Source of the DNA: an uncultured Acidobacteriota bacterium
GTDB taxonomy: Bacteria; Acidobacteriota; Thermoanaerobaculia; Multivoradales; SZUA-115
Assembly (NCBI GenBank): GCA_937867335.1
Contig: CALMKX010000194.1
Coordinates: forward strand, 1-64,000
Length of the DNA: 64,000 bases
Direction of reading: 5' to 3'
A model generated the notes under the pieces. It was not told the origin of the DNA, searched no databases, and saw only the letters and a program-made list of their open reading frames with translations. Position 1 is the first letter of the stretch; the number at the start of each line of letters is the position of its first letter. A program made the translations under genes and the position numbers. Below, piece by piece: positions 1-64,000 of the stretch.

Positions 1-221
1 TGGTCGCTGTCCTTGAGGCCCGACAACACCTCGACGCGCTCCAGCGTGGCGATTCCCGCCTCGACCGGCACCACCGCCGACGTGGGCACTCCCGCGAACG
101 GCTCACCCTTCACGTCCGTGACGTTGCTCGAGACCAGCCGGAACTTGGACTCGGCGAGGCGCGCGCGAAACGCGGCTTCGGACACGTCGAACTCGTGATT
201 GCCGAAGGTCGCCCAGTCGAG
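1..221 (-). CDS. 5'-nucleotidase / metallophosphatase fragment
   Basis: The reverse strand reads an uninterrupted fragment containing LDWATFGNHEFD followed by AESKFRLVSSNVT. This is the GNHE(F)D block of the calcineurin-like metallophosphatase domain in bifunctional 5'-nucleotidases / UDP-sugar hydrolases, where Asn and His bind the metals. The fragment leaves the window at position 1. Upstream of LDW, near position 221, similarity stops abruptly, where this family would continue with an alanine- and glycine-rich helix. From there the opposite strand encodes ATP synthase subunit c, so the nucleotidase is broken or artificially joined. Family assignment rests on motif recognition. Confidence 0.7.
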
Positions 222-235
222 CTCCTCCCGGTCCT
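215..235. other. Chimeric junction between nucleotidase and atpE
   Basis: Two recognisable protein families meet head to head here. Nucleotidase similarity (minus strand) ends near 221 and subunit c similarity (plus strand) begins near 230. Neither gene has its expected continuation. This fits an assembly chimera at a contig end, or a recombination junction; an essential subunit c gene truncated in this way would not function. Confidence 0.6.
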
Positions 236-392
236 CGGCATCGGTCGCATCGGCGGCTCGGCGGTGGAGTCCATCGCGCGCCAGCCGGAGGCCCAGGGCC
301 AGATCTCCGGAGCCATGATCCTCACCGCCGCCTTCGTGGAAGGCGCGATGCTGTTCGCCATCGTGGTCGGCATGATGGCCGTGCTCAAGTAA
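222..392 (+). CDS. atpE: ATP synthase F0 subunit c, N-terminally truncated
   Basis: This is the proton-translocating ring subunit of F-type ATP synthase. The visible part holds the polar-loop region (GIGRIGGSAVESIARQPEA) and the C-terminal helix with the ion-binding carboxylate in AFVEGAML, ending in TAA at 390-392. Glu followed by Gly points to proton rather than sodium coupling; this is inference, because the helix-1 residues that would decide are missing. The N-terminal transmembrane helix is absent: reading back, the frame becomes LLPV and then unrelated sequence that encodes a nucleotidase on the other strand. A complete c subunit has about 75-90 residues. The only upstream ATG in frame (195-197) lies inside the nucleotidase sequence and is not believable. 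Confidence 0.85.
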   Translation, partial: LLPVLGIGRIGGSAVESIARQPEAQGQISGAMILTAAFVEGAMLFAIVVGMMAVLK

Positions 393-494
393 GTGTCGTC
401 GCCTTCGTTGCCGGCAAGGCCGCCCCTGGAAGTCGCTCTGGGGGCGAACGGGCAACGAGCCGAACGCAGACGAACGAAGGATGAGAATCCGACC

Positions 495-1079
495 ATGAGA
501 ACCGTGAGCGGCCTGTTCGCTCTCTTGCTCGCCGCGCCGGCTTTGGCAGCCGAGCATGCCGAGGCGGCGGCCAGCCCTTTCGCCGGGGACCTCGGCAACG
601 CGCTATGGACCCTGATCGTCTTCGCGTTGGTCCTGATCGTGCTCGGCAAGTTCGCCTGGGGCCCGATCTTGAAGGGACTCCAGCAGCGCGAGGACTTCAT
701 CAAGAAGTCCCTCGAGGATGCCCGGCGGGACCGCGATGAGGCCGAGAAGCGCCTGGCCGAGTACGTGGAAAAGCTGAACCAGGCTCGGGCCGAGGCGAGC
801 GCGATCGTCGAAGAAGGCAAACGGGACGCCGAGGCGATCAAGTCCCGAGCCGTCGCCGAGCTGCAGAAGGAATCCGGCAAGCTGATGGAACGTGCGCGGC
901 GGGAGATCGGCCTGGCCCGCGACGCCGCCATCAAGGACGTCTACTCCCAGGCGGCCCGCCTGGCGACGGATGCGGCCTCGCGCATCATCGGCGCCGAGCT
1001 CAAGCCCGAGGACCACGCCCGGCTGATCGCCGAGGCGATCGACCAGCTGGAGCGCGAAAGCCGCTCTGCCACCGCCTGA
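495..1079 (+). CDS. atpF: ATP synthase F0 subunit b
   Basis: Peripheral stalk subunit that links F0 to F1. The chosen ATG at 495 follows AAGGATGAG and gives 194 residues. Unlike E. coli b, the protein begins with a cleavable-looking signal sequence (hydrophobic run, then APALAAEHA). A membrane helix follows at about residues 32-52 (LWTLIVFALVLIVLGKFAW), then a long charged coiled coil (EDARRDRDEAEKRLAEYVEKL) ending in a delta-binding tail. Such leader-bearing b subunits are known in several diderm phyla. An in-frame open region continues upstream to 393 but has no similarity. The gene lies 102 nt after atpE and 10 nt before atpH. Confidence 0.95.
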   Translation: MRTVSGLFALLLAAPALAAEHAEAAASPFAGDLGNALWTLIVFALVLIVLGKFAWGPILKGLQQREDFIKKSLEDARRDRDEAEKRLAEYVEKLNQARAEASAIVEEGKRDAEAIKSRAVAELQKESGKLMERARREIGLARDAAIKDVYSQAARLATDAASRIIGAELKPEDHARLIAEAIDQLERESRSATA

Positions 1080-1089
1080 GGAGCCCAGG

Positions 1090-1788
1090 GTGAGCGCCAC
1101 CGACAAGAGTATGGGCATCGCTCGGGTCTACGCCCGGGCGCTTCTGGCTCTGGCAGACGAGCAAGGCAAGACCGCCGAAGTGCTCGGCGAGCTCGGCGAG
1201 CTTGCCGGCCTCCTCGAGCGGGAGAGCCACCTCGCCGGCTTCCTCGAAAGCCCGCTGGTGGGGCTCGCCGAGCGTCAAGCGCTGATCGAGAAGCTGCTGC
1301 GGGGCCGGCTTTCCGACCTCGTGGTGGACGCCCTTCAGGTGATGAGCCAGAAGGGCCGGCTGGCGATTCTGCCGACCTTGATCGAGGCCTATCGCCAAGA
1401 GGTGCTCGAAGCGAGCGGGCAGATGGAAGTGCAGGTCACCACGGCCGTGGCGCTTTCGCCCGAGCTGCGGCAGCGGCTGCAGGCGGCAGCGGATCGCTTC
1501 ACCGGCAAGAAGACCGAGCTGATCGAGACGGTGGACCCCGGCGTGCTCGCCGGACTGGTGCTCCGCGTGGGCAACCAGAAGGTCGATGGCACAGTGGCCC
1601 ACCAGCTCGCCCGGCTCTCCGAGGCGCTCAACGAGCGGGCCTCGCGGGAGATCCTTAAGGGCCGCGAGCAAGGCCCGGCGGCCGAGGGCTCCCTGCGCGA
1701 GCTCGACACAGCCTATGCGGTGATCCTCGACCGCGCGGCGAACGAGATTCTGACCGGCAACCCGGCGGGCAGCACCAAGGCCAGCTGA
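1090..1788 (+). CDS. atpH: ATP synthase F1 subunit delta
   Basis: Delta (OSCP-type) subunit that caps the alpha3beta3 head and holds the b stalk. The start is GTG at 1090, with AGGAG about 8 nt upstream. The N-terminal helical domain begins [19 protein letters not shown], and the conserved C-terminal strand includes [20 protein letters not shown]. At 232 residues it is about 50 longer than usual (near 180): after the normal end ([14 protein letters not shown]) it carries an extra charged tail rich in Glu, Arg and Ala. Mid-operon position supports the call. Confidence 0.93.
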
Positions 1789-1825
1789 AGGTGGCGGATC
1801 GAAACGAACGAGAGGCTCGATACCT

Positions 1826-3544
1826 ATGAAGTTCAAAGTCGATGAGATCTCCTCGATCCTGACCGAGGAGATTCGGCAATACCGCAGCAAGGTCGACCTC
1901 TCGGAGGTCGGACAAGTCCTCGAGGTGGGTGACGGCATCGCCCGCATCTACGGCCTCAGAAACGCCATGGCCGGCGAGCGCCTGGAGCTCGCGAATGGCG
2001 CCCAGGGGCAGGTCTTCAACCTGGAAGAGAGCTCGGTGGGCGCGGTGATCCTGGGCGACTACCTGGGCATCAAGGAGGGCGACGAGGTTCGCCGCACCGG
2101 CGAGCTGCTTTCCGTCCCCTGCGGCGATGCGATGGTGGGTCGGGTGGTGGATCCCCTCGGCCGGCCGCTCGACGGTAAAGGGCCGATCGAAACCCCCCAC
2201 CGCCGGCCTCTCGAGTGGAAGGCCCCGGGCATCGCCCAGCGCCAGCCGGTGAACGAGCCCCTGCAGACCGGCCTCAAGGCGATCGACTCGATGATTCCCA
2301 TCGGCCGTGGCCAGCGCGAGCTGATCATCGGCGACCGCAAGACCGGCAAGACCGCCATCGCCATCGACACCATCCTGAACCAGAAGGGTGGCGATGTGGT
2401 CTGTGTCTACGTCGCGGTGGGGCAGAAGGAATCGACGGTGGTGGGCCTGGTGGAGAAGCTGCGCGAGTACGGTGCCATGGACTACACCATCGTGGTCTCC
2501 GCCTCGGCTTCGGACCCGGCGCCGTTGCAGTACATCGCCCCCTACGCCGGCGCCGCCATGGCCGAGTACTTCATGTACCGCGAGGGTCGCGCCACGCTGT
2601 GCATCTACGACGACCTCTCCAAGCAAGCGGCCGCCTACCGCCAGCTCTCTCTGCTGCTGCGCCGTCCGCCCGGCCGCGAAGCCTACCCGGGCGACGTCTT
2701 CTACCTGCACTCCCGCCTGCTCGAGCGCTCGGTGAAGCTGCGCGAGGAGTACGCGGTGGTACCCAAGGGCACCGCGGCCGACAGCCGGGACCGCGGCGCG
2801 GCCGTGAAGCACCCCCAGGGCCTGGCGGCGCCCGAGGAAGTGCGGCCGGACGACGAGATCGGCCTCTACCACCGGCCCCACGGCCGGCACAAGGCCGAGG
2901 CCTTCCTCGCCACCCTGCCGGACAAAGACAGCTACCGCGTCCACCGCTACCCGGACTCGGGCGGTTCGATGACCGCGCTGCCGATCATCGAGACCCTGGA
3001 AGGCGAGGTTTCGGCCTACATCCCCACCAACGTGATCTCGATCACCGACGGCCAGATCTACCTCGAGCCGGATCTCTTCTTCGCCGGTGTGCGCCCGGCG
3101 GTCAACGTGGGTATCTCGGTCTCCCGCGTGGGCGGCAACGCCCAGCGCAAGGCGATGAAGAAGGTGGCCGGCTCGTTGCGACTCGACCTCGCGTCGTTCC
3201 GCTCCCTCGAGGCCTTCGCCCAGCTCGGCACCGAGCTCGACCCCGCCACCCAGCGCCAGCTCGATCGCGGCTACCGCATGGTGGAGCTGCTCAAGCAGCC
3301 GCTCTACCGGCCCTATCCGGTGGAAGAGCAGGTGGCCGCGATCTTCTCCGCTTCGGAAGGGTTCTTGGACGACCTGGCGCCGGCCCGCGTGCTCGAGTTC
3401 GAGGGAGCGCTGTTGCGCCATCTGCGCGACGAGCACCCCGAGCTCCTGAAAGAGATCCGCGAGACCGGCGATCTCGGCGGCGACCTCGCCGGCCGTTTGA
3501 AGACCGCGGTCGCCAATTTCAAGCCGAGGTTCAAGGCGGCCTAG
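1826..3544 (+). CDS. atpA: ATP synthase F1 subunit alpha (with insertion)
   Basis: Non-catalytic nucleotide-binding subunit of F1. It shows the beta-barrel N-terminus ([10 protein letters not shown]), the Walker A variant GDRKTGKTA and the signature [30 protein letters not shown]. At 572 residues it is clearly longer than the usual ~505. The excess sits between the LLERSVKL helix and [12 protein letters not shown], roughly residues 302-378. About 74 residues lie there where E. coli has about 22, with motifs such as [16 protein letters not shown] and [11 protein letters not shown]. The reading frame is open and codon use does not change, so this is an insertion rather than a frameshift. ATG at 1826, 37 nt after atpH. 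Confidence 0.97.
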
Positions 3545-3561
3545 CCTGAAGGGATGGCACG

Positions 3562-5890
<2,329 letters not shown>

Positions 5891-5893
5891 GCC

Positions 5894-6292
5894 ATGGCGA
5901 ACACTTTCGAGCTCTCCGTGATCACGCCCGAGAAGGGGGTTCTCGAGACGGTCGCCGTGTCGGTCACCATCCCGGCCTACGACGGCGAGCTCGGTGTTCT
6001 GGCCCATCGAGCCCCACTCTTGGTCAAGCTCGGCGCGGGCTGGATGCGGATCGAAACCGCCGAAGGCCAGAAGCTGCGCCTGCTCGTTTCCGGCGGCTTC
6101 GCCCAGATGGGCGACAACAAGCTCGCCGTCCTGACCGAGCAAGCCAAGGCGCCCGAGGAGCTGGACACCGCCAGGGCCCGGGCGGCGATGGAAGCGGCCG
6201 AGGCCATGGTGGTCACCGACGACGCGAGCTTCGAGGCTCGCGCTCGGGCCCTCCGATTCGCCAAAGAGATGGCCAAGGCTGCCGGTGAGTAG
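5894..6292 (+). CDS. atpC: ATP synthase F1 subunit epsilon
   Basis: Epsilon subunit, foot of the central stalk and regulator of ATP hydrolysis. The N-terminal beta sandwich is recognisable (FELSVITPEKGVLE, then PAYDGELGVLAHRAPLL and VSGGFAQM). It is followed by the two-helix C-terminal domain (DTARARAAMEAAEAMV, then AFALRFA-like ARALRFAKEMAKAAGE). At 132 residues the length is normal. It is the last gene of the ATP synthase operon, and a hairpin overlaps its stop codon. Confidence 0.95.
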   Translation: MANTFELSVITPEKGVLETVAVSVTIPAYDGELGVLAHRAPLLVKLGAGWMRIETAEGQKLRLLVSGGFAQMGDNKLAVLTEQAKAPEELDTARARAAMEAAEAMVVTDDASFEARARALRFAKEMAKAAGE

Positions 6293-6310
6293 GTAGTCCT
6301 CCTCACCGGG
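6281..6310 (+). terminator. Possible terminator hairpin after atpC
   Basis: CCGGTGAG (6282-6289) and CTCACCGG (6302-6309) form an 8-bp perfect stem around the atpC stop codon with a 12-nt loop. No T-run follows, so it is at best a weak or Rho-assisted terminator, or an mRNA 3'-end structure. Confidence 0.35.
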
Positions 6311-6705
6311 CCGCGGCCTATCGAGGCCACTTCCGCCCGCCCCAGCCCCACCCTATCTGAAGGCCAGGCCGCGCCCGATCCGGCGTGGCGTCGCGTTGCC
6401 CAGAGGGAGCCTCCCTGCGGCTCGAGCGATGGCGAGGTTCGCCCGGCCCCGCTCAGGGCCCTGGCCCGCACTCCGTAGGGGTAGCGCTCGATGGGGCGTG
6501 CTGCCACGCCAGCAAAGCAGACCGAGTCGCTGTATATTTCATCGGAGTTGCTGCATTCAGTAGAAGGCATTTCCCGCTTCCGAGAATCGCCTGCAGGCCT
6601 GTTCTTTTGCTTGGCGTGCTGACTCAAAAGAGTAGCGCCAGATTTATTGTTTCTCGCGATTACTTGCGGAGTAAGGTCACCGTTCTTGAGAGGACCTTTC
6701 ATTGA
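6311..6705. other. Intergenic region with no convincing gene
   Basis: About 400 nt without a believable coding region. The first 200 nt are G+C-rich like the genome. From about 6530 to 6705 the sequence becomes distinctly A+T-richer (for example around 6590-6660), resembling the composition of locus 2 near 39.2-39.5 kb. Open frames here lack ribosome sites and similarity. It presumably holds the promoter of the small secreted gene at 6760, but I could not fix a confident -35/-10 pair. Confidence 0.5.
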
Positions 6706-6736
6706 CGGACATCGGCCGTCCAAGGGCCGGTGTCCG
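6706..6736 (+). promoter_or_regulatory. Leader hairpin upstream of small secreted gene
   Basis: CGGACATCGGCC (6706-6717) pairs with GGCCGGTGTCCG (6725-6736): a 12-bp stem with one G-T wobble and a 7-nt loop. It lies about 10 nt upstream of the GAGGAGG ribosome site of the gene at 6760. A shorter alternative pairing (GACGG 6704-6708 with CCGTC 6716-6720) competes with it. It may control translation or mRNA stability. A comparable leader hairpin precedes the locus 2 small gene (39938-39972). Confidence 0.5.
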
Positions 6737-6759
6737 AAGAAAACTGTGAGGAGGATGCT

Positions 6760-7047
6760 ATGCGACGTGGCTTGGTGATGGTGCTTTCGGTGCTGCTTCT
6801 ATCGACGGTCGTGGCCGCTCCGCTGGCGGCGGCGCCGGTCCGCACGGAGGAGACCGTCGGCCATACGGCCGGATTCTCCGCGTTCTGGCTTTGGTTCGAC
6901 GAGATCGTCGGCAATCCGTGGCGGATCCTCGAGAAGTGGGGCTCGCAAGCCGATCCGAACGGCAGGCGCGCAGCAGCGCCGGTGGATCCCACCTCGTCGA
7001 GCACGGGCTTGAGTAGCGGAACGGAGGTGACCCAGCTGCTGGATTGA
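6760..7047 (+). CDS. Small secreted protein (locus 1)
   Basis: A 95-residue protein of unknown family. ATG 6760 follows an excellent GAGGAGG site. Residues 1-25 form a signal peptide (MRRGLVMVLSVLLLS, cleavage after PLAAA). The mature part has a short aromatic segment (FWLWFDEIVGNPWRILEKWG) and then a Ser/Thr/Pro/Gly-rich tail ending SSGTEVTQLLD. The layout matches the small secreted protein of locus 2 (39575-39913): RR-bearing signal peptide, short hydrophobic/aromatic core, and low-complexity tail. Like that gene it lies directly upstream, on the same strand, of a zinc-finger-type TPR gene. Function unknown; a secreted signal or envelope peptide is speculation. Confidence 0.7.
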   Translation: MRRGLVMVLSVLLLSTVVAAPLAAAPVRTEETVGHTAGFSAFWLWFDEIVGNPWRILEKWGSQADPNGRRAAAPVDPTSSSTGLSSGTEVTQLLD

Positions 7048-7137
7048 GGCGACGGGGCCTCGATCGCCGAGGTTCTCGGGCAGCCCGGAGATTCGCGGCG
7101 CATTTGTTCCTGGTGTGCTCCCAAAATGTCGGGCCGT

Positions 7138-7151
7138 GCACTAGACTAGTG
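7138..7151 (+). promoter_or_regulatory. Palindrome before TPR gene (shared GCACTAG)
   Basis: CACTAG-A-CTAGTG (7139-7151) is a perfect 6+1+6 inverted repeat. It starts inside GCACTAG (7138-7144), which ends 35 nt before the ATG at 7180. TAGACT inside it could also serve as a -10 hexamer. The equivalent place in locus 2 (39498-39513) has another palindrome containing GCACTAG, 34 nt before the start of the sigma-like gene. Confidence 0.4.
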
Positions 7152-7179
7152 GTGCAAAACCCCAAAAGGCGGAGGGGAA

Positions 7180-8502
7180 ATGGCGCGCCACTTGACCCGC
7201 GACCAGATGGAAAAGTTGCTGACCGGAACCTGCGAAGGTCATCCGGAAGCGACTTTGCTGCTCGAGCACCTGAAAGAGGCCTGCGCCACCTGCCGAGCGC
7301 TGGCGGAGGAGATCGAGCAGGAAAAGGCTCAGCCGCGGAGTCTGGACCAGGTCATGGAGGAGGCGGCGAGTGTGGCGCGGCGCCATCTGAGCCTGATGAC
7401 GCGGCTCAAGGGCGTGGCCGCCAGCGAGCTCAAGGAGCTCTTGAAACTCGAGCCGGAGAAGCGTCGGCTGCGCATCGGCCGGTCGAATACCCGATTCAAG
7501 AACCCGATTCTGGTGGAGCTTCTGATCGAGGAAAGCCGGCGCCGCCTCCGCGAGGACCCCTTCGCCGCCTACGAGTTGGGCGAATGCGCCTGCGAGGTCG
7601 CTCTCCGAGTGCCCCACAACGACGTGGGGCGCGGCCTCGCCATGACCTGCCTCGCCCGCGCCAACGCCCACCGCGGCAACTCGCTCCGGGTGATCGGCGA
7701 GCTGCGAAGGGCCGAGTCCCTGCTCACCTTCGCTCTCGAGATGTTTCTCGCCGAGGGCAACGGCGACCCCTTGGTGGAAGCCGAGCTGATGACGCTCTGG
7801 GCTTCGCTGCGACGGGACCAGCGGCGCTTCGGCGACGCGCGAGAGAACCTCAGCCACGCCCGCCAGCTCTACGAGGCCTGCGATGAAGGCTCGATGGTGG
7901 GCAGCGTGCTGATCCAAGAAGCCGTGCTGCTGTTCGAAGAGGGTCAGCCGGAGAGCGCGATCAGCGCCGTCCAGCAGGCCTTCTCCTGGCTCGACCCGGA
8001 GCGGGACGCCCGCTTGTACCTCATCGCCCGCCACAACCTGGTGGATTACCTCCAGGAGGCCGGCCGGCATGCCGAAGTGCGCCAGGAGCTCGAACGGCTC
8101 GAGCCGCTCTACCAGGCCGAAGGAGACCCTCTTCTTCTTCTGCGACGCACCTGGATCTCCGGGCGAATCGCTCGCGGCCTGGGCCAATGGCGTGAAGCCG
8201 AGGAGATCTTCCACCAGGTGCGGTCGGAGTTCGTTTCCCGAGGGATGGGGCTGGACGCCGCCGCGGTCGGGCTGGATCTCGCTCTGCTCTTCGTGGACCA
8301 GGGAAGAGCGACCGAGGTGAAGCGGTTGGCCGAGGAGACGGTACCGATTTTCCTGGCCCAGGACGTCCAGAGAGAAGCCGCGGCAGCTTTGCTGTTGTTC
8401 CAGGAGGCCGCCCGCCGAGAGGTGGTGACCCGCGCGATGCTCGCCGAACTGATCACCTACCTGCGTCGCGTTCGCCCCCGCCGAGCCGAGCAAGGGGAGT
8501 AG
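7180..8502 (+). CDS. TPR protein with Cys-pair N-terminus (locus 1)
   Basis: A 440-residue protein, probably cytoplasmic (no signal peptide). The N-terminus has HLKEACATC, close to the HxxxCxxC zinc finger of anti-sigma factors but with one extra residue. From about residue 95 it is helical repeats of TPR type, with typical LRRAESLL, RFGDARENL, QPESAISAVQQA and WREAEEIFHQV units. The C-terminal part (RGMGLDAAAVGLDLALLFVDQG, then VPIFLAQDVQREAAAALLLF) aligns without gaps to the locus 2 protein at 37783-39162, so the two are paralogues. ATG follows GGCGGAGGGG. A role as sensor or anti-sigma factor is inference; no sigma gene lies beside this copy. Confidence 0.75.
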   Translation: MARHLTRDQMEKLLTGTCEGHPEATLLLEHLKEACATCRALAEEIEQEKAQPRSLDQVMEEAASVARRHLSLMTRLKGVAASELKELLKLEPEKRRLRIGRSNTRFKNPILVELLIEESRRRLREDPFAAYELGECACEVALRVPHNDVGRGLAMTCLARANAHRGNSLRVIGELRRAESLLTFALEMFLAEGNGDPLVEAELMTLWASLRRDQRRFGDARENLSHARQLYEACDEGSMVGSVLIQEAVLLFEEGQPESAISAVQQAFSWLDPERDARLYLIARHNLVDYLQEAGRHAEVRQELERLEPLYQAEGDPLLLLRRTWISGRIARGLGQWREAEEIFHQVRSEFVSRGMGLDAAAVGLDLALLFVDQGRATEVKRLAEETVPIFLAQDVQREAAAALLLFQEAARREVVTRAMLAELITYLRRVRPRRAEQGE

Positions 8503-8542
8503 CTCGAAAGCCGCGCCTAGCCGGCGGCGGTCGAGCCGAGCC

Positions 8543-9148
8543 GTGGCGTCCGAGTACGATTCCCTCTTCGGCCGTCGTAGCCCGAGCCCGGAGGCCCAGG
8601 AAGAGTTCGCGGAGGTGCAGGCGAAGTTCCGCAGCGCCGCGGCTCCCTACCTCGCTTCCCCCTGGCCGTGGCTCGGCTGGGGCCTGGTTCTGCCCACTCT
8701 CGCCCTGCTGACACCGAGTCTGCTCCGAGCCGGAGGCTACGGCGCGGTACTTCTGGGCTGGTCGCTGGGAATCCTCGTGGCGGGCGCGGTGGAAGCCCTT
8801 TCCATGTGGCGGCGCGGCGCCGGCGCTTCGCTCCTCGCGGCCTGGGCGTTGCGAGCGCAGGGCAACCTCTCCCTGGTGGGGCTGCTCCTCTCCGGCTATC
8901 TGGTCTGGCGGGACGTCCTCTCCGCCCTGCCTGCCCTGTGGCTCCTGCTGCTGGGGCATTCGTTCTACATCCTCGGCGGGCTCTCCTTCCCGGCACTGCG
9001 GCGCTACGGTCTCGGCTACCAGCTGGGCGGAGCCCTGGCCCTGGTGGCGGGCAGCCGCACCCTGATGGTCTTTGCGGCCACCACCTTCGTCGCCAATCTG
9101 GGGCTCGCCCTCGGCCTCGCCTTCGAGCGACGCAGGCGTTCCGACTGA
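8543..9148 (+). CDS. Multi-pass membrane protein
   Basis: A 201-residue protein I do not recognise. After a charged N-terminus (residues 1-35) about six hydrophobic segments follow, among them WLGWGLVLPTLALLTPSLL, GILVAGAVEAL, ALWLLLLGHSFYILGGL and VANLGLALGLAF, ending in the basic ERRRRSD. GTG at 8543 is the only early start with a reasonable frame; its ribosome site is weak. It lies 40 nt after the TPR gene and is probably co-transcribed with it, so it may be a membrane partner of that protein. It converges with the RDD gene. Confidence 0.6.
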   Translation: MASEYDSLFGRRSPSPEAQEEFAEVQAKFRSAAAPYLASPWPWLGWGLVLPTLALLTPSLLRAGGYGAVLLGWSLGILVAGAVEALSMWRRGAGASLLAAWALRAQGNLSLVGLLLSGYLVWRDVLSALPALWLLLLGHSFYILGGLSFPALRRYGLGYQLGGALALVAGSRTLMVFAATTFVANLGLALGLAFERRRRSD

Positions 9149-9160
9149 AGAGCCCGAGGC

Positions 9161-9730
9161 TCAGTTCTGGCGAGTTCGGGAGCCGCTCAAGCGGTCGGCC
9201 AGGGAGCGCCCACCCACCAGGCAGAGCAGGGTGGGAAGCCCGGCGAGGGCCAAGGTGAAGAGCCAGCCCAGCCAGCGCCTGAGAATCTGCCCGAAAGAGA
9301 GCAGCTCCCCCTGGCTTGTTCGCGCTTCGAGCCTGGCCCAGGCCATGCCGGCGGTGCGTCCCCAGAACGCGAGCGGGATCGCGGTGTAGAGGAAGGAGAA
9401 GGCGAGCAGGAAAGCACCGAGAGCAGGCAGATGCCGAAGCTGTGCCTCGATACCGAGAGCCTGCGCGCCGAAGAGAGCGATCAAACCTGCGAAAGCGTGA
9501 GCCGCCAGGTCCGCGAGACCCGCCAGGAAACGTGGACCCACACCCGCGTCAGCCCCGCTGGAGCTCGCGCCGGCGGCTTGCCCCTTGGTTTCCCGAGCCG
9601 GGGCGTCGTCGCCACCGACGAAGTCGACGGGATCCTCCTCGAAACGCTCGAGCTCCCTCGCTCCAACGCTCTCGCCGTCGATGGGCAGGTCGAAAAGCGG
9701 CGACTCGGACCGAGGCGTCGGCCTGGCCAT
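9161..9730 (-). CDS. RDD-family-like membrane protein
   Basis: A 189-residue protein. A hydrophilic N-terminal third (about 75 residues) precedes helices typical of RDD proteins: PRFLAGLADLAAHAFAGLIAL, LGAFLLAFSFLYTAIPLAFWGRTAGMAW and LRRWLGWLFTLALAGLPTLL. The final part LADRLSGSRTR also resembles the RDD end. The R-D-D signature is degenerate (RFLAGLAD), so the family call is moderate. ATG at 9730 lies 2 nt after the stop of the upstream gene, which indicates one operon. The open frame extends further upstream, but there it overlaps the TPR gene in another frame and has no meaning. Confidence 0.65.
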   Translation of the reverse strand: MARPTPRSESPLFDLPIDGESVGARELERFEEDPVDFVGGDDAPARETKGQAAGASSSGADAGVGPRFLAGLADLAAHAFAGLIALFGAQALGIEAQLRHLPALGAFLLAFSFLYTAIPLAFWGRTAGMAWARLEARTSQGELLSFGQILRRWLGWLFTLALAGLPTLLCLVGGRSLADRLSGSRTRQN

Positions 9731-9732
9731 GA

Positions 9733-11907
9733 TCAGCGGTACGGCAGATACTTGGTGTAGATCTGGTAAGCAAGATCGACCGGCTGATCCGCGTAGGCTT
9801 GAGCGAAGGCCCGGTGCCGGCGGGCGGCGGTCGACTCCGGGGCCAGGGCCAGCGAAGCGTCGAGCCGCCTCAGCGCCGAGGTGGCGTTGCCGTCTTTGAG
9901 GTCCTTCACCGCCAGGTTGAAGTGCGTGTCGGCGAGAAGGCGCTTGAGGTCTCGGTTGTCGCTCTGCTCGGCGGCCAGGCGCTCGAGATCCGGCAGCAGC
10001 TGTTCCCACTTGCCTTCGCGGAAGAGGCCGATCTGGGGCTCGAGCGGCGCCAGGCGCTTGAGCGCGTCCTTCGCCAGGTCGGCGGCGGGTCCGGCGAGCG
10101 GAGCGATCTCCGCGGCGCGCCGGAAGTAGGCGTCGGCACGCAAGTACTCCTGGGCGCCGAAGGCGTCCTGCCCGCGATCCACTTCGCGCTGCCAGCGCTC
10201 GAGTACCACCGGGTCGGAGGGAGGTGCGGCGGCCGTGGGGATCGGCTGCAGATGGAAGCTCGAAGCGATCTGGCTCGCTCCAGAGGGAGTCTTCTTCTCC
10301 TGCTGCCACGCCGCGATCAGGCGCTGGGCCTCCGCGTAGCCAGGGCTGCTCTTGGGCACGCGGCGGAGGGCGTTGAGGGCCGCCGCTCCCTTGCCGCTGT
10401 CGTGGAGCGCCTTGGCCTGAGCGACCAGATCTCCTTCCGCCACGGTCGACTCGGCATTGGGGAAGAGGCGGCCGCGTTGCTGCCAGGCGAGGAAGCCGCC
10501 CACCAAGAGGAGGGCCAGGACGCCGCCGCCGATGACAGCGAAGCGTCCGCCGCGGGCTTTCGAAGGCGCTGGTTGAGCCGCCGGGCGCGGCGGCGGAGGA
10601 ACCAGGGTCTCGGCCGCCCGGCTGCCGGTGCGGTGCGCCGTCGGCGGCGGAATCGAGAGCTCCTCCGAGAGATCTGGAGCCTCGAAGATGTCGCCGCGTA
10701 GAAACTGGTCCTCCTCGGTCAGGTCCGGAGCCGAGCCGAAATAAGGCGATGCCGTGTGACTCGCCTCCGGCTCGCCCGAGCTCGCGTTGAGCTGCGCCAG
10801 GTACTCGCGGGCGGCGAAGTAGCTGGGGGCCACCGCGAGAACCCTCTCGAAGCCCTGGCGGGCGACCTCTCGCTCGCCGCGATCGAAGGCCGCGACCGCT
10901 TCGTGGAAGAGCTCCTCTACCTTGCGCTCGCTCTCGGCCTTGAGTCGGCGGGCCTCCTCGATCCGCCGAGCCGCCTCGGGGTGATCGATGTCGATGAGGA
11001 AGATCCGCGACCAGGCGTCGATCGCGGCCTGCAGGTCGCCGCGGCTGAACGCTTGCTGGCCTTCCACGAGCAGCTGGCGAATGCGCTCGTCGCTCTCCCC
11101 GGCGCCGGCGGGCTCGCCGCCGAAGGGCGGAATGAAGTCCGCGTTCGCCGCCAGGCCCGGGTCGAAGGAAACGCCGTCACTGCCGGGCTCCGGGAAGGCC
11201 GCCCAACCCCCCGGGGCCGGCGGCTGGGCGGTAGCTGGCTTCCTCGTTGAGCCGCTGATCTGGGCTTCGAGCTCGAGCAGCTCGGGGTGGCTGGCATCGA
11301 GCGAGCGGGCCTTGGCGAGCAATTTCTCAGCCTCGGCCTGCTGGCCCTCCGCCAGGGCGCGGCGGGCCTTCTCGGCGAAGCTCTTGACGTAGGGCTCGGC
11401 CTCCAGGCGGTGGTAGGCCTGCTCCACGGTGCGGCGGGCATCGGCATCCGCCGCCACCTCGTGGCGGTTCTCCTCGGCCACCTGGATCAGCCGCTTGAGA
11501 TCGCCCTTGGCGAAGAGGTCCTGGAGCCCAGCGGCGAGTGCGCTGAGCTTCGGGCCGCCGTGAAGGCTCGGCAGGTCCGGCAGCTCGGCGTCGAGGTCGA
11601 AGGGATCGAAGTCGAGGCCTTGCTCTTCCTTCGCGGCCGGTTTCGCGGGGGCGGTACCGGCGGGTGGACCGTCGGTGAGCCAGCGCTCGAGATCTTCCGT
11701 CGGGATCGAGCCGGAGACGGTGCCGCCGAGTCGGCCCATCAGAACCCTTGCGGGCTCGAAGGCCGGGTCCATCCGCAGGATGAAGTCGCAGCCTAGAATG
11801 GCTTCCTGGCGACTGCCCTCGGCGGAGAGCTCCAGCGTCTGACGGAAGGTGCGGATAATCCGCTCCTGAGCGTCAGGAGCGAGGTTGGCGTTTCCAGGAT
11901 AGGGCAT
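9733..11907 (-). CDS. Large TPR protein with a central membrane helix
   Basis: A 724-residue protein of unknown specific role. The N-terminal half contains TPR-like helices (GDLKRLIQVAEENRHEVAAD, GQQAEAEKLLAKARSLD, RGDLQAAIDAWSRIF and REVARQGFERVLA). Near residue 455 there is one transmembrane helix (FAVIGGGVLALLLVGGFLAW), preceded by a Pro/Ala-rich linker, so the N-half is probably cytoplasmic. The C-terminal half has more TPR units (YLRADAYFRRAAEIAPL, ATSALRRLDASLALAPES). ATG 11907 was chosen because the residues before it are unlike protein. It forms an operon with the RDD gene. The layout suits a scaffold in a membrane complex. Confidence 0.7.
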   Translation of the reverse strand: MPYPGNANLAPDAQERIIRTFRQTLELSAEGSRQEAILGCDFILRMDPAFEPARVLMGRLGGTVSGSIPTEDLERWLTDGPPAGTAPAKPAAKEEQGLDFDPFDLDAELPDLPSLHGGPKLSALAAGLQDLFAKGDLKRLIQVAEENRHEVAADADARRTVEQAYHRLEAEPYVKSFAEKARRALAEGQQAEAEKLLAKARSLDASHPELLELEAQISGSTRKPATAQPPAPGGWAAFPEPGSDGVSFDPGLAANADFIPPFGGEPAGAGESDERIRQLLVEGQQAFSRGDLQAAIDAWSRIFLIDIDHPEAARRIEEARRLKAESERKVEELFHEAVAAFDRGEREVARQGFERVLAVAPSYFAAREYLAQLNASSGEPEASHTASPYFGSAPDLTEEDQFLRGDIFEAPDLSEELSIPPPTAHRTGSRAAETLVPPPPRPAAQPAPSKARGGRFAVIGGGVLALLLVGGFLAWQQRGRLFPNAESTVAEGDLVAQAKALHDSGKGAAALNALRRVPKSSPGYAEAQRLIAAWQQEKKTPSGASQIASSFHLQPIPTAAAPPSDPVVLERWQREVDRGQDAFGAQEYLRADAYFRRAAEIAPLAGPAADLAKDALKRLAPLEPQIGLFREGKWEQLLPDLERLAAEQSDNRDLKRLLADTHFNLAVKDLKDGNATSALRRLDASLALAPESTAARRHRAFAQAYADQPVDLAYQIYTKYLPYR

Positions 11908-11950
11908 GGATGGCGATCGAGAAGAGAGCCCCGGGGGCCAGTTGGGCGCA

Positions 11951-11959
11951 ATGCTAGCA
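11951..11959 (-). promoter_or_regulatory. Extended -10 promoter for the TPR gene
   Basis: On the minus strand TGCTAGCAT fits an extended -10 element (TGn followed by TAGCAT) and lies 43 nt before the ATG at 11907. No clear -35 is visible, as is usual for extended -10 promoters. Confidence 0.4.
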
Positions 11960-12099
11960 CTCGTCAAAGTGGAGGCCAAACCCGGATATCGCCGGGCTGT
12001 GGCGATCCGCCACAGCGTGCTTTCGGAGCGCGGCTCGCAGCGGCGCAACCGCCGGCACCGGCGCGCAGACCGGGACGCCTGTCCGAGGGAGGAAGCCCG

Positions 12100-13071
12100 G
12101 TGAAGGCCGAGCTCGAATGCGTGCCGAATGTCAGCGAGGGGCGGCGTCCCGAGGTCATCGCGCGCCTAGCGGCGGCGGTGAGTGTGGAGGGTGTCGAGCT
12201 GCTGGACGTGGCTCCGGACCCGGACCACAACCGTACCGTGCTGACCCTGGCGGGCTCCGAAGCGGGCCTCCACCAGGCGCTGCTGGGCCTCTACCAGGCC
12301 GCGCTCGAGGCGATCGACCTCACGGTCCAGGCCGGCGCCCATCCGCGGGTGGGGGCGGTGGACGTGGTGCCGTTCGTGCCTCTGGGAGCAACACCCATGG
12401 CAAGGGCCGTAGCGGCGGCCGAGCGGCTGGCGGGCGAAGTGGCCCGCCGCTTCGATCTGCCGGTCTTCCTCTACGAGGAGGCGGCTCGCCGGCCGGAGCG
12501 ACGCAGCCTGCCGGAGATCCGGCGTGGCGGCCCGATTCGCCTAGCCGAGCGCATGAAGAACGAATCCTGGCAGCCGGACTTCGGCCCGGCGCGGCTCCAC
12601 CCGACCGCCGGAGCCACGGTCGTCGGCGCCCGCTTCTTCCTGATCGCCTTCAACGTCCTGCTCGAGACCGCAGAGGTCGAGGTGGCGAAGCGCATTGCGA
12701 AAGCCGTGCGAGCCTCCTCAGGCGGCCTGGCGGCGGTGAGGGCGATCGGCGTCTACTTGCCGAGTCGGAGGAGGGCCCAGGTGAGCCTGAACCTCCTCGA
12801 CTATCGTCAGACGTCGCTGCTCCGGATGGTCGAAGCGGTTCGCGAGCAGGCCGAGAGGGAGGGGACGCGCATCTTCGCGAGCGAACTCATCGGGCTCGCG
12901 CCGGCGGCGGCGCTGCTCGGTCCGTTGGCAGATCTGCTCGAGCTACCGGAACTCCCTGCGAGCCGTCTACTCGAGCACCGCCTGCTTCTCGCGGAGGGCG
13001 GCGAGGACCCGGCGGGGCATGCCGTCGAACGAACCGGAGGACATGGTGACAATCACGTCTCCCGGCGCTGA
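12100..13071 (+). CDS. ftcD: Glutamate formimidoyltransferase-like protein
   Basis: Family of the formimidoyltransferase domain (folate-linked one-carbon transfer from formiminoglutamate). Diagnostic stretches are ECVPNVSEGR, DVAPDPDHNRTVLT, GAHPRVGAVDVVPFVP and HPTAGATVVGAR. GTG at 12100 follows a strong GAGGGAGGAA site. It is 323 residues long and lacks the cyclodeaminase domain found in fused versions. No histidine-degradation genes lie nearby, so the physiological substrate is uncertain. The family core ends near ASRLLEHRL; the last ~30 residues are read through the opposite-strand end of mpl, a 105-nt convergent overlap. Confidence 0.85.
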   Translation: MKAELECVPNVSEGRRPEVIARLAAAVSVEGVELLDVAPDPDHNRTVLTLAGSEAGLHQALLGLYQAALEAIDLTVQAGAHPRVGAVDVVPFVPLGATPMARAVAAAERLAGEVARRFDLPVFLYEEAARRPERRSLPEIRRGGPIRLAERMKNESWQPDFGPARLHPTAGATVVGARFFLIAFNVLLETAEVEVAKRIAKAVRASSGGLAAVRAIGVYLPSRRRAQVSLNLLDYRQTSLLRMVEAVREQAEREGTRIFASELIGLAPAAALLGPLADLLELPELPASRLLEHRLLLAEGGEDPAGHAVERTGGHGDNHVSRR

Positions 13072-14397
13072 GTCAGCCACCGCCCTTGCCAGCACCTCGT
13101 CGTTCGAGGCGCAGCACCGAGAGCCGTGGCCCAGCTCTGCGGCCAGGGCGGGCAAGTCGAGCACCTCCTCGGCCTCGAGGCGGCCCCGGTGGAAGACCGG
13201 AGCGAAGAGCACTCGGTCGGCCAGGCGGAAGGCCTCGAGGTAGGCCTCTTGGAACATCCGGCGGCCGGCGGTCAAGCTCCGTGGCTCGTAGAGAGCGATC
13301 CGCCGCCGGCCGGGATAGCGTCGGGCGAGGGCCGCGAGGGTCTTCTCTACGGCGGTCGGATGGTGGGCGAAGTCATCCACCACTACCACACCGCAAGCCT
13401 CGCCCAGGGCATCGAGTCGCCGGGCCACGCCGTGGAAGCCTGCCAGCGCTCGGGCGATCGTGCCGGGCTCGAGGCCGTCCGCGCGGGCAGCGCTCCAGGC
13501 GCCCAGGGCGTTGGCCACGTTGTGGTCGCCCGCGATCGGCAGATGGATCTCCACCTCGCCCGCCTCGGCATCCGCCACCACGAAATGCGAGCCATCCGGC
13601 CTGCTGTCGATACCTCGGAGCGGGCGAACGTCATTCTCCGGCTCCAGCCCGTAGAAGAGCTTTCGGCAGCGAGCTCTCCCGGCGAGCTCGCGCACCACCG
13701 GCCAGTCGCCGCAGGCCACCAGCAGCCCGTCCTTGGGCAGCAGGCCCACCAGCCGGCCGTAGGCCTCGTAGAGGGCCTCCGGAGTGGGATAGAGGTCGGC
13801 GTGGTCGTACTCGGCGCTGGTGAGGATCAACGTCTGGGGCTGGTAGTGGAGAAACTTGGCGCCGCGGTCGAAGTAGGCAGCGTTGTACTCGTCCCCTTCC
13901 ACGATGAAGCGATCGCCGCCGCCCAGGGCGAAGCTCGTCCCGAGGTCCTTGGGCAGGCCGCCCACCAGGAAGCCGGGATCCCGTCCTGCCGAGCGCCACA
14001 CCCAGGCGGCCATGGCGGTGGTCGTGGTCTTGCCGTGAGTGCCGGCCACCACCAAGGGCCTTCGCCCTGCCAGGCAGAAGCGGGCGAGAGCCTGGGGCAT
14101 CGAGAGGGTCGGCAGGCCGAGTCTCTCGGCCTCCTGGGCCTCTGGATTGGTGCGGGGAACGGCGTTGCCCACCACCACCAGGTCCGGCGCCGGCGAGAGG
14201 TGGGCCGGATCGAAGCCAACAAGGGGCACGATTCCGGCTTGTTCGAGCAGCGTGCTCATCGGCGGGTAGAGCGGGCCGTCGCTGCCCCGCACCCGATGAC
14301 CCTGCGCTTTGAGCAGCGCCGCGAGAGGCGCCATGCCGGTGCCGCCGATCGCGATCAGGTGGATGTCGAGGCCGATTTGACCCTGGGAATTTCTCAC
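12967..14397 (-). CDS. mpl: UDP-MurNAc:L-Ala-gamma-D-Glu-meso-Dap ligase
   Basis: Mur-ligase family enzyme that attaches recycled murein tripeptide to UDP-MurNAc. N-terminal Rossmann motif IAIGGTGMAPLAALL, ATP-binding loop VVAGTHGKTTTTAM, the Mpl-typical EGDEYNAAYFDRGAKFLHY, then SAEYDHADL and the C-terminal domain motif VVDDFAHHPTAVEKTL. YEPRS also favours Mpl over MurC. The length of 476 residues is close to the E. coli enzyme (457). The start is GTG 14397 with GGGAGAG upstream. It stands alone, divergent from the DUF1573 gene and convergent with the formimidoyltransferase gene. It implies meso-Dap peptidoglycan and murein recycling. Confidence 0.92.
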   Translation of the reverse strand: MRNSQGQIGLDIHLIAIGGTGMAPLAALLKAQGHRVRGSDGPLYPPMSTLLEQAGIVPLVGFDPAHLSPAPDLVVVGNAVPRTNPEAQEAERLGLPTLSMPQALARFCLAGRRPLVVAGTHGKTTTTAMAAWVWRSAGRDPGFLVGGLPKDLGTSFALGGGDRFIVEGDEYNAAYFDRGAKFLHYQPQTLILTSAEYDHADLYPTPEALYEAYGRLVGLLPKDGLLVACGDWPVVRELAGRARCRKLFYGLEPENDVRPLRGIDSRPDGSHFVVADAEAGEVEIHLPIAGDHNVANALGAWSAARADGLEPGTIARALAGFHGVARRLDALGEACGVVVVDDFAHHPTAVEKTLAALARRYPGRRRIALYEPRSLTAGRRMFQEAYLEAFRLADRVLFAPVFHRGRLEAEEVLDLPALAAELGHGSRCCASNDEVLARAVADSAPGDVIVTMSSGSFDGMPRRVLAALREKQAVLE

Positions 14398-14478
14398 TTT
14401 CTCTCCCTGTTAAGCACAAGGTGTTCTCGGCGGCCGGCGGCCGTCGCAACCCCCCAACTTTCGTCAAGGTAGGTGGCC

Positions 14479-15516
14479 ATGCCCCGAACTGTGAGAGCGC
14501 TCCTCGCGAGCCTTTCGCTCTTCCTGCTCTTCCCAGTCACGAGCCTCTTCGCGGAGGAAACCGCTCCCTCGAGCGGACCCAAGCCGAAGGCGGTGGTGGA
14601 CGAAACCGTCGCCGACCTCGGGGAGATCACCCGTGGCGACCGACCCACGCACGATTTCATCATTCGCAACGAGGGCGACGCAACGCTCGAAATCAAGGAG
14701 GTTCGGCCGGCCTGCGGCTGCACGGTGGTGAATTTCGACAAGACCATCCCGCCCAAGGGCAAGGGCGTGATCCACGCCGCGCTCGACACCAAGGGCATCC
14801 AGGGCGGCACCTCCAAGATGATCTCGGTGTTCACCAACGACCCCGACACGCCGCACATCCAGCTCTCCCTGCTGGTCAAGTCCCTGGACTTCCTGGTAGC
14901 GAATCCTGGCTTCGCCCGATTCATCAAGGGGCAGGGCTATCCGGCGGGCGAGGTCAAACAGGTGATCTACTCGGTGGACTTCGAGGATCTCAAGGTCGAG
15001 CAGGTGGTTTCGCCCTTCCCCTACCTCAAGGCCACCTTCCACGAGGCCAAGCCCGAAGAACAGTGGAAGAACGGCAAAGGAAGGCAGTTCATCGTCGATC
15101 TGGTGTTCGACTACGACCAGGCGCCGGTGGGCCCGCTCAACACCAACGTCGAGATCTACTCCAACCACCCCAAGCAGAAGAAGCTCCTGCTGCCGGTTTC
15201 CGGCTTCGTGCGGCCGCGGATGGCCGTGACGCCGCCGGTGCTCGATTTCGGCGAGCTCACCTTCGCCGGCGGCGCCGAGGCGAACTTGCTGGTGGCCAAC
15301 TTCACGGCGGAGATGGTGAAGGTTACCGGCGCCGAGAGCACCTTCACCGGCGCCACGCTCGAGGTGAAGCCGCTCGAAGAAGGCAAGAAGTACGAGGTGC
15401 ACTTCGTGCTGCCGGAGAGCATGCCCAAAGGGCCGTTCACGGGCAGCCTGCGCATCAAGACCGACAGTGCCAAGGACAGCGTGCTGGTGGTCGAGGTGAA
15501 GGGAAAGGTGCTCTAG
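14479..15516 (+). CDS. Exported DUF1573 protein
   Basis: A 345-residue protein with a signal peptide (LLASLSLFLLFPVTSLFA) and two Ig-like DUF1573 units. The first unit is classical: DLGEITRGDRPTHDFIIRNEGDATLEI, followed by RPACGCTVV and later DTKGIQGG. The CGC motif is highly conserved in this family, whose role is not established (periplasmic, ASH/Hydin-like fold). The second unit begins PPVLDFGELTFAGG. ATG 14479 has AAGGTAGGT directly upstream; a GTG two codons earlier sits inside that site. Its stop shares the palindrome CTAG with the stop of the convergent neighbour. Confidence 0.85.
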   Translation: MPRTVRALLASLSLFLLFPVTSLFAEETAPSSGPKPKAVVDETVADLGEITRGDRPTHDFIIRNEGDATLEIKEVRPACGCTVVNFDKTIPPKGKGVIHAALDTKGIQGGTSKMISVFTNDPDTPHIQLSLLVKSLDFLVANPGFARFIKGQGYPAGEVKQVIYSVDFEDLKVEQVVSPFPYLKATFHEAKPEEQWKNGKGRQFIVDLVFDYDQAPVGPLNTNVEIYSNHPKQKKLLLPVSGFVRPRMAVTPPVLDFGELTFAGGAEANLLVANFTAEMVKVTGAESTFTGATLEVKPLEEGKKYEVHFVLPESMPKGPFTGSLRIKTDSAKDSVLVVEVKGKVL

Positions 15517-16784
15517 GAGCGCCGCTTCACCTCGAGCTGCCAGAGCGTCAGATCCTTCACCGACCGCACCAGGATGCGGTTGCCGATTACCACCGGGTGG
15601 GCCCACGTCGCGGCCTGCCCGGCTTTGTAGCGGGCCAATTCCTGGTAGGCCGCGCCACCCGCTCGCGCCACGATCAAGCTGGCATCGTCCGTCAGGGCCA
15701 GGAGCAGGTCGCCGGCCACCTCCAGCGCGGCATTCTCGCCGTCCCGCCCGGGGGTTGACCAGGCGAGCCTGCCGTCTTTCGGATCCACGCAGAAGAGCTG
15801 TCCCTTGCGCTTGTGCGAGAGCCCGCAGAGCTGGCCCGCCGCCAGCACAGGCGAGCTCATGTAGAGCGGCACGCTCTCGTTGGCCCACAGCGGCGCCAGG
15901 GACCAGTGGGAGCGGCCGTTCTCGTTCTCCACGCGGGTGATGCGCGCTGCCATCAAGCCCTTGTCGAGCCCGGAGTAGTAGACGACATCGCCCACCACCA
16001 GCGGAGTGACGATGTTCTGCACGTACTCGGTGGTGAAGGGCAGCTGCCAGAGAAGAGCGCCGTCCGCGAGTGCCACCCCTACCAGGAAGCGCTGGCTCTG
16101 GGTGACCAGCTGCTTCACCCCGGCGACCTCGGCGATCACCGGTGAGGCGTAGCCCGGGCCGTCGAAGGGCTGGCTCCAGAGCTCCTTGCCGGTCTCGGGA
16201 TCGAAGGCCAGCAGAGCCCCCTGATCCTGCCCGCCGAGATGAACCACCAGCTTGTGATCCGCCAGGATGGGCGACATCGCCGTGCCGTAGAGCGGCGAAC
16301 TCTGGACGAATCGAGAGTGCAGATCCTGGCGCCAGAGCAGCGCGCCTTTCTCCGCGTCGAACGCCGAGAGGATGCCGGAGATGCCCAGCGTGAAGAGCTT
16401 GCCCTCTGCCACGAGCGGCGTCGATTTCGGCCCAGGACCATGGCCGAAGGCGGCCGGGTTCATGGTGTAGGGTGCCGGGTAGCTCATGCGCCACAGCACC
16501 TTGCCGTCGGCGAGGGAGAGCGCCGTCACGACTTCCTCCTGCTCCACGCGGCCGTGCACGAAGACGCGCTCCCCGACCACCACCGGGGAGGCATGACCCA
16601 AGCCCACATCGGTGCTCCACAGGGAGCGGAGTTGGCCGGGCCAGGCCTTGGGCGGCACAAAGCCGGCGACCTGCCCGTCCCGCGCGGGCCCTCGCCAGCC
16701 CGGCCAGTCGGCGGCGCGGGCGGAGCTCGGGAGCCCCCCGAGGACGAGCCAGGCCGCGAACGCTGCCATGCCGCTGAGTCTCAT
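15513..16784 (-). CDS. Exported PQQ-like beta-propeller protein
   Basis: A 423-residue secreted protein. The signal peptide ends at SSARA and is followed by DWPGWRGPARDG, the usual start of outer-membrane/planctomycete-type PQQ-repeat proteins. Propeller blades repeat the pattern of VVVGERVFVHGRVEQEEVVTALSLADGKVLWRM, and later LLAFDPETGKELW, GVALADGALLWQ and FCVDPKDGRLAWS. The repeats form a WD-like propeller; nothing shows that PQQ is bound. ATG 16784 has the strong site GGAGGTG; longer upstream reading lacks one. Convergent with the DUF1573 gene and divergent from the S9 peptidase. Confidence 0.85.
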   Translation of the reverse strand: MRLSGMAAFAAWLVLGGLPSSARAADWPGWRGPARDGQVAGFVPPKAWPGQLRSLWSTDVGLGHASPVVVGERVFVHGRVEQEEVVTALSLADGKVLWRMSYPAPYTMNPAAFGHGPGPKSTPLVAEGKLFTLGISGILSAFDAEKGALLWRQDLHSRFVQSSPLYGTAMSPILADHKLVVHLGGQDQGALLAFDPETGKELWSQPFDGPGYASPVIAEVAGVKQLVTQSQRFLVGVALADGALLWQLPFTTEYVQNIVTPLVVGDVVYYSGLDKGLMAARITRVENENGRSHWSLAPLWANESVPLYMSSPVLAAGQLCGLSHKRKGQLFCVDPKDGRLAWSTPGRDGENAALEVAGDLLLALTDDASLIVARAGGAAYQELARYKAGQAATWAHPVVIGNRILVRSVKDLTLWQLEVKRRS

Positions 16785-16874
16785 CACCACCTCCTGCCGC
16801 CGAAGGCGAAAAATGTCGGGTGATATTCTCGCCGAGCTTCCGGTCACGCGGCCCTTTTCTCGAGGATCTCAGCC

Positions 16875-19511
16875 ATGATGGTCCGGCTCCCCCGTTTCGT
16901 GGTCTTGCGAGTCCGCCCCCTGCACTTCTTTCTCCTGGCCGCGCTCGCTTGCCCGGGCGGAGCGAGCTTCTCGGCGGCGGAACCGGCCGGAGAGCCGAGC
17001 GGCATCACGCTCGAGCGCATCATGGCGGACCCCGACTGGATCGGCAACAGTCCCGAAGCGCCCTACTGGGCCGACGACGGCCGCTCCCTCTATTTCTCCC
17101 AGAAGCGCCCCGGAGAGGAAGCTCGGGACCTGGTGGAAGTGGATCTCGAAGGCCAGATTCGCCGCACCGTGGCGCTGGCGGACCTCGGCACGGCGGATGC
17201 CCCCGGCGGCGTCTACTCACCGGACCGCAGCCTGAAGGCCTACGTCCGGGCCGGGGACCTCTTCGTCAAGGATCTCGCCACCGGTCGTCTACGCCAGCTC
17301 ACACGCACCGCAGCGGAAGAGAGCTCGCCGGCTTTCCTCACCGACGGCCGCCGAGTGAGCTTCCAACGCGACCAGGCGATCTTCGTGCGAGACCTCGAAA
17401 GCGGCCTCGAAGCCCAGGTGGCCGAGCTCCGCCTCGAGAAAGACCCAGCCGTCGAAGAGCCGCCCAAGGGCTACCTCGCGGAGTCGGCTCCGCGGCTGAG
17501 CGAATTCCTGCGCAAGGAGAAGGAGAAGAAACAGGCGGCCCGGGGCCGGGAGATGAGCGAGCGCCGGGAGGACTCCACCCGCCTGCCCCCGGCCTTCTAT
17601 CTCGGAGAAGGGGTCGAGATTCGCCAGCTGGCGCTCTCTCCCACCGGCGACTGGCTTGTGGTGGTGTTGGGCAAGAAGGAGGAGAACCGCGGTAAGAAGA
17701 GCATGATGGCGGCCTTCGTGACCGCCTCCGGCTACGTCGAGCCCAAAGAAGTGCGGCCCAAAGTAGGAACCGGCGAGCCAGCCACGGAGCGCGTGATGCT
17801 CCTCGACCTCGCCTCTCACCAGCAGCACGAGCTGGCTCTCTCGGCCCTGCCGGGCATCAGCGAGGACCCGTTGGCCGAGCTGCGGCGGCTGGCGAAAGAG
17901 CGAGAGAAGCGCCTGAAGGAAGCGGGCCCCGGAGCGCTCGAGCAGGAGGATCTGCCGCTTGGCAAGCAGCCAGGCGGGGGCGGCGTACCGGACGGCCCGG
18001 AGGAGCCGCCACCCGTGGTGGAGGAAGCCCCTCCGGCCAACCCGGAGGCCGAGTCTCAGCCGACGGCCGAGGCGAAGAAGCCGGAGCCCCGACCCGTGCG
18101 CTTCGATCCACCGAAGTGGAGCGACGACGGCCGCTACCTGGTGGTGATGGCCTACTCCGCGGACAACAAGGACCGCTGGATCGCCCGCGTAGACCTCGAA
18201 GGCAAAGCCCTGGTGCCACTCCATCGCCTCCACGACGAGGCCTGGATCAACTGGGATTTCAACGAGATGGGCTTCCTCCACGGTCACGACGAGCTGTACT
18301 TCCTCTCCGAGGAGAGCGGCTACTCGCAGCTCTGTCTGATTTCGCTGGCCGAAACCGGCGCCAGCCCGCGCCGGCTCACCGAGGGCGAGTTCACGGTCTC
18401 CGCAGTTCAGCCGAGCCGGGACGGCGGCACGCTCTACTACCTGGCGAGTGCCACCAATCCGGGCATCGTCGAGGTGTACCGCGTTCCGGTCGCCTCCGGA
18501 GCCAGCGAACAGGTCACGAGCCTGGGCGGGCAGAACAGCTTCGAACTCTCACCGAACGAGAGCAAGCTGCTCCTGCTCCATTCCGAGGCTCTGGCTCCGC
18601 CCGAGCTCTACGTCCAGGCCAACCAGCCGGGAGCCGAGGCGGTACGGCTCACCCGCACCGCGAGTGCCGCCTTCACCAGCCTGCCCTGGCGGCCACCGCA
18701 TTACCTGGCGGTGCCGTCCAGCCACGGCGTGCCGCCGATCTACGTGCGGCTCTACCTGCCTCCCGAGAAGGATGGCTGGTCGCTCGAGCCCGGCAGCGCC
18801 TTGCCAGCCGAAGAGGCCCGGCGGTATCCGACCATCTTCTTCATCCATGGCGCGGGCTACCTGCAGAACGCCCATCAGGGCTGGTCCAGCTACTTCCACG
18901 AGTTCTTCTTCCACAGCTTCCTGGTGGAGCACGGCTACGTGGTGGTGGACCTCGACTATCGCGGTTCGGCGGGGTACGGCCGGGCCTGGCGAACGGCGAT
19001 CTACCGGCAGATGGGCACCCCCGAACTCGAGGACCTCGAGGACGTGGCCGCCTACCTCGAGGAGCGGGGGCTCGCGGATCGCACGCGGCTCGGCGTCTAC
19101 GGCGGTTCCTACGGCGGCTTCATGACGCTGATGGCCCTGTTCAAGCGCCCCGAGCTGTTCGCCGCCGGTGCGGCGCTGCGGCCGGTGACCGACTGGGCCC
19201 ACTACAACCACGACTACACCTCGAACATCCTCAACACGCCTGATCTCGACCCCGAGGCCTATCAGAAGAGCTCGCCGATCGAATTCGCCGACGGTCTCGC
19301 CCGGCCGCTCCTGATCTGCGCGCCCATGCAGGACGACAACGTGTTCTTCCAGGACACCGTTCGCCTGGCCCAGAGGCTGATCGAGCTCGGCAAGCAGGAC
19401 TGGGAAGTGGCGATCTTCCCCGTCGAGCCCCACGGCTTCCGCCAGCCCTCGAGCTGGCTCGACGAATACCGCCGCATCTTCAAGCTCTTCGAGCGCTACG
19501 TGAAACGGTAG
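16875..19511 (+). CDS. S9 family dipeptidyl-peptidase-like enzyme
   Basis: Exported serine peptidase of the prolyl oligopeptidase family, 878 residues. Signal peptide at residues 1-36. A beta-propeller domain of WD/TolB-like blades (PYWADDGRSLYFSQKRPG, LEGQIRRTVALADLG and others) precedes an alpha/beta hydrolase domain. Catalytic residues by position: Ser745 in GGSYGGF, Asp820 or Asp821 in MQDDNVFF, His853 in EPHGF. The region around residues 340-410 is an unusual Pro/Glu/Gly-rich insert within the propeller (GGGGVPDGPEEPPPVVEEAPP). Two ATG codons stand in tandem at 16875. It likely degrades peptides in the periplasm or outside the cell. Confidence 0.93.
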   Translation: MMVRLPRFVVLRVRPLHFFLLAALACPGGASFSAAEPAGEPSGITLERIMADPDWIGNSPEAPYWADDGRSLYFSQKRPGEEARDLVEVDLEGQIRRTVALADLGTADAPGGVYSPDRSLKAYVRAGDLFVKDLATGRLRQLTRTAAEESSPAFLTDGRRVSFQRDQAIFVRDLESGLEAQVAELRLEKDPAVEEPPKGYLAESAPRLSEFLRKEKEKKQAARGREMSERREDSTRLPPAFYLGEGVEIRQLALSPTGDWLVVVLGKKEENRGKKSMMAAFVTASGYVEPKEVRPKVGTGEPATERVMLLDLASHQQHELALSALPGISEDPLAELRRLAKEREKRLKEAGPGALEQEDLPLGKQPGGGGVPDGPEEPPPVVEEAPPANPEAESQPTAEAKKPEPRPVRFDPPKWSDDGRYLVVMAYSADNKDRWIARVDLEGKALVPLHRLHDEAWINWDFNEMGFLHGHDELYFLSEESGYSQLCLISLAETGASPRRLTEGEFTVSAVQPSRDGGTLYYLASATNPGIVEVYRVPVASGASEQVTSLGGQNSFELSPNESKLLLLHSEALAPPELYVQANQPGAEAVRLTRTASAAFTSLPWRPPHYLAVPSSHGVPPIYVRLYLPPEKDGWSLEPGSALPAEEARRYPTIFFIHGAGYLQNAHQGWSSYFHEFFFHSFLVEHGYVVVDLDYRGSAGYGRAWRTAIYRQMGTPELEDLEDVAAYLEERGLADRTRLGVYGGSYGGFMTLMALFKRPELFAAGAALRPVTDWAHYNHDYTSNILNTPDLDPEAYQKSSPIEFADGLARPLLICAPMQDDNVFFQDTVRLAQRLIELGKQDWEVAIFPVEPHGFRQPSSWLDEYRRIFKLFERYVKR

Positions 19512-19539
19512 GGGCCTACCGCCGGAACGTTCCCCGAGA

Positions 19540-20643
<1,104 letters not shown>

Positions 20644-20831
20644 GGCTGGTGGCTCCGCCGTATTTTGGCTGCGACCCGCTGAGGATCGCGGTCAAGGTCG
20701 CTAGGACGCGTGGAGTCTAGCAGGAGAGATGGCGGGGAGAGCCGGGTGCGAGTCCCTCTCGGGGCCCCTGCTGGCACAGGAGCGTTCAAGGAGGGGGTTA
20801 AGATACCCCGATCCGAGGTTCCGGAGGGGCC

Positions 20832-21935
20832 ATGAAACGCAAGATACGCCGAATCGCCGTCAACACCGGGGGAGGGGACGCGCCCGGTCTCAATGCCGTG
20901 GTGAGGGCGGTGGTGCTCTCGGCCTGCCGGCGCGGCTGGGAAGTGCTGGGCATCCGCAAGGGCTATCTCGGTCTGCTCGACACCAGCCAGATCCTGCAGC
21001 TGACAGCGGAATCCGTGCGCGGGATCACCCACACCGGGGGCTCGATCCTGGGTACCGTGAACAAGGGCAACCCCTTCGACTTCCCGTTCAAGCTTCCGGA
21101 TGGCACCGTGACCGGGGTGGACCGCTCGACCGAGATCGTCGCCAACTACGCCAACCTCGGCATCGACGCCCTGATCGCCATCGGCGGCGACGGCTCGATG
21201 CGCATCGCCAATCGGCTGGCCGAGATGGGGATGTCGATCGTTGGTGTTCCGAAGACCATCGACAACGATCTCGAAGGCACGGTGGTCACCTTCGGCTTCG
21301 ACACCGCAGTTTCCGTGGCGACGGACGCCCTCGACCGCCTGCACTCCACGGCCGAGTCCCACGAGCGGGTCTTCGTGGTTGAGGTGATGGGGCGCTACGC
21401 CGGCTGGATCGCCCTCCACGCCGGAGTGGCCGGCGGCGCGGACGTGATTCTCTTGCCCGAGATCCCCTACGACATCGAGCCGGTTTGCCGAAAGATCATG
21501 GATCGCGAGGCGCAGGGGCGCCATTTCTCGATCGTGGTGGTGGCCGAGGGGGCCAAGCCCAAGGGCGGCGAGATGGTGTTCAAGGCCTCGGGGGAAGTGG
21601 GCAAGGAGGCCCGTCTGGGTGGTATCGCCGAGGTGGTGGCTCGGCAGATCACCGAGCACACCGGCAAGGAGACCCGCACCGTGGTGCTCGGGCACCTGCA
21701 ACGGGGAGGTCGGCCCACTCCTCGCGACCGCATGCTGGCACTACAATTCGGCTCGGCTGCAGTGCGGATGGTGGCCCAGGGCAAGTTCTCCACCATGGTG
21801 GCCCTCGACCCGCCGGATGTGCGAGCCGTGCCCTTGTCGTCCACCAGCCGGCGGATGAAGACCGTGCCGATGGACGATCACTGCCTGTTGGCGGCGCGCG
21901 ACATGGGGCTTTCGCTGGGCGACGAAGAGGAATAG
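20832..21935 (+). CDS. pfkA: 6-phosphofructokinase (ATP type, group III-like)
   Basis: Glycolytic kinase converting fructose 6-phosphate to the 1,6-bisphosphate, 367 residues. Motifs: NTGGGDAPGLNAVVRA at the nucleotide site, IGGDGSMRIA, PKTIDNDLEGT with the catalytic Asp, and VVEVMGRYAGWIAL. The position that discriminates phosphoryl donors is Gly in GGDGS (ATP-like), while Lys in PKTIDND is the PPi-type residue. The Gly plus Lys combination is known from ATP-dependent group III enzymes, so ATP is the likelier donor. ATG 20832 has GGAGGGG upstream. It is followed 31 nt later by the deoxyhypusine-synthase-like gene. Confidence 0.9.
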   Translation: MKRKIRRIAVNTGGGDAPGLNAVVRAVVLSACRRGWEVLGIRKGYLGLLDTSQILQLTAESVRGITHTGGSILGTVNKGNPFDFPFKLPDGTVTGVDRSTEIVANYANLGIDALIAIGGDGSMRIANRLAEMGMSIVGVPKTIDNDLEGTVVTFGFDTAVSVATDALDRLHSTAESHERVFVVEVMGRYAGWIALHAGVAGGADVILLPEIPYDIEPVCRKIMDREAQGRHFSIVVVAEGAKPKGGEMVFKASGEVGKEARLGGIAEVVARQITEHTGKETRTVVLGHLQRGGRPTPRDRMLALQFGSAAVRMVAQGKFSTMVALDPPDVRAVPLSSTSRRMKTVPMDDHCLLAARDMGLSLGDEEE

Positions 21936-21966
21936 GGCGGCAAGCCGGGAAAGGGAGGGCAGCAGA

Positions 21967-22944
21967 ATGGCCAACAACTACAAGGCGGTGAAGGACTTCC
22001 TCTGCCACCACTACCGCCACTTCAACGCGGCCACGGTGATCGAGGCCGCCGAGGCATGGCGCCAGCAGCTGGCCCAGGGCAACCGGATGCTGGTGACCCT
22101 GGCGGGCGCGATGAGCACCGCCGAGCTCGGCATTCTGCTGGCGGAGATGATCCGACAGGAGAAGGTGCACGCCATCTGCTGCACCGGCGCCAACCTCGAA
22201 GAAGACCTCTTCAACCTCGTGGCCCACGACCACTACCGCCGCATCCCCAACTGGCGCGCTCTCTCGGCCGAGGAAGAGTGGAAGCTCGCCGAGCAGGGGC
22301 TGAACCGCGTCACCGACACCTGCATCCCGGAAGAGGAAGCCATGCGCCGCATCGAGGCGACCATGCTGCGCCGCTGGACGAGCGCCGGCAGCGAGGGCCG
22401 CCGCTTCCTGCCCCATGAGTTCTTCTATGAGGTGTTGCGCTCCGGCGAACTCGCCGGCAGCTACCAGATCGACCCGCGCAACTCCTGGCTCAACGAAGCC
22501 GCAGCCCGCGACCTGCCGATCTTCGTGCCCGGCTGGGAGGACTCCACTCTGGGCAATATGTTCGTGGCCGCCACGGTGCGGGGCGAAGTGGGGCTCGACG
22601 TGGTGAAGGGCGGCCTCCACTACATGCACCGGCTGATCCACTGGTACCAGGAGACCACCCGCGACCGTGGGCTCGGCTTCTTCCAGATCGGTGGCGGCAT
22701 CGCCGGCGACTTCCCGATCTGCGTGGTGCCGCTCATCGCCCAGGACCTGGAGCAGGAAGTGCGGTTGTGGTCCTACTTCTGCCAGATCAGCGACTCCACC
22801 ACGTCCTACGGCTCCTACAGCGGCGCCGTACCCAACGAGAAGATCACCTGGGGCAAGCTCGACATCCCCTCGCCCAAGTTCATCATCGAGTCCGACGCCA
22901 CCATCGTGGCACCGCTCATCTTCTCCTACCTCCTGGCCGAGTAG
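21967..22944 (+). CDS. Deoxyhypusine synthase-like protein
   Basis: A 325-residue member of the deoxyhypusine synthase family. In eukaryotes and archaea the enzyme makes deoxyhypusine on eIF5A from spermidine and NAD. Bacteria lack eIF5A, and characterised bacterial relatives include homospermidine synthases, so the substrate here is open. Seen: LVTLAGAMSTAELG (NAD-site region), CCTGANLEEDLFN, VPGWEDSTLGNMF, FFQIGGGIAGDFP and GAVPNEKITWGKLD. Lys297 in WGK corresponds to the lysine that forms the enamine intermediate, so catalytic chemistry seems retained. The ribosome site is GGGAGGG. It lies in a likely two-gene unit with phosphofructokinase. Confidence 0.85.
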   Translation: MANNYKAVKDFLCHHYRHFNAATVIEAAEAWRQQLAQGNRMLVTLAGAMSTAELGILLAEMIRQEKVHAICCTGANLEEDLFNLVAHDHYRRIPNWRALSAEEEWKLAEQGLNRVTDTCIPEEEAMRRIEATMLRRWTSAGSEGRRFLPHEFFYEVLRSGELAGSYQIDPRNSWLNEAAARDLPIFVPGWEDSTLGNMFVAATVRGEVGLDVVKGGLHYMHRLIHWYQETTRDRGLGFFQIGGGIAGDFPICVVPLIAQDLEQEVRLWSYFCQISDSTTSYGSYSGAVPNEKITWGKLDIPSPKFIIESDATIVAPLIFSYLLAE

Positions 22945-22995
22945 GGCTCAGCGGCGCCGAGGGAGGCGTCTGGTTGGAAGTGCGAGGGCTTGGCC

Positions 22996-23253
22996 TCAGC
23001 GCTGTGAAGAAGCGCCACCTCCAGCCAGAGGCTGCCGCCGCATGGGACTTCGCAGGGGCCTAGGTGGAGGCTTAGGAGCCGAGGCGACTGCACGTTCGGC
23101 AAGACGTCCGAGCAGAGGGTCCCGAAAGTCGTAGCCTCGCAGCCACCGTGTGAGCTCCTGGTGATCCATGCCTGCAATCTCAGCGGCAAGTCGGTCCCTT
23201 GCCTGGCGCATGCTGTCGACGGAGTCAAACTTCTTCTTCCCGGTCTCGCTCAT
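22996..23253 (-). CDS. Small partner protein of PIN-domain gene (antitoxin-like)
   Basis: An 85-residue protein starting at ATG 23253 inside the 3' end of the PIN gene (29-nt overlap), preceded by a GGGAG site. It begins MSETGKKKFDSVDSMRQARDRL, then GMDHQELTRWLRGYDF. The pattern KKFD-x-V-xx-(M/K)R followed by a helix with 'M-x-x-E-E' character is what I know from short proteins paired with stand-alone PIN proteins. The C-terminal third is Pro/Arg-rich and may not be conserved. Its antitoxin role is inferred from pairing and size. Confidence 0.6.
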   Translation of the reverse strand: MSETGKKKFDSVDSMRQARDRLAAEIAGMDHQELTRWLRGYDFRDPLLGRLAERAVASAPKPPPRPLRSPMRRQPLAGGGASSQR

Positions 23254-23704
23254 ATCCGACAAGCTCCCTGGGAGTGCGGATTTCCAGTAGCGGGTAGCCA
23301 TTCTTTAGGTTGACGGCGTTGTACCTGTGAATCCGCTGCAAATTCACGATGTGCTTGAAGTTCCAGCTGACCAGCACGTCCACGCGAGCCACGGTCGCGA
23401 CCGCGAGGTGCAGTGCGTCCACCAGCATTCTGGGCCCTAGCGCACCTTCCCGGATATAGGCTTGCGCGAGTTCCTCGGCTTCAGCCGACAGCAAGAGCGT
23501 TTCTAGGTGCGCGTCCGGGACGCCTCTGAGTACCTGCCGCACAGGGTCAGGGGCTGTCTCGAGTTCTCGCAACGTGAGCTCTGACAGCACCAGCTTCAGC
23601 TGACCGCTAACGAAGGCCGAGATGAGCCGCTGGGAGGGCTCGCGGAACTCTTCGTCCTCACAACCCCCGATCACCGAAGTGTCAGTGTACACCCGCGACT
23701 TCAT
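23225..23704 (-). CDS. PIN-domain protein (VapC-like)
   Basis: A 159-residue PIN-fold nuclease candidate. The first acidic residue is in VYTDTSVIGG, and further acidic residues lie in ELTLRELE and in LVDALHLAVATVARVDVLVSWNFKHIVN. The WNFKHIVN-(5)-IHRYNAVNLKNGYP ending is typical of this PIN subfamily. PIN proteins cleave RNA with Mg2+. ATG 23704 lies 17 nt after the heptosyltransferase stop. Base composition is visibly lower in G+C than the neighbours (for example 23280-23380), which suggests recent acquisition at the end of the heptose operon. Confidence 0.82.
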   Translation of the reverse strand: MKSRVYTDTSVIGGCEDEEFREPSQRLISAFVSGQLKLVLSELTLRELETAPDPVRQVLRGVPDAHLETLLLSAEAEELAQAYIREGALGPRMLVDALHLAVATVARVDVLVSWNFKHIVNLQRIHRYNAVNLKNGYPLLEIRTPRELVGYERDREEEV

Positions 23705-23721
23705 AGAAGAATTCTAGTTCT

Positions 23722-24720
23722 TCAACCCAGAACCGCGAGAGCCTTCGCGGCCACTTCTTCCGGGCTCAGGGAGAGGAGGCAGGCGCGGGGGCCGTCGAGG
23801 CGTTTGTAGCAGCCGCTGCAGGGCAGGGTGAGGGCGAGGGCGAGGTCCGGCCGGCCGTAGGGGCCGTGGCGCGCGGGGTCGGTGGGGCCCATCACGGCGA
23901 CCACCGGCGTGCCGAGGGCGTGGGCCAGGTGGAGCGGACCGGTGTCCCCGGCTAGGAGCAGCCGGGTGGCCCTCAGGGTGGCCGCGAGGGCGGGCAGCGA
24001 GCCGGCTTCGACGCGACGGGCGGCGCCTCCGCTCGTGGTCTCGATTTCTTGGGCCAGAGCTTCCTCGCCGCGGGCGAGCGCCACTCCCACCGAGAATCCG
24101 TTCGCGGCCAGCTGCCGGGCCACGGCGCCCCAGGATGCGGGCGGATAGACCTTGTTGGCCCAGCCGGCCCCGGGGTGGATCACCACGTCGATGGGCAACG
24201 GCACCGATTCCGGCGTGCCAGCCGCCAGGATCTTCTCTGGCCCGAAGTCCGCCCGCTGAGGCTCGAGGCCCAGCCCGGCGAGCAGCGACAGCGCTCGATC
24301 CACCGCGTGCTGGCCGGCGACCGCCACGGGCCGGTTGATCCACGCGCTGCTCGAGGCCTCGCGCCGGGCTTTGCGCTGCGCCCCGATCCGCGCGGGTGCT
24401 CCCGAGAGCCAGGCGAGCACTCCGGCCTTGTGGTTGCCCATCAGGTCGAGGGCTACGTCGGCGCGAAAGGCCCGCAGCTGCCGGATCAGGGCCCAGACCT
24501 CCCGCCTTGTCGCGGCGGCGAAGGGCTGCTTGCGCCAGGGGCGCAGGCGCACGGGGATCAACTCGTCGAGATCCGGATGGCCGGCCAGCAGCGGCGCCAT
24601 TGCCTCTTCCACCACCCAGGCGATCTTCGCCTCGGGCCGCTCCCGCCGGAGGGCGGTGAGCACCGGCAAGCAGTGGACGATGTCGCCCAGGGCGCTGGTG
24701 CGAATCAGCAGAATGCGCAC
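23722..24720 (-). CDS. waaC: Glycosyltransferase family 9, heptosyltransferase
   Basis: LPS core heptosyltransferase, probably transferring heptose from ADP-heptose to Kdo-lipid A (heptosyltransferase I type). Motifs: ILLIRTSALGDIVHCLPVL at the N-terminus, DVALDLMGNHKAG, the donor-binding HPGAGWANKVYP, and the C-terminal LAGDTGPLHLAHALGTPVVAVMGPTDP, a family 9 hallmark. The length of 332 residues is normal. ATG 24720 is 10 nt after rfaE2. Placement beside rfaE1/rfaE2 supports the heptose role; which core heptose it adds is less certain. Confidence 0.88.
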   Translation of the reverse strand: MRILLIRTSALGDIVHCLPVLTALRRERPEAKIAWVVEEAMAPLLAGHPDLDELIPVRLRPWRKQPFAAATRREVWALIRQLRAFRADVALDLMGNHKAGVLAWLSGAPARIGAQRKARREASSSAWINRPVAVAGQHAVDRALSLLAGLGLEPQRADFGPEKILAAGTPESVPLPIDVVIHPGAGWANKVYPPASWGAVARQLAANGFSVGVALARGEEALAQEIETTSGGAARRVEAGSLPALAATLRATRLLLAGDTGPLHLAHALGTPVVAVMGPTDPARHGPYGRPDLALALTLPCSGCYKRLDGPRACLLSLSPEEVAAKALAVLG

Positions 24721-24730
24721 GGCGGCGCGA

Positions 24731-25207
24731 TTATGGCAGGGCCTTGACGCGCTGGATCAAGTCGCTGGTGGCGTGGTCCTTGGGATCGCCCACCAGGCGG
24801 GTGGCGCCGCCGTAGGCCGCCACCACGCCGAATTCGGGGACCCGCTCGGGAGTGCCGTAGTCGGTGCCCTTGCAGTGGATATCGGGTTTCAGGCGGGCGA
24901 GCAGCGGCGCCGGGCTATCGCCCTCGAAGATCACCACGAAATCCACCGGGGCCAGAGCGGCGAGGAGCTCCGCTCGCTCTTCGGCAGGCACCACCGGCCG
25001 GCCGGCTCCCTTGAGGCTCGCCACCGAAGCGTCGTTGTTGATCGCCACCACCAGCGCATCCCCTTCGGCCCGGGCGGCCGCGAGGTAGCGCAGATGGCCC
25101 ACGTGCAGCAAGTCGAAGTGGCCGTTGGCGAACACCACCTTCTGGCCTGCGGCCTGGAGCCGGGCGATCTCGGCTGCCAGTTCCTCGACCCTCAGCACGC
25201 GACCCAT
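24731..25207 (-). CDS. rfaE2: Heptose 1-phosphate adenylyltransferase
   Basis: Activates D-glycero-beta-D-manno-heptose 1-phosphate with ATP to ADP-heptose. The nucleotidyltransferase motif is VVFANGHFDLLHVGHLRYL (HxGH), with later INNDASV, PAEERAELLAAL and KGTDY. At 158 residues it is the stand-alone form of the C-terminal domain of E. coli HldE. ATG 25207 overlaps the end of rfaE1 by 16 nt, which indicates translational coupling of the two pathway steps. Confidence 0.93.
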   Translation of the reverse strand: MGRVLRVEELAAEIARLQAAGQKVVFANGHFDLLHVGHLRYLAAARAEGDALVVAINNDASVASLKGAGRPVVPAEERAELLAALAPVDFVVIFEGDSPAPLLARLKPDIHCKGTDYGTPERVPEFGVVAAYGGATRLVGDPKDHATSDLIQRVKALP

Positions 25208-26232
25208 TGCATCTCCTCGAGCGGTAGCGGGTCCTTCTCGATCGCCTCGGCGAGCTCGGCGCGGGAGAGGGTGGCGGTGCCCATTTTCATGACTACCACA
25301 CCCCCGGCATAGTTGGCGAGAAGAGCTGCTTCGAGCGGTGAAGCCCCGGCGGCGAGCGCCAGGGCGAAGGAGCCGATCACCGTGTCGCCGGCGCCGGTGA
25401 CGTCCGCCACCTGGTCTGTGCCGTGGACGGGGATGAGGGCGGTGCCCTCTTCGACGGCGAGCATCATGCCGCGGCTGCCGCGGGTGATCAGCAGGAAGCG
25501 CATACCCAAGCGTTCGCGTAGGGCCTGGCCCGAGGCGCTCGCCTCGGCTGCTCGATCGCTCAAGCGATGGCCGAGCAGGGCCTCGGCCTCTTCCTCGTTG
25601 GGAGTGGCGCCATCCAGGCCGGCGAACTCGGCCAGGCGGTAGCGGCTGTCGGCCAGGAGCGTCGCGCCGGAGGCGAGCTCCGCGCGCAGCAGCGGTACCA
25701 GGGCGGGCGTGGCCGAGCCATAGCCGTAGTCGCTGATCAGCCCCACGGCAGGCCGCTCCTCGGCCCGGCAGAGGAAGTCGCGGAAGCGGGCGAGGTCCCC
25801 GCCGGTGAGCTCGAGGTTCTCCTCGATGTCGTAGCGCACGATCTGCTGCTTGACGCCGCTTCGCCCGCCGCCCAGGATGCGCGTCTTGGTGGGGGTGTGC
25901 CAGCCGGCGCGGGTGAGAATGCCGCTGGTCGCCACCCCGAGCTCTTCGAGGCCGGCCACCAGCTGCCGGCCGCTCGGGTCCTCGCCGATCGCGCCCAGAG
26001 CCAGAGGCCGGCCGCCGAGCGCCGCGACGTTGGCGACCGCGTTGGCGCCGCCGCCCGGCACCACCCGCTCGGACTCGAAGGAGAGGATCAGAACCGGCGC
26101 CTCGCGGCTGATGCGCTTGGGGCTGCCGGTGATGAAGCGATCCGCCACCAGATCCGCAGCCACCGCGATCGGCCGGCCGGCCATCGCCCGCACCAGCTGC
26201 AGCAATCGCTCGGGAGTGGGGGTTGCAGCCAT
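25192..26232 (-). CDS. rfaE1: Heptose 7-phosphate kinase (PfkB family)
   Basis: Phosphorylates heptose 7-phosphate at C1 for ADP-heptose synthesis. PfkB/ribokinase signatures: VVPGGGANAVANVAALGG near the N-terminus and the anion-hole loop QVADVTGAGDTVIGSFALALAAG, with the catalytic Asp in GAGD. The early AADLVADRFITGSPKRISREAPVLIL segment is typical of HldE kinase domains. The length is 346 residues. ATG 26232 lies 1 nt after the pdxA stop. Confidence 0.92.
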   Translation of the reverse strand: MAATPTPERLLQLVRAMAGRPIAVAADLVADRFITGSPKRISREAPVLILSFESERVVPGGGANAVANVAALGGRPLALGAIGEDPSGRQLVAGLEELGVATSGILTRAGWHTPTKTRILGGGRSGVKQQIVRYDIEENLELTGGDLARFRDFLCRAEERPAVGLISDYGYGSATPALVPLLRAELASGATLLADSRYRLAEFAGLDGATPNEEEAEALLGHRLSDRAAEASASGQALRERLGMRFLLITRGSRGMMLAVEEGTALIPVHGTDQVADVTGAGDTVIGSFALALAAGASPLEAALLANYAGGVVVMKMGTATLSRAELAEAIEKDPLPLEEMQWVAC

Positions 26233-26233
26233 C

Positions 26234-27298
26234 TCAGGTCGAGGCTGCCGGCTCGGCGAGCTGGGCCCGGCGGCGCGGCAGGCTGCCGCCGAGGAGCTCC
26301 AGGGTGGCTGCCACCACCGCTGCCAAGGGCCGTTCGTCCGCCACTCCCAGCCCGGCCAGGGAGAAAGCCGTGCCGTGGTCCACCGAGGTACGCAGGAATG
26401 GCAGGCCGAGGGTCCAGTTGGTAGCCGTACCGAAGCAGGCCGTCTTGACGGCGATCAAGCCCTGGTCGTGGTAGAGGGCGAGTACCCAGTCGAACTGGCC
26501 GGAGCGGGCCCGGGCGAAGAGCGAATCGGCGCTTTCCGGGCCGTGTACGTCCAGCCCATGGCGGCGTGCCTGGGCCACGGCGGGTGCCACCAGCTCGGCG
26601 TCCTCCCAGCCGAGCAGGCCACCCTCTCCAGCATGAGGATTGAAGCCCGCCACGGCGATTCGCCCGCCGCCATGGCGAGACAAGCATTCGAGCGCCTCGA
26701 GCAGCAGGCCCGGTTCCACCCGGGAGAGGGCTTCGCGCAGCGGCAGGTGGGTGGAAAGCAGGGCCACCTGGAGCTCGGGCGCCAGGAAGGCCATCAGGTA
26801 GTCCCGGCCATAGCGGCTGAGGCCGCAGGCTTCAGCCAGGTACTCGGTGTGGCCGACGAAGCCCGGGAGGCGATGGCGGGCGATCACTTCCTTGGCCACC
26901 GGAGCGGTCACCAGCGCTGCCACGGAGCCCTCTTTCGCGAGCGCGATGCCGGCGTCGAGCGCGGCCAGAGCACCGTGGGCCTCCTGCGGCCCCGGCTTGC
27001 CGGGCTCCACGGTGCGCCGCTCGGCCACTGGATCGAGAACCGGAACGAGGGCTGGGTCCAGGGCTTCCAACTCCGCCGGCGAGGGTGCAGTCCCCAGAAA
27101 GTGGAGGCGGTCCCAGGGGAGCGCCGGCAGCCGGCGGTGGAGTGGCTCGAAGGCGGCCCGCTCGGCGATCAGGAGCGGGCGGTAGGGGCGCTCCGCGGAG
27201 TCCTCCTGGAGCACGAGCTTCGCCAGGGTCTCCGGACCGATGCCAGCCGGATCGCCCTGAGTGATGGCCAATAACGGCCGGAGTGCGGTTCCGGGCAA
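26234..27298 (-). CDS. pdxA: 4-hydroxythreonine-4-phosphate dehydrogenase
   Basis: NAD-dependent enzyme of DXP-dependent pyridoxal phosphate synthesis. Motifs: ITQGDPAGIGPE at the N-terminus, VTAPVAKEVI, GHTEYLAE with the metal histidine, FNPHAGEGGLLGWED, ALYHDQGLIAVK and TSVDHGTAF, the remaining metal-binding histidines. At 354 residues it is of normal length. The start is TTG 27298, preceded by AGAAAGG; a downstream in-frame start would remove the first strand. The location between hfq-like and heptose genes is operon sharing rather than pathway logic. Confidence 0.93.
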   Translation of the reverse strand: MPGTALRPLLAITQGDPAGIGPETLAKLVLQEDSAERPYRPLLIAERAAFEPLHRRLPALPWDRLHFLGTAPSPAELEALDPALVPVLDPVAERRTVEPGKPGPQEAHGALAALDAGIALAKEGSVAALVTAPVAKEVIARHRLPGFVGHTEYLAEACGLSRYGRDYLMAFLAPELQVALLSTHLPLREALSRVEPGLLLEALECLSRHGGGRIAVAGFNPHAGEGGLLGWEDAELVAPAVAQARRHGLDVHGPESADSLFARARSGQFDWVLALYHDQGLIAVKTACFGTATNWTLGLPFLRTSVDHGTAFSLAGLGVADERPLAAVVAATLELLGGSLPRRRAQLAEPAAST

Positions 27299-27328
27299 AG
27301 GTACCTTTCTGTTCGAGAGGAAGGCCGT

Positions 27329-27679
27329 CTAGTCTTCGTCGCCCGGGCGATCGTCGTTGGCCTTGCGAACCCGCCGGCGAGTCTTGAGTTCCTCTTCCTT
27401 GAACATGTAGCGGATGCTGTGCTTGCTGATCAGCAGGTTGGGGCCGGAGGTACGGTTGAGCTTGATCGAGCCCTTGTCGTACCACTCGATCCAGCCGCGC
27501 AACTCTTCGTCGTTGGTGAGAATCACCACCATCGGCGTTTTCGCCGCCATCTGCTTGAGGTAGTAGAACTCCTCGGCGTTGGTCTGCTCGGGCGGAGTCT
27601 GCTTGCGGCGGACGGCACGAGAAGAACCGTCCTTTTTGAGGTCACCCACTTCGGGGCGAATCAGCTTGCGATTACTCAT
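27329..27679 (-). CDS. hfq: Hfq-like RNA chaperone
   Basis: Sm-fold protein of 116 residues. The Sm core is [28 protein letters not shown], then [10 protein letters not shown], in the place of E. coli Hfq's YKHAI motif: the KH pair is kept and the aromatic residue is replaced by Ser. A basic N-terminal extension of about 45 residues ([24 protein letters not shown]) and a charged C-tail ([10 protein letters not shown]) make it longer than the core. ATG 27679 overlaps the stop of the PSP1 gene in ATGAGTAA, so translation is coupled. Hexamer formation and sRNA binding are inferred from the fold. Confidence 0.82.
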
Positions 27680-28409
27680 AGTCGGCAATCACCGGGCTTC
27701 GAGGACGTTTCTTCGGGTCGTCGTACTGATCGTTCTCGTACGCCAGGCAGCACAGCAGGCGGCCGCACTGGCCAGAGATCTTGGACGGGTTGAGCGACAG
27801 CGACTGGCGCTTGGCCATGCCGATCGAGATCGGCCGGAAATCCTTGAGCCAGGTGGAGCAGCACAGCGTGCGGCCGCAGACACCGATGCCGCCTACCAAC
27901 GCTGCTTCGTCTCGGGCGCCTACTTGCACCATCTTGACTCTTACGGAGAAGCGCTGCGCGAGGTCACGGACCAGCTGGCGGAAATCCACCCGCCCTTCGG
28001 AAGTGAAATAGAAAATTCCGTGGTGAGCGTCGAGGCTGAAGTCGACGCGAGAGATTTTGATGTCGAGGTTGAGGTTCTTGGCCCGCTCCTGACAATAGCG
28101 ACGGGCGGCCAGCTCGTTGGCGATCTGGCGCTCGAAAGCGGTGCGGTCCTGGTCATCGGCCAGGCGGAGAATGGGCCGGGCGCCGGACTTCTGGCAGGGT
28201 TTGAACACCGGCATCGGCGAGCGCTCGACGCGGCCGAAGGTGGGCCCGTGGCCATCGACATCCACGATCACGGAGTCGCCCTGAGCGTAGATCGTGCCCT
28301 GGGAAGCGCACAGCGTGAGATTCGTTTCTTCACGAAAGCGAACGCCCACGAAGCCGTCCTCGACGGCAGTGGACATTCCGCGATAGGAGCAACCTGAACA
28401 GCCAGACAT
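27672..28409 (-). CDS. PSP1-domain protein (RicT/YaaT-like)
   Basis: A 245-residue cytoplasmic protein. It has the PSP1 C-terminal domain with [32 protein letters not shown] and the cysteine-rich signature [13 protein letters not shown] followed later by [13 protein letters not shown]. Bacillus RicT/YaaT belongs to a complex that stimulates RNase Y-dependent mRNA maturation. The chosen ATG 28409 begins [12 protein letters not shown], adding two more Cys near the N-terminus; possible iron-sulfur binding is inference from the Bacillus complex. It is coupled to the Hfq-like gene, suggesting an RNA-metabolism pair. Confidence 0.88.
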
Positions 28410-28598
28410 GATCGGATCACCCTTGATGCATGAAAGGTACCAGCCAGTGACTTGTGGGCGCGGAGACTTCACCGCCGAGCGAGCCGGCAACCGGCCCGGA
28501 GAGTGCTCGAAGAGGCTGTGAGAAGCCGAGTGCCATTATGGCCGTCGCTTCGTTGCGGAGTCAATGGCCTGATTCCGCGCCGCGGCGGCCCAGGAGCG

Positions 28599-29903
28599 TC
28601 AGGATTCGGACAGCGAGCCGCGGCGCAAAGCGCTGGCTTCGAGTACCCTGCGGCCGATGTCGGTGCGCTGGATCTTGCCCGGCCAGTGCAGGACGCCGGC
28701 TGCCTGGTAGGCCCGGCGCAGCGCATCGACCAGGCGAGGCCCGAGGGCGCAGACGTTGAGCACCCGGCCACCCGCGGTCAGCACCTGGCCATCCTTCTCG
28801 GAGGTGGCGGCGTGGAAGATCTCCACCCCTGGAAAGGCGGAAGCCGCCTCCAGCCCCTCGATCACCTCGCCTCGGCTCGCCTTGGTGGGGTAGCCGGCGC
28901 TCGCCAGCACCACGCAGGCCGCAGCTTCTTTGCGGAAGCGGAGGCGGTGAGCGCCGAAGTTACCCGCCGCGCCGTCGACCAGCACCGGGAGCAAGTCGTT
29001 CTCCAGGCGCAGCATCAGGACCTGGGCCTCCGGGTCGCCGAAGCGCACGTTGTACTCGAGGACCTGCGGGCCCTCCTCGGTCAGCATCAGGCCGGCGTAG
29101 AGCACTCCCACGAAGCGGCGATTCTCTTCGGCCATGCCGGCGATGGTGGGCTGGAGGATCTTCTCGAGCACCGTCGTACCGTCGCGCGGCGAGAGCACTC
29201 CCGACGGGCTGTGGGCACCCATCCCCCCGGTGTTCGGGCCGGTGTCGCCGTCGCCCAGGCGCTTGTAGTCCTTGCTGGTGGCGAAGGGCAGGATCTGCTC
29301 GCCGTCCGAGAGGGCGATGAAGGAGACCTCCTCACCGGAGAGGCAGCGCTCCACCACCACCCGCTCGGCGGCCGCCCCGAAGCGCCGCTCGTCGAAGAGC
29401 GAGCTGAGCGCCGCTTCGAGCTCCTCGGCGTCCTGGGGAATCATCACCCCCTTGCCGGAAGCCAGCCCGTCCGCCTTGAGCACCACCGGGAAGCCGAAAT
29501 AGGCGGCGGCCTTCTCGGCCTCCTGGCGATCGTGGGCGACCAGGAACTCCGGGGTAGGAATCGAATGCCGTTGCATGAACAGCTTGGCGAAGACCTTGCT
29601 CGCCTCGAGCTCGGCCGCCACGCGACTGGGGCCGAAGACGGCCAGGCCGCGGTTACGCAGCTCATCGGCCAGGCCCAGGGAGAGCGGCAGCTCGGGCCCG
29701 ATCACGGTCAGGTCCATCTTCAGGGCGGCGGCGAAGTCGGCGAGGCGGTGCACCTCCTCGGAGGCCATCGGGACCAGGTCGGCGATCTCGCCGATCCCCG
29801 GGTTGCCGGGGGCGCAGTAGAGCTCCTTGAGCTCCGGGCTCTGCCGCAGCTTCCAGCAGAGCGCGTGCTCGCGGCCGCCCGACCCGACGACTAGCACTTT
29901 CAT
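28599..29903 (-). CDS. purD: Phosphoribosylamine-glycine ligase
   Basis: Purine pathway enzyme (GAR synthetase), ATP-grasp fold. Motifs: VLVVGSGGREHALCWKL, APGNPGIGEIADLV, PVVLKADGLASGKGV, LSGEEVSFIALSDG, SKDYKRLGDGDTGPNTGGMGAHSP and EYNVRFGDPEAQVLM. The length of 434 residues is normal. The ATG is 3 nt after the pta stop, so pta and purD are co-transcribed. The 189 nt downstream to the PSP1 gene contain nothing I recognise and may hold a promoter. Confidence 0.96.
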   Translation of the reverse strand: MKVLVVGSGGREHALCWKLRQSPELKELYCAPGNPGIGEIADLVPMASEEVHRLADFAAALKMDLTVIGPELPLSLGLADELRNRGLAVFGPSRVAAELEASKVFAKLFMQRHSIPTPEFLVAHDRQEAEKAAAYFGFPVVLKADGLASGKGVMIPQDAEELEAALSSLFDERRFGAAAERVVVERCLSGEEVSFIALSDGEQILPFATSKDYKRLGDGDTGPNTGGMGAHSPSGVLSPRDGTTVLEKILQPTIAGMAEENRRFVGVLYAGLMLTEEGPQVLEYNVRFGDPEAQVLMLRLENDLLPVLVDGAAGNFGAHRLRFRKEAAACVVLASAGYPTKASRGEVIEGLEAASAFPGVEIFHAATSEKDGQVLTAGGRVLNVCALGPRLVDALRRAYQAAGVLHWPGKIQRTDIGRRVLEASALRRGSLSES

Positions 29904-29906
29904 CCG

Positions 29907-30905
29907 CTATCTCCCCTCCATGGCTTCGAGGCCGGCCACGGCCATCACGCCGAGGATATCGTCTGCCGAGCAGCCACGCGAGAGGTCGTGAACCGGGCGG
30001 GCGAGCCCCTGAAGCAGCGGGCCGATCGCCTGGGCGCCAGAGAGCCGCTCGGTCAGTTTGTAGGCGATGTTGCCGGAGTCCAGGTCCGGGAAAACCAGCA
30101 CATTGGCTCGCCCCGCGACAGGGCTCGCCGGCGCCTTGCGGGCGGCCACCGAGGGCACCAGGGCGGCGTCAGCCTGGAGCTCGCCGTCGACCTCGAAGCC
30201 GGCGCCGCGCTCGCGCAAGATCTCGAGCGCCCGACGCACCTTGTCGGCACGGGGATGAACCGCGCTGCCGAGAGTGGAAAAGGAGAGCAGGGCCACCCGC
30301 GGCTCTTCCTCGAGCAGGAAGCGGCAAGAAGCCGCCGCGGCCTCGGCGATGTCGGCGAGGGCTTCGGGGCCGGGCTCGGGAATCACCGCACAATCGCTGT
30401 AGATCAAGGGCGGCCGATCGGGGAAGTCCATCAGGAAGCAGGAAGATACCCAGCGCAGCCCAGGCCTCGGGCCCACCACCCGGAGCGCCGCACGCAGGGT
30501 CTCGGAGGTGGTGGCCACGGCTCCGGCCACCATGCCGTCGGCCCGGCCGGCAGCCAGCCAGAGGGCGGCGTAGTGCAGAGGGTCGCGAGCCAGCGCGGCG
30601 AGATCGTGGCGATCAGCGATCCGCAGCTCGCTCAGGCGCTCGTGGAGCCTCGTTTCGAGAGCGGGAAGCTCGGGGTCGCTCGCGGGGTGGACCCACAGCA
30701 CGCCGTCCCCGCCGGCACCGGCCTCCTGCGGCTCGGGCGCCACCACGACGGGCCGACAAAGCCCCATGGCCGCCGCACGCCGGGCCGCCTCTCGAACCCG
30801 GGGGTCGCCGCCTTCGGCGAGGATGATGGTCGTGCTCTTACGCCGTGCCCGCTCGGCAAGACGCTCAAAGACCGAGCCGGCACTCCTGTCCGGGGAGCTG
30901 CCCAC
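29907..30905 (-). CDS. pta: Phosphate acetyltransferase
   Basis: Interconverts acetyl-CoA and acetyl phosphate. A short single-domain Pta of 332 residues. N-terminal [20 protein letters not shown], then [41 protein letters not shown] and [31 protein letters not shown] with the closing [11 protein letters not shown] are all diagnostic. The start is GTG 30905. No acetate kinase lies in the window. It precedes purD with a 3-nt gap. Confidence 0.93.
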
Positions 30906-31052
30906 CCTTGCCCTTTCTCAGTACTGGAACTCGATCGCCCGGCCTTCCCCCCAGCCGCCCGAGAGTTCGAGCGTCCCCAGCTCGCAGGGCACCGGCGCAG
31001 CGGCATTCTATGGGAAAGAGGGCTCAGAGCCGAAGTGCCCGCGCACGGCGTC

Positions 31053-31868
31053 TCAGGCGCGGTCAGGCCCGGGAAGCTCGAAGGTCAGCGAAGCCCAGAA
31101 GCTTTCCCAGTCGGCGTCCGAGCCGGGTGCGGCTGGAACCATCACCACCGCGGTGACCAGCCAGGGGCCCGGCGAGGCAAGCTTCGCCACCACGCGCCCG
31201 CGGGCGTCCGTGCGGGCACGGACGCGCTCTCCGGAGCCATCGAGCCGAACCCACTCCACGTGGGCATCTCCCAGCGGCTTGCCGTGGAAAAGCAGCTCGA
31301 GAGGAATCTCTCGGCCAGGGCGAGACGAGGCCAGAGGGCCCCTGGCAACGAGCTCGAGAGGCAGACCATGGGGGCGGTCTTCCGCCGGGGCGTGGCCGGC
31401 CACGGCCAGCAGAGCCTTGAGGCACCGGGAATAGAGCTCGCGGCCTGGCCGGTCCGACTGACCAGCGGCCTGGCGCGCGGCAACGATGGAGTCGAGGCCC
31501 TTCTCGGCGAGGTAGCGCTCGAAGCGATCCGCCGGGAGCTCGCTGCGAGCCTGGTTGCTCTGGTAGAGCAGAGTCTCGAGTCCCGCCGCCTCGGTCCGCA
31601 AGAGGCCTGCGGGGCTCACGCCGTCCTGGCCGAGCACCGGCCGCCGGCTGCTACCGCTTTCCGCACTGAACTCCACCAGTCTCTCGGGGTTCCTGGCCAC
31701 CGGCTCGGCGCCTTCCTGGGGGTGGCCCACCAGAAGCGTCACTTTCACCAGCTCGCCCAGGGCAGGCGAGAAGCTCGAGGGAGACAGCCACATGTCGTGA
31801 GCGAAAGCCGAGCTGGGCATCGCCACGGTGCAGAGGAGGGCGAGGAGGGCTGCGTTGGGACGCTTCAC
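31053..31868 (-). CDS. Exported DUF4198 protein
   Basis: A 271-residue periplasmic protein. The signal peptide ends MPSSAFA, and the mature protein begins HDMWLSPSSFSPALGELVKVTLLVGH, the typical start of DUF4198. Several relatives belong to transition-metal uptake systems, and the N-terminal HDxW could bind metal (inference). The C-terminal half is an Ig-like domain (GKPLGDAHVEWVRLDGSGERVRARTDARGRVV). GTG 31868 with AGGAG upstream. Last gene of the four-gene minus-strand cluster. Confidence 0.82.
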   Translation of the reverse strand: MKRPNAALLALLCTVAMPSSAFAHDMWLSPSSFSPALGELVKVTLLVGHPQEGAEPVARNPERLVEFSAESGSSRRPVLGQDGVSPAGLLRTEAAGLETLLYQSNQARSELPADRFERYLAEKGLDSIVAARQAAGQSDRPGRELYSRCLKALLAVAGHAPAEDRPHGLPLELVARGPLASSRPGREIPLELLFHGKPLGDAHVEWVRLDGSGERVRARTDARGRVVAKLASPGPWLVTAVVMVPAAPGSDADWESFWASLTFELPGPDRA

Positions 31869-31946
31869 ACCGGGCTCCTTGGCGGGGATCTCGAGAGGGG
31901 AAATCCGCCGGGTGAGGGCTGAAGCCCCCGCCCGGCGGAGTGAGAA

Positions 31947-33764
31947 CTACTTCAGCTGACCGCGAATCTCCCCGCCCGGGAAGCTTCCCGAGTGGACGTT
32001 CACGTAGAGGCCGCCCTGGCGCAGCGCAGAGAGGAGCTCCGGAGTGAGCGGGCAGGTGAACTGGATCGGGCTGGCCGGGCCGCCGAAGTCGCAGACCACC
32101 GGGCCGTTGCTGCCTTCGGCGCCCTGGTGGATGTGGGCGGCCGTCGGGCCGGAGACGGTGTGCGTGCAGCTCAGGGAGAAGGAGCTGCCGTCGGCGTCAA
32201 GCACGCCGGTGCAGGCGCCGCCGGCGGTGGAAGCATTGGCCGGCACCTGCTGGCGCCCCTCGAGAGTGGCGGTGAACACCCGCGGCGAGTTCGGCGAGCC
32301 GGCGAGCGGCGTCTTCAGGTAGGGGAAAGTCGCGTCGAACTGGCTCGGATGCTGCCAGGTACCATCGGTGAAGGGCAGGGTGCCAGAAGGAGCGTCGGCC
32401 GGGTTGCAACCGAAGGCTCCAGGAAAGGCGTGGCAGAGCAGGCCCATGGCCACGCGCAGCTCGATGTCCACCACGTCGTCGCCCGGGCGACGACCGTTGG
32501 GGAAGCCGGCGTTGTCGCCGCCGATCACGCCCAGACGGTTCTGCGAGGCGGCCGGGGTGGGCGGGATGGTGACGTTGAGCCGCTCCATCTCGCCGAATCC
32601 GAACTTGTTCAGGCCCTGGATGCCGGTGACGAAGGCAGCGAGCAGGTCCTGCCGGGGGAAGTTGTTGGGCGCCCGAACGCCGGCTCCGCCGAAGAGGATC
32701 TCGAGCAGCTCGGGCAGCGTTGGGTTGGTGACGTAGGTGGCGAACTGGGCGTCGTCCTTGGGCTGACTGGCGTTGAAGCGGTCTTTGTCCTTGAGGCCGA
32801 TCACCACCTCGTTGACCAGCGGCATGCCGAGACGGGAGACCTGCACGAAATCACCGTTGCGCTCGAAGCTGGGCTGATCGAAGGTGGGATCGGTGCGCAG
32901 GGTGCGGTTGCGGCGGAGGGCCGCCGTCGTCCAACCGCCGATGATCTCGGTACGGCCGCCCGTCAAGCAGGCGATCGGCACTTCCAGGATGAAGGAGGTG
33001 ATGTTCTTGTCGTCGGTCTTGGAGGGCTGAGAGTCCTCGGGCCCCAAAGGGTTCGAGAGGTTGACCAGGTCGAAGATCTCGCCCAGGTTGACGGCGAAGC
33101 TCTCCTTGCGCTGGCCCACGAACACGCGGCCGTTGCCGCAGCCCGGGATGGCGATGTTGGAAATGAAGCTGCGGGCGTAGGAATCGTAGTCCGGCAGGCT
33201 CTTTTCGCCGATGTTGTCGATCGGCTTGCCGAAGAGAGGCGAGCCGCTGGTGGCCTCACGGACCGCCTGGACGCTCCGGCTCGGGCTGTCCACGGCGCCG
33301 CGGATCAGCTGCAGGCTGTAGAACTCGCGCTGGTTCTGCGCGGCGCTGCCCTGGGCGAGGCCGATCTGCCCGGCGTTGACCAACGGGATCGACACCGTCT
33401 GGCCGCCTACCGGAATGGCGATGTCGGAGAGCAGGGTGCTGACCCGGAACTGGAACGTGAGGTCTTCCACGCCGTCGCCGGAGTTGTCGATGTGGATGCG
33501 GTAGAGGGCGTCCTTGTCGAGCGTGAAGTAGTTCGGGCCGCCGTAGGCGTCCTGCAGCGGAACGTAGTTGGCCACCAAGGTGACGAAGCCCTCGCGCCCG
33601 GTCTCGTAGCTCCTGAACATGTAGAAGTCGGTGCCGTCCACTTTCGGCTGTTCGGTGATGAAGGGCGCCTCGCGGTGGCTCGAGGCGAAGGCGCTCGCGG
33701 CGAGCACCAGGCCAGCGATGCAGGTGCCGGCGGCCCTCCAGGTCCCCTGAATAGAACGGTTCAT
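31947..33764 (-). CDS. Exported DUF4331-CHRD fusion protein
   Basis: A 605-residue secreted protein. The signal peptide is followed at once by SSHREAPFITEQPKVDGTDFYMFRS, the standard DUF4331 opening, and DUF4331 continues to roughly residue 490 (SFILEVPIACL, RPGDDVVDIELRVAMG). The last ~110 residues are a CHRD domain (FTATLEGRQQVPANASTAGGACTG, then HIHQGAEGSNGPVV and YVNVHSGSFPGGEIRGQL). Both domains are of unknown biochemical role in bacteria; CHRD is named after chordin. ATG has GGAGGAC upstream. Confidence 0.88.
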   Translation of the reverse strand: MNRSIQGTWRAAGTCIAGLVLAASAFASSHREAPFITEQPKVDGTDFYMFRSYETGREGFVTLVANYVPLQDAYGGPNYFTLDKDALYRIHIDNSGDGVEDLTFQFRVSTLLSDIAIPVGGQTVSIPLVNAGQIGLAQGSAAQNQREFYSLQLIRGAVDSPSRSVQAVREATSGSPLFGKPIDNIGEKSLPDYDSYARSFISNIAIPGCGNGRVFVGQRKESFAVNLGEIFDLVNLSNPLGPEDSQPSKTDDKNITSFILEVPIACLTGGRTEIIGGWTTAALRRNRTLRTDPTFDQPSFERNGDFVQVSRLGMPLVNEVVIGLKDKDRFNASQPKDDAQFATYVTNPTLPELLEILFGGAGVRAPNNFPRQDLLAAFVTGIQGLNKFGFGEMERLNVTIPPTPAASQNRLGVIGGDNAGFPNGRRPGDDVVDIELRVAMGLLCHAFPGAFGCNPADAPSGTLPFTDGTWQHPSQFDATFPYLKTPLAGSPNSPRVFTATLEGRQQVPANASTAGGACTGVLDADGSSFSLSCTHTVSGPTAAHIHQGAEGSNGPVVCDFGGPASPIQFTCPLTPELLSALRQGGLYVNVHSGSFPGGEIRGQLK

Positions 33765-33887
33765 GTCGAAGTCCTCCGTGTGTCGGATGGCGCGTATGCG
33801 CGTCGAGTTCGCCCGGCACTACGCCGCCGCTCGGCCCGGCGGATGAACGCCGGAGCGGACCGCGAGAGGAAGTAGGGTAGAGAGGAT

Positions 33888-33902
33888 CCCGGAAAAACCG
33901 GG
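33888..33902. repeat. Small hairpin between DUF4331 and sialidase-like genes
   Basis: CCCGG-AAAAA-CCGGG is a 5-bp inverted repeat just after the sialidase-like stop codon. It is a possible weak terminator or RNA-stability hairpin; no T-tract follows on the minus strand. Confidence 0.25.
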
Positions 33903-33905
33903 CGT

Positions 33906-35111
33906 TCAGGGAGCCGGGAGCTCGGTCGGGGCGAGCTCGCGAACCCTCAGCCGCTGGGGCTGGGACGCGGAGTCGACCCACGCCAGGTAGATCTTGTCCG
34001 CCAGCAGCGCCATACGAGGAACGCCGCCGGCCCGGCCGGTGCCGGTCCTTGCCACGGCGAGCGCGGCTCCCGAGCGGCCGTCCGGGCGAACCCGCCGGAG
34101 CTGGACCGCCGCACCGCCTTCGACCGCCGCCAACCAGCTCACCACGGCCTCTCCGGAGTCGAGCAGCAGCAGGCCGAGGCGGCCGAGCGGCCTCCCGCCA
34201 TCCACCTCGATGGGCGCACCGAAAGTGGTGCCGGCGTCCGTCGAGAAGGCCAAGGAAACGCGCGGTTTCTCCTGGCTCGCGGTGTACCAGGCCACCGCCA
34301 CTTGCTTGCCCCGGGCCGCCAGAGCCGGGCCGTTGACCGGGCAGGCGGTGATCTTCCAGCGATCGGCCGGCGGTCCGGCTAGGGAGAGGAAGGAGGCCCC
34401 GGTCCAGCGTCCGAGCGCGAGGTCCCGGATCTCTTGCGCGGAGCGATCTCGATAGGCCACCAACGTCCCGGCATCCGTGAGGGTGGCGCTGGTCTGGCAA
34501 CAGTCGCAGACCCGCTCGTCGAGCCACTGGCTGGGCTCGACCCGGCTGCCCACTCGAGCGGTTCGTAGCGTGGTGGCGCCGCCTCGCGGCTGTTCCCGGC
34601 CATCCAACCAGAAAGCCCGAAGCCCCGAGCCTTCTTGGACCCAGGAGACGAAGCCATGCTCGGCGCTCACGGCATCGTCGTTCAGCCGGCCGAGCGGCTG
34701 CCAGCTCTTGCCGCCGTCGGTGGAGCGCGCGAGGGAGATTCCGTAGTCGAAGCCGGCCGAGCCGATGCGCTCCAGCCAATGGGCCACGAGCGAGCCGTCA
34801 CCCGCTTCGGCGATGGCCGGGAAGTCGGCCCAGTTGGCGATCAGCTGAGGGCCCGAGACGATCGTGGAGGCGGGAAGCCACCGCCGGCCCTCGAGGCGGC
34901 TCGCCCGAAGAGCATGACCACCCTGTGGTAGGGGCTCCAGGTAGGAGAGGAAGAGGCCCTGACGAGTGGCGGTGAGGCTCGCACCCAGCGAGCCCGGCGC
35001 CGCTTCGGGCACCAGCTCGAAGCCTGACTCGCTCGGGGAGAGCGGTGCCGCGCCTGAAGCCCCGGCGAGGAGAAGGCTCGTCAGCCCGAGAGCGAGGGGG
35101 AGGTGGAGCAA
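33906..35111 (-). CDS. Exported BNR/sialidase-like protein
   Basis: A 401-residue exported beta-propeller. Signal peptide, then BNR (Asp-box) motifs such as SLARSTDGGKSWQPLGRL and LAFSTDAGTTFGAPI. A conserved cysteine cluster VCDCCQTSATLTDAG and ITACPVNGPALAARG are marks of this bacterial sialidase-like subgroup, for which sialidase activity is not shown. The start is TTG 35111, 5 nt after the lipoprotein stop, suggesting coupled translation. The Cys cluster could bind metal or form disulfides (inference). Confidence 0.75.
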   Translation of the reverse strand: MLHLPLALGLTSLLLAGASGAAPLSPSESGFELVPEAAPGSLGASLTATRQGLFLSYLEPLPQGGHALRASRLEGRRWLPASTIVSGPQLIANWADFPAIAEAGDGSLVAHWLERIGSAGFDYGISLARSTDGGKSWQPLGRLNDDAVSAEHGFVSWVQEGSGLRAFWLDGREQPRGGATTLRTARVGSRVEPSQWLDERVCDCCQTSATLTDAGTLVAYRDRSAQEIRDLALGRWTGASFLSLAGPPADRWKITACPVNGPALAARGKQVAVAWYTASQEKPRVSLAFSTDAGTTFGAPIEVDGGRPLGRLGLLLLDSGEAVVSWLAAVEGGAAVQLRRVRPDGRSGAALAVARTGTGRAGGVPRMALLADKIYLAWVDSASQPQRLRVRELAPTELPAP

Positions 35112-35116
35112 GGCGA

Positions 35117-35395
35117 CTACTGCGGGCCCCGGCCCGGGTCCTCTTCGTTGCCTGGCCCCTTGCCGCTGGCATCTTCGTCGTCCTGACCGCGGTCCTCGTC
35201 GTCGCCGAGGGGCTTGGCTTCCTGGCTCTTGGCTGCTTCGGCCGGCTTCGCCTGCTCGGCGGCGGGTGCGTTGGCAGGGGCGGGGGGAGGGGCTGCGGGA
35301 GCTGCGGGAGGCTCACTCTTGCCGCCGCAGGCGAAAGAGGAGAGGAGCAGGGCTCCCAAGCAGATCAGACGCAACCAGGAAACGGCTAGCTTCAT
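35117..35395 (-). CDS. Small lipoprotein, low complexity
   Basis: A 92-residue putative lipoprotein. The signal sequence ends LSSFAC-GGKSEPP, a near-canonical lipobox with Cys about residue 23. The mature part is Ala/Pro-rich and then strongly acidic (GDDEDRGQDDEDASGKG), likely disordered. ATG 35395 with GGAGGTAT upstream. First gene of the cluster with the sialidase-like, DUF4331 and DUF4198 genes; function unknown. Confidence 0.7.
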   Translation of the reverse strand: MKLAVSWLRLICLGALLLSSFACGGKSEPPAAPAAPPPAPANAPAAEQAKPAEAAKSQEAKPLGDDEDRGQDDEDASGKGPGNEEDPGRGPQ

Positions 35396-35491
35396 CGGAA
35401 TACCTCCGTCGGTCGGTCGACGAGGAGCTTCGCCCCGGTGGCGGAGCGGCGGCTCAAGGATAGACGAGCCGTGGGAGAGCGCGCCAGGGGC

Positions 35492-36184
35492 CTACGGCAC
35501 CAGCTCGAGCTGCACCCCGGCCCCACGGCGGGAGATGGTGATCTGTACGGGAGTGGCTCGATCGTCGAGAGCGAGCCAGAGGTCGAGACTCCCCTTCCAG
35601 AAGCGTTCCGAGCCGCGATGGATGCCCTCGATCGCCAGGTGGCGGGTGGCCTGCGAGGCTCCAGCGTGGTGCTGGAACTCGAAGCCGCGAGGCACGACCC
35701 GGACCGGATAGATCTTGCCGTCGGACCAGATCTCCATTTCCACCGGTTCTTTCGGCGGATTGCGGCGCAAGAGGTAGATCCCGGAAGCGATGTCGACCAC
35801 CTGCTCTCGGGCCACCTCGCCGCTCTTGTTCTTGGTCTCGCCGCGCCACTGGTAGGAGCTCCAGGCCCGGAGCGTCCGGCCGGTGCGAGTATCCACCTCG
35901 GAGCCGTAGCGGAAGTAGTCGTTGGCACGGCTCTGTTCAGAGGTGATCAGCAGCTCGCTCGCCAGAACGCCCTCGCGGGTCGGCTCGACGGTGAGGACGC
36001 CATCTCCTTCGTCGGGGAAGAAGAGGCCAGCGAGGAAGCCGCCGAGCCTCGTGAGGTGCCAGCGGTAGTGGAAACGCTCGCCGACTGCCGGGCTCGAGGC
36101 GGCATCGGCCGCGTGCAGAGGGCCGGCCCAGCAGCACAGGGCTGCCAGCAGCAGGAGGAAGAGCCTCGGTCTGCGAACCATCAT
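35492..36184 (-). CDS. Exported DUF3108 protein
   Basis: A 230-residue periplasmic protein. The signal peptide (RLFLLLLAALCCWAGPLHA) is followed by GERFHYRWHLTRLGGFLAG, typical of DUF3108, then SELLITSEQSRANDYFRYGSEVDT, VVDIASGIYLLR and LWLALDDRATPVQITISRRG. It resembles the lipoprotein-carrier-like fold described for the family; function not established. Tandem ATGs at 36184/36181 with GGAGGAGAG upstream decide the start. Probably independent of the lipoprotein cluster, which begins 96 nt downstream. Confidence 0.8.
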   Translation of the reverse strand: MMVRRPRLFLLLLAALCCWAGPLHAADAASSPAVGERFHYRWHLTRLGGFLAGLFFPDEGDGVLTVEPTREGVLASELLITSEQSRANDYFRYGSEVDTRTGRTLRAWSSYQWRGETKNKSGEVAREQVVDIASGIYLLRRNPPKEPVEMEIWSDGKIYPVRVVPRGFEFQHHAGASQATRHLAIEGIHRGSERFWKGSLDLWLALDDRATPVQITISRRGAGVQLELVP

Positions 36185-36285
36185 CCCGTCTCTCCTCCGG
36201 TCGTTCCGCTGCGGCTCGGCCGACGCGCGTCCATCCATGGGCTGTTTACGAACGGAGCCAGTGCTTCGTCCTTGGCTGGGGAGCC

Positions 36286-37680
36286 TCAGGCCAGGACTTT
36301 GACGATCTCGTCGATCAAAAACTCGGTTTCGAGCAGATGTCCTAGCCTGGCCGCGACATCTCCGAGGCCGTCGAGGTCGCCCAGCACCGACTCGGATTCG
36401 CCGTTGTCCAGGTAGATCAGGCCGAGGGGCCCGATGGCTCCGACGATTGGCAACAGCGCCGCTTCCGGCGAGGTGGGCTTGCCCACCAGTCGAGCCAGCG
36501 ACTGCGGTACCGCGACCTTCTCCCAACTGAACAGGCGCGGGCGGCCGAGCTCCACAGTGGCCAGCCACTCGGCTTGCTCCTTCGAGGTCAGGGACAGAGA
36601 ACGCACCCTCTGGGCGAGTGGTGTGCCGTCCTGATCGTTGCCGAAAGCCCCCGCGGCCAGGAGGCGGTCCTTGCGCAGCAGGAAGAGCACGGCACGCTCG
36701 GCGTGCTGTGAGACCGAAGCCATCAGATCGAGCATCAGAGACGCCAGTCCAGCTCCCGGCTCCCGGCGTTTTTCGGACTTCCTGGCCGGCGCCGGAGCGA
36801 GTCGCGGCTCAGGGCGGGCGAGAGCCAGGGCATGGGCGAGAGTGGAAAGGGCCGTCGAGGCCACCGCGGCGTTCTTCGGTACCACGGCGACAGCACCGAG
36901 CTCGTAGCCCTCGGTGAAGTCTCGCGAGAGCCGGGCCACCGCCACGACCAGCCGAGTCCTCGGCTCGATCAGCTTCGGATTGGCTCGAAGCTGCGGCGTC
37001 TCGACCAAGAGCACCGGGGTGGGCGGTGGGTCGGTCTCGAGCTCGCCGTTCGGGTCGGCGAACCACTCGACGGGCAGGCGTTCCTGAAGCTCGGCCGGCC
37101 ACTGGGGGTCGGCGCTCTGGATCTCGAGCCTCAAGCGAGCCGGACGGCCCTGGGGCGCAGGTGCGGCGGGTGGAGGTGAGCCGGGTCGTCTGGGCGCTCG
37201 GGTTCGAGTGGTGCCACGAATGCCCTCCTCGGCCGGGTGGGTGGCTTCGCTCGGGCTCGACGGGGGCTCCGGAGGGGGCAGCTGAGATTCGGCGTCGAAC
37301 TCGAACTGCCCCGACTTCCAGGACCCGAGCTCGCTCAAGGCTGCCGCGAGCTGGATCTGCACCGCTTCCTCGAGCTTGGCCCGGGTCAGCACACCGTTGG
37401 CGATCAGGATCTCGCCGAGCAGTCGATTGTTGCGCTCCTCGGCCTGGATCCGAGCGGCTTCCCGGACGGTGATCGGGTCCGCGAGCCCGCGTGAGACCAG
37501 CAGGTCGCCCAGGCGAGGTACGCCAGGCGCCCGGGCCTGCGTCGGCTGGCCGGCCTTGAAGTCGATGCGGCCCCGCTGGATGCCGCGGGTGAGCCGGAGC
37601 GTGCCGCTGGCGCGCTCTCTGGCGAGGTCCTCCAGGAGCTCGCTGAGCGAGGTCGAACCGAGATTTCCAGACCAGCCCAT
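36286..37680 (-). CDS. DUF4388 (PATAN)-domain protein
   Basis: A 464-residue cytoplasmic protein. Residues 1-65 are a DUF4388/PATAN unit (GNLGSTSLSELLEDLARERASGTLRLT, then IDFKAGQPTQARA). Next comes a helical region with LLGEILIANGVLTRAKLEEAVQIQ, resembling the N-terminal domain of type II secretion ATPases. A Pro-rich linker follows, and the C-terminal half looks GAF-like (LIYLDNGESESVLGD). Such proteins are regulatory in Myxococcus and Acidobacteria, but no specific role is known. It lies 102 nt downstream of the locus 2 TPR gene; TAGACT 10 nt before its ATG (37691-37696) may be a -10 of its own. Confidence 0.75.
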   Translation of the reverse strand: MGWSGNLGSTSLSELLEDLARERASGTLRLTRGIQRGRIDFKAGQPTQARAPGVPRLGDLLVSRGLADPITVREAARIQAEERNNRLLGEILIANGVLTRAKLEEAVQIQLAAALSELGSWKSGQFEFDAESQLPPPEPPSSPSEATHPAEEGIRGTTRTRAPRRPGSPPPAAPAPQGRPARLRLEIQSADPQWPAELQERLPVEWFADPNGELETDPPPTPVLLVETPQLRANPKLIEPRTRLVVAVARLSRDFTEGYELGAVAVVPKNAAVASTALSTLAHALALARPEPRLAPAPARKSEKRREPGAGLASLMLDLMASVSQHAERAVLFLLRKDRLLAAGAFGNDQDGTPLAQRVRSLSLTSKEQAEWLATVELGRPRLFSWEKVAVPQSLARLVGKPTSPEAALLPIVGAIGPLGLIYLDNGESESVLGDLDGLGDVAARLGHLLETEFLIDEIVKVLA

Positions 37681-37782
37681 TTCGTCTTGCAGTCTACTGG
37701 TAGAGCGGCTCGAGCGGCGAAGAAAAAAGGGCGCAGCCGATGTCGGCGGCGCCCTAGGTTTCTAGCGCGGTCGGAGCGATGC

Positions 37783-39162
37783 CTAGGAGGCGTTCTGAGC
37801 CGGCCGGAACTGCATCTCCGGATGGTTCCGCGCCTCGCGCAGGTAGGAGGCCACGTCGTTGACCAGCTGCAGCGTCGCGCGCTCGGCGATGGCCGCGCTC
37901 TCGAACACCATGAGGGCTGCGGTCGCCTCGCGATGGACGTCGCGGGAGCGGAAGATCGGGTACATCTCCTCGGCCAGCTGCTTGAGCTCGCGAATCCGGC
38001 CTTGTTGGGCGTAGACCCCGGCCAGGTCCAGCGAGACCTGGGCCGCGTCGTAGGCGATACCGCGATCGGCGAAGTTCTCCCGCAACCGCTGGAAGATCTT
38101 CTCCGCGGTGTCGAGCTGGTTCATTTCCTGGGCGATCTGACCTTCGATCCAGCTGGTCCGCCACTGATCGAGCTCGGTGCCGCTCTCGGCAGCCTGCTTG
38201 CGCAGCTCGGGAAGGAGCTTGAACGCGTCTGCCCGCCGGCCAGCGAGCCGCAGGCACTCCGCCAGGATGCTGAGCGTGCAGTAGACCAGGCGAGGCTCCT
38301 TGCTGGCGTCGATCAGCCCCTTGGCCTCCTCGAGCATCCGGATGCCCTCTTCGGGAGCGCCGCTTTCCTGGGCGATCTTCGCCCGTACCAGAAGCGTGCG
38401 ACCCACCCAGTGGTCCTCGCCCGCGTCGCGGTAGATTCCGAGCGCCTGATCCAGCAACTGAGCTGCTTCGTCGTAGCGCCGCTGCTCGCTGCGCAGGGAG
38501 CCCTTCAAGGTGAGCAGGCGGGCGCGCAGAAGAATGTCGTCCGTGCCCTCGGCGAGGAAAGCCTCGGCGTGCTGGAAGGCTTCCTCGGCGCTACGCAGGT
38601 CGGTGCCTACCCGGCGCGCATTGCCGATGAACGCCCAGGCTCGGGCGCGCAAGTCGTTGACCAGCGCCGGGCCGTAATGGCTGCCCTCGAGCTGCTCGGC
38701 CACGATCAAGCCGAGCTGGGCGAGGTCTTCCGCGCGAGCCGGGTCGGCCCCGGCCGCGGTCTGGCTCTGCTCGAGCAGGTACTCGCCGAAAACGTAGTTC
38801 TTGAACCGCCAGGTCCGCTCGATCAGAGAGCGCTGGCGGCTCACCGGGTGGCGCATCAGCTCCGCGAATAGCCGCGGAGCGCGGGCCCGGTCGCGGTCGC
38901 GCGCTTCACCGCGGACCTCGAGCGCGCTCTGGCCAAAAGAGAAAGCGCGGTCGTAGCTCGGGCTCTCGACGAGCTCCTGGGGTTGGAGTCCACCGAAGAG
39001 GTTGGTGACCAGGTCGCTGCCGGGAGGTGCGAGCCGTTCGACTTCCTTGCGGCAGGTGGCGCAGTTGTAAAGGTGCCAGGAGACCTTGATGTTCTCGCGG
39101 CGATTCAGTTTGCCGCGGGCGAACTTCTCCAGCAGCTTGTCATCGGGGTGAGTCTTGGGCAT
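37783..39162 (-). CDS. Zinc-finger TPR protein, putative anti-sigma (locus 2)
   Basis: A 459-residue protein with no signal peptide. Residues ~8-40 form a ZAS/zf-HC2-type finger (KLLEKFARGKLNRRE, then HLYNCATC, an exact HxxxCxxC), as in zinc anti-sigma factors. From about 160 on it is TPR repeats (DLRSAEEAFQHAEAFLAEG, RRYDEAAQLLDQALGIY, LDTAEKIFQRLRENF). The ending RELKQLAEEMYPIFRSRDVHREATAALMVF matches the locus 1 paralogue gap-free. No membrane helix is visible. ATG lies 3 nt after the stop of the sigma-like gene, whose 3' end carries the GGAGGGAGGA ribosome site, so the two are coupled. Anti-sigma function is inference from finger, order and coupling. Confidence 0.78.
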   Translation of the reverse strand: MPKTHPDDKLLEKFARGKLNRRENIKVSWHLYNCATCRKEVERLAPPGSDLVTNLFGGLQPQELVESPSYDRAFSFGQSALEVRGEARDRDRARAPRLFAELMRHPVSRQRSLIERTWRFKNYVFGEYLLEQSQTAAGADPARAEDLAQLGLIVAEQLEGSHYGPALVNDLRARAWAFIGNARRVGTDLRSAEEAFQHAEAFLAEGTDDILLRARLLTLKGSLRSEQRRYDEAAQLLDQALGIYRDAGEDHWVGRTLLVRAKIAQESGAPEEGIRMLEEAKGLIDASKEPRLVYCTLSILAECLRLAGRRADAFKLLPELRKQAAESGTELDQWRTSWIEGQIAQEMNQLDTAEKIFQRLRENFADRGIAYDAAQVSLDLAGVYAQQGRIRELKQLAEEMYPIFRSRDVHREATAALMVFESAAIAERATLQLVNDVASYLREARNHPEMQFRPAQNAS

Positions 39163-39165
39163 CAG

Positions 39166-39468
39166 TCAGTTCCTCCCTCCAGCTTCGCCGGTCTCCGGCT
39201 GGAAAGTGCGGCTCACCGCCTCCGCAACGGCACGCCGGCGGGCGACCCAATACAGGCGGCATTTCCTTCGGGCCTTGGATATTAGAAGAGATTCGGCTCT
39301 TTGGTCGCTGGGAGCCTGATAAAGCCATTCGACGATGCTTGCCTCGAGAAGGACATCAGCTTGACTGGGAGGAATCCTATAACGCCTAAGGATTTCCTCC
39401 AACAGCACTCGTGACTCTTTAAAAGAGTTTAGAGTCTGCGAAAAGTCTTGCTGTGTGGTGGCCTGCAT
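39166..39468 (-). CDS. Mini sigma-like protein (ECF region 2-like)
   Basis: A 100-residue protein. LLEEILRRYRIPPSQADVLLEASIVEWLYQ and then AESLLISKARRKCRLYWVARRRAVAEAV follow the spacing of ECF sigma region 2 in Acidobacteria (D-L-L-x-x-x...WL...ar.kC..YWr.RRR), but the match is divergent and region 4 is missing. ATG 39468 was chosen; a TTG one codon earlier is possible, and neither has a ribosome site. CATAAT lies 8 nt upstream, which would suit a leaderless transcript. G+C is conspicuously low (around 39270-39470) compared with flanking genes. It is coupled to the zinc-finger TPR gene, the classic sigma/anti-sigma order. Confidence 0.5.
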   Translation of the reverse strand: MQATTQQDFSQTLNSFKESRVLLEEILRRYRIPPSQADVLLEASIVEWLYQAPSDQRAESLLISKARRKCRLYWVARRRAVAEAVSRTFQPETGEAGGRN

Positions 39469-39497
39469 CAAGCGGTATTATGCACACTTGAGGCCTA

Positions 39498-39513
39498 AGA
39501 CGCTAGTGCGTCT
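39498..39513 (-). promoter_or_regulatory. Palindrome upstream of sigma-like gene (shared GCACTAG)
   Basis: AGACGC-TAGT-GCGTCT is a perfect 6-bp inverted repeat with 4-nt centre. On the transcribed (minus) strand it contains GCACTAG, ending 34 nt before the ATG at 39468. Locus 1 has GCACTAG in a palindrome 35 nt before its TPR gene. It could be an operator or a core promoter (TAGCGT as -10). Confidence 0.4.
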
Positions 39514-39528
39514 ATCAAGGAGTGAAGA

Positions 39529-39565
39529 ATCAAGGGGGTGCTCCCCGAACAAGCACCCCCTTGAT
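39529..39565 (-). terminator. Strong hairpin terminator/attenuator
   Basis: ATCAAGGGGGTGCT (39529-39542) and AGCACCCCCTTGAT (39552-39565) form a perfect 14-bp stem with a 9-nt loop. It begins 10 nt after the stop of the small secreted gene and lies before the sigma-like gene. On the minus strand it is followed by T-rich TCTTCACTCC. It should end or attenuate the small-gene transcript and separate its level from the sigma/TPR pair. Confidence 0.75.
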
Positions 39566-39574
39566 ATTTGCTAG

Positions 39575-39913
39575 CTAGGGCCTACCGTCAGGGTTGGAGC
39601 TGGTACCGGTTCCGCCACCGGAACTGGTGCTGCCCGTTCCGCCGGTGTTCGTGGTTCCATCCTGCAATACAACTGCATCGTGCGGAAGGCGTGATGAACT
39701 CGTGTCGCCAGTGACGAATCTGCTTAGGGCATTTTGCCAGAAGCCCTCAACTCCCGCAAGGATATCTACGAGAAGATCATCAAATGCTGCCACTACCTGA
39801 GTTCCGTGTGTCGACGGCGTGGGCCGCTCCGCCCAGGCGGTGCCGGGGAGGATAGAAGCGAGTGCAAGCAAGAGCAGAGTGGTTCGAGCTGAGCTTCTTC
39901 GGCTACGGCGCAT
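39575..39913 (-). CDS. Small secreted protein (locus 2)
   Basis: A 112-residue protein of unknown family. Signal peptide with a basic start ([20 protein letters not shown], cleavage after AWA), then a short amphipathic segment (AFDDLLVDILAGVEGFWQNAL) and a Gly/Ser/Thr-rich tail (GGTGSTSSGGGTGTSSNPDG). ATG 39913 has AAAGGAG at good spacing. It has the same layout and the same position relative to a TPR gene as the small protein at 6760-7047. The terminator directly behind it and hairpins in its leader suggest separate control. Role unknown; an exported signal or cell-surface peptide is speculative. Confidence 0.68.
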   Translation of the reverse strand: MRRSRRSSARTTLLLLALASILPGTAWAERPTPSTHGTQVVAAFDDLLVDILAGVEGFWQNALSRFVTGDTSSSRLPHDAVVLQDGTTNTGGTGSTSSGGGTGTSSNPDGRP

Positions 39914-39937
39914 AGGTTGGCTCCTTTCTCTGTGGTT

Positions 39938-39972
39938 AGCCGTGGCACGGCTCGCCGCGCGCTAGCGAGCCG
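39938..39972 (-). promoter_or_regulatory. Two mutually exclusive leader hairpins
   Basis: CGGCTCGC (39948-39955) pairs with GCGAGCCG (39965-39972), 8 bp. Alternatively AGCCGT and ACGGCT within 39938-39952 pair as a 6-bp stem with a 3-nt loop, using some of the same bases. Both lie 11 nt or more before the AAAGGAG site of the small secreted gene, so an RNA switch or dyad operator is possible. Confidence 0.4.
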
Positions 39973-40074
39973 ACGCTAGCCTCTAGTTGCAGCAACAAGG
40001 AGAAATCGGGACAACTTTATCGGCAGGGCCAGGAAACTAAGCCAGAACTACAGAGGGGGATTAGGAAGGGTGTT

Positions 40075-40150
<76 letters not shown>

Positions 40151-40285
40151 CAAGACACCTACGAGGGCGTAGATTGTCTGTTGAGGAGCGCGAGAGTGTC
40201 AAGGGGCGGCCCGTTCGCAGGCGCAGTCCGGCTCGCCAACCTGCTATCGTCCGCCGAGCGGCTTCAGAGTGAGGGGAGTTCAGAG

Positions 40286-40864
40286 ATGGGATCAGATCCG
40301 GTGGGCGCAGAAGGCGAGCAGATTCCGACTCGGGCCTTCCGCTGGCAGGCCTGGGGGATGTTCTGGTTGGCGGTCGCTTGCGCGGCTCTCGCCGTAGGTT
40401 GGCCTCAGCATCAGGCCACAGGCACGGCCCCCGGGGGGTTCCTTTTCGATGCCTCCGGCCAACCGGCTTCCCTCGGTGAGCGCCTGGCACCGGTGACCCT
40501 GGTGCACTTCTGGGCCACCTGGTGCCCGCCCTGCCTCACCGAGATCCCATCCCTCTCTCGTCTGGGCAAGGACGTACAGACCGACGGGTTCGCGATTCTC
40601 TTCGTGGCGGTCGACGACCAGGTGGGCAGGGTGCAGGAGTTTCTCGGCAGCAGCGATGAAGGCGTGCTGTTCGATCCCGACTGGCAGGTGGCACACCGCT
40701 ACGACGTCTTCAAGCTGCCGGAGACCGTGCTTCTGGTGGGCAACCGCTTCGTGGACAAATTCGTGGGAGCGCAGGACTGGGACAGCCCCGACGTGCGCCG
40801 ACGCCTGGCCGACAAGGTCGCCGAGGAGCGCAAGGAAGGGCTGCGTTTCGCCAGCGGCGGCTGA
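40286..40864 (+). CDS. TlpA-like membrane-anchored thioredoxin
   Basis: A 192-residue thiol-disulfide protein. One N-terminal membrane helix (WGMFWLAVACAALAVGW) places the thioredoxin domain in the periplasm. The active site is WCPPC within LVHFWATWCPPCLTEIPSLSRL, and the cis-Pro region is YDVFKLPETVLLVG. It probably reduces periplasmic disulfides or assists cytochrome maturation; no cytochrome genes are nearby. ATG 40286 has GAGGGGAG upstream. Upstream open frame through the tRNA is meaningless. Convergent with the beta-barrel gene. Confidence 0.9.
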   Translation: MGSDPVGAEGEQIPTRAFRWQAWGMFWLAVACAALAVGWPQHQATGTAPGGFLFDASGQPASLGERLAPVTLVHFWATWCPPCLTEIPSLSRLGKDVQTDGFAILFVAVDDQVGRVQEFLGSSDEGVLFDPDWQVAHRYDVFKLPETVLLVGNRFVDKFVGAQDWDSPDVRRRLADKVAEERKEGLRFASGG

Positions 40865-40875
40865 GGTAGGCCGGC

Positions 40876-41466
40876 TCAGTCGTGGAAGGTCAACCCGACG
40901 TGACCGAGGGCGAAGATCTGCTCTTCATCGAGGTTCGCCCAGTGGCCGGAGAGCTCGATCAGGATCGAAAGGTGCCGGGTCACTTCGAACTCGCCGGTCA
41001 GGCCGAGAGTGAGGCCGAAGGCGCTCTCGGAATCGCTCTTGCCGCTCAGCAGAGAATCGCCCTTGAGCTGGTAGCCACCGAGGCCCAGGTAGACGCCGGA
41101 CTCGTAGAACGACTGGCTATAGCGGTATTCGCCAGCGATGGTGGCGTAGTTCAGCTTGGCGTTCGACAAGGTGCCCAGCGGGTCGGCCTGGCGAAAATCG
41201 ACCTGCCCTACCCGGAGGCCGAGGAGCGTGCGCGGCTCGGTGACCAGTGCGCCGTTGAATTGGTACGTCAGGTTGCTCAGGTCGTCGCCGGGTTTGGCGT
41301 CCACCGAGCCGCCCACTCCGGCGAGCAGACCCAGAGAGTAGGTGTAGCGCTCTTGGGCGCTAGCGGGGGAGGCGAGTACGGCAACGAGGCAGGTCAGGAG
41401 GATCAGGACTGGTACCGCAGAGGTTCGCTGGGACAAGGTCAGGCTCCTCGGGAGTCTTTTCGGCAT
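40876..41466 (-). CDS. Outer-membrane beta-barrel-like protein
   Basis: A 196-residue exported protein. The signal peptide ends ASPASAQ and is followed by alternating beta-strand sequence of a small OmpW/OmpA-like barrel: YTYSLGLLAGVGGS, LLGLRVGQVDFRQ, YATIAGEYRYSQSFYESGVYLGLGGY, FGLTLGLTGEFEVTRHLSILIELSGHW, closing GHVGLTFHD. ATG 41466 was chosen because the signal peptide starts there. Specific family and function unknown. Confidence 0.65.
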   Translation of the reverse strand: MPKRLPRSLTLSQRTSAVPVLILLTCLVAVLASPASAQERYTYSLGLLAGVGGSVDAKPGDDLSNLTYQFNGALVTEPRTLLGLRVGQVDFRQADPLGTLSNAKLNYATIAGEYRYSQSFYESGVYLGLGGYQLKGDSLLSGKSDSESAFGLTLGLTGEFEVTRHLSILIELSGHWANLDEEQIFALGHVGLTFHD

Positions 41467-41644
41467 CAGAGCACGGGCGGCTCGGCAAGGGTCGGGCCGC
41501 GTCGAGTGGAGTGCGAGCGAGAGTATAGCGTCTTGAAATGCCTCTCCTTGAGGGAGATTGGCGAAGGTCCGCTCGCCCGGCCGCTCGCTTATACGGAGCC
41601 GGGCGGCACGGCGTAACACGCCATACGAGACGCGACGTTCCAAG

Positions 41645-42457
41645 ATGGTCGATCGAGAGCTCCTGGAACTGCTGGCGCCCGGCTCCTGCCTGGGCTGCGG
41701 TAGGTCGCCGGCAACGAGCCGGCGTCGGCTCGGGCTCTGCGCGGCCTGCTTCGGCCGGTTGTCGAGACTCCCTGCCGGCTGCAGCCGATGCGGCCGACCG
41801 CTGAGGATCGAGCCCCTGCCGGCAGGCTATTGCTGCGGCCGCTGCCGCCTGAGTCCGCCGGCCGTCGATCAGCTCTGGGCCCTCTACCAGTACGCGTCGC
41901 CCTTGGCCGAAGTGATCCGAGCGGTGAAATTCCACCGTCGAGTCGATCTCGTCGAGCCCCTGGGGAGGCTGGTCGCGGAGCCCTTGCGGAGCGAGCTCGC
42001 GGGCTACGACGCCCTGGTGCCGGTGCCCCTGCATTGGCTGCGGAGGCTCAGACGAGGCTACGACCAGGCAGAAGGGCTGGCCCGGGCGATGAGCGCCCCT
42101 CTGGGCTTGCCGGTGGTCAAGGGTCTCGTGCGGCGCCGGGCCACGCGAGCCCAGAGTTCCCTCGCCCGCGACGAGCGGCTGCGCAACCTGGAAGGCTCGT
42201 TCCGGGCTCGCCCGGCCGGTTTCTCGACGGGCGCCGCGTTGCTTCTGGTTGACGACGTGGTCACCTCCGGCGCGACCCTCGAAGCCGCGGCGCGAACACT
42301 GCTCGGCGCCGGGGCGGGCAAGGTGGCGGCCGTCGTGGTGGCTCGCACGCCCGAGCCCGAAGAGGTAGGGGAGGGCCTGCAGGCCTCATGGGCCGTGCCC
42401 CCGATGGGAGGCGAGAGCGTCTCTCGAGGGGGACACTCCCTCGAGATCCGACCTTAG
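41645..42457 (+). CDS. comF: ComF-family phosphoribosyltransferase-like protein
   Basis: A 270-residue protein with an N-terminal double zinc ribbon (PGSCLGCGR, LCAACFGRL, GCSRCGRPL, YCCGRC) and a PRTase domain (YDALVPVPLHWLRRLRRGYDQAEGLA; PRPP loop ALLLVDDVVTSGATLEAAA). ComF/GntX proteins take part in DNA uptake (natural transformation) or carbon use. The start ATG 41645 gives MVDRELLELLAPGSC; its ribosome site is weak. It is divergent from the beta-barrel gene across 178 nt. Confidence 0.88.
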   Translation: MVDRELLELLAPGSCLGCGRSPATSRRRLGLCAACFGRLSRLPAGCSRCGRPLRIEPLPAGYCCGRCRLSPPAVDQLWALYQYASPLAEVIRAVKFHRRVDLVEPLGRLVAEPLRSELAGYDALVPVPLHWLRRLRRGYDQAEGLARAMSAPLGLPVVKGLVRRRATRAQSSLARDERLRNLEGSFRARPAGFSTGAALLLVDDVVTSGATLEAAARTLLGAGAGKVAAVVVARTPEPEEVGEGLQASWAVPPMGGESVSRGGHSLEIRP

Positions 42458-42536
42458 TCGACCGCGGGCGCGAGCGGCCTGGAGCTGCGCCGAAGCTGGC
42501 ATGGGGCTTGAAACCGTCTTTGCGGTGACAGGTCAT

Positions 42537-42565
42537 TTGACAGCCCGGTGGGCCGGGCCTAAACT
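42537..42565 (+). promoter_or_regulatory. Sigma-70-type promoter for receptor-like gene
   Basis: TTGACA (42537-42542), 17-nt spacer, TAAACT (42560-42565). A consensus -35 with optimal spacing and a good -10, 28 nt before the GTG start at 42594. Confidence 0.65.
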
Positions 42566-42593
42566 TGCAAGAGGCGCTAAAGGACTTCCTACC

Positions 42594-44477
42594 GTGAAAG
42601 CGACATCCTACGCGCGCAGCTGCTTGTGGGCAGCAGCGATGCTCGGAGCCTCCCTTTCCGCCGCGGCCCAGGGCCCGACGGCCGGAGTGGAGGGCACCGT
42701 GCGCGCGAGCGAAAAGGCGCCGATCGCGGATGCCCACGTCTTCGCCTACGCCCTCTCCGACTTCCACCTCACCAAAGTAGTGACGGACGTTCTCGGGAGT
42801 TTCCGGCTCGGCATGCTGCCAGCGGGCCTCTACCAGATCGTCGCCTACAAGGCCGGCTTCATCCCCGCGGTCGTCGCCCTGACGCGCCCGACCGCCGATC
42901 GCCAACAGATCCTCGAGCTCAGCCTGGTGCGTGAGCCGGAACGCGAAGCCGCCGGCGAGGACTATTGGGAGGTCCGCAACCAGATCCCGCCCGACGTCTT
43001 GCGCGAGATCGAGACTCTCGAAGTGCTGCGATCTGCCCTCATCGGCGCCGACTTCCCGGTCCCCGACCGCTTTGCGGCCAACCTCGAGGCCCAGACCGGA
43101 GTCGACGACATCGCAGCGCTCGGCGGGGCCGCCCAGAGGACCCGGACCGGCTTCGGGGTCAGCAGTCAGTTTGACCGCGTAGCCATGAACATCAGCGGCG
43201 AGCTCAACCGCCTGGAAACCGACGGTTCCGCGCAAGGCGACGCCGAGCTGAAGGGCACGGCCAATAGCCTCTCGCTGGGGCTTTCGGGCTCCGGCAGCTC
43301 TCGATTCAACCTTTCCACTTCGCGGAATCACCTGGTCCTGACCCAGGACGGGCAGGAAACCCCGGTGGACTTCGAGCATCTGAGGCTCTCGTATTCGACG
43401 CCGATCGGCAGTCGAGGCCACTCTGCCTTCAGCGCCCAGGTGACCGACGAGACCAATTTCTACCGCAGCGGCGAGGCGGCTCCGATCGACGTGCCGGGAG
43501 CCTCGAAGACTCTCGAGCTCGGCGGAACCTACAGCCTGACTTTCTCCGAACGCTCGATGATCGAGGGTGGGCTCTCCTATCGGGCTCGCGAGAGCAATCA
43601 GGTGGGGGGGCGAACCGCCGGCGATCTGAGCCGTGACCGAGTCGATCTCTTCGGTCGTGGCGGCTACCGGCTACGGCCCGCCATGCTGATCGAATTCGGT
43701 GTCTACTCGGTGCTTCGGGACGGCCAACTGGCCCTGACGCCCCAGGGCGGCCTGGTCCTGCAGCTCAACCCTCACTGGCAGCTCTCGGCGAAAGCCTCCG
43801 GCCGAGTGAACTCCTTCAACGAAGACCTTCCCGGCGGCCAGCAGGATTTCCTGCCGGTCTACTTCGGCGAGACTCCACCCGCCTGCCAGGAAGCCGAGAA
43901 GCAGTGCTACCAGGTGGCCCTGGCGCGGTCGGATGGCGACAACCTGATCTCTCTCGGCGCGGTCCATCGGGAGTTCGGCGAGACGCTACGGCTGTACTTC
44001 AGCCAGGACTTCTTCGACCGTAGCGAGAGTGTCTACGTGGTCCCGGGGGACCGGCTGGACGAGCTCCAGGTCTCGCTCACGCGCAGGCTCTCGCCCAATA
44101 TCCTCACCCGGCTCCGGTCGAACGTCGCGGCCGGTGGGGGTGGTACCTTCCTGGCCACTCTCGAAGATGGCTACCAGAACGAGGTGCGCTACGTGATCAC
44201 CTCGCTCGACACCCACTTCCAGAGCACCTCGACCGGCGTTTTCCTGGCCTTCCACCAGCTCCATCAGAGCCTGGAGCCGCTGGGAAGCCATCTCCTACCG
44301 CTCGACGCCATCGACTCCGAGCGGCTCGAGCTGCGCGTTCAGCAAGACCTGAACGTTCTGCTCGACTTGCCGGCCGACTGGGCTCTCCAGCTCAACATGG
44401 AGCTGGCCAGGAACGGCGAGGAAGGCTCGCGGGAAGTTCGTCGTAGAGTCCTGGGCGGCATCGCGGTCAAGTTCTGA
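42594..44477 (+). CDS. TonB-receptor-like outer-membrane protein
   Basis: A 627-residue exported protein. The signal peptide (SCLWAAAMLGASLSAAAQ) is followed by a carboxypeptidase-regulatory/CNA-B-like domain (GVEGTVRASEKAPIADAHVFAY, VVTDVLGSFRLGMLPAGLYQIVAYKAGF). After a linker, the rest is long beta-strand hairpins typical of TonB-dependent-receptor barrels found in Acidobacteria, ending in ...RRRVLGGIAVKF with C-terminal Phe. A clear plug domain is not seen, and the barrel is short for a TonB receptor, so the transport role is uncertain. GTG 42594 has AAGGA upstream. Confidence 0.65.
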   Translation: MKATSYARSCLWAAAMLGASLSAAAQGPTAGVEGTVRASEKAPIADAHVFAYALSDFHLTKVVTDVLGSFRLGMLPAGLYQIVAYKAGFIPAVVALTRPTADRQQILELSLVREPEREAAGEDYWEVRNQIPPDVLREIETLEVLRSALIGADFPVPDRFAANLEAQTGVDDIAALGGAAQRTRTGFGVSSQFDRVAMNISGELNRLETDGSAQGDAELKGTANSLSLGLSGSGSSRFNLSTSRNHLVLTQDGQETPVDFEHLRLSYSTPIGSRGHSAFSAQVTDETNFYRSGEAAPIDVPGASKTLELGGTYSLTFSERSMIEGGLSYRARESNQVGGRTAGDLSRDRVDLFGRGGYRLRPAMLIEFGVYSVLRDGQLALTPQGGLVLQLNPHWQLSAKASGRVNSFNEDLPGGQQDFLPVYFGETPPACQEAEKQCYQVALARSDGDNLISLGAVHREFGETLRLYFSQDFFDRSESVYVVPGDRLDELQVSLTRRLSPNILTRLRSNVAAGGGGTFLATLEDGYQNEVRYVITSLDTHFQSTSTGVFLAFHQLHQSLEPLGSHLLPLDAIDSERLELRVQQDLNVLLDLPADWALQLNMELARNGEEGSREVRRRVLGGIAVKF

Positions 44478-44569
44478 GTCCCGATCCACTTCCGATCCAC
44501 CCTCCTGCCGTCGCCGATCGAGCCACCTCCAGCCCGGGGGCGAGGTAGTTCCAAAGTCAGGCGTTTGGA

Positions 44570-44607
44570 TTCAAGGTCTTGAAGCTCATCCGAGGGCTTG
44601 AATTCAA
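44570..44607 (+). promoter_or_regulatory. Tandem TTCAAG palindromes, putative activator sites
   Basis: TTCAAG-GT-CTTGAA (44570-44583) and CTTGAATTCAA (44597-44607) are palindromes of the same half-site; a further TTCAAG lies at 44646-44651. Their centres are about 113 and 88 nt upstream of the start point predicted from the sigma-54 element, the usual place for NtrC-type activator sites. The downstream operon encodes such an activator. Confidence 0.5.
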
Positions 44608-44663
44608 CCTCCCCGAACGCCCGTTTTCCGGGCTCCAAGCCACGGTTCAAGCGTTTGTAGCGA

Positions 44664-44679
44664 TGGCACGGCCTGTGCT
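44664..44679 (+). promoter_or_regulatory. Sigma-54 promoter of the kinase/regulator operon
   Basis: TGGCACGGCCTGTGCT has the -24 GG and -12 GC dinucleotides in exact register and matches the consensus TGGCACG-N4-TTGC(A/T) except for G instead of T at the first position of TTGC. The predicted start is near 44690, about 23 nt before the ATG at 44713. Confidence 0.6.
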
Positions 44680-44712
44680 TTTCGGGAGCTTGATTGTGCC
44701 GTCGGAGTAGCG

Positions 44713-47487
44713 ATGCCTGGGCGAACTAGCCAGCGACTTGCCTTCCTCTTACTGCCCCTGGTGCTGGCCCTGGCCGTGGTGTTCCTGGGTTCGGTCTCAG
44801 TGGTCAGGAAGATCGAGAGCTTCCAGCCTCTGGGCTTCGAGCCCGCTCGAGCGGCGGGAGGCTGGCAGGTGGCCCGAGTCGACGGTCCGTCGAGCGGGCT
44901 CGTCAAGGGCGATCAGCTGATGCTGGTCAACGGCATCCCGGCGAGGTCTCTGGACGAGCTCCGCCGCGAGCTGGAGCGCGAGCCGGTCAGCCAGATCTCG
45001 GTGCTCCGGCAGGGCGAGCTGCTCGAGCTACGGTACCTGCGTCCCGAACTCGACATCGACTACCGCTACTTGCTGCTCGCGGCCGCAGGCCTGATCTACC
45101 TCTTGATCGGCCTCTACACCGTAACCCGGCGCTCCGACCGGCTGGGCCTCCTGTTCTTCCTGTGGTGTCTGGCCACCGCAGCGGTCTACGTCTTCACCCT
45201 CCGAGAGCGGGTCTTCGACGGCCTGGACAAGGCCCTCCACATCGGCGAGCAGCTGGCCCGGGTGGCCCTGCCGCCGCTCACGCTCCACCTGTTCCTGCTC
45301 TTCCCGCGGCCGCTGCCGTGGCCGTGGCTGCGCCGGGTGGTTCCCTTCTTGTACCTGCCGGCGGCGGCGTTGGGCCTCCTCTGGGTCGACGTCATGTTCC
45401 TACACGGCCGGTTGGCCTTCGGTGCCGTCACGGCTCCGGCCGTGGAGCGCCTCGACCGGGTCAGCGTCTACCTGCTGGGCTTGTTCGTCGCCGCCGCTCT
45501 GGTAGCCTTGATCCACCGCCTGCGCAGCACCGCCGAAGTCGAGCACCGGCAGCAACTCGTGTGGATGGTGCTCGGGATGACGGCCGGCTATCTGCCGTTC
45601 GGGGTGTTCTACCTGCTGCCGCTCGCCCTCTCCCTGCCGATTCCCGAGCTGGCCAAGACCCTGGCGGTGGCGCCGCTCGCGATCGTGCCCCTCACCTTCG
45701 CCTACGCCATCCTGCGCTACAAGCTGTGGGATATCGGGTTGATCGTCCGCAACTCGGTGGCTTCGACGCTGACCCTGGCACTTGCGGTGATGGGCTTCGC
45801 CCTGGCCAATCTGTTCGTGAGCCGGGGCCTGCCGGAGCGCTTTGCCGCCACCCGCACCATGACCACCTTCCTCGCCGGCGTGGCGATCGCCGCGCTGGCG
45901 GTGCCCACGCGCCGGGGTGTCGGAGCGGCCCTCGAGCGCATCCACTACCGCGGCTCGTTCGGGCGGCGGAGGGTCCTCGCCGAACTGGGGCGGGAGCTGC
46001 TCCACGAGCGAGACCTGGACGCCCTTTGTGCCACGCTCTTGGATCACCTCGAGATGGCTCTCGAGCTACCCCAGGTGAATCTCTACCTGGCGCAGAAGGG
46101 CGGCAGCCTGGTGGCGGTTCGACCGGCGGCTCGTCTGCCCCGAGAGTTGCCAGCCTCGCTCCTCGGCGAGGATCAATGGGCGGCGGAGATCCACGCGATT
46201 TCCGGTTTCGCCGCTCCCGGCGAGGACGACAACCCTGGGCTCGAGCTTTTCCGGGCCGGCTTCCGCTACGCCTTCCCGCTCACCGTTCGCGGCCATCAAG
46301 TGGGCGTCCTGGTGACCGGCTACAAGCTGGACGAGACGCCGCTCAACAGCGAAGACATCGAGCTCGCCCGACAGACCCTCAACCAGGCGGCGGTTGCGAT
46401 CGAGAACGCTCAGCTGCTGGATCGCCTGCATCATCAGCTCGAGGAGGTCTTGAGGCTGGAGCGCTATACCGAGGGCATCATCCAGTCCTCGCCGGCCGGT
46501 CTCGCGGTTCTCGACACGGACGGCTGCATCCTCTCGGCGAACCTCGCCTTTGCTGCGATCGCAGGCCGGGAGCGTCGCCATCTGCTCGGGCGGCCGCTTG
46601 CCGAAGCCCTGCCCATCCACTTGCCGCAGCCCGGCAGTGGCCTCGAGGCGCAGGTGATCGAAGATGCTGCCGGCAGCGAGCACCACTTGCAGCTTAGCCT
46701 CGCCCAGCTCGAGGGCGAAGCGAGCGGGCAGCGGATTCTGGTGGTGCAGGACGTCAGCGACCGCGTGCGGCTGGAGAACGAGCTCCGAGAGAAGGACCGT
46801 CTCGCTTCCCTCGGCATGCTGGCGGCTGGCGTGGCCCACGAGGTCAACACACCGATCACCGGCATTTCGAGCTACGCCCAGCTGTTGTTGGACGAAACCC
46901 CCGAGGACGACCCGCGCCACGGCCTGCTCAAGAAGGTGGAGCGACAGACCTTCCGGGCTTCCCAGATCGTGCGCAGCCTGCTCGACTTTGCTCGCCAACG
47001 CCGTGGCGAGCAGCGCCTGGTGTCGATCGGCGGGGTGCTGAGCGCCGCGGTGGACGAGCTGCGGGATCGCGCCACCGAGCGCGGCGTCGAGGTCCACTGG
47101 CAGCCGGCCGGCGAGCGCTTCCTGGTCTTCGGCAGCGAGACCGAGCTCACCCAGGTGCTGGTGAACCTGATGACCAATGCGCTCGATGCCATGAAGACCG
47201 GCGGCACGCTGACCCTTGCCGTCGAGGGCGACGAACAGCGGGTCCGAGCCTCGGTGACCGACACGGGCAGCGGCATTCCCCGCGAGCAGATCGAGCGCAT
47301 CTTCCAGCCCTTCTTCTCGACCAAGCTCTCGGAAGGAGGCACGGGTCTCGGCCTTTCCATCAGCTACGAGATCGTCCGCAGGCATGGCGGCTTGATGACG
47401 GTCGCGAGCGAGCCCGGCCAGGGAAGCCGCTTCTGTGTCGAGCTGCCCCGCCGCCACGAGGCGCAGACGCCGCCTGCCACTTCCTAG
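44713..47487 (+). CDS. Sensor histidine kinase: PDZ-like, membrane, GAF, PAS
   Basis: A 924-residue membrane kinase. Order: TM helix (residues ~10-27), extracytoplasmic PDZ-like segment (LVKGDQLMLVNGIPARSLDELRREL), a block of about seven or eight hydrophobic helices (~115-400), GAF-like domain (~405-570), PAS domain (YTEGIIQSSPAGLAVLDTDG), HisKA with His709 in GVAHEVNTPITG, and HATPase_c (NLMTNALDAM; DTGSGIP; STKLSEGGTGLGLSI). HEVNTP is close to the HExNP of NtrB-class kinases. The next gene, 42 nt away, is an NtrC-type regulator, its obvious partner. The stimulus is unknown; the PDZ-like part may sense periplasmic peptides. Confidence 0.88.
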   Translation: MPGRTSQRLAFLLLPLVLALAVVFLGSVSVVRKIESFQPLGFEPARAAGGWQVARVDGPSSGLVKGDQLMLVNGIPARSLDELRRELEREPVSQISVLRQGELLELRYLRPELDIDYRYLLLAAAGLIYLLIGLYTVTRRSDRLGLLFFLWCLATAAVYVFTLRERVFDGLDKALHIGEQLARVALPPLTLHLFLLFPRPLPWPWLRRVVPFLYLPAAALGLLWVDVMFLHGRLAFGAVTAPAVERLDRVSVYLLGLFVAAALVALIHRLRSTAEVEHRQQLVWMVLGMTAGYLPFGVFYLLPLALSLPIPELAKTLAVAPLAIVPLTFAYAILRYKLWDIGLIVRNSVASTLTLALAVMGFALANLFVSRGLPERFAATRTMTTFLAGVAIAALAVPTRRGVGAALERIHYRGSFGRRRVLAELGRELLHERDLDALCATLLDHLEMALELPQVNLYLAQKGGSLVAVRPAARLPRELPASLLGEDQWAAEIHAISGFAAPGEDDNPGLELFRAGFRYAFPLTVRGHQVGVLVTGYKLDETPLNSEDIELARQTLNQAAVAIENAQLLDRLHHQLEEVLRLERYTEGIIQSSPAGLAVLDTDGCILSANLAFAAIAGRERRHLLGRPLAEALPIHLPQPGSGLEAQVIEDAAGSEHHLQLSLAQLEGEASGQRILVVQDVSDRVRLENELREKDRLASLGMLAAGVAHEVNTPITGISSYAQLLLDETPEDDPRHGLLKKVERQTFRASQIVRSLLDFARQRRGEQRLVSIGGVLSAAVDELRDRATERGVEVHWQPAGERFLVFGSETELTQVLVNLMTNALDAMKTGGTLTLAVEGDEQRVRASVTDTGSGIPREQIERIFQPFFSTKLSEGGTGLGLSISYEIVRRHGGLMTVASEPGQGSRFCVELPRRHEAQTPPATS

Positions 47488-47529
47488 CGCCCGGACTGGC
47501 GTCCGGCGTGCCCTGCTAAGCTTGCCGCA

Positions 47530-48918
47530 ATGAACATCCTGGTCATCGACGACGAAGAGGTGCTGCAGGATGTCCTGGCGCGCCTGATCGTCAAAGAGGG
47601 CCACACTCCTCTGCTGGCCCGTACCGGCGAAGAAGGGCTGTTGACGCTCGAGCGCGAAGAAGTGGATCTGGTTCTGCTCGACCTGATGCTGCCAGGCATG
47701 ACTGGAGAGGAAGTTCTCCGCCAGATCAAGCGCCAAGACCCGGACCAGGTGGTGGTGATCATCACCGCTTTCTCGTCGATCGAGGGCGCCATCGCCGCCA
47801 TGCGGGAGGGCGCTTTCCACTACATCCCCAAGCCGTTCAAGAACGAAGAGGTCCTGATCACGCTGCGCAAGGGCCTCGAGCAGCGCCGGCTCACCACCGA
47901 GAATCGCCGCCTGCGCGAGCAACTCCAGCAGCGCTTCGGGCTCGACAACATCATCGGCAAGAGCAAGCCGATGCAGCAGATTTTCGAACTGATCCAGCTC
48001 GCCGCACCTTCAAAGAGCAACATCCTGATCACCGGCGAGAGCGGCACGGGCAAGGAGCTGGTGGCCAAGGCCATCCATCACTATTCCAGGCGAGCGACCG
48101 GGCCCTTCGTCACGGTCAATTCAGGCTCGATGCCGGCGGATCTCCTCGAAAGCAACCTTTTCGGCCACGTCAAAGGCTCGTTCACCGGCGCCATCGCTCA
48201 CAAGAAGGGTCTCTTCGAGGTGGCCCAGAGCGGCTCGATCTTCTTCGACGAAATCGGCAATGTTCCGCTCGAGACCCAGGCGAAGCTGCTGCGCGTGATC
48301 CAGGAGAAGGAATTCATGCGGCTGGGTGGTGTCGAGACCCTGAAAGCGGATGTCCGCATCATCGCGGCCACCAATGCGGATCTCGAGCAAGCGGTGTCGC
48401 GCGGCACTTTTCGCGAAGACCTCTACTACCGGCTGAACGTGATCACCCTCCAGATGCCGCCGCTGCGCGAGCGCCCGGAGGACATTCCCCTTCTCGTGCA
48501 GCACTTCCTGCAGACCTTCGCCCGGGAGAACGAGAAGTCCATCCGCGAGATCGCGCCGGAGGCGATGCGTCTGCTGCTCGATTACCACTGGCCGGGCAAC
48601 GTCCGGGAGCTCGAGAACGCCATCGAGAGAGCCGTGGTGCTCTCCTCCGGCGACGTCCTCGAGGTGGATCTGCTGCCTCGCTCGGTACGCCAACCCGCGC
48701 CGACCCCCCTCGCCGTGCCCAACGAGGGCACCAACGGCTTGGCTTTCAAGGATGCCATCTCCGCCTATGAGCGGCAGCTGATCGTGCGGGCCCTGCAGCA
48801 GTCGGGCGGGGTTCAGAAGAAGGCGGCGGAACTGCTGCATCTCAAGCCCACCACCCTCCATGAGATGATGAAGCGTCTGAACATCACCACGGACGGACCG
48901 GCCAGCTCACTGCCTTGA
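47530..48918 (+). CDS. NtrC-family sigma-54 response regulator
   Basis: A 462-residue activator. Receiver domain with phospho-acceptor Asp51 in LVLLDLMLPGMTG and Lys in YIPKPFKNEE. The AAA+ domain has Walker A GESGTGKE and the sigma-54 contact loop GSFTGA in place of the common GAFTGA. Walker B is GSIFFDEIGNV, with RLNVITLQMPPLRERPEDIP and the WPGNVRELENAIERAVVL signature. The C-terminal Fis-type HTH is GGVQKKAAELLHLKPTTLHEMMKRLNI. It activates sigma-54 promoters, probably including its own operon's. Confidence 0.95.
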   Translation: MNILVIDDEEVLQDVLARLIVKEGHTPLLARTGEEGLLTLEREEVDLVLLDLMLPGMTGEEVLRQIKRQDPDQVVVIITAFSSIEGAIAAMREGAFHYIPKPFKNEEVLITLRKGLEQRRLTTENRRLREQLQQRFGLDNIIGKSKPMQQIFELIQLAAPSKSNILITGESGTGKELVAKAIHHYSRRATGPFVTVNSGSMPADLLESNLFGHVKGSFTGAIAHKKGLFEVAQSGSIFFDEIGNVPLETQAKLLRVIQEKEFMRLGGVETLKADVRIIAATNADLEQAVSRGTFREDLYYRLNVITLQMPPLRERPEDIPLLVQHFLQTFARENEKSIREIAPEAMRLLLDYHWPGNVRELENAIERAVVLSSGDVLEVDLLPRSVRQPAPTPLAVPNEGTNGLAFKDAISAYERQLIVRALQQSGGVQKKAAELLHLKPTTLHEMMKRLNITTDGPASSLP

Positions 48919-51599
48919 ATCGGCAACGCGCCCAGCCTCCCCGCGACTCCCTTCGCCCCGGCCGGGGTGTCGGCTTCCGAGTGGTCCTTGTTGCGCTCCT
49001 GCTGATCGTCTCGGCCTTCGTCCGCGCCACGGCCGCCGCAGGCGAAGCCCTGGCCTTGCCGCTCGTCGCTCCGCTCTCGAACGGGGAGGTGCTGCCTCTG
49101 CCGGAAGTAGACCCCGCCATCCCCTCGCCCGCGAGCTTTCTGGGCCGGTCGCTGGGGTCTCGGTTCACCCACGCGAGCGAGATCGGCGCGTACCTGGAAC
49201 GCCTGGCCCAGGTCTCTCCCCGTGTGGCGGTCTGGAGCTATGGCGAGACCTACGAAGGGCGAGCGCTCAAGCTCGCCGCGATCTCCAGCCGCGAGAACAT
49301 CGAGCGCCTGCAGGACCTCCGGCAGCGGCATCTGCGCCTGGCCTCCCCCGCCTCGCTCGAGACCGCCGAGCTCGAAGCCCTGACTTTCACGCAGCCGGTG
49401 GTGATCTGGCTCGCCTACGGAGTGCACGGCAACGAGAGCTCCTCCTCGGAGGCCGCCATGGCCACGGCCTACCTGCTTGCGGCAGGAACGGGCGAATGGG
49501 AGGCGATGCTGCGCGAGGTGGTGGTGATCCTCGACCCGATCTCGAACCCGGACGGCCGGGAGCGCTACGTCGGTTTCTACGAGCAGCGACGGGGCTCGCG
49601 CCCGGATGCCAGCCGCCAGAGCGCCGAGCACGAGGAGCCCTGGCCGGGTGGCCGCACCAACCACTACTGGATCGATCTCAACCGCGACTGGGCCTGGGCG
49701 ACCCAGCAGGAAACCTTGCTGCGCCTTGCGGCCTACCGGCAGTGGGAGCCCGTGGTCTACGCGGACTTCCACGAGATGGGCGGAGAAGCGACCTATTACT
49801 TCCCGCCGCCCGCTCCGCCCTTCCACCCGGTCGTGCCGGATCGCACGGCCGTGTGGTTCCAGACCTTCGCGAAGGCGACGGCGGCGGCTTTCGATCGCCT
49901 CGGCTGGCTGTTCTTCAACCGCGAGCGCTACGACCTCTTCTACCCCGGCTACGGCGACTCTTACCCCTCGCTGCGCGGTGCCGTGGGAATGACTTACGAG
50001 ATGGCCGGCGGCGGCAGCGCCGGGCAGCTGCTCGAGCGCCGGGACGGTTCCACGCTCAGCCTTGCCGACCGCATCGGTCGCCACCTTATGAGCTCGCTCG
50101 CGGCAGTCAGGACAGCGGCGCAGAATCGCGTGAGCCTGCTCAAGGATTTCGTCGCCTCGCGCCGAGCGTGGTCGGTGCGGCTTCCCCGGAGCTTCGTCTG
50201 GGAGGCCCAGCAGGGAGAGAGCGAGGCAATGGCTCTGCTGCTCCAAGCCCACGGCATCCGGGTGCAGCAGCTACCGGCCGATACCGACCTCGCGGTCTCC
50301 TCGCTCGCCGGCGGCAAGCCGGAAACTCGCCATTTCCCGGCCGGAACCTTGGTGGTCTCCACGGCTCAGCCCCTCGGTGGGCTGGCGGAGAGCCTGCTCG
50401 CCTACGACAGCCCTCTGCCCGAGGAAGTGCTGGAGCGCGAGCGCAGGCTCGCAGTCGACGCCGAGCCGCTCGACCTCTACGACATCACGGCCTGGGCGCT
50501 GCCGCTCGCCTACCACGTCGAATGCTGGCAGATGCTCGGCGAGCCCCGGGGCCTCGGAGCCTATCTGCCCCGCACGGGGCGGACCAGCGGCGAAGCGCAG
50601 GTCGGCCATCTGATCGCACCCCAGGGCCTCGCTTCGTACCGGGTGGCCGCCGCTCTGGCCCGCGAGAAAATCCCCTATCGCTTCGCCCAGGCGCCGTTCG
50701 AGATCGCGGGCCGCAAGTATCCCACCGGCACGCTGTTCATCCCTCGCCTCAGCGCCGGCGAGCGCCTCGAGACAGCCGTGCTGCGCGTGGCGCGTCAGGA
50801 AGGGGTGGATGTCGAGGGCGCGAGCTCCTCGGCCACCGCAAGCGGCATCTCGCTCGGCTCGAGCGACTTCCCTGCGGTGCGGCCCGCGCGGGTGGCTCTG
50901 GTGATCGGGCAGGGAGTCGCCGCCACTTCGGCGGGGGCGATCTGGCACCTGCTCGACCGCGACCTCGCCTTACCCCTGCGGCTGGTGAACCTCTCCTCGC
51001 TCGCGCACTCGGACTGGGGTTTCGAGGTGCTGATCCTGCCGGATGGCAAGGGCTACAAAGACCAGCTCGGCGAAGCCGGCGCCCAGGCGCTGGAGCGTTG
51101 GATCCGCCAGGGTGGCGTGGTGGTGGCGGTCGGCGATGCGTTCGCCTATCTCGCAGACCTCAAGCTTGCCGAGGTGAGCCGCTGGAAGCCCCCGGCCGTC
51201 AAGCCCGACACCGCCACCGAGACGACGGCGGCCGCTACCTTGGCCCAACGCACCGTGGAGGTACCCGGGGCCATTCTCGCCACAGCCTTCCGCGACAACC
51301 ATCCCCTCGCTGCCGGGCTCTCGAGCCCTCCGGCGGTGCTCTTCCAGGGGGAGGACATCTATCTTGCTACGGGCTCCCCGGAGCACGACCTCTGGTGGGT
51401 TCGCCACGAGAAGCCCACGCTGCTCGGCCTGGTTTTTCCGGAAGTCGAGCCGCGCCTCGCGGGCTCGCTCCTCGCCTACGAGCGCCGCCTCGAGGCCGGC
51501 AAGATCATCGGCTTCACCCAGGACCCGATCTTCCGTCTCTTCTGGCGAGGCTCGATGCCCCTGTTCCTGAACGCCGTGATGTTCGCGCCGAGCTGGTAG
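48915..51599 (+). CDS. Exported M14-family zinc carboxypeptidase
   Basis: An 894-residue peptidase. The N-terminal export signal contains VVLVALLLIVSAFVRATAAAG. The zinc-binding motif is HGNES (His and Glu) within WLAYGVHGNESSSSEAAM, followed by DPISNPDGRERY and YADFHEMGGEATYYFPPP, which supplies further active-site residues. The C-terminal ~400 residues resemble the glutamine-amidotransferase-like domain of large bacterial M14 proteins (GFEVLILPDGKGYKD; LERWIRQGGVVVAVGDAFAYL). The start TTG 48915 overlaps the regulator's TGA in TTGA; an internal GTG before VLVALLL is an alternative. Coupling to the two-component genes suggests shared regulation. Confidence 0.87.
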   Translation: MNRQRAQPPRDSLRPGRGVGFRVVLVALLLIVSAFVRATAAAGEALALPLVAPLSNGEVLPLPEVDPAIPSPASFLGRSLGSRFTHASEIGAYLERLAQVSPRVAVWSYGETYEGRALKLAAISSRENIERLQDLRQRHLRLASPASLETAELEALTFTQPVVIWLAYGVHGNESSSSEAAMATAYLLAAGTGEWEAMLREVVVILDPISNPDGRERYVGFYEQRRGSRPDASRQSAEHEEPWPGGRTNHYWIDLNRDWAWATQQETLLRLAAYRQWEPVVYADFHEMGGEATYYFPPPAPPFHPVVPDRTAVWFQTFAKATAAAFDRLGWLFFNRERYDLFYPGYGDSYPSLRGAVGMTYEMAGGGSAGQLLERRDGSTLSLADRIGRHLMSSLAAVRTAAQNRVSLLKDFVASRRAWSVRLPRSFVWEAQQGESEAMALLLQAHGIRVQQLPADTDLAVSSLAGGKPETRHFPAGTLVVSTAQPLGGLAESLLAYDSPLPEEVLERERRLAVDAEPLDLYDITAWALPLAYHVECWQMLGEPRGLGAYLPRTGRTSGEAQVGHLIAPQGLASYRVAAALAREKIPYRFAQAPFEIAGRKYPTGTLFIPRLSAGERLETAVLRVARQEGVDVEGASSSATASGISLGSSDFPAVRPARVALVIGQGVAATSAGAIWHLLDRDLALPLRLVNLSSLAHSDWGFEVLILPDGKGYKDQLGEAGAQALERWIRQGGVVVAVGDAFAYLADLKLAEVSRWKPPAVKPDTATETTAAATLAQRTVEVPGAILATAFRDNHPLAAGLSSPPAVLFQGEDIYLATGSPEHDLWWVRHEKPTLLGLVFPEVEPRLAGSLLAYERRLEAGKIIGFTQDPIFRLFWRGSMPLFLNAVMFAPSW

Positions 51600-51630
51600 G
51601 GGGAGAGATCCCGCTACTCGAGGAATCTCC

Positions 51631-51658
51631 TTGCCCTGGGAGCGGTTCTGTGTAGAAT
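51631..51658 (+). promoter_or_regulatory. Promoter of rpmE
   Basis: TTGCCC (51631-51636), 16-nt spacer, TAGAAT (51653-51658). It would give a leader of about 60 nt before the GTG at 51729. Confidence 0.45.
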
Positions 51659-51728
51659 GAGCAGTTCCGATGGCCGGTGTCGACCGGCCCAGGCAGAGAG
51701 TTCCACCCACTTACACAGGAACAAGACC

Positions 51729-51938
51729 GTGAAACAGGGCATCCATCCCACGCTGCACTCGGTGACCGTGGTTTGCGCTTGTGGCAACACCTTCGAGACC
51801 CACTCCACCAAGCAGGAGCTCCGCCTCGAAATCTGCAGCGAGTGCCATCCGTTCTTCAGCGGCAAGCAGAAGCTCATCGACACCGCCGGACGAGTCGAGC
51901 GCTTCCAGCGGCGCTACGGCAAGCTGGCCACCGCCTAG
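51729..51938 (+). CDS. rpmE: 50S ribosomal protein L31 (zinc-binding form)
   Basis: A 69-residue ribosomal protein. [21 protein letters not shown] and later [29 protein letters not shown] are diagnostic. Both cysteine pairs (CAC and CSEC) are kept, so this is the C+ zinc form. The start is GTG 51729 with AGGA upstream. It is followed by a structured 168-nt spacer and then prfA. Confidence 0.97.
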
Positions 51939-52047
51939 CTTCCCTCGAGAGGAAGCACCACAGCTTTCTGTGGCGGGATTGCCCCTCCCGATCGCCGGGC
52001 AGGGGCTCCCAGGTGGGCGGCCGTTCCCGAGACCGGGCCTCCCCACC
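51938..52047 (+). ncRNA. Structured rpmE-prfA intergenic RNA (candidate)
   Basis: Four consecutive hairpins in the spacer: GCTTCC/GGAAGC (51938-51956, overlapping the rpmE stop), CCACAG-CTTT-CTGTGG (51958-51973), GCCCCTCCCG/CGGGCAGGGGC with one bulge (51981-52006), and GGTGGG/CCCACC enclosing GGCC pairs (52012-52047). About 60 nt then lead to the prfA ATG. It may be a terminator/attenuator, an autoregulatory leader or a riboswitch-like element; no known class matches well. Confidence 0.4.
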
Positions 52048-52106
52048 CGGGGACGAAGCCAGGTGAAGTCCACCACCGGCTGCCAAGCGTCTAGGGAACA
52101 CCACTT

Positions 52107-53192
52107 ATGCTCGAGAAGCTGGCTCGACTGAAGGCAACCCACGAAGAACTGACGGCCAAGCTCGCCGATCCGGCGACCTTGGCCGATCCCAAGCTCTACA
52201 CCAAGACCACCAAGGCGCTCGCCGAGATCAGCTCGGTGGTGAGTCGCTACGACCAGCTCGATTCCGCCGAGCGGCAGCTGCGCGAAACTCGCGAGATGCT
52301 CGCCACGCTCAACAAGGAGGACGAGCTCTTCGAGATGGCCACCCTCGAGGAGACCGAGCTCGCCGAGCGGGTCGCACGCCTGGAGGCCGAGCTGCGGCAG
52401 GAGCTGGCCCCGAAAGACCCCAACGACGAGCGCAACGTGGTGCTCGAAATCCGCGCCGGCACCGGCGGCGACGAAGCCAGCCTGTTCGCGGCGGAGCTGT
52501 TCAAGATGTACAGCCGCTACGCCGAGAACCAGGGCTGGGACGTGGAGATCATCGACCTCTCCGAGTCCGAGGTGGGCGGCGTCAAGGAAGTCTCGGCGAT
52601 CATCGAGGGCCGGGGCGCCTACTCGCGGCTCAAGTACGAAGGCGGTGTGCATCGGGTGCAGCGGGTTCCGGAGACCGAAGCCTCCGGCCGGATCCACACT
52701 TCGGCGGTCACCGTGGCGGTGCTCCCCGAAGCCGAGGACGTCGAAGTCGAAATCGACGAAAAAGACCTGCGCATCGACACCTTCTGCGCCTCCGGCCCCG
52801 GCGGCCAGGGCGTCAACACCACCTACTCGGCGGTGCGCATCACTCATTTGCCCACCAACACCGTGGTCAGCTGCCAGGACGAGCGCAGCCAGATCAAGAA
52901 CCGAGCCAAGGCGTTGAGAGTGCTCAAGTCCCGGCTCCTCGAAGTGGAGCGGGAGCGGGCGGAGTCGGAGCTCTCGGCAGAACGCAAGCGGATGGTGGGC
53001 TCGGGAGATCGCTCGGAGAAGATCCGCACCTACAACTTCCCCCAGAACCGCATCACGGACCACCGCATCGGCCTCACCGTCCACCAGCTGCAGAAGGTGA
53101 TGCTGGGCGACCTCGACCCCATGATCCAGCCGCTGTCGGCGCACTTCGAGGCCCAGCGCATCGAGGAGGCGGCGCGAGGAACCGCGGCGTGA
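52107..53192 (+). CDS. prfA: Peptide chain release factor 1
   Basis: Terminates translation at UAA and UAG. The stop-codon recognition tripeptide is PET in RVPETEASGRIHTSA (PxT type of RF1, not SPF of RF2). The peptidyl-hydrolysis motif is GPGGQGVNTTYSAVR with Gln234. Other hallmarks: EIRAGTGGDEASLFAAELFKMY and QKVMLGDLD near the C-terminus. The length of 361 residues is normal. Its stop overlaps the start of the S51 gene (GTGA). Confidence 0.98.
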   Translation: MLEKLARLKATHEELTAKLADPATLADPKLYTKTTKALAEISSVVSRYDQLDSAERQLRETREMLATLNKEDELFEMATLEETELAERVARLEAELRQELAPKDPNDERNVVLEIRAGTGGDEASLFAAELFKMYSRYAENQGWDVEIIDLSESEVGGVKEVSAIIEGRGAYSRLKYEGGVHRVQRVPETEASGRIHTSAVTVAVLPEAEDVEVEIDEKDLRIDTFCASGPGGQGVNTTYSAVRITHLPTNTVVSCQDERSQIKNRAKALRVLKSRLLEVERERAESELSAERKRMVGSGDRSEKIRTYNFPQNRITDHRIGLTVHQLQKVMLGDLDPMIQPLSAHFEAQRIEEAARGTAA

Positions 53193-53989
53193 AGCTCCAC
53201 CCCTTGGACGGCACCGCGGAACTCGAGCCGCTCGGGGAGCAGCCCTACCGGGTGGAATACGCCTCTGCCGACAAGGGGCTCCAGCCGATCTACCTTCTGG
53301 CGGACAGCCAGTTGCTGTTCTGGAAGAATGGCGACGAGCCTTTCCTGGCCTCGGTGCGAGGGCGGCTCGCCCGCCGCTCGCCGGCCGCGGCGTACGTGGG
53401 TGCGTCCAACGGCGACGAGCCCTCCTTCTACAGCCTCTTCGAGGCCGCCATGGCCGAGGTGGGGATCACCGAGAGGCGGATGATCAAGACCACCCTCGAA
53501 GCCGAAGACCTCGATTTCCTCGACCACGCGGACCTGGTGTTGCTGGCGGGGGGCGATGTGGAGCGTGGCTGGCGGGCCTTCGAAGCCAATGGGCTCAAGC
53601 AGATCCTGGTGCGTCGCTACTACGAGGGGGCCCTGATGATGGGTATCTCCGCCGGAGCCGTGCAGCTGGGGCTCGGCGGCTGGGGTGGCGAGAGCTGGAG
53701 CGACGGCCGGTTCGTCGACACCTTCCGCATGCTGCCGCACCTGGTGGGAGCCCACGAGGAGGCTGCGGACTGGGCTCCGCTCAAGGCAGCGGTGCTGCGC
53801 ATGGGCGAGCACAGCCGAGGCTACGGCATGGCGAGCGGGGGTGGCTTCATCTACCACCCGGACCACTCGATCGAGCCGGTCCGGCGACCGCTGGTGGAGA
53901 TCCGCCTGCGGGGCCAGAACCTGCGCCAGAGCCTGCTCCTGCCCGGCGAGCGTACCCCGGACAGCGACGACGGTGAGCTGGTCCACTGA
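53189..53989 (+). CDS. Peptidase S51 family protein (cyanophycinase-like)
   Basis: A 266-residue protein with the class-I amidotransferase-like fold of dipeptidase E/cyanophycinase. The nucleophile Ser is in MMGISAGAVQLG, preceded by ADLVLLAGGDVERGW and AAYVGASNGDEPSFY. The specific substrate (Asp-X dipeptides, cyanophycin-like polymers or other) cannot be told, and no cyanophycin synthetase lies in the window. The start is GTG 53189 overlapping prfA by 4 nt, and the end overlaps prmC by 17 nt, so it is wedged tightly between RF1 and its methylase. Confidence 0.82.
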   Translation: MKLHPLDGTAELEPLGEQPYRVEYASADKGLQPIYLLADSQLLFWKNGDEPFLASVRGRLARRSPAAAYVGASNGDEPSFYSLFEAAMAEVGITERRMIKTTLEAEDLDFLDHADLVLLAGGDVERGWRAFEANGLKQILVRRYYEGALMMGISAGAVQLGLGGWGGESWSDGRFVDTFRMLPHLVGAHEEAADWAPLKAAVLRMGEHSRGYGMASGGGFIYHPDHSIEPVRRPLVEIRLRGQNLRQSLLLPGERTPDSDDGELVH

Positions 53990-54830
53990 GCCGGCCGAGG
54001 TCGGCCAGCTCCTGGATCGAGCTCGAGCCCGTCTGCGCGAAGCGCCCCATCAGCCCTCGCCGCGCGAAGCGCTGCTCCTCCTGGGGCACGTGCTGGGCTG
54101 CTCCGAAGCCCAGGTTCTGGCAAGGAGCCGTGAGCCCCTCGAGTGCGAGCCAAGGGAGCGCTTCGAGAGCCTCCTCGAGCGCCGGCTGGCAGGCGAGCCG
54201 ATGGCCTACCTGAAGGGCCGGCGCGAGTTCTACGGCCGAGAGTTCGGAGTCGACTCCCGCACCCTGATTCCCCGGCCCGAGACCGAGCACCTGGTGGAAG
54301 CTGCACTCGCTCTGCCGTTGCCCGCGGCGCCGCGCATCCTCGACCTGGGCACCGGCTCCGGCATCCTGGCGATCACTCTCGCCGCCGAGCTGCCGCAGGC
54401 GAGGGTGGTGGCGGTGGATCTTTCGCTCGACGCCCTGGCCGTCGCCCGGGCAAACGCGCGAATGCTCGGGCCGGGTCGAGTCGCTCTCGCGGCGACAGAT
54501 CTCGCGTCCGCGCTCGAACTCGGCGCCTTCGACCTGGTGGTGAGCAACCCGCCCTACGTGGCGCTCGAAGAGGCCGTGGGTCTTTCCCCGGAAGTCCGGG
54601 ATTACGAGCCCGGCCTGGCGCTCTTCGCGACTGAGGGCGGGTTGGCGATCCACCGCCGCCTGCTCGAGCGGGCGGCCGGGCTGCGACCCGGCGCCTTTCT
54701 CGCCTTTGAGATCGGTGACGGGCAGCTCGAAGGTGTACTCGCCCTCGCCGAGCCTCAGCCGGTCGAGCTCGTGGAGGCGCGAAAGGACTACGCTTCGAAG
54801 CCCAGAGTTGTGGTACTAAAGCGCACCTGA
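53973..54830 (+). CDS. prmC: Release factor glutamine methyltransferase
   Basis: SAM-dependent methylase that modifies the GGQ glutamine of release factors, 285 residues. The N-terminal helical domain (APHQPSPREALLLLGHVLG, LERRLAGEPMAYLKGRREFYG) precedes the Rossmann domain with ILDLGTGSGILAITLAAELP and the catalytic NPPY motif in DLVVSNPPYVALEE. The start GTG 53973 lies within the end of the S51 gene; its ribosome site is poor, so translation is probably coupled. Its substrate gene prfA is two genes upstream. Confidence 0.93.
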   Translation: MSWSTEPAEVGQLLDRARARLREAPHQPSPREALLLLGHVLGCSEAQVLARSREPLECEPRERFESLLERRLAGEPMAYLKGRREFYGREFGVDSRTLIPRPETEHLVEAALALPLPAAPRILDLGTGSGILAITLAAELPQARVVAVDLSLDALAVARANARMLGPGRVALAATDLASALELGAFDLVVSNPPYVALEEAVGLSPEVRDYEPGLALFATEGGLAIHRRLLERAAGLRPGAFLAFEIGDGQLEGVLALAEPQPVELVEARKDYASKPRVVVLKRT

Positions 54831-54831
54831 T

Positions 54832-56100
54832 ATGGACCGCTTCCACATTCAAGGGCCCACCCGCCTGGCCGGCCGAGTCCGGGCGAGCGGTGCCAAGAAC
54901 GCAGCCCTACCAGCGCTTGCGGCCTCGCTTCTCGCCTCGGGGCCGATCCGGCTCGAGCGGCTGCCCCGAGTGCGCGACATCAACACCTTCCTGCGCTTGC
55001 TCGAGCACCTCGGGGTGGCTCACCAGGAGAGCGGCGAGGGCAGCCTGGTGCTTACCCCCGGCGAGCTCCGCTCCCCGGTGGAGGAGGCGCCCTACGAACT
55101 GGTCAAGACGATGCGGGCGAGCGTCCTCGTGCTGGGGCCCTTGCTCGCCCGTCACGGCCACGCGCGGGTTTCGCTGCCCGGCGGCTGCGCCATCGGCGTT
55201 CGGCCGATCGATCAGCACCTGGCGGGGCTCGAGGTTCTGGGTGCCGAGGTCAGGCTGGAGCACGGCTATGTGGATGTGCGGGCGGGCCGGCTCCGAGGCG
55301 GCCGCTTCCGCTTCGCCATGCCCACCGTAACGGGCACCGAGAATCTGATGATGGCGGCCTGCCTGGCCGAGGGCACCACGGTCTTCGAGAACTGCGCCCG
55401 CGAGCCCGAGGTGGCAGACCTCGCCGCCCTGCTCAATCGAATGGGGGCGAAGATCGAAGGCGCGGGCTCGGAGACTCTCACCATCGAGGGCGTCACCGAG
55501 CTCGGAGCCGCCGAGCACACGGTGATCTCGGATCGCATCGAGGGCGGCACGTATCTGATCGCCGCCGCGCTCACCGGCGGCGATGTGTTGCTCGAGGGAG
55601 CCCGACCGGCCGATCTGGCGCCACTGCTCGAGAAGCTCGCCGAATCGGGTTGCGACGTCGAGGTGGAAGCGGAGGCGGTCCGCGTTCGCCGGGAGGGTGA
55701 GCTCGCCCCTCGGGACGTGATCACCGCGCCCCATCCCGGCTTCCCGACCGATCTCCAGGCACAGTATCTCGCCTTGATGACCCAGGCCCACGGCTCGGCG
55801 ACCGTGTGCGAGACGGTGTTCGAGAACCGCTTTCAGCACGTACCGGAGCTCAACCGGATGGGGGCCGAGATCCGTGTGGACGGGGCCTACGCGCGAGTCA
55901 AGGGGCCCACGCCCCTCTCCGGCGCCTCAGTGATGGCGACGGATCTCCGGGCTTCGGCCTGCCTGGTGCTCGCGGCCCTGGTGGCCGAAGGAGAGACGCA
56001 GGTGGACCGCATCTACCATCTGGACCGCGGCTACGAGCAAATGGAACTGAAATTGCAAACTCTCGGCGCCCAGGTCGAAAGGGTTCGCCAGCCCGGCTAG
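54832..56100 (+). CDS. murA: UDP-GlcNAc 1-carboxyvinyltransferase
   Basis: First committed step of peptidoglycan synthesis (enolpyruvyl transfer from PEP). Motifs: GAKNAALPALAASLL, KTMRASVLVLGPLLAR, and the active-site loop LPGGCAIGVRPIDQHL with Cys119, the fosfomycin target. AHPGFPTD-like APHPGFPTDLQAQY and ENRFQHVPELNRMGAEI also appear. At 422 residues it is of usual length. ATG follows the prmC stop by 1 nt. Confidence 0.97.
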   Translation: MDRFHIQGPTRLAGRVRASGAKNAALPALAASLLASGPIRLERLPRVRDINTFLRLLEHLGVAHQESGEGSLVLTPGELRSPVEEAPYELVKTMRASVLVLGPLLARHGHARVSLPGGCAIGVRPIDQHLAGLEVLGAEVRLEHGYVDVRAGRLRGGRFRFAMPTVTGTENLMMAACLAEGTTVFENCAREPEVADLAALLNRMGAKIEGAGSETLTIEGVTELGAAEHTVISDRIEGGTYLIAAALTGGDVLLEGARPADLAPLLEKLAESGCDVEVEAEAVRVRREGELAPRDVITAPHPGFPTDLQAQYLALMTQAHGSATVCETVFENRFQHVPELNRMGAEIRVDGAYARVKGPTPLSGASVMATDLRASACLVLAALVAEGETQVDRIYHLDRGYEQMELKLQTLGAQVERVRQPG

Positions 56101-56121
56101 CCCTTCTTGCCCCAAGTCGCG

Positions 56122-58395
56122 ATGACGCCGGCCGGTCTCCTCACCCTCGCCCTGCTCGCAGCACCTCCGGCGGACCCCCGCCCGGCCCTGGTGGAGCTCC
56201 AGCTCAAGGGTCAGCTCGACGTGGCCCTGGCCGAAGTGGACCGCCTGCTCGCCACCGAGCCGGGCCCCTCGCGCAGCCGCGGGCTCGACTATCTGCGCGC
56301 CCGTCTGCTCGACCGGCTCGGCCAGGAGCAGGAAGCCGCGAGCGCATTTCTCAAGGCTCTCACCACCACGCCTTCTCTGGCGATCTACAGCTACTACCAC
56401 CTGGCGCTGGACAACGAGAACGGCGGTCATCCGGAAACAGCTACCGCCTTGATCGCCCGGGTGCTCGCCAGCCCCGGCGATTTCCCGATGGTGCGCGAAG
56501 CGGCCGAGCTGCTCCAGCGCAACATCGCCGCCGGTGGCGATTGCCGCCTGCTGGGCGGCATCGGCGAGGCTCGGCTCCCGGCCGAGGCGCGGCGGATGGT
56601 GGCGGTGGCCAAGGCGCTTTGTGCCCTGCGAGCGAACGACCTCGCCGGTGCCCGTAGCCAGGTGGCGGCGTTGCTCCGGGAGTCCCGCTCGGACGAGGCG
56701 GCCTATCTCGGAGCTCTGCTCGCGGCCGATCGCCTGGTGCGGCGCGAAGACGCCGATCTCGCCCGCAGCGTGGGCCTCACCCTCTACGCTCATCGCGAGT
56801 TCGCGCGCTCCAGCCTGTTTCTCGACGAGGCGCTACGGGCCGACTCGCTCTCGCCGCGAGACCGCTTCGAGCTCGGCTACGCGCGGGCCAGGAACGATTT
56901 CTGGCTGGGCTCCTACGAGGCCGCGAGCCGCGCCTTCTTCAAGCTCGCGGAGGGCGCTCCCACGCCCACCAGCGAGGCGGATGCCCTCTACCAGAACGCC
57001 CGCTGCCGTGAGCTGCTCCGGGACGGCACCGGAGCTTCGGCCAGCTACCGCCGAGCTTACAAGGCCGATCCCCAGGGCGAGTGGGGCAGTGTGAGTCTGC
57101 TGGCCGGTATCCGCGTGGAGTGGCTGGGGGGGCGGGAGAGCGATGCCCTCGAGTTGCTCGATCGACTCCGCCTCCAGCGCTCGGTGGAAGACTATCTGGC
57201 CCGGGCCCTGCTCTTCCTGATCTCGTCGGACCTGGTTCGCGGGCGTGCCGATCGCGCCCCTGCCTGGATCGCGGAGGTGGAGCGCGGCGGCGAGACGAGC
57301 GTCTCGGAAACGGCCTATTGGCGTGGCCGCCTGGCCGAGCTCGAGGGCCGGGAGGCGGCTGCGGTCGCGGCCTACGCCCAGGCCCTCCAGGCTGGCCCCT
57401 ATCACCCGTTCGCCCTCGAGGCCCGCAAGCGCCTGGCGCGGCCGGAGCTCGCCCCTCTCGCCCAGAACGTGGGCGTGGCCCTGCTCAGCTCGGGCAAGGA
57501 CGAGGACCTCCGAACCGCCTGGCTGCTGCTCGGTGAGAAAAGTGCCAAGGGCAAGTACGCCCTCAATCTGCTGGCCGCTCGGCTGGCCCGCGATCCGCAG
57601 GGCGCCCCGTTCCTTCGCCTCGACGAGATTCCCGTGGGCGACTGGCCCTTCTGGCGCCAGCCCATCGACTCGCCGGAGGAGATCCTGGTGGCCCTGGGGC
57701 TCGCCGGCGAAGGGGCCTCGGCGGTGGAGCGCAGCTTCCGGCTGAGCCAACCGCCCCTGGCCTTCACCGGAGCGAGGCTCCTCGCCCACTGCGGGCTGGT
57801 CCATCGAGCGCTCGCCGTGGTGGAGTCGCTGGCGGGTCGGCTGCCGGCGAGCTTCCCGCTGCGACTCCTGCCCCAGGGGCTCCGCGAGCTTCTTCACCCG
57901 CTCCCCTACCGCCAGCTGATCAACGAGAAGGCGACACAGAACCGTATCTCGCCGGCGCTGGTGGCCGCGATCATCCGCGAAGAGAGCCGGTTCGACCCCC
58001 GAGCTCTCTCCGACGCCTCGGCGCGCGGGCTGATGCAGATCACCCAGCCCCTGCTGCGCCGCCTGGCGCCCCAGCTGGGGCGAGCCGAGATTCCCGCCCA
58101 GGAGCTCTACCGGCCGGAAATCGCCATCGGCGTGGGCACGACTCATCTCGGGGAGCTCGCCCGAGCGCTCGGTGAGCTCGACTACGCCGAGATCGCCGCC
58201 TACAACGCCGGCGAGGACCAAGCGCGGCTCTGGCTGGGCTACTGCTTCAGCAAGGATCCGGCAGAGTTCTACTCGAAGGTGGGCTTCCGTCAGACTCGCA
58301 ACTATGTGCTCAAGGTCCTGACGAGCCAGGCCCACTATCAGGAGCTTTACTGGTCAGCGCGGCTGGTCACGGTATCGACCAACGGCGGCAAATGA
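56122..58395 (+). CDS. Soluble lytic murein transglycosylase with TPRs
   Basis: A 757-residue periplasmic enzyme. Short signal sequence (LLTLALLAAPPADP), then a superhelical TPR-like region of about 550 residues, and a C-terminal SLT domain: ISPALVAAIIREESRFDPRALSDASARGLMQI with catalytic Glu in REES, then TTHLGELARALGELDYAEIAAYNAGEDQARLW. This is the layout of Slt70. It cleaves glycan strands to 1,6-anhydro-muropeptides, whose peptide Mpl may recycle. ATG 56122 was chosen over an upstream TTG. The 3' end overlaps the convergent SurA-like gene by 49 nt. Confidence 0.92.
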   Translation: MTPAGLLTLALLAAPPADPRPALVELQLKGQLDVALAEVDRLLATEPGPSRSRGLDYLRARLLDRLGQEQEAASAFLKALTTTPSLAIYSYYHLALDNENGGHPETATALIARVLASPGDFPMVREAAELLQRNIAAGGDCRLLGGIGEARLPAEARRMVAVAKALCALRANDLAGARSQVAALLRESRSDEAAYLGALLAADRLVRREDADLARSVGLTLYAHREFARSSLFLDEALRADSLSPRDRFELGYARARNDFWLGSYEAASRAFFKLAEGAPTPTSEADALYQNARCRELLRDGTGASASYRRAYKADPQGEWGSVSLLAGIRVEWLGGRESDALELLDRLRLQRSVEDYLARALLFLISSDLVRGRADRAPAWIAEVERGGETSVSETAYWRGRLAELEGREAAAVAAYAQALQAGPYHPFALEARKRLARPELAPLAQNVGVALLSSGKDEDLRTAWLLLGEKSAKGKYALNLLAARLARDPQGAPFLRLDEIPVGDWPFWRQPIDSPEEILVALGLAGEGASAVERSFRLSQPPLAFTGARLLAHCGLVHRALAVVESLAGRLPASFPLRLLPQGLRELLHPLPYRQLINEKATQNRISPALVAAIIREESRFDPRALSDASARGLMQITQPLLRRLAPQLGRAEIPAQELYRPEIAIGVGTTHLGELARALGELDYAEIAAYNAGEDQARLWLGYCFSKDPAEFYSKVGFRQTRNYVLKVLTSQAHYQELYWSARLVTVSTNGGK

Positions 58396-59078
58396 GCCTC
58401 CCCCTCGAGCTTGAAGCGAGTCACCGTTGCGCGGGACTCGAGCTCTTCGGTCCAGCGGGTGATCTCCTCGTTCAGCTTCTGCTCGCGCAGGACCTGGCGG
58501 ATCTGCTCGCGCACCTCCTCGAGAGGCGGCACAGGCTGGCCGCTTTCGCCGAGGGCCGGCACCAGCTGGCTCTCGTAGTAGTCGCGGATGTCCTCCAGGC
58601 CCACCAGCACGCGGGCGGCGAGGCGATCCTCGACGTAGGCGAGCACGATCAGCTGCCGGGCCACCAGCTGGGAGAGGCCGTCTTCGCTCAGGTTCAGCTC
58701 GGCCAAGCGCTGCTGGAACTCGGCCTCGCTCGGAAAGCGGCTCCGGATCTCCTCGATCCGGAGCTCGATCTCGCTGACCGGAACCTGGTTCAAGCCGTAG
58801 CGATCCACCTCGTGGAAGCGCAGGCGCTCGTCGATCATCTCCTCGAGCACTCGGCTGCGGAGCTCGGCGTCGGTTTCGCCCGGGCGGCGATCCTCCACCA
58901 GGCCGAGGCGCAGAGCTCGTTCGACGTCGGAAGCGAGGATGGGATCATCGTCCACCGAGGCCAGGATGCGGTCCTCGAGGTGGAGCTTCGACTCCTGGCT
59001 CTTGGCTGGAGAGGCGAGCAGGAAGAGGGCGATCAGAGCCGTTCCCAGGCAGCGAGCCGGCGAAGCCTCTGAGCGCAT
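58347..59078 (-). CDS. Exported SurA-N-like chaperone without PPIase domain
   Basis: A 243-residue periplasmic protein. Signal peptide to KSQ, then LEDRILASVDDDPILASDVERALRLGL (start of SurA-type N-domain), LEEMIDERLRFHEVDRYGLNQVPVSEIELRIEEIRSRFPSEAEFQQRL, and a C-terminal helix LEEVREQIRQVLREQKLNEEITRWTEELESRA. The parvulin PPIase domain normally between these parts is missing, as in some compact SurA/PrsA relatives. A role in outer-membrane protein folding is inference. ATG 59078. Confidence 0.78.
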   Translation of the reverse strand: MRSEASPARCLGTALIALFLLASPAKSQESKLHLEDRILASVDDDPILASDVERALRLGLVEDRRPGETDAELRSRVLEEMIDERLRFHEVDRYGLNQVPVSEIELRIEEIRSRFPSEAEFQQRLAELNLSEDGLSQLVARQLIVLAYVEDRLAARVLVGLEDIRDYYESQLVPALGESGQPVPPLEEVREQIRQVLREQKLNEEITRWTEELESRATVTRFKLEGEAHLPPLVDTVTSRADQ

Positions 59079-59083
59079 GACGG

Positions 59084-59095
59084 GATGCTAGCATC
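59084..59095 (-). promoter_or_regulatory. TGCTAGCAT extended -10 next to SurA-like ATG
   Basis: GATGCTAGCATC is a 12-nt perfect palindrome. On the minus strand TGC-TAGCAT fits an extended -10 whose hexamer ends 6 nt before the SurA-like ATG, suggesting a leaderless or nearly leaderless mRNA. The palindrome could also serve rsmI on the other strand. Confidence 0.4.
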
Positions 59096-59119
59096 GCGGC
59101 CGGTTTGCAAAGGGATGCG

Positions 59120-59818
59120 ATGAGCCTGCTCCGAGGACGGCTGCTGGTGGTGTCGACGCCGATCGGCAACCTGGGAGACCTCTCGCCCCGCGGCCGGGAG
59201 GCCCTGGAGCAGGCGGATCTGGTGGCCTGCGAGGACACCCGGCGCACGGGTTGGCTGCTCTCCCAGCTGGGCATCCGGCGGCCGATGCTGTCGTTGAACG
59301 ACCACAACGAACGCTCCCGCCTCCCCCGCCTGCTCGCCTTGCTCGAGGAGGGCAAGACGGTAGCCCTGGTCTCGGACGCCGGCACGCCCCTGGTCTCGGA
59401 CCCCGGCTTCGCCCTGGTGCGCGCGGCGATCGAGCTCGGTGCGCGGGTGGAGCCGGTGCCGGGGGCGTCGGCGATCCTCACCGCGCTGGTGGCCTCGGGC
59501 CTGCCGCCCTACCCATTTACTTTCGCGGGTTTCCCGCCTCCTCGCGCGGGCAAGCGCCGGGCCTTCTTCCGCGAGCTCGCGCCACTGCCCCACACGGTGA
59601 TTTTCTTCGAGTCCCCGCATCGGCTTCTGGCGAGCCTGGAGGACGCCCGCCACGAGCTCGGCGACCGACCGGCCGCCCTCGGCCGGGAGCTGACCAAGCT
59701 CTATGAGGAAGTGTTGCGCGGCCGGCTCTCGGAGATCGAAGCCGAACTCGCCGGCCGGCCGGCGATCAAAGGGGAGCTGGTGCTGGTGGTGGGTCGGGCG
59801 GAGAAGGCTCCCGGCTGA
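59120..59818 (+). CDS. rsmI: 16S rRNA C1402 2'-O-methyltransferase
   Basis: Tetrapyrrole-methylase-fold enzyme that 2'-O-methylates C1402 of 16S rRNA. Motifs: LLVVSTPIGNLGDLSPRG, ACEDTRRTGWLL, SLNDHNE, VALVSDAGTPLVSDPG and ELTKLYEEVLRG. At 232 residues it is shorter than E. coli RsmI (286); the C-terminal extension is reduced. ATG 59120 has AAAGGG upstream. The 3' end overlaps convergent mnmA by 53 nt. Confidence 0.95.
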   Translation: MSLLRGRLLVVSTPIGNLGDLSPRGREALEQADLVACEDTRRTGWLLSQLGIRRPMLSLNDHNERSRLPRLLALLEEGKTVALVSDAGTPLVSDPGFALVRAAIELGARVEPVPGASAILTALVASGLPPYPFTFAGFPPPRAGKRRAFFRELAPLPHTVIFFESPHRLLASLEDARHELGDRPAALGRELTKLYEEVLRGRLSEIEAELAGRPAIKGELVLVVGRAEKAPG

Positions 59819-60932
59819 GGCCGGTGCGGATCCAGCAGCCGCCGAGCACCTGGGTGCCGCGGTAGAACACCGCTGCCTGGCCGGGTGCCACGCCGGTCTG
59901 GGGTTCGTCGAACAGCACCTCCACTTCGCCACCGGGCAGGGGTCGCAGACGCGCCTCCACGCCGGGGTGGCGGGAGCGGATCTTCACCCGGGCGCGGAGC
60001 TCGCCTTCTGCGCTCGCGAAGCGCTCGACCGGCGAAATCCAGTGCAGCCGCTCGCCCAAGAGGCCGGTCGCGCGGAGCTCCTCCTCTCGGCCCACGCGCA
60101 CGCGATTCGCTTCGGGTTCTACGCCCAGCACATAGAGGCGCTCGCTCGAGGAGAGCCCCAGGCCGCGGCGCTGGCCCACGGTGTAGCGGTAGTAGGGCGC
60201 GCTCGCCGGCCCCAGGGGCACGCCGCCGGCGGCCACCACTTCGGCCGCCTCGGGTTCTGGATGCCGGGCGTAGCGCTCGGGATGCTCGGCGAGCTGGCGC
60301 TCCACGAACTCGGCTACCCCCCCGCTCACGAAGCACACCTCCATGCTCTCGCCCTTCTCGGCCACCACCAACCCGGCCTCGCGGGCGAGCTCGCGCACTT
60401 CGCCCTTGCTGAGCTCGCCCAGAGGGAAGCAGGAGGCGGCCAGCTGCTCGGCGGTGAGCTCGAAGAGGTAGTAGCTCTGGTCCTTTTCGGCGTCGCGGGC
60501 GGTGTGCAGCTCGGGCCCGTCGGGGCCCTCGAGGATGCGGGCGTAGTGGCCGGTCGCCACCCTTGAGGCACCGATCGCCCGCGCTTTGGCGAGCAGCAGG
60601 TCGAACTTCACCCAGGTGTTGCAGCGCACGCAGGGGCTGGGAGTGCGGCCGGCGAGGTAGTCGTCCACGAAGGGATCGACCACGTGGTGGCGGAACTCCT
60701 CGGCCATGCGCAGCGTGTAGTGGGCGATGCCCACCTGCTGGGCCACCCGGCGGGCGTCGCCCAGATCGAGAGCGCCGCAGCAGCGGCCGCGGCCGGCTGG
60801 CGTCGGCTCCCCGCTGGCATCCCAGAGCAGCATGGACAGGCCCACCACCGGCTCGCCTCGTCGGGCCAGCAGCAAGGCGACCACCGAGGAGTCGAGCCCG
60901 CCGCTCATCGCCACGGCCGTCGTGGCGCTCAT
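59766..60932 (-). CDS. mnmA: tRNA 2-thiouridylase
   Basis: Forms 2-thiouridine at position 34 of tRNA-Lys, Glu and Gln. PP-loop VAMSGGLDSSVVALLL, catalytic Cys in PSPCVRCN and the second Cys in GESMEVCFV, with TGHYARI, EKDQSYYLFEL and YTVGQRRGLGL. The length of 388 residues is normal. ATG 60932 overlaps the iscS stop in ATGA, so thiolase and sulfur donor are coupled. Confidence 0.96.
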   Translation of the reverse strand: MSATTAVAMSGGLDSSVVALLLARRGEPVVGLSMLLWDASGEPTPAGRGRCCGALDLGDARRVAQQVGIAHYTLRMAEEFRHHVVDPFVDDYLAGRTPSPCVRCNTWVKFDLLLAKARAIGASRVATGHYARILEGPDGPELHTARDAEKDQSYYLFELTAEQLAASCFPLGELSKGEVRELAREAGLVVAEKGESMEVCFVSGGVAEFVERQLAEHPERYARHPEPEAAEVVAAGGVPLGPASAPYYRYTVGQRRGLGLSSSERLYVLGVEPEANRVRVGREEELRATGLLGERLHWISPVERFASAEGELRARVKIRSRHPGVEARLRPLPGGEVEVLFDEPQTGVAPGQAAVFYRGTQVLGGCWIRTGLSREPSPPDPPPAPAPL

Positions 60933-62083
60933 GCCCGGGCCACCGGCGCCAGCCTGCGCAACGCCGAGACTTCCTCGGGGAGCACGGCGAGGAAGCGGTC
61001 CACCTCGTCCAGGCTGTTCGCCATGCCGAAGCTGATGCGCAGCGAGGCGAGAGCCTCCCGCGGCGAGATGCCCATGGCGAGGAGGGTCTTGCTCGGTTCC
61101 ACCACGCCCGAGGAGCAGGCCGAGCCGGTGGAGACGGCGAAGCCGGCGAGGTCGAGGCGGACCAGCAGCGACTCGGCTTCGACCCCCAGGAAAGCCACGT
61201 GCGAAGTGTGCGGCAGCCGGGGCGAGCTCTGGCAGTGGACCACCACGTCCGGAATCGTCGACAGGCCCCCCTCGAAGCGGTCCCGCAGGGCTGTCAGATG
61301 CCGGCCGCGGGGGCCCAGCGTGAGCCGGGCGCTCTCGCTGCTGGCGCCGAAACCTACCAGGGCGGCCACGTTCTCCGTGGCGGCCCGGCGGCGGCGCTCC
61401 TGCCCGCCACCGAGGAGCAGGGGAGCGAAGCCCGCCTCGGGCCGCACCACCAGCGCCGCCGCGCCGAGGGGCCCGTGGCATTTGTGGGCCGCCACGGTGA
61501 GGTAGTCCACGCCCATCTCGCCAACGAGGACAGGCACCTTGCCCAGGGCCTGGACAGCGTCGCAGAGCACGGGAATGCCGAGCGAGCGGCAAAGAGCGGC
61601 CACCTCGGCCACCGGCTGCAGGGTTCCCACTTCGTTGTTGGCCAGCATCAAAGCTACCAGGCGGGTTTCCGGGCTCAGAGCCGCCGCCACCGCGCCGGCG
61701 TCGATCACTCCATCCGGGCCCGGTGCCACCCTGCGGACTGTCATACCGGCGGCCGCCAGCTGCTCCGCTGCCACACGCACCGAGGGGTGCTCGAGCTGGG
61801 AGATCACCAGCTCGCCCCGGTACTGGCAGGCGCGGCCGATCGCCGCCATCACGGTGTTGTTCGCCTCCGTGCCGGAGGCGGTGAAGACCACCTGCAGCGG
61901 ATCGGCCCCGAGCAAGGCGGCCACCTGGCAGCGCGCGTGCTCCACGGCTTCCCTCGCCGCCTGGCCGAAGCGATGGACCGAGGACGGGTTGCCGAAGCGC
62001 TCGCCGAGCCAAGGTCGCATCGCTTCTGCGGCGCGCGGATCGAGCGGCGTAGTGGCGTTGTTGTCGAAGTAGGCCAGGTCCAT
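60929..62083 (-). CDS. iscS: Cysteine desulfurase (IscS/NifS family)
   Basis: PLP enzyme that releases sulfur from cysteine as enzyme persulfide. YFDNNATTPLDPRAAEAM, FTASGTEANNTVM and PLP-lysine region VAAHKCHGPLGAAALVV; the active-site Cys loop is STGSACSSGVVEPS. At 384 residues it is of normal length. No iscU or iron-sulfur scaffold follows; the downstream gene is mnmA, so tRNA thiolation is the likely main use. ATG 62083 has TAGACT (62094-62099) 10 nt upstream as a possible -10. Confidence 0.93.
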   Translation of the reverse strand: MDLAYFDNNATTPLDPRAAEAMRPWLGERFGNPSSVHRFGQAAREAVEHARCQVAALLGADPLQVVFTASGTEANNTVMAAIGRACQYRGELVISQLEHPSVRVAAEQLAAAGMTVRRVAPGPDGVIDAGAVAAALSPETRLVALMLANNEVGTLQPVAEVAALCRSLGIPVLCDAVQALGKVPVLVGEMGVDYLTVAAHKCHGPLGAAALVVRPEAGFAPLLLGGGQERRRRAATENVAALVGFGASSESARLTLGPRGRHLTALRDRFEGGLSTIPDVVVHCQSSPRLPHTSHVAFLGVEAESLLVRLDLAGFAVSTGSACSSGVVEPSKTLLAMGISPREALASLRISFGMANSLDEVDRFLAVLPEEVSALRRLAPVARA

Positions 62084-62246
62084 GGTGGCCCCTAGTCTAC
62101 TCTCGCTCTCGAAGCCGTCGCGCGCGGAGGACGCCGAGCCGAAGCCGGGAGGACGGCGCGAGCGCCGAGGGTTCGGCGAAGCAGCCGTTCCCGCCGCTGC
62201 CGTGGGCGTGGCCGAGGGCCCGAGGTTTGCAAGGCTCGATCGGGCT

Positions 62247-64000
62247 ATGGTCCCCAGAAACCCCCGTCGAGTCGCCGCTTCGAGCCGCCTCTCCCTCCTC
62301 GGACGTTCGATCGGCCTCTTGATGCTCGTCGGTCTCGCGACGATCTCGCCCAGCGAGGCAGCGAGCAAGAAGGCGGAGCAGAAAGCCGAGCGCAAACAGA
62401 TCGAGCAGGCCATCGCCGCCTTGCCGGAGAAGTACCGCAGCTGGCTCGAAGAGGTCGAGGTGCTGATCTCGGACGACGAGGTGAAGGCCTTCCTGGCCCT
62501 CAGCCAGGACTATCAGCGTGACGCCTTCATCGAGCGCTTCTGGCAGTCTCGGGATCCCTATCCGGACACCGCCCGCAACGAGATGAAAGAGCGCTTCAAG
62601 GCGACGCTCGAGCGGGTCCACAGCCTCTACCCGGACCTCCACGAAGAGCGTGCCCGGATCATGCTGCTCAACGGCGAGCCGGCGGATCTCATCACCGTTC
62701 GCTGCCCCACCGTGATGTGGCCCACCGAGATCTGGTACTACCACGGCAGCAATCGGGTGCACTACGACTTCTTCCTGGTCTTCTACCAACCCTGGGGGGC
62801 GGGACGGGCCCGGCTCTGGCAGCCCCTCGACGGCATGGATGTACTGTTCGAGGACGGGGGCGGCGCGCGCGCCGTGCAGACCGACCCGACGGTTCGCCTG
62901 GCCCAGATCCGCAACTCCTGCTACCGGGGCGACGACGTCGCGGCGATGTTCGGGGCGATCCTCAGCCAGAGCAGCTTCGACTACCTCGAGACCCTGAACC
63001 TCGCCACCACCAAGCCGGACACACCCACTGGCGAATGGGTGAGCACCTTCAGCTCGTATTCCACGGACCTGCCGGCCGGAGCGGTGGAGCTGCCGGCCAG
63101 CTGGGAGACCAGCTTTCCCGGCAAGCGCCAGAGCCGCACGACCGTGCAGGGGTTGATCACGGTGGCCAGAGCGGATGCCGGCGTCTCCGACCTCGCCGGT
63201 TATCGCTCCTACAACTTCGTGCTCACCGGCGAGATCTTGGCCGAGGACAAGCTCTTCGAGCGCTTCCGCTACAAATACGATTTTCCTCTCGAGGAAGTCA
63301 CCGGCGACAAGGTGGCCTTCGCTTTCTTGCGCCTGTTGCGACCGGGCGACTACCGAGTCGTGATCAAAGTGGAGGATCTCAACAACAAGAAGATCTTCCG
63401 GAGCGAGCGCGCGGTGACCGTGCCGGTGTTCGACGGGGCGCCACCGCCGCTCGACCCGCAGACCGCCCTGCTCCTGGCCGAAGCCACAGCAGCCGTGGCG
63501 CGGGGCGATGTGACGCTCAAGATCATCGAGCCCCCGGGAGAGCTTCTCTCCGGCCTGCGGCGCATCGACACTCTGACCACCGGCGAAGGGATCGATCACG
63601 TTACGTTCACTCTCGATTCGAAACCGATCCTCACCAAGAAGCGCCCGCCGTTCTCTGTGGAGCTCGACCTCGGCAGCCTGCCCCGCCCGCGCACCCTCGA
63701 AGCGAACGCGTACGATGCTGCGGGCGAGCTCCTGACTTCCGATCGTGTGGTCCTGAACGCCAGCAGCCATCGCTTTTCCGTGCATTTGATCGAGCCGCAT
63801 CGGGGCGGGATCTACAAGGGAAGCCTGCGCGCGGCGGTGGATGTGCAGGTGCCGGAAGGAGCTGAGCTGGAGCGTGTGGAGCTGTTCTTGAACGAAACCC
63901 GTCTGGCCACGCTCTATCAGCCGCCCTGGGAGCAATCGATCCTGCTACCCCCCGGCGGCGCGGTTTCCTACGTCCAGGCGGTGGCCTATCTCACCGACGG
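62247..64000 (+). CDS. GWxTD-domain exported protein (incomplete)
   Basis: The open frame runs from ATG 62247 through the right edge (584 codons without a stop). The N-terminal signal segment (SIGLLMLVGLATISPSEA) precedes a GWxTD-type domain: YRSWLEEVEVLISDDEVKAFLALSQDYQRDAFIERFWQSRDPYPDTARNEMKERF, then ILNGEP-like IMLLNGEPADLIT. Beta-rich modules follow, with Ig-like strands (DYRVVIKVEDLNNKKIFRSER; LERVELFLNETRLATLYQPPW). These proteins are common in Acidobacteriota and their function is unknown. Start choice is uncertain; an in-frame ATG 25 codons downstream (LLMLVG) also precedes the hydrophobic segment. Confidence 0.8.
   Translation, partial: MVPRNPRRVAASSRLSLLGRSIGLLMLVGLATISPSEAASKKAEQKAERKQIEQAIAALPEKYRSWLEEVEVLISDDEVKAFLALSQDYQRDAFIERFWQSRDPYPDTARNEMKERFKATLERVHSLYPDLHEERARIMLLNGEPADLITVRCPTVMWPTEIWYYHGSNRVHYDFFLVFYQPWGAGRARLWQPLDGMDVLFEDGGGARAVQTDPTVRLAQIRNSCYRGDDVAAMFGAILSQSSFDYLETLNLATTKPDTPTGEWVSTFSSYSTDLPAGAVELPASWETSFPGKRQSRTTVQGLITVARADAGVSDLAGYRSYNFVLTGEILAEDKLFERFRYKYDFPLEEVTGDKVAFAFLRLLRPGDYRVVIKVEDLNNKKIFRSERAVTVPVFDGAPPPLDPQTALLLAEATAAVARGDVTLKIIEPPGELLSGLRRIDTLTTGEGIDHVTFTLDSKPILTKKRPPFSVELDLGSLPRPRTLEANAYDAAGELLTSDRVVLNASSHRFSVHLIEPHRGGIYKGSLRAAVDVQVPEGAELERVELFLNETRLATLYQPPWEQSILLPPGGAVSYVQAVAYLTD

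Follow-up and report, generated by a model that had tools for sequence, protein, structure and literature searches.

A gene cassette of the class Thermoanaerobaculia (Acidobacteriota), which pairs a small protein predicted to be exported with a TPR protein predicted to be cytoplasmic, looks like an undescribed cell-signalling system. We hypothesize, with a probability of roughly 0.45, that it is a class-specific, autoregulated peptide-signalling switch, of which the locus flagged here is one copy. That the module is real and conserved is practically beyond doubt, judging from the gene neighbourhoods compared below, and on the same comparison its constant pair is the mini-protein and the TPR protein. 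Among open-licence papers, to which our literature search was limited, we found no description of such a module.

Organization of the flagged locus

The window, that is, the whole 64,000-nucleotide stretch of DNA that was analysed, comes from the 5.56-Mb genome of an uncultured Acidobacteriota bacterium, itself a member of the class Thermoanaerobaculia. It contains the following features:

6760 to 7047, plus strand: second mini-protein of the window, predicted to be exported, tag QADPNG
7180 to 8502, plus strand: second TPR protein of the family, without a sigma gene, 37% identity to the first
37783 to 39162, minus strand: TPR gene, 459 aa, predicted cytoplasmic, N-terminal ChrR-like region
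39052 to 39075, minus strand: HxxxCxxC finger of the TPR protein (H30-LYN-C34-AT-C37), read from the sequence
39166 to 39468, minus strand: sigma-like ORF, 100 aa from ATG, apparently a truncated ECF sigma with region 2 only
39170 to 39180, minus strand: ribosome-binding site of the TPR gene, GGAGGGAGGAA, inside the sigma-like gene, read from the sequence
39529 to 39565, minus strand: hairpin between the mini-protein and sigma-like genes, perfect 15-bp stem, 7-nt loop, candidate attenuator
39575 to 39913, minus strand: mini-protein gene, 112 aa, signal-peptide-like start (predicted export), C-terminal SSNPDGRP, a degenerate DPxG tag
39948 to 39972, minus strand: 9-bp hairpin in the 5' leader of the mini-protein mRNA
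39984 to 40014, minus strand: probable ECF-type promoter, TTGTCCCG-N16-GCAACTA, 101 nt 5' of the mini-protein start

An earlier, sequence-only reading of this DNA had described a small secreted protein, a hairpin, a sigma-like protein and a TPR protein in order of transcription, and we confirmed all of these parts, on the minus strand and at the positions it had given them. The gap of 3 nt between the sigma-like and TPR genes and the placing of the TPR ribosome site within the sigma-like gene were likewise as described. The hairpin, which had been called a perfect 14-bp terminator, does have a perfect stem, but of 15 bp; it folds better than 200 of 200 shuffles (z -3.3), and since no U-run follows it we regard it as terminator-like rather than as a textbook terminator. 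The sole Rfam match is a tRNA-Ala beside the flagged locus. The pair at 6760 to 8502 (plus strand) lies directly after the ATP synthase operon and has neither a sigma gene nor an ECF-type promoter.

Conservation and distribution of the cassette

The order exported mini-protein, hairpin, sigma-like gene and TPR gene recurs in relatives across the taxonomic order, and a single genome from a second order of the class has the cassette as well. Among the TPR loci, which come from several genomes and are paralogues rather than independent draws, 95 of 133 non-redundant genes have an upstream mini-protein with a signal peptide (called by a simple rule, not by SignalP), compared with 3 of 154 control genes, all from the flagged genome, under the same rules; when the mini-protein is also required to contain [DN]PxG, the counts are 74 of 133 and 0 of 154. 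The conserved neighbourhood of small gene, sigma gene and TPR gene for which the sequence-only reading had proposed a search was therefore found.

About 20 paralogous TPR genes are present in the flagged genome, and in several families of the order a genome holds at least 20, on a scoring that was capped near 23 per genome; many of these paralogues are without any sigma gene. At a threshold of E 1e-30 the TPR family was found in 7 of 297 genomes drawn across the phylum, all belonging to Thermoanaerobaculia, to which, from this sampling, it appears to be confined. Where matches to the sigma carry a name, it is in most cases that of a Thermoanaerobaculia or Acidobacteria MAG. At one locus in another order of the class (L252) the sigma gene comes first, the TPR gene second and the mini-protein gene last, and the tag repeated in that mini-protein is a different one, AKIxPPIG, so that in this one case the association survives a change of gene order. 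Also in another order, two near-identical small proteins, predicted to be exported, lie in tandem 3' of a finger-TPR gene (L254, 2866-3328).

The mini-protein and its tag

The mini-proteins carry a C-terminal decapeptide with the consensus [EDK]-x-G-[SPGA]-x-[IML]-D-P-[ND]-G, the last copy of which ends a median of 2 residues from the C-terminus. Two or more copies are found in 28 of 101 mini-proteins, and the tag often stands in 2-4 tandem copies. Precursor length has a median of 97 aa, and a Trp-rich amphipathic stretch is frequent; the mature parts average 2.2 Trp, with short W-rich stretches in several. This amphipathic helix varies freely, and the short C-terminal tag is kept and multiplied. 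In a pair of orthologues from two species (L147 and L159), the four tag copies are near-identical in protein and differ in their synonymous codons, and the tag unit has changed in concert between the species (EAGSGMDPDG in one, DGGAGMDPDG in the other); tandem tags with synonymous differences are the signature expected of a multi-copy peptide precursor. For the mini-protein dN/dS was below 1 in the pairs tested, the TPR protein being under stronger constraint.

Similarity between the tags of paralogues correlated positively with similarity between their TPR proteins in all five genomes tested (r 0.19-0.43), significantly so in one genome only (G007, p 0.0005). That the tag is the signal bound by the TPR protein is a proposal to which we give slightly less than even odds. 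Searches of Pfam, NCBIfam, PADLOC and PHROGs returned nothing useful for either the flagged mini-protein or the 100-aa ORF. Two weak PADLOC matches, at E about 0.008, were at chance level, and a defence-system reading was dropped for want of any match.

The sigma-like gene is reduced to region 2

By sequence profile, the 100-aa protein is a sigma region 2. It has no Pfam match by itself; however, a profile of intact ECF sigmas that was built without the window protein matches it over region 2 with E 3e-17. As a query it retrieves two full-length sigma factors from its own genome, both on contig C340 (33% and 30% identity), and dozens from the genomes of relatives. The intact relatives are about 175-190 aa long and have regions 2 and 4 (PF04542, PF08281; sigma70-ECF E 7e-23), whereas the window ORF stops after region 2. 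A Foldseek search with a model of the protein (pLDDT 82) gave 5uxx as its best sigma match, which was not significant (TM 0.48, E 8.9). The comparison of 39166-39468 with ECF region 2 that had been proposed thus succeeded at the level of the sequence profile, and the structure search found no significant sigma match. Not supported in the form given was the idea of a sigma domain without region 4: the usual partner is a full ECF sigma, of which the flagged protein is, on these alignments, a truncated derivative or remnant.

Fifty-five TPR genes have an upstream sigma-like ORF, a full ECF sigma in 42 and a region-2 fragment in 13 (the flagged locus and 12 others). The 13 fragments cover roughly profile positions 7-75 (to 98 in the flagged locus) and come from four families, which shows that reduction to region 2 recurs. 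At L061, the orthologous locus of a different genus within the family, the sigma-like ORF is equally long and is truncated in the same way. In nearly all measured loci of relatives with an intact sigma gene, the TPR gene overlaps it by 1-17 nt. Between the flagged locus and its orthologue, identity is 31% for the sigma-like gene and 57% for the TPR protein, and the differences in the former are spread nearly evenly over the codon positions (0.52/0.50/0.66). Residues of region 2.2 are altered in the flagged ORF, and since region 4 is absent the fragment cannot itself read a -35 element. Given the degenerate tag, SSNPDG, and the fast evolution of the sigma-like gene, the flagged copy may be decaying.

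The TPR protein and its partners

The N-terminus of the TPR protein matches the ChrR anti-sigma model (NCBIfam TIGR02451) with E 2e-5 and 24.5 bits, below the cut-off of 124.5. AlphaFold predicts a confident superhelix for the protein (mean pLDDT 85), and the best PDB matches of this model are peptide-binding TPRs in LGN/Pins complexes, the best bacterial ones being Rap pheromone receptors (4gyo, Rap with CSF: E 2e-5, TM 0.54/0.67). Eukaryotic LGN scores slightly above Rap, and TPR superhelices bind many things. The predicted fold resembles the peptide-binding kind, as the sequence-only reading had supposed. That reading had also pointed to an anti-sigma finger at the N-terminus. The HxxxCxxC motif is indeed present here (H30, C34, C37), but it occurs in 17 of 138 TPRs, and its cysteines have been lost in the nearest orthologue of the flagged locus (HLYNSAASR, in G002), so that a zinc anti-sigma finger is not a defining part of the family.

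Several sigma-less TPR genes adjoin a convergent HTH gene of one small family, which is a third kind of TPR partner. Xre-type HTH genes stand convergent with sigma-less, finger-less TPR genes at L039, L043, L045, L046 and L050, and in the flagged genome at least 4 of the 6 matches to the HTH family adjoin TPRs of this type.

A probable ECF-type promoter precedes the mini-protein gene

An unsupervised count of spaced words 5' of the mini-proteins found TGTCC...GCAC in 6 of a set of 10 loci, most of them of the sigma type and with one locus entered twice among the ten, compared with at most 3 in shuffles. The aligned sites read TTGTCmCG-N15/16-GCAACTA, or TGTCmCG-N16-GCAACTA in short form. A match lies 86-106 nt before the mini-protein start codon in 15 of 27 sigma loci, the remaining 12 of 27 having none, and in 0 of 193 control genes, most of the matches outside the flagged family being members of the training set. 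The independent evidence consists of the unsupervised dyad count, a regular-expression count (7 of 27 loci; shuffles: mean 0.45, maximum 3) and the window site itself. With a model trained on relatives outside the flagged family, the flagged site ranks first in 128 kb, scoring 22.1 against 14.9 for the next, and a scan of all 5.56 Mb of the genome finds the strict pattern at a single place, exactly the flagged locus. This ranking and uniqueness make it very probable that an ECF-type promoter serves the flagged mini-protein gene, even though the sigma of the same locus is without the region that reads the -35 element, and control of the mini-protein by an ECF sigma seems to us likely.

Upstream of sigma-less copies an ECF-type promoter was found in 1 of 61 cases, which indicates that these are not simply co-regulated with the flagged locus. 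Two intact ECF sigma genes lie in tandem after metK on contig C340 of the same genome (L010, 6578-7866), without a TPR or mini-protein gene; no promoter of the ECF-type was found at this pair, the members of which are candidates to read the promoter at 40014. In another genome the ECF-type promoter is present in two divergent copies (G010, C5:58607-58707), which lie between the cassette and an apparent sensor-kinase-type gene, an arrangement that suggests a shared regulon in that family. Strong hairpins recur 8-20 nt after the mini-protein stop, followed in several loci by T-runs (L147, L159, L162, L166); a recurrent hairpin at this place would give much precursor and little regulator.

A proposed switch and its alternatives

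In the switch that we propose, the ECF-type promoter would drive a precursor exported by the Sec pathway, from which the C-terminal DPxG decapeptide, often present in tandem, would be released, and the hairpin after the precursor gene would lower expression of the sigma and TPR genes downstream. After uptake, the peptide would bind the cytoplasmic TPR protein and so alter the activity of the translationally coupled partner, presumably by TPR-sigma contact where, as in most relatives having a partner gene of this kind, the partner is an ECF sigma. At the flagged copy, whose region-2 fragment cannot read promoters, an intact ECF sigma would read the promoter in trans, and the fragment may serve as an adaptor or sigma mimic. 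Oligopeptide-binding proteins (PF00496) are found in 39 of 40 relatives and are not enriched with the TPRs (1-2 in several TPR-rich genomes, 8 in TPR-less genomes); since they are not commoner in TPR-rich genomes, these counts give no sign of a dedicated importer.

That three unrelated genes lie together by chance is ruled out, to within a negligible probability, by the class-wide conservation, the association with the mini-protein, the sigma-TPR pairs and the promoter results. A less distant alternative, which we think rather less likely than the switch, is that the mini-proteins are themselves exported effectors, whether envelope or matrix peptides or antimicrobial ones, that bear the Trp-rich amphipathic helix. 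The sigma and TPR proteins would then do no more than adjust how much of them is made in response to another, internal signal. Promoter and operon order do place the mini-protein under sigma control, its tryptophan content would suit such a role, and a tag shared across the class might serve for sorting or for binding to a surface; but it is the helix that varies and the tag that is kept and multiplied, receptor-like paralogue pairs are numerous, and the cassette contains no processing or sorting gene. Less probable still is a feedback coupled to export, in which the TPR protein binds unexported precursor and sigma activity reports the secretion status or backlog of the same cell, with no signal passing between cells. 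The cytoplasmic TPR protein, the single operon, the absence of a membrane sensor or importer from the cassette and the unexpanded peptide importers (PF00496) would all fit, as would autoregulation by ECF sigmas, which is typical of such loops, yet why the C-terminal tag, rather than signal peptide or helix, should be conserved and in tandem is left unexplained.

A further alternative concerns the flagged copy only and is compatible with any of these: the copy would be a decaying paralogue in which the sigma-like ORF is a functionless pseudogene remnant and only the mini-protein and TPR protein matter. We consider this quite possible, if somewhat short of an even chance. The loss of region 4, the altered region 2.2 residues, the nearly even codon-position differences and the many paralogues without a sigma gene agree with it; on the other hand, 13 TPR genes from four families have beside them an open frame for a region-2 fragment of much the same extent, and the flagged copy retains the best promoter in the window.

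If the peptide-signalling switch is real, Bacillota are not alone in having peptide pheromones that are read by cytoplasmic TPR receptors, and ECF sigma factors can be outputs of peptide signals. We tentatively extend the hypothesis, the odds being somewhat against it, to a diderm phylum with a large peptide-pheromone system of its own, distinct from RRNPPA, in which Sec-exported precursors would yield tandem DPxG decapeptides and class-specific TPR receptors would act via ECF sigmas, region-2 mimics or HTH partners; many genomes would then have from 15 to over 20 private channels. For soil Acidobacteriota, which are hard to culture and socially little understood, the cassette would offer a testable communication code, with a decapeptide that can be synthesized, a receptor that has been named and a promoter that has been defined. 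A separate question, raised by the repeated trimming of sigmas beside regulators, is what region 2 can do without region 4.

Comparison with known systems

The closest parallel in working is RRNPPA quorum sensing of Bacillota, with Rap-Phr, PlcR, NprR and AimR (PMC9765709, PMC12700828), in which precursors with multiple pheromone copies are known (PMC11343458) and for which PMC7425212 gives over 25 pairs per genome in some Paenibacillus. The cassette shares with it a precursor, predicted to be exported, adjoining a cytoplasmic TPR regulator, many pairs per genome and a similar TPR superhelix. It differs in belonging to Acidobacteriota, in its partners (an ECF sigma, a sigma fragment or a separate, convergent HTH gene), in its conserved DPxG decapeptide and in a TPR N-terminus that is ChrR-like rather than an HTH or Rap bundle; sequence homology beyond the TPR there is none. 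The likeness to RRNPP drawn in the sequence-only reading therefore holds for the adjacent exported propeptide and the Rap-like superhelix and fails for the N-terminal domain, and for the latter reason we do not file the cassette as RRNPPA, though it would be RRNPPA-like in its working. ECF42 sigma factors, with a C-terminal TPR extension fused to the sigma (PMC8999054), are alike in that an ECF sigma works with a TPR module; in the cassette, by contrast, the TPR protein is encoded apart from the sigma, brings an N-terminal domain of its own and is accompanied by a mini-protein.

With ZAS anti-sigma factors such as RsrA and ChrR, the cassette has in common the translational coupling of a sigma to a downstream regulator, an ECF-type promoter before the operon and, in some of its TPRs, HxxxCxxC and a ChrR-like N-terminus. 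Unlike them, its regulator is mainly a large TPR domain, in most cases (all but the 17 of 138 noted above) without the finger, and a precursor gene, predicted to be for export, leads the operon. In the PhyR-NepR-EcfG partner switch, PhyR has a receiver domain and both sigma-like domains. The point of likeness is that a fragment which resembles a sigma factor without being one could, by mimicry, set a genuine sigma free; in the cassette, however, the fragment is region 2 alone and its binding is putative.

Leader hairpins

Hairpins near -45 to -60 in the leaders are mildly enriched, being present in 73 of 90 loci compared with 60.6 in shuffles, and GG[CT][CT]ATGG occurs in 9 of 90 leaders compared with 0.6. 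Control at the level of RNA is a possible reading of these leader sequences. At L166, L170, L171, L147 and others, leader hairpins of the type GGCCATGGAGGCC, whose loop contains an AUG, lie about 45-55 nt before the mini-protein start.
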